Virus record (IMG/VR): IMGVR_UViG_3300034072_001153
Coordinates: 1-38,281 of that record
Reading direction: 5' to 3' (one strand)
From: a virus
DNA: 38,281 nucleotides
Shown here in pieces: positions 1 to 38,281 of the stretch; position 1 is the stretch's first letter; each line of letters begins with the position of its first letter. Position numbers and translations under genes: made by a program. The notes under the pieces were generated by a model. The model saw nothing but the letters and a program-made list of their open reading frames with translations, was not told the DNA's origin and made no database searches.

Positions 1-444
1 AGCGCCTACAGCTTCCCCGCGATGGCCAAGGCCGCCCTGCCTTACTTGAACGACAAGTCGTCGCTACTGACCCTGTCGTACCTGGGTGCCCTGCGCTCCA
101 TCCCCAACTACAACACCATGGGCCTGGCCAAGGCGTCCCTGGAAGCCTCTGTGCGCTACCTGGCCGAGGCCGTGGGCCGCACCGCCGACGGCCGCGCGAT
201 CCGCGCCAACGGCATTTCCGCCGGCCCCATCAAGACCCTGGCCGCCTCGGGCATCAAGGACTTCGGCAAGCTGCTGGGCCGGGTGGCCGATGCCGCGCCC
301 CTGCGCCGCAACGTCACGATTGAAGACGTAGGCAATGTCGCCGCCTTCCTGCTGTCCAACCTGGCCTCGGGCGTGACCGCCGAGATCACCTACGTGGACG
401 GCGGCTTCAGCCAGACCGCCGGCCTGTCGGCCGATCAGGTGTAA
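1..444 (+). CDS. fabI: Enoyl-[acyl-carrier-protein] reductase (NADH), C-terminal part
   Basis: The reading frame is open from base 1 and ends with TAA at 444, so this is the last 147 codons of a gene cut by the window edge. FabI reduces trans-2-enoyl-ACP with NADH in the last step of each round of fatty acid elongation in the cytoplasm. The visible part carries the catalytic and cofactor stretch LTLSYLGA...[19 protein letters not shown], followed by [20 protein letters not shown] and the C-terminal TIEDVGN...TYVDGGFS. All are hallmarks of the FabI branch of the short-chain dehydrogenase family. The C-terminus is complete, so the prophage lies behind the gene and does not interrupt it. Its terminator, however, was split by the insertion. 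Confidence 0.97.
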
Positions 445-468
445 GCCCTCCACACGCGGCACACCCCA

Positions 469-491
469 CCCCGCAGGTCGCAAGGCCTGCG
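469..491 (+). terminator. fabI terminator, 5' part (split by prophage)
   Basis: CCCCGCAGG (469-477), an 8-base loop, then CCTGCG (486-491) form the stem of an intrinsic terminator, but the distal GGG and the T-run are missing here. They lie at 37846-37854, beyond the prophage. Only a 6-bp stem (CGCAGG/CCTGCG) without a T-tract is left at this side, so termination behind fabI may be impaired in the lysogen. Confidence 0.8.
486..491. repeat. Target-site duplication, left copy (CCTGCG)
   Basis: CCTGCG lies directly before the prophage left end and is repeated directly after the right end at 37840-37845. A 6-bp reading is preferred over 5 bp because only then are both phage termini TGA.../...TCA with internal transposase sites at equal distance. 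Confidence 0.85.
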
Positions 492-565
492 TGAGAGGGA
501 GTGAGATAAAGATACACCGTGGGGCGTGATAAATCGGGACATTGCGAGATGGCTGGGGATTTATC
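492..565 (+). repeat. Left end: transposase binding sites L1, L2 and inverted L3
   Basis: The terminus reads TGAGAGGGAGTGAGATAA. L1 is GGAGTGAGATAA (498-509) and L2 is GGCGTGATAA (523-532); their GATAA cores (505-509 and 528-532) are 23 bp apart and L1 starts 14 bp from the terminus. A third, inverted GATAAATC lies at 558-565. R1 and R2 at the other end have identical core, offset and spacing, which is the expected pattern for repeated binding sites of the phage transposase. Confidence 0.82.
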
Positions 566-609
566 GAAACGGTGTCCTGAAATTCACTTACACCAGTTGA
601 AACTGAATC

Positions 610-632
610 GAGGCCTCAAAATTTGGGGCCTC
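610..632 (-). terminator. Hairpin at the end of the early operon
   Basis: GAGGCCTCA (610-618) and TGGGGCCTC (624-632) form a long stem (one G-T wobble) that overlaps the mor stop codon. It would close the leftward early transcript before it reaches the left end. There is no clear U-tract on the leftward side, so it may act together with Rho or as a 3'-end stabiliser. Confidence 0.45.
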
Positions 633-1005
633 ATTCGTTGAACAGGTCATGGTTTCGGGCGTCGGCCGCTTCCTGCATGCGGATGCGGATGCGATTGATC
701 AGGCGGCGGACGCTGCGCTCGTGCATGTCGTAGCGCTTGGCCAGCTCTGCATAGTTGTGGCCATTGAATGCTTCGTACAACTCAGCATCGCGCTTGCTGA
801 GCTTCCAGTGGTAGTCCTTGGGGAAGTTGATGTTTTGACCGCCCCACACATTGGTCAGGTGGTCGGTCAATGAGCTGGCCACCAAATCGGCGGCCGCGTC
901 TGATACATGCTCGGACAGGTGCTTTTTGGCCACGGCCAGCAAGTCCGACAGGAACTCATTCCTGCGGACTGCCATGCTGGAATCGCGGTCAACGAAAGTC
1001 GCCAT
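631..1005 (-). CDS. mor: Mor-type transcription activator (Mor/C family)
   Basis: 124 aa protein of the Mu Mor/C family (Mor domain). In Mu these proteins bind as dimers to a dyad overlapping the -35 region of the middle or late promoter and recruit RNA polymerase. The visible signature is an N-terminal helical dimerisation part and, at residues about 80-110, a helix-turn-helix NYAELAKRYDMHERSVRRLI followed by basic residues. It is the last gene of the leftward early operon and sits beside the left end, 5 bp downstream of gemA. No separate C-type activator is seen, so this protein probably switches on the rightward lysis and structural genes directly. Family assignment is by sequence recognition; the target promoter is inference. 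Confidence 0.88.
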   Translation of the reverse strand: MATFVDRDSSMAVRRNEFLSDLLAVAKKHLSEHVSDAAADLVASSLTDHLTNVWGGQNINFPKDYHWKLSKRDAELYEAFNGHNYAELAKRYDMHERSVRRLINRIRIRMQEAADARNHDLFNE

Positions 1006-1010
1006 GCTGA

Positions 1011-1700
1011 TCAGTTGCTCCGAGGTGGAAATGGCCGCCCTACAGCGGCGCGAAGATTGTCCCAGACAAAATTGTGCGCATCAAACCCCACATTCGGGTC
1101 CAGGCCTCGCTCAAACGCTTGGCGGGCACACTCGCGCTGCTCCTGCGTCAACAGGCCCTGCTGGTGCCGCGCATGTACTTCGTCCTTCAGCTGGACAATC
1201 GCACCAGGCAGAAAGCGCATGCCCCACTTCTTGAGGGTTTCAATCACCAGCTCGGCACGGGCCTGCCAGTGCTTCTGCGGGTTGGATGCGACGTAGCATT
1301 CACCACGCATCCATTGCACGTCGCCCACGCCCGTCATGCGCTGCACATACGCCGTCAACGCCGCTTCTGACGGGTCACGTACCGCGCCCAGCTCATGCAA
1401 GAGCAGCCACAGTGCGCGCACCTTCCTGGCATCAACGCCAGTGGCCTGTTTGCGGTCGCCAGACGTCTTGCGCAGCCGGAAGCCTTGGGCCTTGAGGTAG
1501 TCCAGCACCTTGTTCATGCCGTCGATGGGCATGGATGACAGCGATTCTTGGCCGCCCTGGGCCAGCAGGATGGCGCGGTAGGTCGGCTCGTCCAGGCCCA
1601 GCTCGCGCCTGGCCACGTGAACCAGCTTGATCAGCTTGGTGCGGTAGGCGTTCTGTTTGGCGGTGGCCATGTGGGCCGCAGTGGATCGTGGATTTGGCAT
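1011..1700 (-). CDS. gemA: GemA-like regulatory protein (gp16 domain, DUF1018)
   Basis: 229 aa. The N-terminal half, RTKLIKLVHVARRELGLDEPTYRAIL...SLSSMPIDGMNKVLDYLKAQGF, is the GemA/gp16 domain of Mu-like phages. In Mu, GemA is linked to altered host gene expression and DNA supercoiling early in infection; its biochemical role is not settled. The rest (residues about 90-225) is basic with no motif I recognise. A second in-frame ATG at 1668 (MATAKQN) is a possible start because the first 11 residues look unconserved; neither start has a good Shine-Dalgarno. A hairpin (1728-1766) lies just upstream, so this gene and mor may be expressed at a different level from the rest of the operon. Confidence 0.85.
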   Translation of the reverse strand: MPNPRSTAAHMATAKQNAYRTKLIKLVHVARRELGLDEPTYRAILLAQGGQESLSSMPIDGMNKVLDYLKAQGFRLRKTSGDRKQATGVDARKVRALWLLLHELGAVRDPSEAALTAYVQRMTGVGDVQWMRGECYVASNPQKHWQARAELVIETLKKWGMRFLPGAIVQLKDEVHARHQQGLLTQEQRECARQAFERGLDPNVGFDAHNFVWDNLRAAVGRPFPPRSN

Positions 1701-1727
1701 GGTGCAAGCAGTGGTTGATATAAAGAG

Positions 1728-1764
1728 AAGGCCCCCGGCCGGTTGGTTCCTGCGCGGGGGCCTT
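1728..1764. terminator. Intrinsic-terminator-like hairpin inside the early operon
   Basis: AAGGCCCCCG (1728-1737) and CGGGGGCCTT (1755-1764) form a perfect 10-bp GC-rich stem. On the + strand it is followed by TT; on the - strand the stem is followed by CTCTTTAT. It lies between the 55-aa gene and gemA and could attenuate leftward transcription into gemA-mor. Confidence 0.6.
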
Positions 1765-1781
1765 TTGTGATGGGCGGTTGG

Positions 1782-1949
1782 TCAGAGCACTTGCTGGATT
1801 TCTTCAGCCATCTTGCGGCTGGCAGCTATCCAGGCGGTGCGGGATGCCTCCTTCAGCTCGTCCCAAGTCGCAACCTGCTTTCCATCCTTGGGCAGGGCCT
1901 GCTGGAACGCCTCGTAGGCGCGTTTGGCGATGGCTTCAAAGCTTTTCAT
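1782..1949 (-). CDS. Small early protein, 55 aa, unknown
   Basis: A 55-codon frame starting MKSFEAIAKRAYEAF and ending AEEIQQVL. Its ATG (1949-1947) overlaps the TGA of the DUF2786 gene (1948-1946) as ATGA, the same coupling seen at most junctions of this operon, which is the main evidence that it is real. The product is charged, helical and soluble, with no signal peptide or membrane segment. The central WDELKEASRTAWIAASRKM resembles short helical phage early proteins but I cannot name a family. The GC-rich hairpin at 1728-1764 follows about 20 bp after its stop. Confidence 0.72.
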   Translation of the reverse strand: MKSFEAIAKRAYEAFQQALPKDGKQVATWDELKEASRTAWIAASRKMAEEIQQVL

Positions 1950-2656
1950 ATATCCAATCCAATCTGCTTGGGGGCACCTCGGCCAGACAGGCCCTGGTTG
2001 TACTTGGCGCGGGCACCAGCCTCACGGCCGTCGTGCCAGTCTCGGTGCGACACATTGCTGCCTTTGGTGCGGTCAACCGGCTTGGTTTGGCCCATTTGGC
2101 TGTGGTTGATTTCCTTGTACCGTTTCAGCAACTGCTGGTTCGTTTCACTCGTTGCAGCGGCAGGCAGCTTGTCTTTCACACCGACGACCCAGCCCATGGC
2201 ATAGGCATCACCTCGAGCTGACTTCGTCGCAGGCTTGCAGTTTTTCGGCTGCAGCGCCATGTGCGCTTTACGCCCTTTGGCGCACTGGCGCGCCAGCACG
2301 TCATAGGCATATGCAGCGATCTCTGCGGCTGGACCCACTCCGATGAACACAAAACTGCGTTGCGTCCGTGTCTGGCCCAACATGGGCCAGCCACGGTGCT
2401 GTTGGGTGAAGTACTGGCAGCCAAAGGCTTCAGCGACCACCACACACAGCATCGCTTCCCAGTTCTGCAGAGTGACGTTGTGTGCCTTCGCTCCCTTTTC
2501 CTCAACATCCGCCAAACTCACGTCATCGGCCGACAGGCCAAACTGCTCCATCAGCTTTTGTGCTTGGCGCATGGCTGCAGCAGCTTCGTGGGCTTCAGGG
2601 CTTGCCGCCAGGGCCAAGCACTTCTTGATTTTCTGGAGTGCTTCGTCGCGGGTCAT
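1946..2656 (-). CDS. DUF2786-domain protein
   Basis: 236 aa. Residues 1-45, MTRDEALQKIKKCLALAAS...EAAAAMRQAQKLMEQFGLS, match the DUF2786 domain common in phage and plasmid early regions; its function is not known. A middle part contains the CQYFTQQHR and SFVFIGVGPAAEIAAYAYDVLARQ segments, seen in the larger family. The C-terminus is basic and Gly/Lys rich (DWHDGREAGARAKYNQGLSGR). The start codon overlaps the stop of the next gene upstream (ATGA at 2656-2653). Location between the DUF3164 gene and gemA suggests an accessory role in replication or host takeover, but this is context only. Confidence 0.75.
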   Translation of the reverse strand: MTRDEALQKIKKCLALAASPEAHEAAAAMRQAQKLMEQFGLSADDVSLADVEEKGAKAHNVTLQNWEAMLCVVVAEAFGCQYFTQQHRGWPMLGQTRTQRSFVFIGVGPAAEIAAYAYDVLARQCAKGRKAHMALQPKNCKPATKSARGDAYAMGWVVGVKDKLPAAATSETNQQLLKRYKEINHSQMGQTKPVDRTKGSNVSHRDWHDGREAGARAKYNQGLSGRGAPKQIGLDI

Positions 2657-3099
2657 GCTTGGCCTCCATCCAGAAACGTGACGGCTTCAAGTGGGTAGCG
2701 AATGCTGCCACCAGAGACATTTCCCCCTTGGCTACGGCGCTCGTAGAAAACGATGTCGCCTGCTTTCAGCTTTCTGAACTGAAGCACTACTAGGCCTACC
2801 CAAGTGAACGCTTGGAATGGCGCACAGCCAATCACCTTGCCCCTGGCATCCAGATCCCAGCGCAGAAAGTCCTGCCCATGGTCTGTGAACACCAAGCGCA
2901 CCACGATCTTGTCCAGGTGTCGCAAGCGGCGCTGCACAGTGGCAACCACCGTTTTCTGCAAATTGGGTACGGACAAGGCCGCATTGCATTCATCGCGTGA
3001 GAACGACGCTACTGCGCGCGCCCGGTCTTCTGCGCTGACGTGGTACAGCTGCCGTCCTTCATGCACCATGGCCTTAAATGGATCGTTTGTTGTGCTCAT
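2653..3099 (-). CDS. Early protein, 148 aa, unknown
   Basis: The frame is open further upstream, but the start MSTTNDPFKAMV at 3099 is chosen because its ATG overlaps the TGA of the DUF3164 gene (3098-3096) and longer versions would run inside that gene. The protein begins with a helical part (AEDRARAVASFSRDECNAAL), then a basic region (QRRLRHLDKIVVRLVFT) and a beta-rich C-terminus ending YPLEAVTFLDGGQA. No motif I recognise and no membrane segment. The ATGA overlaps on both sides place it firmly in the early operon. Confidence 0.72.
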   Translation of the reverse strand: MSTTNDPFKAMVHEGRQLYHVSAEDRARAVASFSRDECNAALSVPNLQKTVVATVQRRLRHLDKIVVRLVFTDHGQDFLRWDLDARGKVIGCAPFQAFTWVGLVVLQFRKLKAGDIVFYERRSQGGNVSGGSIRYPLEAVTFLDGGQA

Positions 3100-3722
3100 A
3101 CGGCCGCCAAGTCCAAAGGAATCGCCTTGTACTGCTCGGAGCTGCCGACGCGCTCGTACACACGCACATAGACGGCCGTACCGGTGGCGTTGATGCTGTC
3201 TTTCAGCGCCTCCATCGCCGTTTTCCATTCGGCATCCTCAATGTCGATGCGCAGCAGGTCGAGCACGGCCGAGGTCTTGAGCTGGCCATTGCGCCCAGGC
3301 GCAAATGCACGGCTGACCAAGGCTGAGATTTGCGGGTTGGCGCCTTCCGACCAGCGCTTGATGCAAGCCATGATCAGTGTCTTGGCTGCCTCCATCTCTT
3401 CGGTGAACTGCAGCACATCGGCCACGGATCGCTGCACCTTGAACTTGCCGTCATATGTGGCGACAGAGATATTGCCCTTCTTGCCGCCCAGCGCCACGTC
3501 GTAGCGTTCTCCAGCAATCTTGACCAGGTCGTCAATATCACCCAGCGCCTTCTTTTTGAATGCCGCCAGCTGGGCGCTGATCGCCACGGCCTGCTCAACC
3601 AAGGCACGCGCCACCTGGTCGCGCAGCAGATCCTGCTCACGCACGTTGGCGCGGGGCACCAGATGCCCCAGGGCGTTCTGCATGTAGCCTTCGGGAATAG
3701 TTTCAGGAATATTTTGGTCCAT
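3096..3722 (-). CDS. DUF3164 family protein
   Basis: 208 aa from MDQNIPETIPEGYM at 3722; the longer frame to 3815 starts inside the preceding gene and its extra residues look like a shadow, and AAGG lies a suitable distance before 3722. The sequence GYMQNALGHLVPRANVREQDLLRDQVARALVE and the later KAMEALKDSINATGTAVYVRVYER are typical of DUF3164 proteins, which recur in the early regions of Mu-like phages. Central residues LGGKKGNISVATYDGKFKVQ look like a small beta sheet between long helices. The biochemical role is not established. I see no separate Gam-like end-protection gene in this operon. Confidence 0.78.
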   Translation of the reverse strand: MDQNIPETIPEGYMQNALGHLVPRANVREQDLLRDQVARALVEQAVAISAQLAAFKKKALGDIDDLVKIAGERYDVALGGKKGNISVATYDGKFKVQRSVADVLQFTEEMEAAKTLIMACIKRWSEGANPQISALVSRAFAPGRNGQLKTSAVLDLLRIDIEDAEWKTAMEALKDSINATGTAVYVRVYERVGSSEQYKAIPLDLAAV

Positions 3723-3735
3723 GGTTTGTCGAGCC

Positions 3736-4038
3736 TTATTGGATGGCGGTGGGTAAATCGGAGGGGAACTGGTGCGGCTGGTGCTCTGGCACTGGCGGCG
3801 CGTGTGGCGTGGCAATCAGCTGTCCGGCATACGCTGCCAGGGCGTAGCCGATGTCGCGTTGCGCCTCGGGCGGCAGGTTTTTGCAAGTGCCGCGGTGCAT
3901 AGTCAATGCCGCGTGCATGACCACCGAAGCGCACAAAGTGCGGTCTTTGAGCACCTTGTGAAAAATCTCCTGTGCCAGGGCATGCGCCATCTGCTCTAGC
4001 TCTTGCACGCTGTGGGGGGCGCGGTTGTCGATCTCCAT
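3736..4038 (-). CDS. Early protein, 100 aa, unknown
   Basis: Starts MEIDNRAPHSVQELEQMAHAL at 4038, where ATG shares one base with the TGA of the upstream gene (TGATG); a longer in-frame version would lie inside that gene. The product is mostly helical, with a core ALAQEIFHKVLKDRTLCASVVMHAALTMH and a proline/histidine-rich tail (PHAPPVPEHQPHQFP). No known domain recognised. It lies 13 bp upstream of the DUF3164 gene in the operon. Confidence 0.68.
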   Translation of the reverse strand: MEIDNRAPHSVQELEQMAHALAQEIFHKVLKDRTLCASVVMHAALTMHRGTCKNLPPEAQRDIGYALAAYAGQLIATPHAPPVPEHQPHQFPSDLPTAIQ

Positions 4039-4472
4039 CAGATAGCCCCCCGGCTTGGGCAGCTCAGAAAGTCCATCGAACCGGCGCGGGTCGGCGCAGC
4101 CTCCCAGCCTTTCCAGACCGGGGCCTCGTACACGTTGTCGCGGCGGGCTGGCAGCACGCCTGGCGCAGGGCCGGTCACCACGTCCCGTGGGCGGCCGACG
4201 CCGCGCTTGGCCGACGGTGGCGGCGGCACCTGCAGGCCAATGCTGGGCAGCTTGGTGTAGGCATTGGGGTTCACGCGCCAAGCGCGCTCCCCCTGGCCGA
4301 CCGTCATCTTTTGCACCCACCACCCTTGCTCCAGGTTGGAGAGGCGGCGTTGCAGATCGTGGCGGTTTTCCGAGGGGAAGGCCGCCAGCAGTGCGGTCAC
4401 CGTGCGAGGGCCGTTTTCGGCCAGGTGCTTGATCAGGCGAATGCTCTCGCGCCCCATCTGTGTGTTGCTCAT
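4038..4472 (-). CDS. Putative winged-helix protein, 144 aa
   Basis: Start MSNTQMGRESIRLIKHL at 4472 is set by an ATGA overlap with the upstream gene (TGA at 4471-4469). Residues 8-65 read as a helix-turn-helix with a following wing (LIKHLAENGPRTVTALLAAF...DLQRRLSNLEQGWWVQKM), suggesting nucleic-acid binding. The rest is proline/arginine rich and probably disordered (PPPSAKRGVGRPRD, an AT-hook-like GRPR). Family not recognised. As an early-operon gene it may regulate phage or host transcription; that is inference. Confidence 0.65.
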   Translation of the reverse strand: MSNTQMGRESIRLIKHLAENGPRTVTALLAAFPSENRHDLQRRLSNLEQGWWVQKMTVGQGERAWRVNPNAYTKLPSIGLQVPPPPSAKRGVGRPRDVVTGPAPGVLPARRDNVYEAPVWKGWEAAPTRAGSMDFLSCPSRGAI

Positions 4473-4717
4473 AGCTGAACTCCCAACAAAACAGGTTGTG
4501 CAGGCTTGGTCTCCTGCGCTTCTTGCTCTTCCTGGTAGCCCATGCACATGCTGTATCCGGCCTTCATGCCCTCCAGGTGAGAGCTGTCCAGCAGTGCATC
4601 GCTGGGCAGCTTCCCCACCACATGGGCCAGGGCCAGCACGCAGGCAACCAGGGACACACCCAGCCAGACGACCAGCGATGTCATCGGGTGCACGCGGCTC
4701 TTGCGGCGGACGTTCAT
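4469..4717 (-). CDS. Small single-pass membrane protein, 82 aa
   Basis: Residues 13-34 (TSLVVWLGVSLVACVLALAHVV) form one hydrophobic segment behind a basic N-terminus (MNVRRKSRVH), which predicts a short N-in tail and a C-terminal periplasmic or cytoplasmic domain of about 48 residues. The gene is coupled on both sides by ATGA overlaps. Small early membrane proteins in Mu-like phages include Kil-type proteins; I have no sequence match to claim that here. Confidence 0.62.
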   Translation of the reverse strand: MNVRRKSRVHPMTSLVVWLGVSLVACVLALAHVVGKLPSDALLDSSHLEGMKAGYSMCMGYQEEQEAQETKPAQPVLLGVQL

Positions 4718-4872
4718 GCCACCTCCCGGCGACGTGGCACGGCAGCAAGCACGCCCTCGTCTTCGTAGATCAGGAAGGCCATGTCGATGGCGGCACAGTC
4801 GCTGCTGAAAATGCCGCTCATGACCGCGCGCTGGCGGTTGCCCAGGGTGATCAAAACTTGGTAGCTGTGCAT
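4714..4872 (-). CDS. Small early protein, 52 aa, unknown
   Basis: A 52-codon frame MHSYQVLITLGNRQRAVMSG...LAAVPRRREVA. Its TGA (4716-4714) overlaps the ATG of the next gene (4717-4715), and its ATG (4872) follows the stop of the ATPase gene by one base. The MxxYQVLI...G.....FxSDxAAIDMAF pattern suggests a short beta-beta-alpha fold. This pattern is often seen in small Mu-like phage proteins just behind the transposition ATPase, but no function is known to me. Confidence 0.72.
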   Translation of the reverse strand: MHSYQVLITLGNRQRAVMSGIFSSDCAAIDMAFLIYEDEGVLAAVPRRREVA

Positions 4873-4873
4873 G

Positions 4874-6127
4874 TCAGTCCCCTTGGATGGCGGCTTGCAC
4901 CAGGGCGCCGGTCACCAGGGGCGCACCGATCTGCACCGCCTTGTTCATGGCGCAGGTCACCAGGTTGTTGATCGCCAGCGGGTAGCACAGCGACTGCATG
5001 CCCGCCTGCTTCTTGCCTGCATGCGTTTCATTGACCGTGCGGCGCAGCACGGCCCGGATGGCGTCGATCGCATCGGGTGCCAGCACCTTGCTGACGTCGG
5101 CCCCAACGCGCTTGAACTTGTGTGCCAGGTACTCAGGCACGTTGTTGTCCAGTGGCGGCAGCGTCACCAGCTCGCAACGCTGAACCACTTCGCGCACCTC
5201 GGGGTTCTTCTCGCTCAGCTTGCGGCCCAGCTCGGGCTGCCCGATCAACAGGATGGACAGCAGCTTCTTGAAGCCATCCTCCAGCTCGTAGAAGCGCTTG
5301 AGGCTCTTGAGGGTCGGCACCGCCAGGTCGTGCGCCTCCTCAATGATCAGCACATGCTTGTTGCCCACCCGTGCGCTCTCGCGCAAGATGGAGTGCATCT
5401 GCTCCGTGCGGCGCTCATGGCTGGCGCGGGGCGCCACACTGGGCGCCAAGGCGCGGATCACGGCCCCAGTGATGTCGCCGGCCAGCAGGGGGCGCCCCGC
5501 CTTGCTGCTGGCACTCATGCCCACCACATACGGCTCAATCACCGTCACGCTTTCGGGGAGCGTGTCGACCCAGGCCAGCAAATCCTTGCGGATCGTGCTC
5601 TTGCCGCTGCCCGACTCGCCCACCACAGCCAGCATGCCGCCGTGTTGGGAGGTCTGGCGCACAGAAGCGCGCACGTAGCGGATGTCGTCACTCACAAACA
5701 CGTCCTCCGTGCCGCCCATTTCATTCACAAACGGGTCTTTTACAATCCGAAAGTGCTGTCGTGCCTCTTGGGTCAGGCGTTGGTGTCTCAATAGCATCGT
5801 CAAATCCTCCTGCTCTGGGTTGGCCTGCTGGCCGTGGGACAAAAGGGCTCCTGCCGCGCTGCAACGCGGCGGGAGTGCTCCCTCGAATAAATCGTCAAAT
5901 GCGTGCAGGACCTGCTCTTCGGTGGCGCCATGTGCAAGCAGGAACTGCTCAATTCGGGGCCGCATCACCGTTTCGTTGGTGGCGGCCGTTTTGGGCCATT
6001 TGTTGTATTTGCAGATCAAACTGATCGTGGCCTTGCTCACCTTGCAGTGACGGCCCAGCGCGGTCTGCGTCTGCTTCAGCTCCACCAGCAAATCGCCCAA
6101 TGCCAACTTGAAGTAACCGGTTGCCAT
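4874..6127 (-). CDS. Transposition target-selection ATPase (MuB/TniB/ExeA-like AAA+)
   Basis: 417 aa, start MATGYFKLALGDLL at 6127 chosen because GAGGAGGAG lies just upstream; the longer frame would begin inside the transposase gene. Residues 1-60 are a helix-turn-helix (LGRHCKVSKATISLICK). The AAA+ core has Walker A GESGSGKST (170-178), Walker B HVLIIEEAH (258-266) and a sensor-like LLIGQPEL. By analogy with MuB, it should bind target DNA, activate the transposase and give target immunity. In BcepMu-type phages the equivalent gene resembles exeA of type II secretion, but that reflects the shared ATPase domain. It lies 16 bp downstream of the transposase gene, the usual A-B order. Confidence 0.9.
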   Translation of the reverse strand: MATGYFKLALGDLLVELKQTQTALGRHCKVSKATISLICKYNKWPKTAATNETVMRPRIEQFLLAHGATEEQVLHAFDDLFEGALPPRCSAAGALLSHGQQANPEQEDLTMLLRHQRLTQEARQHFRIVKDPFVNEMGGTEDVFVSDDIRYVRASVRQTSQHGGMLAVVGESGSGKSTIRKDLLAWVDTLPESVTVIEPYVVGMSASSKAGRPLLAGDITGAVIRALAPSVAPRASHERRTEQMHSILRESARVGNKHVLIIEEAHDLAVPTLKSLKRFYELEDGFKKLLSILLIGQPELGRKLSEKNPEVREVVQRCELVTLPPLDNNVPEYLAHKFKRVGADVSKVLAPDAIDAIRAVLRRTVNETHAGKKQAGMQSLCYPLAINNLVTCAMNKAVQIGAPLVTGALVQAAIQGD

Positions 6128-6143
6128 ATCTCTGCGCTCCTCC

Positions 6144-7949
6144 TCATACCGCCCGCAAGCCACCAGCAGCGCGCAGCGGCTGCTCATGGACCTGCACGGG
6201 GTTCTTGAATTGATCAATCAGCGACTGGACCTGGTCTTCGGGCACGCCGTCCTTGAAGCGGGCATGCATGAAGGTGTGCTCCTCGGCCGTCAAATGGCGG
6301 CCCAGCTCGGCACTGATGCGCAGCATCACCGTCACCGCATCCAGCAGCTCGGGCGCTGCGGGCTGGGCGTGGGCCGGGGTGGCGATCTCGGTGCCAGGGC
6401 GCTGCAGGTAGCTGGGGTGCTCCACCTCGGCCAGGTAGCTGTGGGCGCGGATCTCGCCCCCAAAGGGCACGGCCTTCTTTTGACGGGCCTGGGCCGCGTC
6501 CTGGCCCGGAAACGCCAGCTCGTCCATGGACTTGCCGGCCACCTCGGCGGGGGTGGCAGCGTGGCTCTTGAACTCCTCGCCAAACACCGCAGCGGTCAGT
6601 GGGCGGCCGAAGTCATCAAACTCCGTCTGCGGCTCCACCCGGTACACCAGGGGCTCACCATCAAACCGGGGCAGCTCAATCTGGATCGCCTGTTCCCCGT
6701 AGACCAGGGGGCGCACACTCACGGTGTCACCCACGTTCACGCCGTTCAAACCGTCCAGTGAGTAGCTCATGGAGCGTTCGGCCTTGGGGTGCTTGTAGCT
6801 GATGCACAGGTGGCCATCCACCTTGCGCTCCACTTCCTTGCCGGTCATCAGGGCGCGGCACACCTCCACATCGGGCAGCAGGCGCAGCTCTTCGCTGCGG
6901 ATGCGCTGCCACAGGTCATAGCGGGCCATCGGCGCAGCCAGGCCATCACGGCGCAGGCGAGTGTCCTGGCCGGGGATCAGGTTGGCGTTGTAGGCCTCGG
7001 CCCAGGCCGTCGCGGCCGCATTCAGCGCCCCGATGTTGTCCACGGGCTCAAAGCGCAGGCGGCTTTCAAACTGTGTTTCCACAATGTTGTTGCTGCCTTC
7101 GACGCCACCCTTGGCGCGGGCATTGCCCGCCTGGTGGGTCTCGCTTTTGCATTCCAGGCTCTTGAGCAGGCACTGGATCGCCGTGGCCGTGTTGGCGCTG
7201 CCCTTGTCCCAGAACAGGAGCTTGGGCACACCGTGGAACAGCACGCCGTCTTGCTTGCCCCAGGCCTGCATCAAAAAATTGAACAGGTTGGCCTGGCTCT
7301 CGCCGGCTGCCTCGCAGTACCAGACGAAGATGGCGCCGCTGGCCATGTCCCACAGCACATAACGCCACACCTTGAACTTCACCTTGGCGAAGTTTTCCAG
7401 CTTGTTCTTGTAGAACTCGCGGTCCTCCATGATGTGCTGGCGACCGTTCAGGTAGTACACCAGGCACAGGCTGGGGTCCACCTGGTGCACATGGTTGGGG
7501 TGCAGCGCACGTAGCTGCTGGGCCGGGGCGGCCTGCCGTTGGGCCTGCACATTCAGGCCGCGCTCGCGCATCAGCTTGTTCAGGTGGGCATTGCTCACAC
7601 CCACTGGCAGGCCATTGGCCTCCAGCACGCTGCGGGCCACAGGTGTGTGCATGGTCTGCTTGCCGTTGTCGCGCACGCTCTCGCGCTGCACTGTGGCCAG
7701 GGTCAGCAGCGCGTCGCTGCTCACACTGGTGCTGCCCTTGTCGGTGCGGCACTTGCGGCCACTCTCCCAGCCCGCCACCTTCTTCAGCTGGCGGTACACC
7801 GTCTGTTTGCTCATGCCCAGGAACTCTGCCGCCTGGTCCACCAGCTGGCCGCTGGTGCCGTGGGCGGCACCTTCCAGCTCGCGGGCCAGTTGCCGCAGGT
7901 AATCGCAGGTTGCGGGGGTCAGTGCCATGTCTTCGGGCTCCGTCGTCAT
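6144..7949 (-). CDS. DDE transposase (Mu A-like, BcepMu/B3 type)
   Basis: 601 aa. An N-terminal HTH (AEFLGMSKQTVYRQLKKV, about 41-58) precedes an rve-type integrase core with D158 (HQVDPSLC), D248 (FWDKGSAN) and E284 (GGVEGSNNIVE); 35 residues separate the second D and the E, as in D,D(35)E enzymes. A beta-barrel-like stretch (about 370-440) and a helical C-terminus that would contact the B ATPase follow. It cuts the TGA/TCA ends, joins them to target DNA and drives both integration and replicative transposition. An internal ATG at 7928 with GGAG nine bases upstream may be the true start (594 aa). GTAA-type spacing of 3 bp to the upstream gene shows tight coupling. Confidence 0.95.
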   Translation of the reverse strand: MTTEPEDMALTPATCDYLRQLARELEGAAHGTSGQLVDQAAEFLGMSKQTVYRQLKKVAGWESGRKCRTDKGSTSVSSDALLTLATVQRESVRDNGKQTMHTPVARSVLEANGLPVGVSNAHLNKLMRERGLNVQAQRQAAPAQQLRALHPNHVHQVDPSLCLVYYLNGRQHIMEDREFYKNKLENFAKVKFKVWRYVLWDMASGAIFVWYCEAAGESQANLFNFLMQAWGKQDGVLFHGVPKLLFWDKGSANTATAIQCLLKSLECKSETHQAGNARAKGGVEGSNNIVETQFESRLRFEPVDNIGALNAAATAWAEAYNANLIPGQDTRLRRDGLAAPMARYDLWQRIRSEELRLLPDVEVCRALMTGKEVERKVDGHLCISYKHPKAERSMSYSLDGLNGVNVGDTVSVRPLVYGEQAIQIELPRFDGEPLVYRVEPQTEFDDFGRPLTAAVFGEEFKSHAATPAEVAGKSMDELAFPGQDAAQARQKKAVPFGGEIRAHSYLAEVEHPSYLQRPGTEIATPAHAQPAAPELLDAVTVMLRISAELGRHLTAEEHTFMHARFKDGVPEDQVQSLIDQFKNPVQVHEQPLRAAGGLRAV

Positions 7950-7952
7950 GGC

Positions 7953-8891
7953 TTAAGCGGCTTGCACCAGGTTGTGGCCGTACTCGTCGTGCAGGCGCTG
8001 CTGCAGGCTGTTCACGTTGGCGGCCAGGCGGACCACACCGTCGTACAGCTTTTGTGCTGCTGCCTGCACCTCCAGGGGCATCGGGGTGATCACCTCGGGG
8101 TCATAGCCTGGCATCTGCGTGGCTTCTTCCAGCCACCAGGCGTCCAGGGCTTGGGCTTGCTGGGTCAAATCCAGCAAAGCGCTGGCGGCTTCGTTGTGTG
8201 CCTTGTCCGATGCGGACATAAAGTCGGCCAGGCGCTCATTCAAAGGCTGCAACTTGGGGCCGGTCTTGAGGGCCTTCTCCAGCTTGTCCGCGCGCTGCAT
8301 TTCCTTGTCGCGCTTCTCGGCGATGAACTTGTTGTCCTCTTTCGACTGGCGCAAGGCGGAGCGCAGTTCCTTGACCGACATCGTGGCAATTGCGTCCAGC
8401 TTCAGCTCGCCGGTTTCCCCCGTGAGTGCCAGCTCATCAATCTGCTCATCGTCCAGAACCAGCATTTCGAACAGCTTGGACTGCGAGTCGACCGACTTCA
8501 AAAGCGTCGACGTCGACGCTTTTGAGAACTTCATGGCCGACTGCATGAACTTCTGAGCGACTCGCGCTTCAATCCCGAGAACCTCCAGACGTGCAACAAA
8601 GCTGCCATGCACGCACACGGCCTTGAGGGCGACCAAGCCGCGCCCGACCTCCAGGCAGGCCTCCACGCTGCGCCGCATGTTGGCGGCAATGTCACGTTGG
8701 ATCAGGTCGGCGTCAATACAGTCGCCTGGCAACTGGTAGCCCACTTGCAAGGCGATGGCGCGCACGCGGGCCTGCATCTGCTGCTCTTCCACAGCCAGCG
8801 CATCCTGCGTCTGCTCAATCCTGGCCACAGCGTTGGTGCTCAACACCACATCGGTCACGGGTTCTTGGGTTTTGTTGGCGGTACGTCCCAT
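7953..8891 (-). CDS. DUF3102-like protein
   Basis: 312 aa; start at 8891 has AGGAGAG nine bases upstream. Residues 70-120 (SVEACLEVGRGLVALKAVCVHGSFVARLEVLGIEARVAQKFM) resemble the DUF3102 domain found in phage and plasmid proteins with a ParB/KfrA-like helical fold. A long coiled-coil stretch follows (about 190-240, RQSKEDNKFIAEKRDKEMQRADKLEKAL). It is the gene directly before the transposase, where other B3-like phages carry a similar protein. A DNA-binding or segregation-like role is possible; none is established. Confidence 0.75.
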   Translation of the reverse strand: MGRTANKTQEPVTDVVLSTNAVARIEQTQDALAVEEQQMQARVRAIALQVGYQLPGDCIDADLIQRDIAANMRRSVEACLEVGRGLVALKAVCVHGSFVARLEVLGIEARVAQKFMQSAMKFSKASTSTLLKSVDSQSKLFEMLVLDDEQIDELALTGETGELKLDAIATMSVKELRSALRQSKEDNKFIAEKRDKEMQRADKLEKALKTGPKLQPLNERLADFMSASDKAHNEAASALLDLTQQAQALDAWWLEEATQMPGYDPEVITPMPLEVQAAAQKLYDGVVRLAANVNSLQQRLHDEYGHNLVQAA

Positions 8892-8907
8892 GTTTCTCTC
8901 CTGGTAA

Positions 8908-9216
8908 TCAATAGCTGCTGGTCATGGATTGGCGGCGGTCATCCAGGCGCGTCTGCGCTTTGTCGAATGCATCCGCCACCTTGAAAGTCAGGCGCGTGAA
9001 CTGCGCCGTGGGGTAAAAACGCCCGGTCTCCTCCGACTTGCGGCACCAGCCGTAGGCAATCAGGGTCCGGGTGGCGCGGGTCACGGCTACGACGCTCAAC
9101 TTGCAGGCGTCGGATATGTCTTTGTTGCTGGCGCCTTGCTCGGCATAGCCGCACAGGGCATCCAGAACCTTCAAGACCGGTATCGCGCTTTGGGTGATGG
9201 GGTGATCGGTGCTCAT
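8908..9216 (-). CDS. Winged-helix DNA-binding protein (IclR/MarR-like N-terminus)
   Basis: 102 aa, with a winged helix from residues 10-70: VLKVLDALCGYAEQGASNKDISDACKLSVVAVTRATRTLIAYGWCRKSEETGRFYPT. The recognition-helix and wing order matches the DNA-binding domain of IclR-type regulators, without their ligand domain. Start overlaps the preceding stop (ATGA at 9216-9213). It stands where Mu has Ner-type early regulators, so a role in controlling the early operon is likely but inferred. Confidence 0.78.
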   Translation of the reverse strand: MSTDHPITQSAIPVLKVLDALCGYAEQGASNKDISDACKLSVVAVTRATRTLIAYGWCRKSEETGRFYPTAQFTRLTFKVADAFDKAQTRLDDRRQSMTSSY

Positions 9217-9689
9217 TGGTCAAACTCCAGCTCGGGCGTCCTGAACAGGCCCACGTTGTGGTGTTGAAAAGCCACCTGCTCCAGGTGGCGCTGCAGCTGC
9301 TCCAGCAGGGCCTGCGTGTCGACCGACGCTGGGTTGGCATAGAAAGCCGCCAGCTGCGTCATCGCCGCGCTGCAGTCCGACGTGATCTGCAGCAGCTCTT
9401 CCTGGTTGACCTTGGTGCCTTTGGGCATGGGTATCACCATGCGGCCGGCCGATGCCGCCAGCCAGTCGCTCACAAAGTTCGCGCCGCAGGCCAGCTCAAA
9501 AGTCGGGATCAGGACCGCGGGCATGCGCCCCTTGCTCAGCCAGCCATACAGCGAGTCTTCGGAGGCCCCCATAAGGTCGGCAATCCGTGCGACAGACAGC
9601 CCCCGCTTTTCCAGGGCGTAGTCCTTGCAGCCGCGCAAAGCGTCCGTCAGGCTGTTGGGGCGAAAGCGTTTCCAATTACGTGGCGGCAT
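9213..9689 (-). CDS. HTH regulator (Ner/CII-like), first gene of the main early operon
   Basis: 158 aa from MPPRNWKRFRPNSL at 9689, preceded by GGGAGGG at 8-9 bases; the frame is open further upstream but that part looks like a shadow. Residues 12-60 (TDALRGCKDYALEKRGLSVARIADLMGASEDSLYGWLSKGRMPAVLIPTFE) hold a helix-turn-helix comparable to phage CII-type regulators. The C-terminal half is helical (ELLQITSDCSAAMTQLAAFYAN, then VDTQALLEQLQRHLEQV) and probably oligomerises. Likely controls the switch between early transcription and lysogeny; the exact role is inferred. Confidence 0.72.
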   Translation of the reverse strand: MPPRNWKRFRPNSLTDALRGCKDYALEKRGLSVARIADLMGASEDSLYGWLSKGRMPAVLIPTFELACGANFVSDWLAASAGRMVIPMPKGTKVNQEELLQITSDCSAAMTQLAAFYANPASVDTQALLEQLQRHLEQVAFQHHNVGLFRTPELEFDQ

Positions 9690-9785
9690 TCGAAGGCCCT
9701 CCCAAAACCGGATTCCAAACAAAAATCTGCACTGAAAGGCGTGGGGCTCGGACACTGGCAGCAACCAACAACCGGGAGCGAACCA

Positions 9786-10118
9786 ATGGCCGAAAACGTC
9801 GAACTTTCTTTGCTGGAGAGGCTGGTGCACCGCGAGGTGCAGGCGCAGTTGCAGCCGCTGCACGCTCAGCTGTGGTCTCACCACTGGGTGCTGACAGAGC
9901 TGGTGCGCCAGCTGCCACGTCCTGCAGTGCTGGCTGCTGCCCAGCGGCTGGACCAGATGTGCCAATTACTCCCAGCAGCTCAAAGGGATGCGATAGGGGG
10001 CGCGCAACAGTCGTGGCACCTGTACCTAAGTCAGCTAGGCGCCGTTGTAGACGGTGAAACGCCGCCAGGATTCGTCCCTGGCCAGCCAGTGCCTGCACGG
10101 CTGAAACCGGCACTTTGA
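9786..10118 (+). CDS. Protein of unknown function, 110 aa, opposite to the early operon
   Basis: MAENVELSLLERLVHREVQAQL starts at 9786 with GGGAG seven bases upstream, divergent from the HTH gene at 9689. The product is leucine rich and amphipathic, helical through residues 5-80, with a proline-rich end (ETPPGFVPGQPVPARLKPAL). It contains no membrane segment. It lies antisense to any transcript that runs from the promoter at 10544-10573 into the early operon, so the two may interfere. The minus strand here holds no convincing gene over 480 bp, which supports this frame. I do not recognise a family. Confidence 0.52.
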   Translation: MAENVELSLLERLVHREVQAQLQPLHAQLWSHHWVLTELVRQLPRPAVLAAAQRLDQMCQLLPAAQRDAIGGAQQSWHLYLSQLGAVVDGETPPGFVPGQPVPARLKPAL

Positions 10119-10169
10119 GCGCATGGCAGTAGGCAACCCATGCAGCACTCAGGCGGAATGCCATCGGGT

Positions 10170-10424
10170 TCATACCGCAGACCCTTGCAGCGCAGCTGCT
10201 GGGGCAGGCGCGACGCGGGCAGGACGGTTGGTCAGCACGCCATCCTTCATGCCCAGCAGCACGGCAATGTTGTGGCTCTCGCCCCGGAAGCACTTTTTGC
10301 GACCGGCGAGAACCTCACGGACAAGGCTGTCGTTCTTTTTGTTTTCGCGTGCCCACTGGGCAATCGTGATGCCTTGGTACTCAAGCCAGGCGCGGGCCTC
10401 GGCTGGGGTGCGTAGCTTCTTCAT
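10170..10424 (-). CDS. BcepMu gp16-like DNA-binding protein
   Basis: 84 aa. MKKLRTPAEARAWLEYQGITIAQWARENKKNDSLVREVLAGRKKCFRGESHNIAVLLGMKDG matches the small phage-associated family named after BcepMu gp16: an Xre-like helix-turn-helix with the invariant ending GRxK..RG..HxIAVxLGxK. It is the first leftward gene facing the repressor, the position of gp16 in BcepMu, and is the probable counterpart of Cro/Ner. No strong Shine-Dalgarno is visible before the ATG. The tail (VAPAPAAALQGSAV) is disordered. Confidence 0.8.
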   Translation of the reverse strand: MKKLRTPAEARAWLEYQGITIAQWARENKKNDSLVREVLAGRKKCFRGESHNIAVLLGMKDGVLTNRPARVAPAPAAALQGSAV

Positions 10425-10543
10425 GGTGTGCCAAAATGGTGTAAGTTGATGTGAACAAGGCGCAGTAGCTCTGTGGAAGGGGCAGCTGCTTTTTTTGCCT
10501 CTAGCGCGGTGTTGTTAGGTCGTGCTAGGTAGGCGTTGGTGTA

Positions 10544-10573
10544 ATTATGCGGCACAAACGTTCCGCATTGCAA
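10544..10573 (-). promoter_or_regulatory. Candidate leftward early promoter
   Basis: Read leftward, TTGCAA (10573-10568) and CATAAT (10549-10544) are separated by 18 bp. The left operator arm (10551-10565) fills the spacer, so repressor binding would block it. It points towards the gp16-like gene and the early operon. Confidence 0.55.
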
Positions 10574-10596
10574 TAGCTGATCGGAACATTTGTGCC
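10551..10596. promoter_or_regulatory. Two-site operator of the Xre repressor
   Basis: GGCACAAACGTTCCG (10551-10565) and CGGAACATTTGTGCC (10582-10596) are inverted copies that match at 14 of 15 positions. Each arm is itself an imperfect dyad (GGCAC-4-GTTCC), and their centres are 32 bp apart, about three helical turns. The right arm covers the GTG start of the repressor gene and the left arm the spacer of the leftward promoter, which predicts negative autoregulation and control of the early operon together. Confidence 0.78.
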
Positions 10597-11077
10597 TGAT
10601 ATCGCGGATCGTCTGAAAGCAGCCCGGGAAGGCTTAGGGCTGAGTCAGCAGGCCATGGCTGAGCACTGCGGTGTGACATCGCGCTCTCAACGCAATTACG
10701 AGACGGGCGAGCGTCAGCCAGATGCTCTGTACTTGGCGCGTTTGGTCGAACTCGGGGTCGACGTGATGTACGTGCTGACGGGTGAGCCCACGGGCGCGCA
10801 GCCAGCAACCGACGCCAGCGAGCAACTGCTGCTGGAGAACTACCGCCGCTGCGCGCTGCCGGCCAAACAGAATCTGTTGCAGAACTCTGTGCTGCTGGCC
10901 GCAGGCATGGGAGCCGCCCAGCCACCAGCCGCAGCCAAATCCAAGGCGGCCGCAACCGCATCTGGAATGCACATGTCCAACGTGGGCGACGGCAACGTGC
11001 AAGTGGGGTCTGTCAGCGGTGGCTTGAATGTGAGTGCGCCGCGCAAGCGCTCAACGGCCAAACCAAAAGAGAAGTAG
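10592..11077 (+). CDS. Xre-family phage repressor with a GNVQVG-motif tail
   Basis: 161 aa from a GTG start. Residues 4-60 (IADRLKAAREGLGLSQQAMAEHCGVTSRSQRNYETGERQPDALYLARLVELGVD) form an Xre/CI-type HTH. There is no S24/LexA peptidase domain, so RecA-driven self-cleavage is not expected. Residues 68-100 are helical; then an Ala/Lys-rich linker leads to VGDGNVQVGSVSGGLNV near residue 135, a motif repeated in the next gene, and a basic tail. Position at the divide between leftward early genes and rightward genes, plus the operator over its own start, make it the lysogeny repressor. No clear Shine-Dalgarno is seen. Confidence 0.82.
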   Translation: MPDIADRLKAAREGLGLSQQAMAEHCGVTSRSQRNYETGERQPDALYLARLVELGVDVMYVLTGEPTGAQPATDASEQLLLENYRRCALPAKQNLLQNSVLLAAGMGAAQPPAAAKSKAAATASGMHMSNVGDGNVQVGSVSGGLNVSAPRKRSTAKPKEK

Positions 11078-11101
11078 GGTCAATTCAAAAGGGGAGACAG
11101 G

Positions 11102-11557
11102 GTGAAGTTGAGGGAGTTACTGCAATGGCTTCTCAAGCTATTGCCAAAGCAAAAAATGCAGGACGTGGGACATGGCAATGTCCAGGTGGGGCGAGTCGAT
11201 GGTGATCTGTGCAGCACGCAGAACTCCAACAACCAGACCGTCTACAACACCTATTTCGTGATGGCGTCGCAGACCTCCACAAAGGTGGTGCGGCCCATGG
11301 ACAACGCCACAACATCCGGCACACCGACCTCATTCACCAGGCCCAGCGAAGCCACCGATTACCAGCGTGATCTGCTGCGCTTCATGGCCCAAAGCCCATT
11401 TCACGAAAGCCGCGCCGAGTACTTCATGCAGCGAGAATTCGGCACGGTCTGGGTCAAGAGCCTGGACGAGCTGCAGTGCCGTCGCACCACCCGATATGTG
11501 GAGACCTGCATCCGCAACGAGCAGGACAAAATGGCCGTGGAAAATAACTTGCCTTGA
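11102..11557 (+). CDS. Unknown protein with GNVQVG motif, 151 aa
   Basis: GTG start at 11102 with GGGGAG six bases upstream. The N-terminus MKLRELLQWLLKLLPKQK is a basic amphipathic helix, possibly membrane associating. Residues 21-34 (GHGNVQVGRVDGDL) repeat the motif in the tail of the repressor, followed by an Asn/Thr/Ser-rich stretch (NSNNQTVYNTYFVMASQ). The C-terminal half (DYQRDLLRFMAQSPFHESRAEYFMQREFG...VETCIRNEQDKM) is helical and soluble. It lies 24 bp behind the repressor gene and is probably expressed with it in the lysogen. The family is not recognised. Confidence 0.7.
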   Translation: MKLRELLQWLLKLLPKQKMQDVGHGNVQVGRVDGDLCSTQNSNNQTVYNTYFVMASQTSTKVVRPMDNATTSGTPTSFTRPSEATDYQRDLLRFMAQSPFHESRAEYFMQREFGTVWVKSLDELQCRRTTRYVETCIRNEQDKMAVENNLP

Positions 11558-11569
11558 AGGGACCGCCTT

Positions 11570-12001
11570 ATGAGTACACCCACAGACCAGCTTTGGATGT
11601 CCGTTGAACAGGAGGCGGACAACGCACAACAGCGCAATCCTGGCCTGTGGGCACGCTGCTTTGCCCAGGCCGAGGGCGACGCATCGAAAGCCAAAGCGCT
11701 GTATATGACGGAGCGTGTGCGTCAGCTCGGAAGTGCAGAAGGCCCTCAACCGCCCCCCAGCAGCAATGAGATGGGCTGGGCTGCCAAGTTGGGCTTGATC
11801 TGCATGGTGCTGGTGATCGGTTTTTTTGCGCTGGGCGCCCTGCAACCCGATGACGGGAGCGCAGACAAACGCGCGGCCATTGACACCTGCTGGAACGAGC
11901 AGAAGAACCCTGCACTAGACCCCGCTACCCAGCGCTTTGTGGCCAGCACCTGCCAAACGCTGGAACGTGAATTCAAACAGCAGTTTGGACAGCAGCCTTA
12001 G
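11570..12001 (+). CDS. Single-pass membrane protein, 143 aa, unknown
   Basis: A soluble helical N-terminal part (1-60, with QQRNPGLWARCFAQAEGDASKAKALYMTERVRQL) is followed by a Pro/Ser linker, one membrane segment at about 70-91 (WAAKLGLICMVLVIGFFALGAL) and a C-terminal domain with two Cys residues (DTCWNEQKNP, ASTCQTLE). This arrangement fits an inner-membrane protein with one pass; the two cysteines could form a disulphide if that side is periplasmic. It starts 12 bp behind the preceding gene (AAGGGA before the ATG), so the repressor, the GNVQVG protein and this one look like a single rightward unit. Superinfection exclusion or defence is possible but unproven. Confidence 0.68.
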   Translation: MSTPTDQLWMSVEQEADNAQQRNPGLWARCFAQAEGDASKAKALYMTERVRQLGSAEGPQPPPSSNEMGWAAKLGLICMVLVIGFFALGALQPDDGSADKRAAIDTCWNEQKNPALDPATQRFVASTCQTLEREFKQQFGQQP

Positions 12002-12085
12002 CCTTGTCAGCGCGTGCTGTGCCTGCTTGCACGGCCAATCCATAGTGACACCCGTCAGAAGACCATCAAACGCATGACGTCCAGA

Positions 12086-12115
12086 GTGTGGGCTTTCAAA
12101 CCCGAAAGTTCACAC
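12086..12115 (+). promoter_or_regulatory. Long dyad/hairpin before the lysis cassette
   Basis: GTGTGGGCTTTC (12086-12097) and GAAAGTTCACAC (12104-12115) pair over 12 bp (two G-U wobbles) around a 6-base loop, 13 bp before the holin ATG. It lies in the 127-bp gap where the late promoter must be. It could be an activator (Mor) dyad or an mRNA leader hairpin that delays holin translation. Confidence 0.5.
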
Positions 12116-12128
12116 CCCGAGGACGATC

Positions 12129-12560
12129 ATGGCCCCTGAACCCGCACCTGCATCCAAGCTGCCCCGCCTGACCAGCTGGTGGCTCATTGCCCTGGCCCTG
12201 TCGGCCACGGTGTTCCTGCTGGCTCCACAGCAGATCCCGGTCAGCATTTACAAGCTCAATCTGCTCGCTCTGGCCGCTGTGGCCGGGTACTGGATTGACC
12301 GCAGCGTCTTCCCCTACGCTCGCCCCAACATCAAGGCGCTGCGCTGCCTGTGGGATATGGCCGATGTGGAAATCACGGCCGAAGACAAGGCGCGTGGCTA
12401 CATCGTCACCGACGATCAGCGGCAAGTACCGTTGGACGAGCTGCTCGCTGCCTGCTGCGGGCCGGTTGATCCGACACCGCTGTATTTCATGCTGGGATGC
12501 ATGGTCCGCCGCGCCCTGATCATTGCAGCGGCCATGCTGGCCATCAGCATGGGGGGCTGA
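12129..12560 (+). CDS. Putative holin (2-3 membrane segments)
   Basis: 143 aa, start preceded by GAGGA. Hydrophobic segments at about 15-32 (LTSWWLIALALSATVFLL), 40-58 (IYKLNLLALAAVAGYWI) and 122-142 (MLGCMVRRALIIAAAMLAISM) surround a charged middle part (ADVEITAEDKARGYIVTDDQRQ). The sequence RSVFPYARP after the second segment is typical of the putative holin family in B3-like prophages. First gene of the lysis cassette, 3 bp ahead of the transglycosylase gene. It would form holes that release or activate the endolysin at the time of lysis. Confidence 0.8.
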   Translation: MAPEPAPASKLPRLTSWWLIALALSATVFLLAPQQIPVSIYKLNLLALAAVAGYWIDRSVFPYARPNIKALRCLWDMADVEITAEDKARGYIVTDDQRQVPLDELLAACCGPVDPTPLYFMLGCMVRRALIIAAAMLAISMGG

Positions 12561-12563
12561 GCC

Positions 12564-13190
12564 ATGCAGGCCCGCTTCATGCGCTCCTGGCTGCTGGCGG
12601 CCGCCGCCCTGGTCGGCGCGACCCTCAGCACCTGCACACAACCAGTCCAGGCACAGGTGCCGGCTGCGGCACAGCAGTATCGGGGCCAACTGGTCCGCGC
12701 TGCCCACAGCGTCTGGGGGCTGAATGCTCCGATTGCGGTGTTTGCGGCACAGGTGTACCAGGAGTCCGCCTGGATGCCCGAGGCTGTCAGCCGCGTGGGT
12801 GCACGTGGCCTGGCGCAGTTCATGCCCGCCACAGCCAACTGGTGGTGCGACCTGAACAAGCTCGCGCCAGCAGCTTGCCAGCCCCACAACCCAGCCTGGG
12901 CCTTGCGCGCCCTGGTGGGCTACGACAAATACCTCTACGACCGCACGCCCACCCACTACAGCGCCTTCGACCGCATGTGGGTGGCCCTGCGCGGCTACAA
13001 CGGCGGGCTGGGCCACTGGCAACGTGAGGCCGTGGCTTCCGGTGCCACCCAGCCCACACGCCAGCAGGTCGACGCGGCATGTGGCAAAGCCCGCCGCGCT
13101 GCCGCCCACTGCCGCGAGAACCTGCATTACCCGCACCGCATCCTGGTGGAGCTGCAGCCCCGGTACAGCAACTGGGGGGCTGGTCTGTGA
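12564..13190 (+). CDS. Lytic transglycosylase endolysin (SLT domain)
   Basis: 208 aa. An N-terminal signal or signal-anchor (SWLLAAAALVGATLSTCTQPVQAQ, about 8-31) leads to an SLT-type lysozyme fold. The likely catalytic glutamate is E65 in AAQVYQESAWMPEAVS, followed by the family motifs VGARGLAQFMPATA and ALRGYNGGLGHW. The enzyme cleaves the glycan strand of peptidoglycan to a 1,6-anhydro end. With its own export signal it may be secreted by Sec, the holin then setting the timing. AQA at the end of the hydrophobic segment suggests signal peptidase I cleavage; retention as a SAR endolysin is the alternative. Confidence 0.9.
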   Translation: MQARFMRSWLLAAAALVGATLSTCTQPVQAQVPAAAQQYRGQLVRAAHSVWGLNAPIAVFAAQVYQESAWMPEAVSRVGARGLAQFMPATANWWCDLNKLAPAACQPHNPAWALRALVGYDKYLYDRTPTHYSAFDRMWVALRGYNGGLGHWQREAVASGATQPTRQQVDAACGKARRAAAHCRENLHYPHRILVELQPRYSNWGAGL

Positions 13191-13708
13191 AGCCCGGCCT
13201 GCACTGGCTGCTGGGGGCAGCAGCACTGGCCGCCCTGGTTTGGGGGCTGAACAGCTATCAGGGCCACCTGATCGCCAAGGGTGATGCACAGGGCGCAGAC
13301 CGTGTGCAGAAAGCCTGGGATGCAGACACCCACCAACGCAATCTGGCCACAGGCCAGGCCAATGCCGTGCGCCAGCGTGCGGCCGAGAAAGTGGCCGATG
13401 AACAAGCCCAACGTGAAGCCAAAACTGCGGCTGCTGCTGCTCGCACTGCCACTACTTTGCGCGGCCTGCGCGCAGAAATCGACCGTCTACAAAAGCGGGA
13501 TCGACCATATGGCGATGGAGAACCCGGGCTTGCCGCCTGCACTCGCGAAGCCGCCACCCTCCGAGAACTATTTGGAGAAAGCGCAGCTGCGTATGCAGAG
13601 CTGGTGCAAGAGACTGCTGGACTCCGAGACCAAGTCCTCGGACTTCAACAGTGGGGCACCCGCGTCTGCCCTGTGCCTAGAGCCCCTGCCAATGGGGGCC
13701 AGCAGTGA
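13187..13708 (+). CDS. Rz-like inner-membrane spanin
   Basis: 173 aa from a GTG at 13187 that overlaps the TGA of the lysin gene (GTGA). Residues 4-19 (GLHWLLGAAALAALVWGL) are a membrane anchor; the rest is a charged periplasmic coiled coil (RVQKAWDADTHQRNLATGQANAVRQRAAEKVADEQAQREAK...), as in Rz proteins. The Rz1 gene lies inside it in the +1 frame, the lambda-type nested arrangement. The pair would bridge the inner and outer membranes and disrupt the outer membrane in the last step of lysis. Confidence 0.85.
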   Translation: MKPGLHWLLGAAALAALVWGLNSYQGHLIAKGDAQGADRVQKAWDADTHQRNLATGQANAVRQRAAEKVADEQAQREAKTAAAAARTATTLRGLRAEIDRLQKRDRPYGDGEPGLAACTREAATLRELFGESAAAYAELVQETAGLRDQVLGLQQWGTRVCPVPRAPANGGQQ

Positions 13709-13715
13709 CCGATGA
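13398..13715 (+). CDS. Rz1-like outer-membrane spanin lipoprotein (nested in Rz)
   Basis: 105 aa, read in a different frame inside the Rz gene. MNKPNVKPKLRLLLLALPLLCAAC is a lipoprotein signal peptide with a cysteine at residue 24 as the lipidation site; the -3 position is Cys rather than the usual Leu, a mild oddity. The mature part is proline containing (MENPGLPPALAKPPPSENYL), as in Rz1 proteins, and longer than lambda Rz1. GAGAAAG precedes the ATG. Confidence 0.82.
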   Translation: MNKPNVKPKLRLLLLALPLLCAACAQKSTVYKSGIDHMAMENPGLPPALAKPPPSENYLEKAQLRMQSWCKRLLDSETKSSDFNSGAPASALCLEPLPMGASSDR

Positions 13716-13923
13716 CATTGACCGCGCCCAGGCCCGGGAGCAGCAGCTGCGGGCAGATGCGCTGCGCGACCAGGCACGTCGCGCCGGGCTGGCTGGAAAG
13801 ACCATGGCCGACTCGGCCATGGATTGCCAAGACTGCGGCAGCCCCATACCTCCAGCGCGCCGCTGGGCCATGCCTGGCTGTGTGCGGTGTGTGCAGTGCC
13901 AAGACATCTTTGAGAAGAAATAG
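13705..13923 (+). CDS. DksA/TraR-type C4 zinc finger protein
   Basis: 72 aa, GTG start overlapping the Rz stop (GTGA). An N-terminal helical coiled coil (DDIDRAQAREQQLRADALRDQARR) is followed by a C4 finger, CQDCGSPIPPARRWAMPGCVRCVQC. This is the TraR-sized form of DksA that lacks most of the coiled coil. Such proteins can enter the secondary channel of RNA polymerase and alter promoter choice; phage and plasmid copies act without ppGpp in the TraR case. Its place between the spanins and the packaging genes is common in Mu-like phages. Confidence 0.86.
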   Translation: MTDDIDRAQAREQQLRADALRDQARRAGLAGKTMADSAMDCQDCGSPIPPARRWAMPGCVRCVQCQDIFEKK

Positions 13924-13925
13924 CC

Positions 13926-14231
13926 ATGCAATTCACAGACATGCAGTTCAGCTTTGAGGCCATGCGCTGGGTGGTGATGTGTGCCCTGGGCTTCTATACC
14001 TGGCTCATGGGCCGACAGGCTGCCAGTGCTGCGGAGCTTCTGGAATTGCGCACCCGCATCACCAAGCTGGAAACCGAAATGAAACAAGTGCCCAGCCAGC
14101 AGCAGTTGCACGAGCTGAGCACCAGCTTGGCACGCCTGGCTGGGTCTGTGGAAGCCGTCAGCGAACGGATCACGCCCATGGCCCGTGGGCTGGACCGCGT
14201 CGAGAACTACCTGCTGAACAACTCCAAGTAA
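13926..14231 (+). CDS. DUF2730 protein (Mu gp25-like)
   Basis: 101 aa. One N-terminal membrane segment (about 11-29, AMRWVVMCALGFYTWLMG) and a long coiled coil (ASAAELLELRTRITKLETEMKQVPSQQQLHELSTSLARLAGSVEAV). This is the usual build of DUF2730 proteins, which stand just before the terminase genes in Mu-like phages. The function is not known. It starts 2 bp behind the DksA-like gene. Confidence 0.85.
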   Translation: MQFTDMQFSFEAMRWVVMCALGFYTWLMGRQAASAAELLELRTRITKLETEMKQVPSQQQLHELSTSLARLAGSVEAVSERITPMARGLDRVENYLLNNSK

Positions 14232-14235
14232 AGCC

Positions 14236-14529
14236 ATGCGCAATTACGCCCAAGTCCTCACCGAAGACCGTCGCCTGGTCATCTTGCGCGTGCTCGCGGA
14301 AATGACCTCCTACAAAGCCAACAGCTCTGTCATCGGTGCGTTGTTGGAGCGCTGGGGGCATGAGCCCAGCCGCGACCAGATCAAAACCGATCTGCGATGG
14401 CTGGAAGAGCAAGGCCTGCTGTCCATTGAAGAGATCGGCAGCGTGCTGCTGGCCACACTCAATGAGCGCGGCATGGATGTGTCCAAGGGCCGAGTGGTAC
14501 AGCCTGGCGTCAAGCGCCCCGGAGCATGA
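14236..14529 (+). CDS. Mu gp26-like protein (VpaChn25_0724 family)
   Basis: 97 aa with a winged-helix look: RRLVILRVLAEMTSYKANSSVIGALLERWGHEPSRDQIKTDLRWLEEQGLLSI, then a beta wing (VLLATLNERGMDV). This matches the VpaChn25_0724 phage family (Mu gp26). Its role in head assembly or packaging is not defined. Overlaps the small terminase gene by 4 bp. Confidence 0.85.
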   Translation: MRNYAQVLTEDRRLVILRVLAEMTSYKANSSVIGALLERWGHEPSRDQIKTDLRWLEEQGLLSIEEIGSVLLATLNERGMDVSKGRVVQPGVKRPGA

Positions 14530-15080
14530 CCATGGGACGCAAATCTGCTGTATCCCGGCTGGAGCCGGACGCCCGCAAATACCTTGAAAAGCTCATTCGG
14601 GATGACCGCCACACCTTGGATGAGCTGCTGGATGCCTTGCGTGCCAAGTTCCCCGCAGCAGAAGTGAGCCGCAGTGGCATCCACCGCTACCGCGCTGGCT
14701 TTGAAGAAATGATGGGGCGCATGCGGGAGATTGAAGCCGCCTCGGTGGCCCTTGTCGACGAGCTGGGCGAAGGTGTGGGTGATAAGGCGGGTGCTCTGCT
14801 GACCCAGGCTGTCACCACGCTGGCCACCAACGTGGCGCTCAATGCAAACGGTGCTGATGCCAAGGTCAGCATCAAGGAAGTCGGCGAGCTGGCGCGCGCC
14901 GCACGCGCTGCCATGCAGGCACGCACCATGAGCCTCAAAGAACGCGAGGCCATCGAAGAGCACGCCCGCCGCAAGCTGCTGGCCGAGCAGCAGGACAACC
15001 TGGAGAAGATCGCCAAGTCCCAGGGCATGAGCAAAGACCAGGTGGACTTCTGGATCAAGGAATTCCTGGGGGTCCGCTGA
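14526..15080 (+). CDS. Terminase small subunit-like protein (DUF3486, Mu gp27)
   Basis: 184 aa. GRKSAVSRLEPDARKYLEKLIRDDRHTLDELLDALRAKFPAAEVSRSGIHRYRAGFEEM is the DUF3486 N-terminal HTH of Mu gp27, and the rest is a helical oligomerisation part rich in Ala and Glu. It would recognise the phage end and load the large subunit for headful packaging, which in this group proceeds from the integrated phage into flanking host DNA. ATGA overlap upstream, and its stop overlaps the start of the large subunit by one base. Confidence 0.88.
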   Translation: MTMGRKSAVSRLEPDARKYLEKLIRDDRHTLDELLDALRAKFPAAEVSRSGIHRYRAGFEEMMGRMREIEAASVALVDELGEGVGDKAGALLTQAVTTLATNVALNANGADAKVSIKEVGELARAARAAMQARTMSLKEREAIEEHARRKLLAEQQDNLEKIAKSQGMSKDQVDFWIKEFLGVR

Positions 15081-16744
15081 TGACAGCGCTCATTCAACCG
15101 CTGAGCAGCACCTTGCGCACCGTCGAATGGGACGAGTTGCCAGCCCGTGCCCGCGACATTCCGGCCAACTTCAACCCCACGGCCGAGGGGGTGCTCATGC
15201 TGCACCAGCGCCAGGTGGTGGCGCTGCAGCATTCGATTGTGGCCATCCCCAAGGGGCGGCGAACCGGCATCACGTTCGCGGTCATGCTGCGCAAGACCCT
15301 GGTGGCGGCCGCCAGCAAGGAAGCTGGCGGGGACAACGTCTACTACATCGGCGATACCAAAGAAAAGGGCCTGGAGGCGGTCGGCTACGTGGCCAAGTTC
15401 GCCCGCACCATTGCCAAGGCTCAGGGCCAAGTCTCAGGGATCGAAGAGTTCCTGTTTGAGGACGTCGACCCCGCCACGGGTAAAACCAAGCACATCACCG
15501 CCTACCGCATCCGCTTTGCCAGCGGCTTCCAGGTCTGTGCGCTCTCCAGCCGCCCCGCCAATATCCGGGGCCTGCAGGGCCATGTGGTGATTGACGAGGC
15601 CGCCTTCCACCCTGACGTGCAGGGCGTGCTGGACGCAGCCACCGCCTTGCTGATCTGGGGTGGCCAGATCACTGTCATCAGCTCTCACAACGGCAAGAAC
15701 AATCCCTTTGCCGCGTTCTGCCGCGACATCGAGGCCGGCCGCTACGGCGAAGATGCCGCCGTCTTCACCGTCACCTTTGACGATGCGGTGGCCAATGGCC
15801 TGTATGAGCGTGTGTGCTGGATGAAGGGCGAGGCCCCCACCACCGAAGGCAAGGCCAAGTGGTACGCCAAGATCCGCAACGGCTACGGCGTGCGCAAAGC
15901 CGCCATGCGCGAAGAGCTGGATGCCATCCCACGTGATGGCAACGGCGTTTGCTTGCCCGGTGTCTGGATTGACCGCGCCCAGGTGCTGCCTGAGACGCTG
16001 GTCGTGCGTCTTGCTCTGGATGACGACTTCGTCAAGCAAAGTCCTGCTGAGCGCGAAGCCTGGGTCGCGGACTGGATCAAGCGTTATCTGGACCCGCTGC
16101 TGGAGTTGCTGGACCCCAGTGTGCGCCACGTCTTCAGCCAGGACTATGCGCGCCACCGGGACTTTTCGAGCTGGGGCGCCATTGCGCTGACCGTGGGCCT
16201 GCGCCGCCAGTTACGTCTGAGCATTGAAATGCACAAGGTGCCATTTGCCCAGCAGCGGCAAATCGTCTGGCACGCCATCCGCAGACTGCCCAACCGCTGT
16301 GGCGGGGCGATGGATGCCACGGGGTCCGGCGAAGCGCTGGCAGAAGAAACCGCTGACGAATTCGGCCATGCCCATGTCCACCAGGTCAAACTGAACCGGG
16401 CCTGGTACGGCACCTGGATGCCTAAGCTGATCCAGGGATTCGAAGACGGCATGATCGACCTGCCCATGGATGCCAACATGGCGCAGGACTTGTCCGCCGT
16501 GGAAGAAGTTGACGGCGTCCCGATGGTCAGCAAGCTGCGCAGCAAAGACCTGAAAGACCCCGACCTGCAGCGCCACGGCGACAGCGCCGTGATGTTGGCG
16601 CTGGGCTGGTTTGCCAGCCTGAACCTCCATGCGCCGATTGACTACATCCCCGTGCCCACCCACGCCCGTGGCTTTGACAACCGGGCCGACCCCAGCCAGG
16701 TGGATGACAACGACTGGGCATTGCCCGAACCGGGGGGCTGGTGA
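15080..16744 (+). CDS. Terminase large subunit (Mu gp28-like)
   Basis: 554 aa. The ATPase half has a Walker A-like PKGRRTGIT (residues 57-65), Walker B GHVVIDEAAFH (about 168-177) and a following SSHNGKNNPF, which fits the coupling region. The nuclease half includes the acidic motif SQDYARHRDFSSWGAIALT (about 353-371) and CGGAMDATGSGEAL, where D is a likely metal ligand. It is the packaging motor and headful nuclease, acting at the portal. Full length for Mu gp28-type proteins. Starts on the last base of the small-subunit stop (TGATGA). Confidence 0.95.
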   Translation: MTALIQPLSSTLRTVEWDELPARARDIPANFNPTAEGVLMLHQRQVVALQHSIVAIPKGRRTGITFAVMLRKTLVAAASKEAGGDNVYYIGDTKEKGLEAVGYVAKFARTIAKAQGQVSGIEEFLFEDVDPATGKTKHITAYRIRFASGFQVCALSSRPANIRGLQGHVVIDEAAFHPDVQGVLDAATALLIWGGQITVISSHNGKNNPFAAFCRDIEAGRYGEDAAVFTVTFDDAVANGLYERVCWMKGEAPTTEGKAKWYAKIRNGYGVRKAAMREELDAIPRDGNGVCLPGVWIDRAQVLPETLVVRLALDDDFVKQSPAEREAWVADWIKRYLDPLLELLDPSVRHVFSQDYARHRDFSSWGAIALTVGLRRQLRLSIEMHKVPFAQQRQIVWHAIRRLPNRCGGAMDATGSGEALAEETADEFGHAHVHQVKLNRAWYGTWMPKLIQGFEDGMIDLPMDANMAQDLSAVEEVDGVPMVSKLRSKDLKDPDLQRHGDSAVMLALGWFASLNLHAPIDYIPVPTHARGFDNRADPSQVDDNDWALPEPGGW

Positions 16745-16913
16745 TGCAGCGACAGTCCACTGCCGAAATCCGGCGATCTAAGCGATTTTTTCTCAGGGGG
16801 CATGCAACGCCCCCGGTTTGCTGCGTGCAGGGGCGTGTGGGTGTTTATAAACACCTTCTTGCCCTGCATGGCGGCCTGCAATCCATCCTCCATCCACACC
16901 GCGAGGTGCCAGC
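16745..16913. other. 169-bp gap between terminase and portal genes with palindromes
   Basis: No gene supported. It has a T-run (16786-16791), a GGGGGC/GCCCCC hairpin (16796-16801 with 16809-16814) and a perfect 16-bp palindrome GGTGTTTATAAACACC (16840-16855). This is the longest gap in the packaging and head region, where neighbours overlap or nearly touch. A processing site, a protein-binding site or a trace of a lost gene are all possible. Confidence 0.6.
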
Positions 16914-18530
16914 ATGGCAAAAAGCATGATCCTGGGGGCCAACGGCCAGCCCATCGACGTGGCCGAGATTCACACCCCACAGACCTCCCAACTGGGCCAC
17001 CTGCAGCGCGAGCTGCAATCCCACCCCACACGCGGGCTCACGCCCAGCAAGCTGGCCGCCATCCTGGACGCGGCCGAGCAAGGCGACCTGACCGCCCAAT
17101 TCGATCTGTTTGAGGACATGGAAGAAAAGGACGGCCACATTGCCAGCGAGATGGGCAAGCGCCGCCGCGCTTGCCTTGTGGACTGGGAGATTCTGCCTCC
17201 CGACAACGCCAGCGCCCTGGAAAACCGCAATGCCCAGCAGCTGGGCGAGCTTGTCCAGTCCATCCCCGACTTGGAGGACGTGATCTTCGACGCGACCGAT
17301 GCCATCGGAAAAGGCTTTGCATGCCTTGAAATCGAATGGCACCGCGAGGAAAAGCTCTGGGTGCCCAAGTCCATCACCCACCGGCCGCAAAGCTGGTTCC
17401 AGCTGCACCGGGGCTACCGGCAGGAGCTGCGCTTGCGCAGCAACACCGCCGACGCGCAAGGCATCCAGGGCACGGCCCTGAACCCGTTTGGTTGGATCAC
17501 CCACGTCCACAAGGCCAAATCCGGCTACCTGGAACGCACCGCTTTGTTCCGGCAGCTGGTCTGGACCTACCTGTTCAAGAACTACAGCGTGGGCGACCTG
17601 GCCGAGTTCCTGGAAATCTACGGCATCCCGGTGCGCCTGGGCAAATATCCGCCCAACGCCAGCGAAAAGGAAAAGGCCACCTTGCTGCGTGCCCTGGTGG
17701 GCATTGGCCACAACGCGGCGGGCATCATCCCCGACGGCATGCTCATCGACTTCAAGGAAGCCGCCACGGGTGACCCCAAAGCCTTTGAGCTGATGATCAG
17801 CTGGTGTGAGCGCAACCAGTCCAAGGTCATCCTGGGCGGCACGCTCACCAGCGGGGCAGATGGCAAAAGCAGCACCAACGCCCTGGGCAATGTGCACAAC
17901 GAGGTGCGCAAAGACTTGCGCGACGGCGACTTGCGCCAGCTCAACACCACCTTGACCCGCGACCTGGTCTACGCCATGGCCACGCTCAATGGCTTGGCGC
18001 CAGATGGCATCAAGCGCTGCCCCCGGATGCAGCTGACGGCCGACGAAACCGAGGACATGGAGTCCATGTCCAACTCGCTGCCCAAGCTGGTGGCCATTGG
18101 CGTGCAAGTGCCCAAAACTTGGGCCAACCGCCGCCTGGGCATTCCGCTGCCGCAAGCAGGCGAAGAGGTACTGGCCCCAGCGCCAACCGCCACTGCTGCC
18201 AATGCCGTGCCTGCTGTGCCCGGCACACCACCTGCGGCCGCCGCCGCGCTGACCGCACAGCCAGCCCCAGTCCAGCCGCGCACCGTGGCCGGGGCCATGC
18301 TGCCCCAGCTGGCCCGCCAGGCTGACCCGGCAGCGGGCGGCTGGGTGACCCAACTGCGCGAGCTGGTGATGCGGGCCAATAGCCTGCAAGACATACGCGA
18401 TGGGCTGGAGCAACTGCTGCCCAATATGACGCTGGATCAGTACGCCAGTGCCTTGGCCGATGCGCTGGCCACCGCTGAGCTGGCGGGCCGCCATGATGTG
18501 CTCCAGGAGGCAGCCAGCTATGGCCACTAG
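16914..18530 (+). CDS. Portal protein (DUF935, Mu gp29-like)
   Basis: 538 aa. The N-terminal ILGANGQPIDVAEIHTPQTSQLGHLQRE and the core LFEDMEEKDGHIASEMGKRRRACL...WEILP identify the DUF935 portal family. Later LLRALVGIGHNAAGIIPDGMLIDFKEA and QLNTTLTRDLVYAMATLNG are also typical. The C-terminus carries an Ala/Pro-rich linker (about 420-470) before a helical end. A dodecameric ring of this protein should form the head vertex for DNA entry and tail joining. The last 11 bp overlap the F gene. Confidence 0.94.
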   Translation: MAKSMILGANGQPIDVAEIHTPQTSQLGHLQRELQSHPTRGLTPSKLAAILDAAEQGDLTAQFDLFEDMEEKDGHIASEMGKRRRACLVDWEILPPDNASALENRNAQQLGELVQSIPDLEDVIFDATDAIGKGFACLEIEWHREEKLWVPKSITHRPQSWFQLHRGYRQELRLRSNTADAQGIQGTALNPFGWITHVHKAKSGYLERTALFRQLVWTYLFKNYSVGDLAEFLEIYGIPVRLGKYPPNASEKEKATLLRALVGIGHNAAGIIPDGMLIDFKEAATGDPKAFELMISWCERNQSKVILGGTLTSGADGKSSTNALGNVHNEVRKDLRDGDLRQLNTTLTRDLVYAMATLNGLAPDGIKRCPRMQLTADETEDMESMSNSLPKLVAIGVQVPKTWANRRLGIPLPQAGEEVLAPAPTATAANAVPAVPGTPPAAAAALTAQPAPVQPRTVAGAMLPQLARQADPAAGGWVTQLRELVMRANSLQDIRDGLEQLLPNMTLDQYASALADALATAELAGRHDVLQEAASYGH

Positions 18531-19764
18531 CCCGCCAGCCGCTGCCTATGGCAGTTTCCCGTTCAAGGAACAGCAGGCTTTCTTTCAGCGCAAGCTCAAT
18601 CTGCCCACATCGAGCTGGACAGACATCTACACCCACGAGCATGACTGGGCATTCGTCGTGGCCGGGGCCAACCGCAACGACATCGTCACGGACTTTCGTG
18701 CGGCCGTAGAAAAGGCCATCACTGACGGCACCACGTTGGAGGCCTTCCGCAAAGACTTCGACGCTATCGTGGCCAAGCACGGGTGGGACTACAACGGCGG
18801 GCGCAACTGGCGCAGCCGCGTCATCTACGACACCAACCTGTCCACCAGCTACGCCGCAGGCCGCTGGCAGCAGCTGCAGGCGGCCCCGTACTGGCAGTAC
18901 GAGCACAGCGACTGGGTGGAGCACCCACGCATGCAGCACGTGGCGTGGGACGGTTTGGTGCTGCTGCGTGAAGACCCCTGGTGGCGCATCCACTTCCCAC
19001 CCAACGACTGGGGCTGCCAGTGCAAGGTGCGCGGCCTGTGGCCGCGCGACCTGCAGCGCTTGGGCAAAACTGGGCCGGATGCCGCGCCCGAGATCCGCCT
19101 GGTCGAGCACACCATTGGCAAGAACAGCCCCAACGGCCCACGCACAGTGCAGGTGCCTGAAGGCGTTGGCCCCGGCTTTGAATACGCCCCAGGCAGCAAT
19201 CGCTTGCGCAGCGCCATCCCGCCAGAGCGCCCAGACCCACCTGTGCCTGGCAGCGCGGGCGGCCAAGGGCTGCCCAATACCCGGCCACTGGTACCGTTGC
19301 CGCCGCCACGCCCCGTCACCAGCGATGCGCTGCTGCCCCAAGGCCTGGCCCCCGAAGCCTATGTGCAGGCATTTCTGCAGCCGCTGGGGGCCACGCTGGA
19401 GCAGCCCGCCATCGTGCGCGATGCTGTGGGTGAGCGGCTGGTTGTGGGTGCAGAGCTGTTTCAGACGGCGCAAGGCGATTGGAAGGTCACCAAGCGTGGC
19501 CGTGAAACCTTTTTGCCGCTGCTGGCCCAAGCGCTGCTCAACCCCGACGAAATCTGGGTGCGGCTGGAGTGGCTCTACACCTTGCAAAAAGCGGTGGTGC
19601 GCCGCCGCTACATTGCTCGGTTTGCAGTGCAAGGCCAAGAGGTACCTGCGCTGGCTGTGTTTGAGTTGGGCGATGACGGTTGGGCCGGAGTCACCCTGTT
19701 TCAGGGTGTGAGCGGTAGCGCCGAAGAGTGGCGCGTGGGGGTGCAAGTGTATGCACGCAGCTGA
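18520..19764 (+). CDS. MuF head morphogenesis protein with PBECR2-type nuclease-like C-terminus
   Basis: 414 aa; start MATSPPAAAYGSFPFKEQ at 18520 has AGGAGG nine bases upstream, within the portal gene. Residues 1-190 form the Mu F minor head domain, with WRSRVIYDTNLSTSYAAGRWQQL and the Cys motif FPPNDWGCQCKVRGL. A proline-rich linker (about 235-270) leads to a C-terminal domain (RGRETFLPLLAQALLNPDEIWVRLEW...RRRYIARF...ELGDDGWAGVTLF) that resembles the PBECR2 nuclease-like fold often fused to phage head proteins. If active, it may be carried in the virion and delivered with the DNA. The head role is well supported; enzyme activity is inference. Confidence 0.88.
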   Translation: MATSPPAAAYGSFPFKEQQAFFQRKLNLPTSSWTDIYTHEHDWAFVVAGANRNDIVTDFRAAVEKAITDGTTLEAFRKDFDAIVAKHGWDYNGGRNWRSRVIYDTNLSTSYAAGRWQQLQAAPYWQYEHSDWVEHPRMQHVAWDGLVLLREDPWWRIHFPPNDWGCQCKVRGLWPRDLQRLGKTGPDAAPEIRLVEHTIGKNSPNGPRTVQVPEGVGPGFEYAPGSNRLRSAIPPERPDPPVPGSAGGQGLPNTRPLVPLPPPRPVTSDALLPQGLAPEAYVQAFLQPLGATLEQPAIVRDAVGERLVVGAELFQTAQGDWKVTKRGRETFLPLLAQALLNPDEIWVRLEWLYTLQKAVVRRRYIARFAVQGQEVPALAVFELGDDGWAGVTLFQGVSGSAEEWRVGVQVYARS

Positions 19765-19880
19765 AACGGCGAACCCAGCAAAGCGCCACTTGCTGGGCTC
19801 CTCCGGGGGTAGGGTTGGTGGGCCTGGCGCGGCCTTCTCCCCCGATGAGTTGATCACATTGTAAGCACAGGAGCCAAAAA
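19765..19880. other. Structured gap near the prophage centre
   Basis: No gene. A perfect 8-bp stem CCCAGCAA/TTGCTGGG (19774-19781 with 19790-19797) directly follows the F stop, then a GC-rich stretch with further pairing (CGGGGG near 19804 with CCCCCG near 19842) and a final AGGAG before gene G. It lies at 51.7% of the prophage length. In Mu a strong gyrase site sits near the genome centre, so this is a candidate for an analogous element. Confidence 0.4.
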
Positions 19881-20429
19881 ATGGCAGGCACCCACATCCG
19901 CGTTGATTTATCCATTGTTGGCCCCGACGTGCTGGGGCAAATTCAAGCACGCCTGGAGAACCCTGCCGAGCTGCTGGCCCAGCTGGGCGAATACGGGCAA
20001 AGCAGCACAGAGGCCCGCTTCAAAAGCCAGTCCGGCCCCGATGGCACCGCATGGCAGGCCCTTACCCCGCGCTACCTCAAGCGCAAAAAGAAAAACAAAG
20101 ACAAGGTGCTCACCTTGGACGGCTACCTGCGCCGCATCCACTGGCAGCCTGTGGGCAATGACGCAGTGCGCTGGGGCAGCAACAGTGTCTATGCGGCCAT
20201 CCATCAACATGGCGGCACCATTCAGCAGCCCGCCCGCCAGAGCACCGTGCACTTTGGCGCAGGCAGCACAGAGCGCCTTTTCGTGAAAAAGAAAAAGGCC
20301 CAACGCAGCATGGCCGTTACCATTCCTGCGCACGAAGTCGTCATGCCCGCCCGGCCATTCTTGGGCATCAGCGCCGAGGACGAACGCGAGATCCACGCCA
20401 TCACACGGGACTGGCTGCTGGGCCGCTAG
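19881..20429 (+). CDS. Phage virion morphogenesis protein (Mu G-like)
   Basis: 182 aa. The pattern LAQLGEYGQSSTEARFKSQSGPDGTAWQALTPRYLKRKKKNKDKVLTLDGYLRRIHW...VRWGSNSVYAAIHQHGG and the C-terminal MPARPFLGISAEDE are the signature of the phage virion morphogenesis family (Mu gpG). It probably acts at the head-tail interface or in tail completion. It has the usual place behind F and before protease I. ACAGGAG precedes the ATG. Confidence 0.92.
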   Translation: MAGTHIRVDLSIVGPDVLGQIQARLENPAELLAQLGEYGQSSTEARFKSQSGPDGTAWQALTPRYLKRKKKNKDKVLTLDGYLRRIHWQPVGNDAVRWGSNSVYAAIHQHGGTIQQPARQSTVHFGAGSTERLFVKKKKAQRSMAVTIPAHEVVMPARPFLGISAEDEREIHAITRDWLLGR

Positions 20430-20480
20430 CCCGCACGCAGTGACAGCGGTCAAAAGACAGGCCGCCGCCCGCCGCCGACC

Positions 20481-21707
20481 ATGGCGGCTATGCAAAAAAA
20501 CCGCCGCTCCACCACCGCACTTGCTGCCGCCAGCGCCATCGCTGTGTGCTCGGCAGGTGCTGCCCAGCTGGCGATTGCCGCTTGCAGCTTTGTGCTGGAC
20601 GGCAGCGGCCCCTTGGGCCAAGACATCGGCGGCGGCCGCCACCTGGTGCAGTACACCCCGGCGGGAAAGTTTCTGCCCGCCGATGGCCGCGCCATGGATG
20701 TGGCCAGCTGGTACATCGACGCTGCGGTGGCCACCGAGGTCATCGCCCGCCACGCCGCACGCGGTCAGCCCTCGGTGATCGACTACGAACACCAGACCCT
20801 GCACAAAGAAAAGAACGGCCAGCCCGCCCCGGCCGCTGGCTGGCTGCACGGCCTGCGCTGGATAGAAGGCCGTGGGCTGTTTGGCGAAGTCGAATGGACG
20901 GAAGACGCCAAGGCCCAGATCAGCGCCAAGCAATACCGTTATTTCAGCCCCGTGTTTGAGTACTCCCAGCCGGAGGGCCACGTCCTGGCCATTCACATGG
21001 GCGCTGTCACCAACCACCCCGGCTTGCACGGGCTGGAGCCGCTTTCCCTTCTGGCTGCTGCAACGGCGGCCTTTCTTCCCGCCCCCCAGGAGCAAACCAC
21101 CATGAATCCATTGTTAGCCGCTGTGCTGGCAGCCTTTGGCCTGCCCAACACCACCGACGAAAAAGGCGCTGTTGCTGCGTTGACCGCCGTGGGCTCCATC
21201 AAAGACCTGCAGGCCAAAGCCGCCGCAGGCGAAGCCGCCACCCAAGTGGCCACTGCCGCCTGCACCGCATTGAGCCTGCCCACCGATACCAAGGCCGATG
21301 TCGTGACCGCCGCGCTCACCGCCGCTGTGGCCACCGGCAAGCCTGATCCGTCCAAATACGTGCCGCTGGAAACCGTCACCGCCATGCAAACCCAGCTGGC
21401 TGTGCTGACAGCCAAGCAGCTGGATGGCGAGATTGATGCGGCCATCCAGCCCGCGCTGGCAGACGGCCGCTTGCAGCCCACCATGGAACCCTGGGCGCGT
21501 GAGCTGGGCAAAACCAATATGGCCGCGCTCACCAGCTATCTGGCCACTGCACAGCCCATCGCTGCGCTGACCGGCACCCAGACCCAAGGCAAGCAGCCTG
21601 AAAACACCGCCAAGGGCGCGCATGGTCTGGATGCCTCGGAAGTGGCGGTGTGTACCGCCATGGGCATCAAGCCCGAGGACTTCGCCAAGAGCAAGGCAGC
21701 AGCCTGA
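20481..21707 (+). CDS. Head maturation protease with scaffold domain (Mu I-like)
   Basis: 408 aa. The N-terminal half is the Mu-like protease I: GQPSVIDYEHQTLHKEKNGQPAPAAGWLHGLRW...GLFGEVEWTEDAKAQI...YRYFSPVF, with the histidine of YEHQT and nearby residues as candidate active-site members. The C-terminal half (from M208) is the scaffold, which is also made alone from an internal start. The protease would cut scaffold and head proteins during capsid expansion. Start MAAMQKN at 20481 is likely; M4 is an alternative. Confidence 0.92.
   Translation: MAAMQKNRRSTTALAAASAIAVCSAGAAQLAIAACSFVLDGSGPLGQDIGGGRHLVQYTPAGKFLPADGRAMDVASWYIDAAVATEVIARHAARGQPSVIDYEHQTLHKEKNGQPAPAAGWLHGLRWIEGRGLFGEVEWTEDAKAQISAKQYRYFSPVFEYSQPEGHVLAIHMGAVTNHPGLHGLEPLSLLAAATAAFLPAPQEQTTMNPLLAAVLAAFGLPNTTDEKGAVAALTAVGSIKDLQAKAAAGEAATQVATAACTALSLPTDTKADVVTAALTAAVATGKPDPSKYVPLETVTAMQTQLAVLTAKQLDGEIDAAIQPALADGRLQPTMEPWARELGKTNMAALTSYLATAQPIAALTGTQTQGKQPENTAKGAHGLDASEVAVCTAMGIKPEDFAKSKAAA
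21102..21707 (+). CDS. Internal-start scaffold protein (Mu Z-like)
   Basis: An in-frame ATG inside the protease gene, preceded by CAGGAG at 9 bases, would give a 201-aa protein MNPLLAAVLAAFGLPNTTDEKGAV...FAKSKAAA. This is the same arrangement as Mu gpI/gpZ, where the scaffold is the C-terminal part of the protease. The product is Ala-rich and helical, as expected of a scaffold that is removed on maturation. Confidence 0.82.
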   Translation: MNPLLAAVLAAFGLPNTTDEKGAVAALTAVGSIKDLQAKAAAGEAATQVATAACTALSLPTDTKADVVTAALTAAVATGKPDPSKYVPLETVTAMQTQLAVLTAKQLDGEIDAAIQPALADGRLQPTMEPWARELGKTNMAALTSYLATAQPIAALTGTQTQGKQPENTAKGAHGLDASEVAVCTAMGIKPEDFAKSKAAA

Positions 21708-21743
21708 GCTTGATCCACTGACCGACCACTTCAAGGAAACCCC

Positions 21744-22154
21744 ATGGCCGCTCTGACCGATAACCGCAACACCCCCCGCCGTGGCGAAGCCATGCTGGTA
21801 GGTGACCCCGTCGCCGCTTCCACCGTGCTCTATGCCGGGGGCATGTATGTGCTGGATGCCACAGGCGCTGCCAAGCCTGCCGTGGCAGCCGACAAAAAGC
21901 CGGTGCGTGCCGTATCCACACGCTTGTCCGTTCCCGCCGATGAAACCGTGCCGGGCGAGCGCGGCGTCTTCCGCTTTGACAACAGCGCTGCGGCCGCAGC
22001 CATTACCCGCGCAGACATTGGCAACAACGCCTTTGTGGCCGACGACAGCACCGTGGCCAAGACCGGCTCGTGCATCGCAGGCGAAATCATCGACGTGGAC
22101 GACGTCGGTGTCTGGGTGCACATCGGCAAGGCTGCCGTGCCCACCACCGCCTAA
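21744..22154 (+). CDS. Probable head decoration protein
   Basis: 136 aa, Ala/Val/Asp rich and beta-structured: MAALTDNRNTPRRGEAMLVGDPVAASTVLYAGGMYVLDATGAAKPA ... GEIIDVDDVGVWVHIGKAAV. It lies between the protease/scaffold gene and the major head protein, where tailed phages carry a decoration or cement protein, and its length and beta-rich build fit. AAGGAAA precedes the ATG. I do not see a clear family match beyond similar proteins in B3-like phages. Confidence 0.7.
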   Translation: MAALTDNRNTPRRGEAMLVGDPVAASTVLYAGGMYVLDATGAAKPAVAADKKPVRAVSTRLSVPADETVPGERGVFRFDNSAAAAAITRADIGNNAFVADDSTVAKTGSCIAGEIIDVDDVGVWVHIGKAAVPTTA

Positions 22155-22198
22155 GCCCCGGCCTGGCAATCCATCACCACCAGTCAAAAGGCAGCAAC

Positions 22199-23113
22199 AT
22201 GCAACTGACCCCATCCAGCCTGAAAACCCTGTTCACGGGTTTTAAAACCGCCTTCCAAGGCGGCCTCAACGAAGCCCAGAGCATTTACCAAAAGCTCGCC
22301 ACCGTCGTTCCCAGTTCCACGGGTACCGAAGAGTACGGCTGGCTGGGCCAGGTGCCCGGCATGCGTGAATGGATTGGCGAGCGCGTCATCCACGGCCTGG
22401 AAGCGCACGGCTACAGCATCAAGAACAAGCCCTTCGAGCTGACCGTGGGTGTGCCCCGCACCGCGATTGAAGATGACACCTATGGCGTCTATACGCCCCT
22501 GATGGGTGAGCTGGGCCGCGCCGCTTCCGCGCACCCTGATCAGCTGATTTTTGGCCTGCTGTCTAGCGGCACTACCGAAAAGTGCTACGACGGCAAGCCA
22601 TTCTTTGCAGCCAATCACCCTGTCAAGAACGCAGCGGGCAAAGTAGAGAACGTCAGCAACGTGGATGCTGGCGGTGACGGCCCTTGGTGGTATGTGCTGG
22701 ACACCAGCCGCTCCATCAAGCCGCTGATCTTCCAGAACCGCAAGAACCCCAACTTTGTGGCGATGACGGCAGAGACAGATCCGAATGTCTTCACGAAAGC
22801 AGAGTTCCAATACGGCGTAGACGCACGCCGCAATGTGGGCTTTGGCTTCTGGCAAATGGCTTATGCCAGCAACAAGCCTTTGAACAGCGATAACTTGTGG
22901 GCCGCTATCAATGCGATTGAAGGCCTCAAAGGCGATATGGGCCGCCCCTTGGCACTGAAAGCGACCACCTTGGTAGTGCCTACCGCGCTGCAGCGTCAAG
23001 CCAACAAGCTGATGACTGCCGAGCTGGTGCCCGTGACCGTGGGTAATGAAGTGACCACCGAGACCAACGACCTCAAGGATCGTCTGGAAGTGGTTGTCTC
23101 CGGCTGGCTGTAA
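22199..23113 (+). CDS. Major head protein (Mu T-like)
   Basis: 304 aa, close to Mu gpT in length. Start MQLTPSSLKTLFTGFKTAFQGGLNEA at 22199; the frame extends upstream but overlaps the decoration gene. Conserved stretches include EYGWLGQVPGMREWIGERVIHGLEAHGYSIKNKPFELTVGVPR, DGKPFFAANHPV and LVVPTALQRQANKLM. It builds the icosahedral head. The base composition is typical of the phage core (37 of 60 G+C at 22921-22980). Confidence 0.95.
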   Translation: MQLTPSSLKTLFTGFKTAFQGGLNEAQSIYQKLATVVPSSTGTEEYGWLGQVPGMREWIGERVIHGLEAHGYSIKNKPFELTVGVPRTAIEDDTYGVYTPLMGELGRAASAHPDQLIFGLLSSGTTEKCYDGKPFFAANHPVKNAAGKVENVSNVDAGGDGPWWYVLDTSRSIKPLIFQNRKNPNFVAMTAETDPNVFTKAEFQYGVDARRNVGFGFWQMAYASNKPLNSDNLWAAINAIEGLKGDMGRPLALKATTLVVPTALQRQANKLMTAELVPVTVGNEVTTETNDLKDRLEVVVSGWL

Positions 23114-23130
23114 AGCAAGGTCGCACCGCC

Positions 23131-23649
23131 ATGCCCTACATCCTCCCCCCTGATCTCGCTGAGCGCCCCGGTGCCACCGAACTGGCCCAGGTGGCCACAC
23201 CCGATGGCAAGCGCACCCTGGACACCGCGCTGATGGACGCGACCTTGCGCGGTAATGACCGCAGCAGCTGGGCACCAGCGGATCAGGCGGTGGCGGATGA
23301 CGCTTTGGCACGCATCCAGAACGCCGTTGTCGAGGCCGACGCCATGATTGACGGCTTTCTTGCCAAGCGCGGCTATGCGTTGCCCCTGAGCCCCGTGCCC
23401 ACGCTGGTCACCGGCTGGAGCCGCGCCATTGCCCGCTACTTGCTGCACAAGAGCCGCCTGAGCATGGAAGACAAAGACCCCATCGTGCGCGACTACCGCG
23501 ATGCGCAAAAGCTGCTGCAGCTCACGGCAGACGGCAAGTTCAGCCTGGGCGCTGACGACACCGTGGCCACGGGCGGCAGCAGCACCGATGTGCGCTTTGC
23601 CGGTGATGCTCCGGTCTTCGGCCGCCGCCAGCTGGGGGCATTCCGATGA
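23131..23649 (+). CDS. Mu gp36-like head completion protein (DUF1320)
   Basis: 172 aa. MPYILPPDLAERPGATELAQVATPD...IQNAVVEADAMIDGFLAKRGYALPLSPVPTLVTGWSRAIARYLLHKSR...VRDYRDAQKLLQLTADGKF is the DUF1320 (gp36) signature. These proteins resemble head-tail connector adaptors, which sit beneath the portal. Its last bases overlap gp37 (ATGA). Confidence 0.9.
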   Translation: MPYILPPDLAERPGATELAQVATPDGKRTLDTALMDATLRGNDRSSWAPADQAVADDALARIQNAVVEADAMIDGFLAKRGYALPLSPVPTLVTGWSRAIARYLLHKSRLSMEDKDPIVRDYRDAQKLLQLTADGKFSLGADDTVATGGSSTDVRFAGDAPVFGRRQLGAFR

Positions 23650-24086
23650 ACTTTGAGCCGTTTGACACCAGCCTGGTGGAGCAGCGCCTGAAAACCCAAG
23701 TGCCCGTGCTGCTGGAAGTGGGTAGCACGGCCGAGTACGCGGCCATCCAAGAGCTGCGCACCTTCCGCACGCCTTCGGCCTATGTGATTTTTGCGGGGGA
23801 ATCCGGCAGCGCTGGCACCGCACCACGTGGCCCCCGCGTGCAGCCTGCTGAGACCCGCTTTGGCGTGGCCTTGGCCGTGCGCAACTATCGCGCCGGTGCA
23901 GGCGGGCAGCTCAGCGAGGAGCTGCGCCAAGTGATTGGTGCCGTGCGCAGCGCACTGCTGGGCTGGGTGCCCCCCGTGCCTGGTGCCACTGCCATGGCAT
24001 GGGAAGGCGGCGGCGTCATGGACTACGACGCCTCCACGGTGCTGTACGTCGAAACCTATCAACTGACCCATTTGCTTCAAAAGTGA
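23646..24086 (+). CDS. Mu gp37-like tail terminator/connector protein (DUF1834)
   Basis: 146 aa. Sequence MNFEPFDTSLVEQRLKTQVPVLLEVGSTAEYAAIQ...AYVIFAGES...RFGVALAVRNYR...LSEELRQVIGAVRSALLGWVPP...YDASTVLYVETYQLTHLL matches the DUF1834 (gp37) family, which has the fold of tail terminator proteins. It probably caps the tail tube next to the head. Overlaps the previous gene by 4 bp. Confidence 0.88.
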   Translation: MNFEPFDTSLVEQRLKTQVPVLLEVGSTAEYAAIQELRTFRTPSAYVIFAGESGSAGTAPRGPRVQPAETRFGVALAVRNYRAGAGGQLSEELRQVIGAVRSALLGWVPPVPGATAMAWEGGGVMDYDASTVLYVETYQLTHLLQK

Positions 24087-24094
24087 GGCCACCC

Positions 24095-24301
24095 ATGAGC
24101 ACACCCAAAACCGCCGCCCCCGAAGCCAACGGAAAAGCCGTTGCAGCTACTGAAAAAGTCACGCTGCTCAAGCCGCACACCCATGCGGGCAAAGCGCATG
24201 AAAAAGGGGCAGAGATTGAGGTCGACGCGGCCACCGCCGCATGGTTGCGTGGGGCCGAAGTCATCGCTCCCGCCCAAGACACCCCCGCCGACAAGGCCTG
24301 A
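24095..24301 (+). CDS. Small DUF7210-like protein, 68 aa
   Basis: MSTPKTAAPEANGKAV starts at 24095 with GAGG upstream; longer versions in this frame overlap gp37. After a disordered head, residues 22-56 (VTLLKPHTHAGKAHEKGAEIEVDAATAAWLRGAEVI) form a compact beta-hairpin-helix unit typical of the DUF7210 type, found at this place in many tailed phages. Role unknown, perhaps in the tail connector. Confidence 0.78.
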   Translation: MSTPKTAAPEANGKAVAATEKVTLLKPHTHAGKAHEKGAEIEVDAATAAWLRGAEVIAPAQDTPADKA

Positions 24302-24330
24302 ACCGGCACAACGCACAGGAGCGCAGCACT

Positions 24331-25125
24331 ATGAGCAACAAAACGATTGAGCAGTATTTCTATGGCCAGGGCCGCATCTCCGTGCGTCCTGTGGGCAGCG
24401 TTGGCAATGGCGGCTGGCGCTGGATTGGCGACATGTCCAGCCTGACCTTTGGCGGCACCGATGAGCAGGCCACCCACAAGGAGAGCTACAGCGGCCAAAA
24501 GTCCGCCGTACGGAAGTTTTCCATTGGCGGTGACCGCACCCTCAATGGCGTGATCCACCAGATGGACACCAACATCCTGGCCGAGCTGCTGCGTGGCACG
24601 GTGACCGTGATTCCTCCAGGCACTGTGACGGCAGAGACTTTTCCCCAGACTGTGGCCGTGGGCGACACCATCAAACTGGACTTCCCCTACAACATCAGTG
24701 ACCTGGTCATCACTGACAGCGCCGGATCGCCCGTCACACTGGCACCCGAACACTACGACGCATTCCTGGAGCACGGCAGCATTGAGCTGCTCAGCCTGCC
24801 TAGCGCACCTGGTGCGCTCACCCAGCCGTTGAAGGCTGCCTACAAGCATGCCGGTGCCCGCCAGGTGGCGTTCTTCAACGCACCGCCCAAGGAAATGCAG
24901 CTGCGCTACGAAGGCATCAACCTGGCCGAAGGTAATGCCCCAGTGATTGCCGAGTGGTACAAGGTCAGCACCGTCCCCTTGCAAGAGCTGGCCTTGATCA
25001 CCAGCGGCACCGAGATGGCAGGCATGACCTACCAGGCTGAGTGCTTGGCAGACGCATCACGCCCTGCCAATGGCCCCCTGGGGCGCTTTGGCCGCTTCGT
25101 GCAGATCAACCCCATCACACCGTAA
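24331..25125 (+). CDS. Major tail tube protein (siphovirus type)
   Basis: 264 aa, start MSNKTIEQYFYGQGRI at 24331 preceded by CAGGAG. Contains GNGGWRWIGDMSSLTFGGTDEQATHKESYSGQKSAVRKFSIGGDRTLNGVIHQMD, then LEHGSIELLSLPSAP, and AGMTYQAECLADASRP near the end. Beta-rich with no membrane segment. It lies directly upstream of the chaperone G/GT pair and the tape measure gene, the position of the tail tube protein in all long-tailed phages. No tail sheath gene accompanies it, which points to a non-contractile tail. Confidence 0.87.
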   Translation: MSNKTIEQYFYGQGRISVRPVGSVGNGGWRWIGDMSSLTFGGTDEQATHKESYSGQKSAVRKFSIGGDRTLNGVIHQMDTNILAELLRGTVTVIPPGTVTAETFPQTVAVGDTIKLDFPYNISDLVITDSAGSPVTLAPEHYDAFLEHGSIELLSLPSAPGALTQPLKAAYKHAGARQVAFFNAPPKEMQLRYEGINLAEGNAPVIAEWYKVSTVPLQELALITSGTEMAGMTYQAECLADASRPANGPLGRFGRFVQINPITP

Positions 25126-25137
25126 GCGGGCAGCGAC

Positions 25138-25668
25138 ATGGCTCAAGTCACCCCTAAACAGCCGCGCAGCGCCAAGCAAAAAGCCGCGCAACAGCAGCCC
25201 TCCGACTTGGAGGTGCTGCACCCAGAGCGCGTGGTCAAGCTCTCCGTGGATACCGTCACGGTGCGCGAATACGGCAACGTGGAATGGCTGCGCCTGCTGC
25301 CGCAGGCCGAGCCGCTGGTGGCCAACCTCACCGCCATGCTGTCCTCAGGTGCGCCGCCCAGCTATGAAGACGTGCTGGCCGTCATTGCCCACCACGCCGA
25401 TGGGCTGCTGCCCCTGGTTGTCCAGTCCGTCGACCGTGACATGGCATGGGTGGAGACGATCAATAGCAACGACCTGGAAGCGCTGCTTATGCACTGGTGG
25501 GGAGTGAACGGGCATTTTTTCGTCAACCGCGCCAAAAACCGCGCTATGGCGCAGTACCAGGAGGGAATGGCGGCGCGGAATCAATCGGCTGGGGAGAAAT
25601 CTACGCCACCCTCATCGCCTACGGCCACCGGGCAGGCGAGATCGGCGGATACACCGCCCGGCAGCTAG
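25138..25668 (+). CDS. Tail assembly chaperone, short form (G-type)
   Basis: 176 aa. A disordered head (KQPRSAKQKAAQQQPSD), then EVLHPERVVKLSVDTVTVREYGNVEWLRLLPQAEPLVANLTAML...LLPLVVQSVDRDMAWVETINSNDLEALLMHWWGVNGHFF. It lies between the tail tube and the tape measure genes. A second frame begins inside its 3' end and a T TTT TTC heptamer allows a -1 shift, the hallmark of the lambda G/GT pair. The residues beyond the slippery site in this frame look like unconstrained sequence (polar, Ser/Pro rich). Confidence 0.85.
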   Translation: MAQVTPKQPRSAKQKAAQQQPSDLEVLHPERVVKLSVDTVTVREYGNVEWLRLLPQAEPLVANLTAMLSSGAPPSYEDVLAVIAHHADGLLPLVVQSVDRDMAWVETINSNDLEALLMHWWGVNGHFFVNRAKNRAMAQYQEGMAARNQSAGEKSTPPSSPTATGQARSADTPPGS

Positions 25669-25796
25669 AGCTGTATTTCCGTGAGGCGCTACGACTGGAT
25701 CGCCAGCACAGTGCCTCACGCCTGGCAGATGTGAATGCGGCTTTTGCAGGTGGAGAAACCGCCAACGGCCGCTTGAAAGCGTTGAGGAAGGACTGA
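25138..25796 (+). CDS. Tail assembly chaperone, frameshifted long form (GT-type)
   Basis: Reading shifts by -1 at 25515-25521, then continues RQPRQKPRYGAVPG...GWGEIYATLIAYGHRAGEIGGYTARQLELYFREALRLDRQHSASRLADVNAAF to 25796, 2 bp before the tape measure start. The downstream frame is well conserved in character (helical, charged) but its only own start is a GTG with no Shine-Dalgarno, so fusion is the likely expression mode. The GT form would coat the tape measure protein while the tube polymerises. Confidence 0.8.
25515..25521 (+). promoter_or_regulatory. -1 frameshift slippery heptamer T TTT TTC
   Basis: In the G frame the codons are CAT TTT TTC GTC. Both tRNAs can re-pair one base back on TTT TTT, which moves reading into the T frame. 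The heptamer fits the X XXY YYZ rule exactly. Confidence 0.8.
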
Positions 25797-25798
25797 CC

Positions 25799-28700
25799 AT
25801 GGCCACGGCTGGCAATGACATGAATGTGGCACTGCGCGTCCAAACGGATTTGGCCCAAGCCGCGCAGGAGATCAAGCAACTGCGTGCCCAGCTGGATGCA
25901 GTGGGCACCAGTGCGGCGAAGGCGGCCCAAGGTCAGACACAGGGCAGCGCTTCCGGCACGCAGGCGAGCAAGGAAAACACAAAGGCAACCAAAGAGACCA
26001 ATGCCGCGTTGCAAGCCCAGGCCAAAGCAGCGCGCGAGGCGGCCAAGGCGCAGCAACTGGCTGCACAGCAGGCCGCAGAGGCGCAGAAAAAAGCCGCTAA
26101 AGCGGCTGCAGAAGCGACTGCCGAAATAGAAAAGCAGCGCAAAGCCGCAGAAAAAAAGGCCTTGGCCGAAGCCAACGCAGCAGCAAAGGCCGCTGCCAAA
26201 GCTGGCCGCACCGAAGCCAATCTCAAGAAAAACGCCGACCGCATGCTGCCTGCGCAGATGACGGACATTGGCGTGGGCCTGGCCACCGGCCAAAGCCCGC
26301 TCATGGTGGCCCTGCAGCAAGGTGGCCAGCTCAAGGACATGTACGGGGGCATCACCCCCGCATTGACTGCTGTGGGCAAGGCTACGCTGGCCCTGGTCAA
26401 CCCCACCACGGTGGCGCTTGGCGCTGTCGCTGCACTGGGCACGGCGTGGTACCAAGGGGCCAAGGAAAGCGAGGCATTCACCGCCGCCATCCTCATGAAT
26501 GGCAATGCCGCAGGCACCACCACCAGCCAGCTCACCAGCACATCGCAGGCGGTGGGCCGCGTCACGGGCTCTTACAGCCTGGCCATTGAGGCCACCCGCG
26601 AGTTGGCCGCCACAGGCCGTGTAGCCAATGCACAGCTGTCTTTGGCTGCGCAGGCTACGGTAGGCATGGCCCAAGTGGGCGCAGCTGCTGTAGGTGACAT
26701 GACGGCCAAGTTTGCCGAGCTGGGCAAAAGCCCCGTGGAAGCCAGCCGCAAGCTCAATGAACAGTACAACTACCTCACGGCATCGGTCTATGAGCAGATC
26801 AAGGCCTTGGAAGAGCAAGGCCGCAAGGAGGAAGCGGCCGCGCTGGCCCAGCGCACCTATGCGCAGGCCATGACCGACCGGGTGGCCGAGGTCAAGTCCC
26901 AGCTGAACGCGCTGGGGCGCGCTTTCAATTGGGTGGGTGAGCAGGCCGGTGGCATGTGGAATGCCATGAAAAACATCGGCAGAGCCAGCCCGCTGGCTGA
27001 CCAATTGGCCGAAGCGCAAAAGGAATACGCCACCTTGGTGACCGCCGCCAACAACAGCTCCAAGATTGCGGGCTTTTTTGGCATTCAAGGGGTCGACACC
27101 ACCAAGCAAGCCCGTCAGGAAGCGCTGGCCGAGGTGGTACGGATTCAAAAGCTGATCACCGCTGAAGAGCGCAAAGCGGCCACTGCGGCCCAGCGTGCCA
27201 GCGACAGCAGCGCCCGCATGACGGCGTCCGATAGCTGGGACGCCCGAGCCAAATCGCTGCGCAAATGGGATAAGCAGTTAGAGGATGAAATCGAAACCAT
27301 CCAAAAGCAAGGAAAGCTTCTTGGCAAAACCGAAGAGGCCATCAACACCCAAATCGCGGCTGCCCGTGACAAGCTGACACCCAAGACCGCCACCAAGGTC
27401 AACCCTGTCGACACCGCCTTCCAGACCCAGCTGCAGCAGCTGACCCAAGCCCGTGCGGCCGCCGAGCAAGGCTTGGCCAACGCCCAGGCCAATGTGGGCA
27501 GCACGCAGGAGCAGGCCACGGCCAAGCTGGAAGCATGGCTGTCTGTGAACCAGCACGCCCTCAAGCTGGATGCCGTGCGCATTGCCCAGCTGCGCAGCCT
27601 GGCCCAGCAAACCGACGCGGCCACTGAAGCCGCCAAGACGCTGCAAGACGCCCGAGCACGGGCAGAACGCATTACCAGCGGCATGGCCAGCGTGGACAGC
27701 GCCTTGGCGCAAGCCACGGGCCGCACGGTCGACGCGGAGATTGCCCGCATCCAGGAGCGCTACCGCAAGCTGCGCCAAGACCTGCAGACCGAAGGCAACA
27801 CCGAAGGCCTGGTCAAGCTGGACAAGCTGATCGACGTGGAGACCGCCAAGGCTCAGCTGCAAGACCTGCAGCGCCAGGTGGAGCTGGTGTTTGGCAACCA
27901 ATCGCGCCAGGAACAAACCCTGCAGCTGTCCGTGACCGCTGGCATGACCAGCGAGCTGGACGCCAAGCGCCAGATCCTGGAGATGAACACCCGCACGGCC
28001 GACCAAATCGCGGCCCTGCTGCCACGCATGCAAGAGCTGGCCGCCATCACGGGCGACCCCAGCATGGCCGCTGGCCTTGCCGACATGGAGCTGCGCGTGC
28101 AAGGCCTGCGCACCCAGGCCAATGAGCTGAAAAACACTTTCAGCGATGCGCTGGGCAACAGTTTTGCGAATGCACTGGAGTCACTGGCTGACGGCACCGC
28201 CACACTGGGTGATGCCGTGCGCGGCTTTGTGGCTGACTTGGCCAAGGGCATGGCCCAGTGGGCCAGTCAGCAGCTGGCCATGCAGGCCACCAGCAGCCTC
28301 ATGGGCATGGTGGGCGGCGGCGCTCAGGCCGCAGCAGACGCGGCAGGCAGTGCTGCCAGCAGCGCGGCCATCACCGCCGCCAGTGCTACCGGCGCCGCCA
28401 CCTTGGGCGCGGGCATTACCACCGGCGGCTCGGTCGCTGCGCTGGAAATGTCCTCCGCCATCACCGCAGCAGGCACTGTTGCTGCCCAGACCATCGCCAC
28501 AGCCATGGCAGCGGCAGCGGCCTCCCAGGCGGGCAGCGGCATTGCCACCGGGCTGGCCAACATGGCGGGCTCGGGGTTTTCCAGCGGCGGATGGACGGGC
28601 CCTGGCGGCAAATTCCAGCCAGCGGGCATCGTGCACGCGGGCGAGTTTGTGCACCGCCAAGAAGTGGTGCGCCAGCCCGGCGCCATGGCCTTTTTGTCCG

Positions 28701-28990
28701 AGTTCAATCGCGTAGGCATGGCCGCCCTTAAAGGCTGGCAAGGCTACGCGGACGGCGGCCTGGTCGTGCCCGGTGCGCACTCCGGTGTGCCCACCAGCGC
28801 CAATTTTCAGCCCGCCACCGTCAATGTGGGCGGCAGCACGGTCGACAACCGCCTGCAGCTCAACCTCATTGACGACCCCGACCGCATCGCCTCCATGGCC
28901 TTTGGCAGCCGCCAGGGCCAAGAGGCATTCACCGTCATGCTCAGCCGCAATCCGGCCAAGTTCCGCCAGCTGCTGGGCGTAGGAAATTAA
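25799..28990 (+). CDS. Tail tape measure protein
   Basis: 1063 aa. Residues 1-150 are an Ala/Lys/Glu-rich coiled coil, followed by LPAQMTDIGVGLATGQSPLMVALQQGGQLKDMYGGI, a segment seen in many tape measure proteins. Further coiled coils extend to about 800. Residues 850-940 are a small-residue hydrophobic region (Ala/Gly/Ser) fit to insert in the host membrane, and the end carries FSSGGWTGPGGKFQPAGIVHAGEFV, a common tail-end motif. At roughly 0.15 nm per residue this length suggests a tail near 160 nm. It sets tail length and is ejected with the DNA. Confidence 0.95.
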   Translation: MATAGNDMNVALRVQTDLAQAAQEIKQLRAQLDAVGTSAAKAAQGQTQGSASGTQASKENTKATKETNAALQAQAKAAREAAKAQQLAAQQAAEAQKKAAKAAAEATAEIEKQRKAAEKKALAEANAAAKAAAKAGRTEANLKKNADRMLPAQMTDIGVGLATGQSPLMVALQQGGQLKDMYGGITPALTAVGKATLALVNPTTVALGAVAALGTAWYQGAKESEAFTAAILMNGNAAGTTTSQLTSTSQAVGRVTGSYSLAIEATRELAATGRVANAQLSLAAQATVGMAQVGAAAVGDMTAKFAELGKSPVEASRKLNEQYNYLTASVYEQIKALEEQGRKEEAAALAQRTYAQAMTDRVAEVKSQLNALGRAFNWVGEQAGGMWNAMKNIGRASPLADQLAEAQKEYATLVTAANNSSKIAGFFGIQGVDTTKQARQEALAEVVRIQKLITAEERKAATAAQRASDSSARMTASDSWDARAKSLRKWDKQLEDEIETIQKQGKLLGKTEEAINTQIAAARDKLTPKTATKVNPVDTAFQTQLQQLTQARAAAEQGLANAQANVGSTQEQATAKLEAWLSVNQHALKLDAVRIAQLRSLAQQTDAATEAAKTLQDARARAERITSGMASVDSALAQATGRTVDAEIARIQERYRKLRQDLQTEGNTEGLVKLDKLIDVETAKAQLQDLQRQVELVFGNQSRQEQTLQLSVTAGMTSELDAKRQILEMNTRTADQIAALLPRMQELAAITGDPSMAAGLADMELRVQGLRTQANELKNTFSDALGNSFANALESLADGTATLGDAVRGFVADLAKGMAQWASQQLAMQATSSLMGMVGGGAQAAADAAGSAASSAAITAASATGAATLGAGITTGGSVAALEMSSAITAAGTVAAQTIATAMAAAAASQAGSGIATGLANMAGSGFSSGGWTGPGGKFQPAGIVHAGEFVHRQEVVRQPGAMAFLSEFNRVGMAALKGWQGYADGGLVVPGAHSGVPTSANFQPATVNVGGSTVDNRLQLNLIDDPDRIASMAFGSRQGQEAFTVMLSRNPAKFRQLLGVGN

Positions 28991-28992
28991 AC

Positions 28993-29865
28993 ATGCCCCA
29001 TCAAATTGGATTTGTAGAGGCGGGCGGCGGCAAGCTGGCCCACCAAAAGATGCTGGAAGTGGTGGCCACCTTTGCGGCCACACACGGCTGGGCGGTGCTG
29101 CGCTTTGATACCACGCAGACCAAGCATGAGCTGATCTTGAAGGCACCAGGCCTTTCCGGCACCGAAGAGATTTTTGTGGGGCTGCGCACTTATGAAAATG
29201 CGGGCGCCGACTACTACAACCTGACCGCAGCCGGTTTTATTGGCTACGTGCCCAGCAATGCATTTGATGCACAGCCGGGGGCTTTGATGCGCGGAGTACC
29301 TGCGCACAACAACCGCATCGACTACTGGCTCACGCTCAACGGGCAGCGGCTCATTCTGGCCATGAAGGTCGGAACGCCGGTGTATGAGTCGCTGTATCTG
29401 GGAAAGATACTGCCCTATGCGCGCCCCAACCAATACCCGTACCCAGTCGCCGTGGGCGGCATGTTGCAAGGCGCTGAAACTGCCGCGCGCTTCTCTGAGA
29501 CATCGCATTCCTGCTGGGCATTCGGCTCTACCGGTCGCAACACGGGGGCCAATTACGACAGCTTGCGGCTGCGCTTCAATGACGGTCAATGGAAAGCTGT
29601 GGATGCTTACCCCTGGAACAACGATCAGTACGCCGGGAGTAGCTACAACATCCGAGACACCCACGGCGCCTACCCGCTGACCCCAATCATTCTTAATGAC
29701 GCTACCTCGGGCCTTTATGGGGAATTCGACGGGGCTTTCCACATTAGTGGGTTCAACAACGCAGTGGAAAACACACTCGAAATCGGCGGTGAGCAATACG
29801 TGGTGATGCAAGACGTCTGGCGCACCGGCCACATCAACTACTACGCCATCAGGATGGACGCATAA
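28993..29865 (+). CDS. Conserved tail protein of B3/D3112-like phages (290 aa)
   Basis: Begins with VEAGGGKLAHQKMLEVVATFAATHGWAVLRFD and has the well-kept central stretch HNNRIDYWLTLNGQRLILAMKVGTPVYESLYLGKILPYARPNQYPYPVAVGGM, which I recognise from many transposable siphophages. It ends HINYYAIRMDA. Beta-rich, soluble. It stands behind the tape measure gene, so it is a distal tail or tip component and could contact the host. The exact role is not known. The next gene starts directly behind its stop and has a similar N-terminal plan. Confidence 0.8.
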   Translation: MPHQIGFVEAGGGKLAHQKMLEVVATFAATHGWAVLRFDTTQTKHELILKAPGLSGTEEIFVGLRTYENAGADYYNLTAAGFIGYVPSNAFDAQPGALMRGVPAHNNRIDYWLTLNGQRLILAMKVGTPVYESLYLGKILPYARPNQYPYPVAVGGMLQGAETAARFSETSHSCWAFGSTGRNTGANYDSLRLRFNDGQWKAVDAYPWNNDQYAGSSYNIRDTHGAYPLTPIILNDATSGLYGEFDGAFHISGFNNAVENTLEIGGEQYVVMQDVWRTGHINYYAIRMDA

Positions 29866-30747
29866 ATGGCTTACTACACCGGTTCTGCAACTTCATTTGA
29901 TGACCTGCTCAACGCTCTGGTGGCAGCCTGTACGGCCGAAGGCTGGGCGTGGGGCAACGGCATTCTGTCTAAAGGGGCTGCTTACGTTCGGCCCACCGCA
30001 ATGAATGCGGCCTCCGGTAACGTAGCGGCTGGGCTACGCATTGAAGGCGGTACCGGGCAAAGCGGCGCCACCTTACTGAACCCTAGCGTGGTTATGGCGC
30101 GCTGTGGCGCGCCTGGGCCCTATAGTTTTTGGGGCGTCGTGACCTGGCCTGCGCAATACCACATTCATGTGAATGAGAGCCCCGATGAGGTGTACCTCGT
30201 GCTCAACACCAATGTCAGCGATTTTTATTGGCTTTGCTTTGGGCTTTCTACCGTCCCACTTCCCGGCACCGGGCTGTGGATTGCAGGTAACGCGCCGCAA
30301 AACAATGTCGGGCTATACGGCGTGGGTCGCTACAACAATTCGGCCTACTATGCCTCGAGCTCACTGTTTACCGCCAACAACGCAGACACTAACGCCGTAT
30401 ACCGGGTCGCTGCAGTGCAAGCTGGCGCAGCCGGGGCATGGCCTAATTACCGGCCCACAGGCGGTTACGCGCTGGACAATTTATTGAACCGACAGGCAAT
30501 CCAATGGGACGGTGCAGCGGTTTTGCTGCCCATGCGAGAGCTTGAACAGGTGGAGTCCAACAAACTGCGGCTCCTGATTGATGCCGCCCACGCCCGAAAT
30601 TTAAGAGTGCACGCCCTAGAACCCGGCCAGCGCATTACTTTGGGCACCGACCACTGGCGCGTGTATCCCTTCTACCGCCGCAACGCCAGCGTGCCTGCCG
30701 GTGGCCAAAACCACACCGGCACCTATGGCTGGGCGCTGCGCGAGTGA
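29866..30747 (+). CDS. Conserved tail protein of B3/D3112-like phages (293 aa)
   Basis: MAYYTGSATSFDDLLNALVAACTAEGWAWGNGILSKGAAYVRPTA... is the same opening (helix, then GW, then beta strands) as the protein before it, so the two may be distant paralogues. The C-terminal part ends VRALEPGQRITLGTDHWRVYPFYRRN-like (RVHALEPGQRITLGTDHWRV), typical for this family. It is soluble and rich in Asn, Tyr and Gly. A tail-tip role is inferred from its place between the tape measure and the other tip genes. Confidence 0.8.
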   Translation: MAYYTGSATSFDDLLNALVAACTAEGWAWGNGILSKGAAYVRPTAMNAASGNVAAGLRIEGGTGQSGATLLNPSVVMARCGAPGPYSFWGVVTWPAQYHIHVNESPDEVYLVLNTNVSDFYWLCFGLSTVPLPGTGLWIAGNAPQNNVGLYGVGRYNNSAYYASSSLFTANNADTNAVYRVAAVQAGAAGAWPNYRPTGGYALDNLLNRQAIQWDGAAVLLPMRELEQVESNKLRLLIDAAHARNLRVHALEPGQRITLGTDHWRVYPFYRRNASVPAGGQNHTGTYGWALRE

Positions 30748-32465
30748 GCCCGGCCATGGCAGCGTTAATAGGTTATCTCGCCGCTCGCGCTTTCTCCGGC
30801 TACCCCAGCCCTTATGTCGCCGCCGACTTGGCGGCACACAACGGCGGGCAAGACCCCGCATGGCCACCCAGCGTGTGCGCATCCGTCCAGCTCCCGACGC
30901 TGCCACCCGCGACCCACTGGCCTGTCAGCACCTCACCACGCGCCCTAGCTGGACTCATGGCACGGAGCTACAGCCAAGACTTTTACCACCGCATTCACAT
31001 CTCACCGGCCGATCTGGCACTGGGCAATGTGGCCAGCACACAGACGACCACCGTACGCCTGTGGAACGCCTATCTAAAGCCCCAAAAGCTGCTGGCAATG
31101 GAGGGCATAGAGGAAGGCATCAACATCACGCCCCCAGCCGCGCTGCCCATGACGCTGGGCGCGCTGCTGGAAACAGACTGGCTGGTGGCGGTCACGCCCG
31201 ATGGCCCCAGCACCCTGGACGCCACCGTGCGCTGGGTGTTTGAAGATGCGAAGGCGCCCGCACTGCGCATCACCGGCAACCGCATCGTGCCCTGGGGCTT
31301 TGCGCCCAACTGGTCATCCCCACCACTGGAGACGCTTTCGTGGCTGACCAACATCCTGGCCAACAACCGGGGGGCCGAGCAACGCCGCAGCCTGCGTGCC
31401 GCGCCACGCAAGGGCTGGCAGGCCAGCTTTACGGCCGAAGGCGCCGAGCGGGCCTTGTTTGACCTGTCCATGGCGGGCTGGGGCCGCCGCGTCTGGGCTC
31501 TGCCAGTGTGGGTCGATGTGCTGCAGCTAGATGCCGCGCTGCCTGCAGGCAGCAGCGCCATTGCCTGCGACACCACGGGCCGTGACTTCCGCGTGGGTGG
31601 CCTGGCCTTGCTGCGCGGCGAGACAGCCTTTGACACCGAGGCCGTGGAAATTCTGGACATGACCGCAGGCGGCCTCACGCTCAAGCGGGTTACGCAGTCC
31701 ACCTGGCCCGCTGGCACCAGGCTGTACCCGCTGCGCAGTGCCCGCCTGACAGAAATGCCGCAAACCACCCGCCGCACCGATGCACTGCTGCAGGCCGATT
31801 GCAGCTTTGAGCTGACCGAGTCTGCAGACTGGCCCGCTGCGCTGCCCACCACGATGTACCGGGGGCGCCCGGTCTTTGCCCAGCGGCCCGACGAGTCCAC
31901 CGACCTGTCACACAGCTATGAGCGCCTGACACTCTTGCTGGACAACACCACAGGCAAGGCAGCTGTCACCGATACCGCTGGCAAGGGTTTTGTGCTGCAG
32001 CAACACCGCTGGTGCTTGGCAGGGCGGGCTGAGCACAGCGCCTGGCGCAGCTTGCTCTACGCACTCCAAGGCCGTGCCAAATCCATCTGGCTGCCCACGC
32101 ATGCGCAGGACTTGGTGCCGGTAGAGCCACTGTCTGGGTCATTGCTCAAGGTGCAGCGTGTGGGCTATGCCCGGTTTGGGGTGGGCCAGTTGGGCCGCCA
32201 AGACATCCGCATCGAGTTGGCCGACGGCAGTGTGCTCATGCGGCGCATCACAGCGGCCGTGGAGAGCGGCCCCATCGAAGAGCTGGTGGTGGATGCCGAC
32301 TTCCCCGGCGTCATCCAGCCGGGCCAAGTGGCACGCATCAGCTACATGGCGCTGTGCCGCCAGACCAGTGATGACATCGAGCTGGAACATTTGACTGACC
32401 AAGACGGCGTGGCCCGCTGTGCCATCACCCTGCGCAGTGTGCGTGATGACCTGGAGGTGGCATGA
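30744..32465 (+). CDS. Tail tip / distal tail protein (573 aa)
   Basis: Starts with GTG at 30744 overlapping the previous TGA (GTGA); an ATG at 30756 is an alternative. The region YSQDFYHRIHISPADLALGNVASTQTTTVRLWNAYLKPQKL, then AEQRRSLRAAPRKGWQASFTAEGAERALFDLSMAGWGRRVWALPVWVDV, is typical of the large tail protein preceding the BR0599-type gene in B3-like phages. Mostly beta-structured, with no transmembrane part. It probably forms the distal tail hub. Its end overlaps the next ATG by 4 bp. Confidence 0.82.
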   Translation: MSPAMAALIGYLAARAFSGYPSPYVAADLAAHNGGQDPAWPPSVCASVQLPTLPPATHWPVSTSPRALAGLMARSYSQDFYHRIHISPADLALGNVASTQTTTVRLWNAYLKPQKLLAMEGIEEGINITPPAALPMTLGALLETDWLVAVTPDGPSTLDATVRWVFEDAKAPALRITGNRIVPWGFAPNWSSPPLETLSWLTNILANNRGAEQRRSLRAAPRKGWQASFTAEGAERALFDLSMAGWGRRVWALPVWVDVLQLDAALPAGSSAIACDTTGRDFRVGGLALLRGETAFDTEAVEILDMTAGGLTLKRVTQSTWPAGTRLYPLRSARLTEMPQTTRRTDALLQADCSFELTESADWPAALPTTMYRGRPVFAQRPDESTDLSHSYERLTLLLDNTTGKAAVTDTAGKGFVLQQHRWCLAGRAEHSAWRSLLYALQGRAKSIWLPTHAQDLVPVEPLSGSLLKVQRVGYARFGVGQLGRQDIRIELADGSVLMRRITAAVESGPIEELVVDADFPGVIQPGQVARISYMALCRQTSDDIELEHLTDQDGVARCAITLRSVRDDLEVA

Positions 32466-33280
32466 GCTTTGCAGCACGTGAAAAAAGCATTGCAGACGGC
32501 GCACCCGTGCGCCTGTACCTGTTCGAGCTGGGCGGCAATCAGCGCTGGGCCTACTGCACCGCAGACCGCGCCGTGGCCATGCTGGGCATTACCTACCAGC
32601 CCGCAGCCATCAGCGACGACGGTATCCGCATGACCGGCGAGGCCAGCGCCGACATGCTCAGAATCATTGCCCCTGCAGATTTGGGCGTGGCCGTGCCGTG
32701 GCGCACCGTGCCGCCTTCTGACGAAGTGTTTGTGACCATCCGCGACACCCACCACGGCTTGGGCGGTACGGCGGCCGACAGCGATGTGGTCTGGGTGGGC
32801 TCTATTTCCGGCGTGCGCTGGCCCCAGGATGACCGCTGTGAACTCAGCTGTGAAACCCTGTCCGCCAGCATGCGCCGCCCAGGGCTCAAGCTGACCTACC
32901 AGCGCAGCTGCCCGCATAGCGTGTACGACGCGGAGTGCAAGGTCAGCCGCGTGCTGCATGCCAAAACCGCCACCATCACCAGCCTGGACGGTGCGGCCAT
33001 CGTGCACAACGCGGCCGGGGCAGGCACTTATGCGGGCGGTTTTATCGAGTGGCAGCTCAGCGGCCGCACCGAGCGCCGTGGCATTGACACCGAGGCCGGA
33101 CAAAAGTTTTCTCTGCTGGGCGGCACGGCCGGGCTGGCGGTGGGCAGCAATGCCACGCTGTACCCCGGCTGCGACGGCACCAGCGCCATGTGCCACGAGC
33201 GATTTGCCAATATGGACAACTTTGGCGGTTTTCGGCACATGCCCGGCAAATCACCGTTTGACGGTGACCCCGTTTTTTAA
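32462..33280 (+). CDS. Phage BR0599/DUF2163 family tail protein
   Basis: 272 aa. The C-terminal half has the four-Cys pattern of the family: YQRSCPHSVYDAECKV, LYPGCDGTSAMCHERFANMDNFGGFRHMPGKSPFDGDPVF. The N-terminal half (VRLYLFELGGNQRWAYCTADRAV...YQPAAISDDGIRMTGEASADMLRI) is the DUF2163 domain also known from gene transfer agents. It belongs to the hub of siphovirus tails; the cysteines may bind a metal cluster, as in related tail-tip proteins, which is inference here. Confidence 0.9.
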   Translation: MSFAAREKSIADGAPVRLYLFELGGNQRWAYCTADRAVAMLGITYQPAAISDDGIRMTGEASADMLRIIAPADLGVAVPWRTVPPSDEVFVTIRDTHHGLGGTAADSDVVWVGSISGVRWPQDDRCELSCETLSASMRRPGLKLTYQRSCPHSVYDAECKVSRVLHAKTATITSLDGAAIVHNAAGAGTYAGGFIEWQLSGRTERRGIDTEAGQKFSLLGGTAGLAVGSNATLYPGCDGTSAMCHERFANMDNFGGFRHMPGKSPFDGDPVF

Positions 33281-33289
33281 GGACGCGCC

Positions 33290-33505
33290 ATGTGGGTACA
33301 ACTCGCCATCTTTGTGGTCAGCGCCATCATCAGCTACGCCACGCGCCCCAAAACACAAGCCCCACGGCCTGCCGCGTTTGAAGACTTTGACTTTCCCCAG
33401 GCCGAAGAAGGCACACCCCAGTGCTTCATCTTTGGCGATGTGTGGATTGAAGACTGGATGGTCGTGGGCTTGGGCAACTACCGCACCACACCCATCCGCC
33501 GCTAA
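33290..33505 (+). CDS. Small tail-assembly protein with one membrane segment (71 aa)
   Basis: MWVQLAIFVVSAIISYATRPKTQAPRPAAFEDFDFPQAEEGTPQCFIFGDVWIEDWMVVGLGNYRTTPIRR. A hydrophobic N-terminus (about 2-16) is followed by a conserved acidic and aromatic part resembling the start of gpJ-like proteins (EGTPQCFIFGDVWIEDWMVVG). The gene always lies near the tip genes in this phage type. It may be an assembly factor. Confidence 0.75.
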   Translation: MWVQLAIFVVSAIISYATRPKTQAPRPAAFEDFDFPQAEEGTPQCFIFGDVWIEDWMVVGLGNYRTTPIRR

Positions 33506-33772
33506 ATGCCCGGAAAGAGCGCCATGCTGATCACCACCCAACACCTCTACAGCGTGCCCGACTACAAGGGCAGCACCGGCTACTGCGCCAAGGGCAGCCG
33601 CCAATGGTTTGCGGCCCATGGCCTGAACTGGGCAGACTTCGTGGCCAACGGGCTGGATGAGTCCGTATTTATGGCCACCGGCGATGCACTGGCCCTGCGC
33701 CTGGTCGAGCACGCCCACGCCGTGGCCACTGCCGAAGCTGCGGCGCACCAGGAGGCGCAGCATGGGGGGTAA
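33506..33772 (+). CDS. Small tail-region protein (88 aa)
   Basis: The ATG follows the previous TAA directly; a second ATG at 33524 has GGAAAGAG upstream and may be the real start (MLITTQHLYSVPDYKG, 82 aa). The core GYCAKGSRQWFAAHGLNWADFVANGLDESVFMATGDALALRLVEHA is common in the tail modules of Mu-like and other phages, where it precedes the tip protein. Function unknown. Its 3' end overlaps the tip gene by 11 bp. Confidence 0.75.
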   Translation: MPGKSAMLITTQHLYSVPDYKGSTGYCAKGSRQWFAAHGLNWADFVANGLDESVFMATGDALALRLVEHAHAVATAEAAAHQEAQHGG

Positions 33773-35933
33773 AAAGAAGAAATCTACCATTGGCCACCGC
33801 TACTTCATGGGCATGCACATGGCCTTGGGCCGAGGCCCATGCGATGAAATCGTGGAAATCCGCGTGGGTGACAAAACGGCCTTTCAAGGCAGCATCACGG
33901 GCAATACCGAGGTCTATATCAACAAGCCCGACCTGTTTGGCGGCGAAGAAAAGGAAGGCGGCATTCAAGGCACGCTGGCCGTGCTGATGGGCGGCCCCAC
34001 CCAGCCGGTACATGCCAGGCTGGCCAGCATGCTCGGCGGCCTGGTGCCAGCTTTCAGGGGCGTGGTCACGGTTTTCTACGACGGGCTGATCTGTGCCATG
34101 AGCCCATATCCCAAGCCTTGGGCCTTCCGCGTGCGCCGTACCCTGCAGGGCTGGCATGGCGGTATCGCCTGGTATGCCGATAAAGCGCGTGTTGTGCTGG
34201 GCGGCGGTGCTGTTCACGCCATGAATCCGGCGCACATCCTGTACCAGGCCTTCACCGACCCACGCATGGGGCGGGGCTTGGCCAGCGCCCGGCTGGACGA
34301 CGCCAGCTGGCGTGCCGCCGCCGATGTGTTCCACGCCGAAGGCATGGGCCTGTGCCTGAAATGGTCGCGCCAGGACGATATTGATAAGTTTGCACAAACC
34401 GTGCTCGACCACGCGGGCGCTACCTTCTACACCAGCCGCCGCACGGGGCTGGTTGTGCTCAAGCCCATCCGCGATGACTACAACATAGAAGACCTGCCGC
34501 ACTTCACCTACGACAACGGCCTGCTGGGGGTGGATGAGGATGAATCCGCCAGCCAGACCGGTGGCGTCAATGAAGTCATCGTCAAATTCCGCGACCCGCT
34601 CACCAAGCAAGATCGGCAGGTGCGTGCCAAGAATTTAGGGGCCATCCACGCCGCTGGTGGCGTCACCAATACCAGCACCAAGGATTTTTTTGGCATACCC
34701 ACGGTCGAGTTAGCCCAGCGCGTTGCCGAACGTGAGCGCCGCGCTGGCAGTGGCTTTGTGCGCAAGTTCAAGCTGCGCTTTGACCGAAGAGGGGCCGACA
34801 TCATGCCCGGCAGCGTCTTTGCCATCAGCGATGCCAAGCGCGGCATTGCCCGCATGGTGCTGCGTGCCGGCCGCTGCGAATACGGCACCTTGACCGAGGG
34901 CACGGTCACCATCACCGCCGTGCAGGACATTTTTGGACTGCCCGCCACGGCCTACGTCCAACCCGAGCCTCCGGGCTACACCGCGCCGTCGACCGAACCC
35001 TTGGCCACCACACTGCGCCGCGTGTTTGAGGCACCGTACCGGGAGCTGGTGCAGCAACTGGGCGCGACCGAAGCGCAAGCCCAAGACCCAACGGCGGGCA
35101 TGCTGATGGTGGCGGCCGTGGCCCCGACGGCCATGGCCATGGCCTACGAGGTGGCCACCCGCGTGGCACCCGCTGAGTTTTCCACCACCGCCATCGATGG
35201 CGCCTATTGCCCCAGCGCCTTGCTGGCCACGGGCATGGCACCTGGCACCACGGCCGTGCAACTGGTCGGGGGCAGCGACCTGGGTGAAGTGCGCGTCGGC
35301 ACGGCGGCCATGGTGGGCGAAGAAATTGTGCGTGTGGACGCCATCGACCCGCTCACGGGCCTGTGTACCTTGGGCCGAGGCTGCGCAGACACGGTGCCCG
35401 TGGCCCATGCCGAAGGCACTCGCATCTGGTTTTATGACGACTTCAGCGCGGCCGCCGAGGTGGAATACACCCAGGGCGTGCAGGTGCAAACCAAGGTGTT
35501 GACCCGCACGGGCAGCGGCATTCTGGACATGGCCATCGCCCCGTTTGACACCACCGCTGTGCAAGGCCGCGCTGCCAAGCCATACCCACCGGGCCAGCTG
35601 CGCATCAATGGCCAGGCATGGCCAGCCACCATCACTGGGGAGCTGACCGTCAGCTGGGCGCACCGCGACCGCATCATCCAAAGCGACGAGCTGATCGATG
35701 CCAACGCCACCAGCGTGGGCACCGGCGCGGGCCTTACCTACCGCCTGCGCATTTACACCGGAGCCACCTTGCGCCGCACCTACAGCGGGCTGACCGGCAC
35801 CAGCAAGACCTACACCACGGCCGACGAAGCGGCCAACGGCGGCCCGTTCCCCAGCCTGCGCATCGTGCTGGACGTGGAACAAAGCGGCCAATACAGCACT
35901 CAAGCTGTGGAATGGACGGTGAACCGGACATAA
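33762..35933 (+). CDS. Tail tip / host-contact protein (gpJ/TipJ-like)
   Basis: 723 aa from MGGKKKKSTIGHRYFMGMHMALGRGPCDEIVEIRVGDKTAFQG at 33762, with AGGAGG nine bases upstream inside the previous gene. Further typical segments: AFRGVVTVFYDGLICAMSPYPKPWAFRVRRTLQGW, MNPAHILYQAFTDPRMGRGL, LCLKWSRQDDIDKFAQTVLDHAGATFYTSRRTGLVVLKPIRDDY. The C-terminal part is beta-rich, with fibronectin-like repeats. It is the last tail gene and the best candidate for receptor contact. No separate tail fibre or chaperone gene is seen. Confidence 0.88.
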   Translation: MGGKKKKSTIGHRYFMGMHMALGRGPCDEIVEIRVGDKTAFQGSITGNTEVYINKPDLFGGEEKEGGIQGTLAVLMGGPTQPVHARLASMLGGLVPAFRGVVTVFYDGLICAMSPYPKPWAFRVRRTLQGWHGGIAWYADKARVVLGGGAVHAMNPAHILYQAFTDPRMGRGLASARLDDASWRAAADVFHAEGMGLCLKWSRQDDIDKFAQTVLDHAGATFYTSRRTGLVVLKPIRDDYNIEDLPHFTYDNGLLGVDEDESASQTGGVNEVIVKFRDPLTKQDRQVRAKNLGAIHAAGGVTNTSTKDFFGIPTVELAQRVAERERRAGSGFVRKFKLRFDRRGADIMPGSVFAISDAKRGIARMVLRAGRCEYGTLTEGTVTITAVQDIFGLPATAYVQPEPPGYTAPSTEPLATTLRRVFEAPYRELVQQLGATEAQAQDPTAGMLMVAAVAPTAMAMAYEVATRVAPAEFSTTAIDGAYCPSALLATGMAPGTTAVQLVGGSDLGEVRVGTAAMVGEEIVRVDAIDPLTGLCTLGRGCADTVPVAHAEGTRIWFYDDFSAAAEVEYTQGVQVQTKVLTRTGSGILDMAIAPFDTTAVQGRAAKPYPPGQLRINGQAWPATITGELTVSWAHRDRIIQSDELIDANATSVGTGAGLTYRLRIYTGATLRRTYSGLTGTSKTYTTADEAANGGPFPSLRIVLDVEQSGQYSTQAVEWTVNRT

Positions 35934-36076
35934 AAAGACGGGCGACCTGGTCAGGTGCTACGAACACCTGGCCAAGCCCCCAACCTGCAGACTAGACCTG
36001 CAAGCCAGGCAAGACCCGCCACCCTGATCAGAGTGCGGTGAGCCTATCACCTTTCAATAGTTGAAACGGGCTTGCA
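35934..36076 (+). ncRNA. Structured leader before com (C4-antisense-like candidate)
   Basis: This gap holds a strong hairpin GGTCAGGTG (35949-35957) with CACCTGGCC (35965-35973, one wobble; loop CTACGAA), and a second 6-3-6 hairpin TTTCAA/TTGAAA (36052-36066) just before com. The segment TGCAAGCC (35999-36006) is perfectly complementary to GGCTTGCA (36069-36076), which abuts the com ATG. A GC-rich hairpin with a short CTACNAA loop followed by a segment that can mask a downstream ribosome-binding region is the plan of phage C4 antisense RNAs; homology is not shown. Confidence 0.45.
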
Positions 36077-36310
36077 ATGACTGAAATACGCTGCGGCAAC
36101 TGCCGCCGCAAACTGGCCGAAGGCGAGTACATCCGCCTGACCATCAAGTGCCCCCGCTGTGGGGCATTCAATCAGCTGAGCGCCCAGAGCACCCCAAAAG
36201 AGCACCACCGAGTGCCGAAAGCTGAGATCAATGACCAATCCCATCATCCCGTGGATCGGCGGCAAGCGCCGTCTGGTGGACATGCTGCTCAAGCGCTTTC
36301 CAGCGCATGA
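36077..36310 (+). CDS. com: Com-like zinc finger translational activator
   Basis: 77 aa. MTEIRCGNCRRKLAEGEYIRLTIKCPRCGAFNQLSAQSTP contains two CxxC pairs (C6/C9 and C25/C28), the zinc site of Mu Com. Com binds mRNA next to the mom start and opens a structure to allow translation. Here its gene overlaps the start of an adenine methyltransferase gene by 80 bp, which reproduces the com-mom layout with a different modification enzyme. The part behind residue 45 is read in parallel with the methyltransferase and looks unconstrained. Confidence 0.87.
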   Translation: MTEIRCGNCRRKLAEGEYIRLTIKCPRCGAFNQLSAQSTPKEHHRVPKAEINDQSHHPVDRRQAPSGGHAAQALSSA

Positions 36311-37022
36311 CTGCTACGTCGAAGTATTTGCAGGCGGCGCGGCCGTCTACTTTGCCCGCCATCCGGCTGACGTCGAGGTGCTCAACGACGTCAATGGCGA
36401 CCTCGTCAATCTATATAGAGTAGTGACGCATCACCTGGAAGAGTTTGTGCGCCAGTTCAAATGGGCGCTGACTTCACGCCAGGTCTTCAAATGGCTGCAG
36501 GACACCCGCCCCGAAACCCTGACCGACATCCAGCGCGCTGCCCGGTTCTTTTACCTGCAGCAGCAAAGCTTTGGCGGCAAGGTCGCAGGCCAGACCTTCG
36601 GTACCGCCACCACGGCCCCGGCCATCAACTTGCTGCGGATTGAAGAGAATCTCTCGGCCGCCCACCTCAGAATGGCAGCCGGTACCTATATAGAGCAGCT
36701 GGACTGGGCCGCCTGCATCGACCGCTACGACCGCGCCCACACGCTCTTCTATCTAGACCCGCCTTACTGGCAAACCGAAGGCTACGGCGTGCCCTTCCCC
36801 TGGGAGCAGTACGAGCTGATGGCCAAGAAGCTCAAGTCCATCAAAGGCAAGGCGGTGGTCAGCATCAACGACCACCCAGCCATCCGGGAATGCTTCAAAG
36901 ACTTTGAGATGGAATCCCTGAAGCTGGACTACACCGTAGGCGGCGCCGCCAACCGCGTAGAGCGCGGCGAACTGGTCATCTATAGTTGGAACAGAGAGGC
37001 AGAGCCTGCAGGTCTGTTTTGA
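36231..37022 (+). CDS. D12-class N6-adenine DNA methyltransferase (Dam-like)
   Basis: 263 aa. N-terminal PIIPWIGGKRRLVDMLLKRFP, AdoMet-binding motif VEVFAGGAAVYFARHP (about 30-45) and catalytic motif FYLDPPYW with DPPY at 176-179 are those of Dam-type enzymes. It would methylate adenine in phage and host DNA and protect the phage from restriction. The start lies within com and is in reach of Com-type control. Target sequence cannot be told from the protein alone. No cognate endonuclease gene is seen, so it is an orphan methyltransferase unless the HEPN-like gene behind it is functionally linked. Confidence 0.93.
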   Translation: MTNPIIPWIGGKRRLVDMLLKRFPAHDCYVEVFAGGAAVYFARHPADVEVLNDVNGDLVNLYRVVTHHLEEFVRQFKWALTSRQVFKWLQDTRPETLTDIQRAARFFYLQQQSFGGKVAGQTFGTATTAPAINLLRIEENLSAAHLRMAAGTYIEQLDWAACIDRYDRAHTLFYLDPPYWQTEGYGVPFPWEQYELMAKKLKSIKGKAVVSINDHPAIRECFKDFEMESLKLDYTVGGAANRVERGELVIYSWNREAEPAGLF

Positions 37023-37031
37023 GGAGCACCT

Positions 37032-37745
37032 ATGTCGCAATTGCAAGAACCGCTGTATTTACCTAAGGATTCAGAACCTTCCAACGTATTGATTTGGGGG
37101 AAATCTCCAGAGCTAGCGAAAGCAGACTTGTCTGTGGGGATCGCTCGAATCGGGGGATTTCGTACTCCAAACTATGCACAGGCCTATTTGCATGCGGCTA
37201 GCACCTTGTTAAAGGTGTCCTTGCATGAGGAGACTTTGGATCACCATAGCCTGCCTATCTTCTTTCTTCAACGTCACGCAGCCGAGTTACTGCTCAAAGC
37301 CCCACTACAGCTAGGAATCGAAATTCAGAAATATCGTGAGAAGTTGGGCAAACCTAATCCTAATTTCCTCAGCAAGGGCCTCACTGATCGAGCAGAGAGC
37401 GGACACGGTCTTCCAGAACTTCTATCTGACGTCGAGACTATGGTCACTGTCTTGCAGTTGGGGGAGGTACCTGATGAATTGCGGGTCGCTGTGAACGAGA
37501 TTCATGCTGTTGAGCAAGATCACACCTGGGCCAGGTACTCATACCGCGTTAAGAAAATTGATGGTTCTAGAAAACTATTGCAGCACTTAGGCCAAGAAAG
37601 AACCATACCTCTAGCTGATATCCAGACCAAGCTACAGAGTGCGAGCAATGCCCTAGGGTTCATCTATCCGGATGATGGTCGTCTGATGGGTAATTTAGGC
37701 TTGATCATTGAACCCTTGTGGCGCGAGGCAGACGAAATCGAGTGA
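37032..37745 (+). CDS. HEPN-like protein, candidate anti-phage cargo (237 aa)
   Basis: Not a core phage gene. Residues 76-90 (IFFLQRHAAELLLKA), the HGLPELL stretch at 125-131 and DHTWARYSYR (163-172) match the general layout of HEPN helical domains (R/Q-H-x-x-E-L-x-L-K, HxLxxL, RY). An Rx4H candidate for the HEPN RNase site is R120-H125 (RAESGH). GAGGAG precedes the ATG, 9 bp behind the methyltransferase stop, so the two share a transcript. Base composition differs: I count 30 of 60 and 26 of 60 G+C in two lines (37081 and 37321) against about 62% in the head genes. It was probably acquired separately. Function is inference; superinfection exclusion or abortive infection is the leading idea. 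Confidence 0.6.
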   Translation: MSQLQEPLYLPKDSEPSNVLIWGKSPELAKADLSVGIARIGGFRTPNYAQAYLHAASTLLKVSLHEETLDHHSLPIFFLQRHAAELLLKAPLQLGIEIQKYREKLGKPNPNFLSKGLTDRAESGHGLPELLSDVETMVTVLQLGEVPDELRVAVNEIHAVEQDHTWARYSYRVKKIDGSRKLLQHLGQERTIPLADIQTKLQSASNALGFIYPDDGRLMGNLGLIIEPLWREADEIE

Positions 37746-37790
37746 GATGCTCAAATATGCAATTTCGTTGCACCTATTGAAACAGCGTTG

Positions 37791-37839
37791 GATAAGACTT
37801 ATCACACCTCACTACCTCCAATTATCACGCCGCGCTTCA
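37791..37839 (-). repeat. Right end: transposase binding sites R1 and R2
   Basis: TTATCACGCC (37822-37831, R1) and TTATCACACCT (37799-37809, R2) have TTATC cores 23 bp apart; R1 begins 14 bp from the terminus ...GCTTCA at 37839. These mirror L1/L2 exactly. R2 is part of a larger palindrome GATAAGACTTATC (37791-37803), comparable to the inverted L3 at the left end. Confidence 0.82.
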
Positions 37840-37845
37840 CCTGCG
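37840..37845. repeat. Target-site duplication, right copy (CCTGCG)
   Basis: Same six bases as at 486-491, directly behind the prophage end ...TTCA. The following GGG continues the old fabI terminator stem. Confidence 0.85.
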
Positions 37846-37854
37846 GGGTTTTTT
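37840..37854 (+). terminator. fabI terminator, 3' part (CCTGCGGGG and T-run)
   Basis: CCTGCGGGG (37840-37848) is the exact partner of CCCCGCAGG at 469-477, and TTTTTT follows (37849-37854). Joined over one CCTGCG copy the two halves give a 9-bp perfect stem, an 8-base loop and a T-run. At this side only a weak CCGC/GCGG pairing with phage-end bases is left. Confidence 0.8.
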
Positions 37855-37898
37855 CATGCCCGGCGCGGCCCATTCACCGCCAATTTGCATTGACATTT

Positions 37899-37919
37899 GA
37901 TAATGAGAATAATTCTCAT
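37899..37919 (+). promoter_or_regulatory. Fur box upstream of the ZIP transporter gene
   Basis: GATAATGAGAATAATTCTCAT contains a perfect 7-1-7 inverted repeat TGAGAAT-A-ATTCTCA, very near the Fur consensus. TTGCAT (37885-37890) and AATAAT (37908-37913), 17 bp apart, are a plausible promoter that it would cover. Predicts iron-dependent repression of the gene at 38004. Confidence 0.75.
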
Positions 37920-38003
37920 GCATTGCAAATCAGTGCTTGACTGACACCCGCAGGGGATGCTCCGTCGCACCCTGTACCCAACCGACCGCCTGCGCCCTGG
38001 CCT

Positions 38004-38281
38004 ATGAAACACACCGACCCCGATCACCCCCTGCCGCATGCCCTGGGTGTGCCTGGCGCCCGGCACAGCGTGCGCCTGTGGATTGGCTTTGCCATTTCCG
38101 CGCTGGGCATCTGGGCACTGTTTGCACAGTTCTGGGCCTTCGCCCAGACGCAACCGGTCGTGCTGCAGGCCCTGGGGGGTGGCATGGTCGCCGCACTGGC
38201 GACGGCGCTGGGCACTGTGCCGGTGATGCTGTCGCAGAGCATGAGCGATCGCACCCAGGACACCATGTACGGTTTTGGCGC
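38004..38281 (+). CDS. ZIP-family metal transporter, N-terminal part
   Basis: Frame open to the window end; 92 codons seen. Behind a short polar head come two membrane segments, LWIGFAISALGIWALFAQFWAFA (about 25-47) and VVLQALGGGMVAALATALGTVPVMLSQSM, ending DRTQDTMYGFG. GGG.VAALATALGT.PV and the SMSDRTQD...GF stretch are the first two helices of ZIP proteins of the ZupT/GufA type. These carry zinc, iron(II) or related ions into the cytoplasm. The Fur box upstream points to iron as substrate. It is chromosomal, just beyond the prophage. The start ATG lacks a strong Shine-Dalgarno. Confidence 0.85.
   Translation, partial: MKHTDPDHPLPHALGVPGARHSVRLWIGFAISALGIWALFAQFWAFAQTQPVVLQALGGGMVAALATALGTVPVMLSQSMSDRTQDTMYGFG

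What the first reader, a model, noticed from the sequence alone, without database searches (positions are those of the whole stretch)
10900..11230. RHIM-like GNVQVG motif shared by the repressor tail and the neighbouring unknown protein
The repressor C-terminus has GDGNVQVGSVSGGL and the next protein has GHGNVQVGRVDGDL near its N-terminus: ten of fourteen residues are identical, while the codons differ, so it is kept at protein level. The core V-Q-V-G in a G/N-rich context has the form of the RHIM tetrad ([IV]-Q-[IVL]-G) and of amyloid-type homotypic signalling motifs, which are typically shared by the products of adjacent genes. The repressor lacks a self-cleaving domain, so another way of inactivation is needed. 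A third gene encoding a membrane protein follows. The set could be an unusual lysogeny switch or a defence module in which the two proteins join through this motif.
Basis: partly seen in the sequence, partly recalled or inferred. Interest (0 to 1): 0.72.

Follow-up and report, generated by a model that had tools for sequence, protein, structure and literature searches.

The report
Phage repressor and neighbour share motif
In this bacterial virus, and in many unrelated ones, the protein that keeps the virus dormant carries at its tail a short sticky motif that is matched, type for type, at the front of the protein made from the next gene; this suggests that the two proteins join through it, in the manner of the prion-like signalling motifs of immune systems.

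Summary
The window is a Mu-like (B3-like) temperate phage. Its repressor (10592-11077) ends in MSNVGDGNVQVGSVSGGL and the next protein (11102-11557) has MQDVGHGNVQVGRVDGDL near its N-terminus. All 16 further loci of this class in which both genes could be read carry the motif in both proteins, including a Q-to-N core change made in both (L103). Twenty-residue tails are identical on strongly diverged DNA-binding domains despite 5-13 synonymous codon changes. Over 95 loci (62 distinct tails), repressor tails match their own downstream protein far better than those of other loci (36.7 vs 25.0, SD 0.78). Other repressors, including those of phages B3, KS5 and AP3, carry quite different glycine/asparagine-rich tails, and their neighbour has that same type. 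Most phages with plain tails or an S24 domain lack it. Both stretches are predicted disordered, outside the folded domains. Partners of the other classes mostly carry transmembrane segments. I conclude that the motif physically couples repressor and neighbour in a lysogeny-operon module. It works like a RHIM/BASS amyloid motif pair, but amyloid formation is untested and no curated model matches. Whether it controls the repressor or excludes other phages is open. I found no earlier report.

The parts
10592..11077 (+). Lysogeny repressor: N-terminal HTH (HTH_31/HTH_3), helices to about residue 106, then a disordered tail; no S24 peptidase domain
   Evidence: Pfam HTH_31 E 3.4e-8, phrog_8 transcriptional regulator E 2e-15; AF2 model with tail 107-161 disordered
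10973..11026 (+). RHIM-like motif in the repressor tail, MSNVGDGNVQVGSVSGGL (residues 128-145); core VQVG at 10997-11008
   Evidence: M, N, G, G, V, Q, G, G invariant in 8 loci; synonymous divergence
11090..11096 (+). Shine-Dalgarno-like AGGGGAG ahead of the GTG start of the partner gene; similar purine-rich sites in L002, L004, L005, L006, L013
   Evidence: sequence
11102..11557 (+). Partner protein (151 aa), the gene directly downstream of the repressor
   Evidence: translation; homologues in L001, L002, L004-L006, L013, L090, L093, L094, L100-L107
11108..11146 (+). N-terminal amphipathic helix of the partner (about residues 3-15, LRELLQWLLKLLP); possible membrane-surface anchor
   Evidence: AF2 helix 3-11; 18-residue hydrophobic moment 0.33-0.58 over 13 homologues; membrane binding is inferred
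11156..11209 (+). RHIM-like motif of the partner, MQDVGHGNVQVGRVDGDL (residues 19-36); core VQVG at 11180-11191
   Evidence: G23 and G30 invariant and Q28 and G34 nearly invariant over 16 homologues, although the stretch is predicted disordered
11345..11545 (+). C-terminal helical domain of the partner (residues 82-148)
   Evidence: AF2 pLDDT about 95; only weak fold matches: BRD3 ET domain Z 5.4, AcrIE3 Z 5.3, Red-beta C-terminal domain Z 5.0
10546..10601 (.). Inverted repeat (20-nt arms, 85%) between repressor and Ner-like gene, probable operator
   Evidence: overlaps a minus-strand promoter-like site; inference
10170..10424 (-). Divergent HTH gene (phrog_925; B3-like ner/BcepMu gp16 position), first gene of the transposase-side operon
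11570..12001 (+). Third gene of the run, one predicted TM segment (67-94); accessory, not a constant part
   Evidence: homologue in L093, unrelated genes at this place in L004, L005, L100

Best explanation
The two stretches are one homotypic interaction motif, kept in pairs. The repressor's disordered tail and the neighbour's disordered N-terminal stretch co-assemble through it, most likely by beta-strand (beta-arch) stacking as RHIM, PP and BASS3 motifs do. The genes form a lysogeny-operon module, so both proteins are made in the lysogen. The neighbour is attached to, or sits in, the membrane: by an amphipathic helix in the window family and by one or two TM segments in the other classes. My committed mechanism is that the neighbour docks the non-cleavable repressor at the membrane in higher-order assemblies and thereby sets the amount of free, DNA-binding repressor, giving a switch that does not need RecA-driven cleavage. 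Shown: pairing, co-variation, purifying selection, predicted disorder, constant gene order. Inferred: physical contact, stacking fold, membrane docking, effect on induction.
For: Motif in both proteins in all 17 loci of the class in which both genes could be read. Within-locus similarity exceeds between-locus similarity (41.7 vs 31.3; 9-locus subset 45.4 vs 30.7; no permutation reached it). L103 has N in place of Q in both proteins; L102 has the identical NSGAGSVQIG in both. Identical tails sit on diverged HTHs with 9-13 synonymous changes (L005 against L006/L013), and near-identical tails on HTH domains of different type (L105/L106). Own-neighbour matching over 62 tails and at least eight motif types, with the neighbour being the next gene, including B3, Ps59, KS5, AP3 and Carl1. 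Eight named phages without such a tail lack the matching neighbour. Both motifs are disordered in AF2 models. TM segments in 10 of 11 computed partners of other classes. In the related phage Fc02 the gene directly downstream of the repressor is on the lysogen transcript (PMC9936078).
Against: No structure, interaction or amyloid data. No match to any Pfam model, RHIM included, or to PDB chains. The amphipathic helix is only moderate (mean hydrophobicity about 0). In the Comamonas-type sub-group the own partner is not the best match among relatives, so pairing specificity is at clade level there. Exceptions exist: L043/L055 have a G-rich tail without a matching next gene, and in L046/L060/L061/L067 the matching protein lies 0.6-2 kb further on. 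The permutation test does not remove shared ancestry.
Confidence: 0.42

Rival explanations
1. Superinfection exclusion or abortive infection. The neighbour is a membrane-acting effector held inactive in the lysogen; repressor molecules clustered on incoming operators present many tails, template the neighbour through the motif and trigger membrane damage, as fungal NLRs do with HET-S/HELL effectors.
For: Place behind the repressor in a lysogen-expressed operon is that of lambda rexAB (PMC11077077). Membrane segments or amphipathic N-terminal helix in partners. In known pairs such motifs join receptor and membrane-killing effector (PMC7885112; PMC12881547). The accessory, patchy distribution fits.
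Against: No PADLOC match for partners. Both proteins are made all the time in the lysogen, so toxicity would need a further brake. No effector domain recognised.
Confidence: 0.3
2. Non-amyloid oligomerisation. The motif forms a defined small beta-structure that makes repressor multimers for cooperative operator binding; the neighbour copy is a co-subunit or competitor. No signalling and no membrane role.
For: The motif is short and G-rich; these repressors lack the C-terminal domain that gives lambda CI its cooperativity. RexA is reported to form complexes with CI assemblies (PMC11077077).
Against: At least eight unrelated motif types serve the same place, and type-matching tracks the pair, which is how BASS families behave. 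The AF2 models show no fold for it.
Confidence: 0.17
3. Counter-defence decoy. The phage proteins carry host-like amyloid signalling motifs to jam or hijack RHIM/BASS-based host immunity, as viral RHIM proteins do in animals.
For: Core resembles the bacterial BASS3 motif (GVQVGDGNVQ in the Frankia peptide, PMC8086366 Table 2).
Against: Motifs match the phage's own neighbour and are produced from the lysogeny operon. No host BASS3 pair was sought in these hosts.
Confidence: 0.06
4. By-product of duplication: the tail arose by copying the neighbour's 5' end (or the reverse) and has no joint function.
For: 30 of 45 bases agree in the window.
Against: Tails are kept at 20/20 residues with 9-13 synonymous changes (L005 against L006 and L013). 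Base identity within loci is often low (23/42 in L102) although the residues match. Pairs recur in many motif types.
Confidence: 0.03

Closest known systems
BASS motifs (bacterial amyloid signalling sequences; BASS3 is the RHIM-like one) shared by adjacent Bell and NLR genes
   Same: Short G/N/Q-rich motif at a disordered protein end, shared by products of adjacent genes, many sequence types that match within a pair; BASS3 core GVQVG; one motif at the C-terminus of one partner and one at the N-terminus of the other
   Different: Partners here are a phage repressor and a small membrane-linked protein, not a Bell-domain effector and an NLR; no amyloid assay done; no profile match
Metazoan RHIM (RIPK1/RIPK3/ZBP1/TRIF) and fungal PP motif
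   Same: Tetrad [IV]-Q-[IVLA]-G after a G, G/N-rich flanks
   Different: No match to Pfam models with the bare motif; flanks after the core read x-[VI]-x-G-G; different host proteins
lambda cI-rexA-rexB immunity operon
   Same: Gene directly behind the repressor, expressed in the lysogen, product(s) reported to bind the repressor, membrane component, effects on both switch and exclusion
   Different: No sequence similarity found; no shared repressor/partner motif is described for CI and Rex in what I read
Small antirepressor modules (Qtip/VP882 and TF-smORF modules)
   Same: A small protein encoded by the phage acts on its own repressor, giving an induction route that needs no DNA damage (PMC10432266)
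   Different: There the small protein gene is switched on by a divergent transcription factor; here the partner is co-oriented and directly behind the repressor and shares its tail motif
ORF6C-type anti-repressor domain (PF10552)
   Same: KS5 gp12 has a weak match (E 0.046) and weak anti-repressor PHROG matches
   Different: Below the cut-off; the window partner itself has no match

Membership tests
RHIM (PF12721) | Core tetrad [IV]-Q-[IVL]-G in a G/N-rich context | tested here: met
   VQVG in both window proteins; [VI]-Q-[VI]-G in 16 of 17 repressors, partners also [VLIF]-Q-[VAIM]-G
RHIM (PF12721) | Match to a curated RHIM (or PP/Ses_B) profile | tested here: inconclusive
   No Pfam match up to E 10 with bare motifs and up to E 1 with full proteins; HMMER has little power on 20-residue motifs
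RHIM (PF12721) | Amyloid assembly through the tetrad | not testable with these tools
   Needs ThT, diffraction, mutants
BASS / amyloid signalling motif pairs | Same motif in products of adjacent genes, more than chance | tested here: met
BASS / amyloid signalling motif pairs | Motif in a disordered terminal region outside the folded domains | tested here: met
   AF2 models
BASS / amyloid signalling motif pairs | Association with Bell-domain effector and NLR | tested here: not met
   HTH repressor and small helical or TM proteins instead
BASS / amyloid signalling motif pairs | Fibre formation and templating | not testable with these tools
   Experiment needed
lambda Rex-type exclusion module | Genes directly behind the repressor in the lysogeny operon | tested here: met
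   Gene order in window and homologous loci; Fc02 RNA-seq for the same position
lambda Rex-type exclusion module | Homology to RexA or RexB | tested here: not met
   No Pfam, PHROG or PADLOC match of the partner
Phage anti-repressors with ORF6C domain | Match to PF10552 above its cut-off | tested here: not met
   14.1 bits for KS5 gp12 against a cut-off of 22; none for the window partner

The most novel reading that the evidence does not exclude
A widespread, unreported class of lysogeny module: temperate-phage repressors without a cleavage domain end in amyloid-signalling motifs of many diversified types, each matched by the membrane-linked protein of the next gene, so that the dormancy decision or exclusion is transmitted by prion-like templating between a DNA-binding protein and the membrane.
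Probability: 0.4. Interest if true: 0.92.

Novelty: new variant of a known kind. Interest (0 to 1): 0.78.

Why it matters
How repressors without an SOS-cleavable domain are switched off is open for many Mu-like and P2-like phages. A matched motif in the next gene gives a direct, testable answer, with historic phage B3 and phages KS5 and AP3 among the carriers. It would extend amyloid-type homotypic signalling from immune receptors to a viral developmental switch, and would offer many independently diversified motif pairs for the study of specificity in such assemblies.

Tried and rejected
Stop-codon read-through fusion of the two proteins: the frames agree in the window, L001 and L004, but not in L005/L006, so it is not a conserved feature. 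A fused alignment for AF2 was built and dropped, because MAFFT aligned partner motifs onto repressor motifs. Identifying the partner's C-terminal domain by fold: only weak, unrelated matches; a family not listed there is not excluded. Profile of 27 motif segments against the PDB: nothing. PADLOC matches of the repressor are HTH only. Relatives of the window partner in annotated phages, or of its N-terminal 54 residues in plasmids: none. Third gene as a constant part: rejected, it is replaced in relatives. Literature: no paper joining amyloid signalling motifs with phage repressors was found in the held library; this is not proof of absence, as most subscription papers are not held.

Full report
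What is there. The window is a Mu-like temperate phage with the gene order of Pseudomonas phage B3: transposase on the minus strand (phrog_310, E 1e-81), a divergent small HTH gene in the ner position, then the repressor on the plus strand, followed two genes later by holin and endolysin (B3 map). The repressor (10592-11077) has an N-terminal HTH and no peptidase domain. The next gene (11102-11557, GTG start, good ribosome-binding site) encodes a 151-residue protein without any Pfam or PHROG match. A third gene (11570-12001) encodes a single-TM protein.

Check of the observation. MSNVGDGNVQVGSVSGGL in the repressor tail and MQDVGHGNVQVGRVDGDL in the neighbour are exactly as described, 10 of 14 residues identical. 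The codon argument is weak in the window alone, since 6 of 11 identical residues share the codon. It becomes strong across phages: L005, L006 and L013 share 20 of 20 tail residues with 5 to 13 synonymous differences per pair of loci, on strongly diverged DNA-binding domains.

Homologues. Relatives of the neighbour were found in viral contigs and in genomes: 10 of 401 genomes sampled from the family of the Comamonas carrier, only the two already known among 399 genomes drawn from the order. In each case where both genes could be read (17 loci with the window, counting L008), the motif is in both proteins. Examples, repressor then neighbour: L002 GSVQIGHVGGDY and GSIQIGSVGGNF; L102 NSGAGSVQIGTM and NSGAGSVQIGKA; L103 NAVNIGSIG and NAVNIGQMR, where the central Q is N in both; L008 GAGAVQVGSAGG and GAGAVQIGKAGG. 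Within-locus similarity of the 17-residue stretch is 41.7 against 31.3 between loci; in a 9-locus subset 45.4 against 30.7; no permutation reached either value. L105 and L106 have near-identical tails and neighbours but HTH domains of different type. Over 16 neighbours the two G and, nearly, the Q and last G of the motif are conserved as strictly as the core of the C-terminal domain.

A general rule. The search with the repressor brought in 69 loci of Mu-like and P2-like phages. Several carry other G/N-rich tails, and local alignment showed that the protein of the next gene begins with the same type: VSGSGHRIAGRDF with VEGSNNRVAGRDY (L020), QVFNGPVENIAGRDV with QQFSGPVQHVAGRDV (L069), HHGDIGQNIYGNI with FSGDVGQNVFGNI (L034), VRGDMVQRDKIV with VHGDYVERDKFV (L014), and others. 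Named phages follow the rule: B3 (ORF18 and ORF20), Ps59, KS5 (gp11 and gp12), AP3 and Carl1, and Escherichia phage 520873, whose partner ORF is unannotated and perhaps frameshifted. Fc22, U3, JBD67, Mana, Milagro, KL3 and D14A have plain tails and no such neighbour; Acica has a full-length repressor with a peptidase-type C-terminal half and none either. In a uniform test over 95 loci (62 distinct tails) the mean score of a tail against its own downstream proteins was 36.7, against 25.0 (SD 0.78) for swapped loci; 15 tails had their own neighbour as the best of 62, about one being expected. Exceptions: L043/L055 have a G-rich tail without a match in the next gene, and in L046, L060, L061 and L067 the matching protein lies further downstream.

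Structure. AlphaFold2 on both families puts the motifs in low-confidence, disordered stretches outside the folded parts: repressor tail 107-161, partner residues 22-79. The partner has a short N-terminal helix and a confident helical domain (82-148) with only weak structural matches. In the other classes 10 of 11 partners computed have one or two predicted TM segments, and the eleventh (L034) is just below the threshold by eye. In the window family an amphipathic, tryptophan-bearing helix precedes the motif. Membrane association is therefore a plausible common trait, though unproven for the window.

Mechanism. Shown: pairing, type-matching, co-variation, purifying selection, predicted disorder, constant order next to the repressor. 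From the literature: in the related phage Fc02 the gene directly downstream of the repressor is on the lysogen transcript (PMC9936078); in lambda the genes behind cI encode proteins that bind CI in a two-hybrid assay and act on both the switch and exclusion (PMC11077077); RHIM, PP and BASS3 motifs assemble as amyloids and pass a signal between products of adjacent genes (PMC7885112; PMC8086366; PMC12881547). Inferred: the motif joins repressor and neighbour, and the neighbour holds repressor at the membrane or in assemblies, setting the free repressor level. The main rival, with similar parts, is a membrane effector for exclusion. I put motif-mediated physical coupling of the two proteins at about 0.75, the repressor-control reading at 0.42 and the exclusion reading at 0.3.

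Known or new. By form the window motif is RHIM- or BASS3-like: the BASS3 peptide of Frankia reads GVQVGDGNVQ, and the archaeal BASS3-like peptide reads VIGQQINVAGD, like another of the phage tail types. Membership is not claimed: no curated profile matches, and the defining partners (Bell domain, NLR) are absent. I found no report that links such motifs to phage repressors, with the limit that most subscription papers are not held.

Noticed in passing
window 10546-10601: Inverted repeat TATGCGGCACAAACGTTCCG / CGGAACATTTGTGCCTGATA (20-nt arms) reaching into the repressor start; likely operator. The repressor ORFs of L008, L100 and L105 begin with the same encoded GIFVP, so the site may be kept there too.
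   Followed up: partly
L102:1357-1872: The partner carries two motif copies in a row (NSGAGSVQIGKASKPV and PMQVGQVHGTV), recalling the two repeats of HET-s.
   Followed up: no
L080:2903-3076 (Escherichia phage 520873): Unannotated ORF directly behind the repressor carries the matching motif (SNGSNNRVAGRDFHE against SGGNNRIAGRDYNE); the rest of the gene looks frameshifted.
   Followed up: partly
L085:3005-3760 (Burkholderia phage AP3, AP3_0038): Annotated as alpha/beta hydrolase, but it is a relative of KS5 gp12 (membrane protein, phrog_6521), with the motif at the N-terminus and one TM segment; the annotation looks wrong.
   Followed up: partly
L055:2926-3426 and L043: Repressor tail LEIGQLIHGPVRQDGLTINVG of the same general make-up but with no matching neighbour; an exception to the rule.
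   Followed up: partly
L046:4307-4477, L060:4930-5097, L061:4054-4497, L067:5081-5224: In these phages the protein matching the tail (GDAGQVVAGNAV type) lies 0.6-2 kb downstream of the repressor instead of directly behind it.
   Followed up: partly
window 11156-11260 and homologues: After the motif the partner has a second conserved stretch (QTVYN in the window, QHFY in relatives; Y48 invariant in 16), perhaps a second beta-strand of the same assembly.
   Followed up: no
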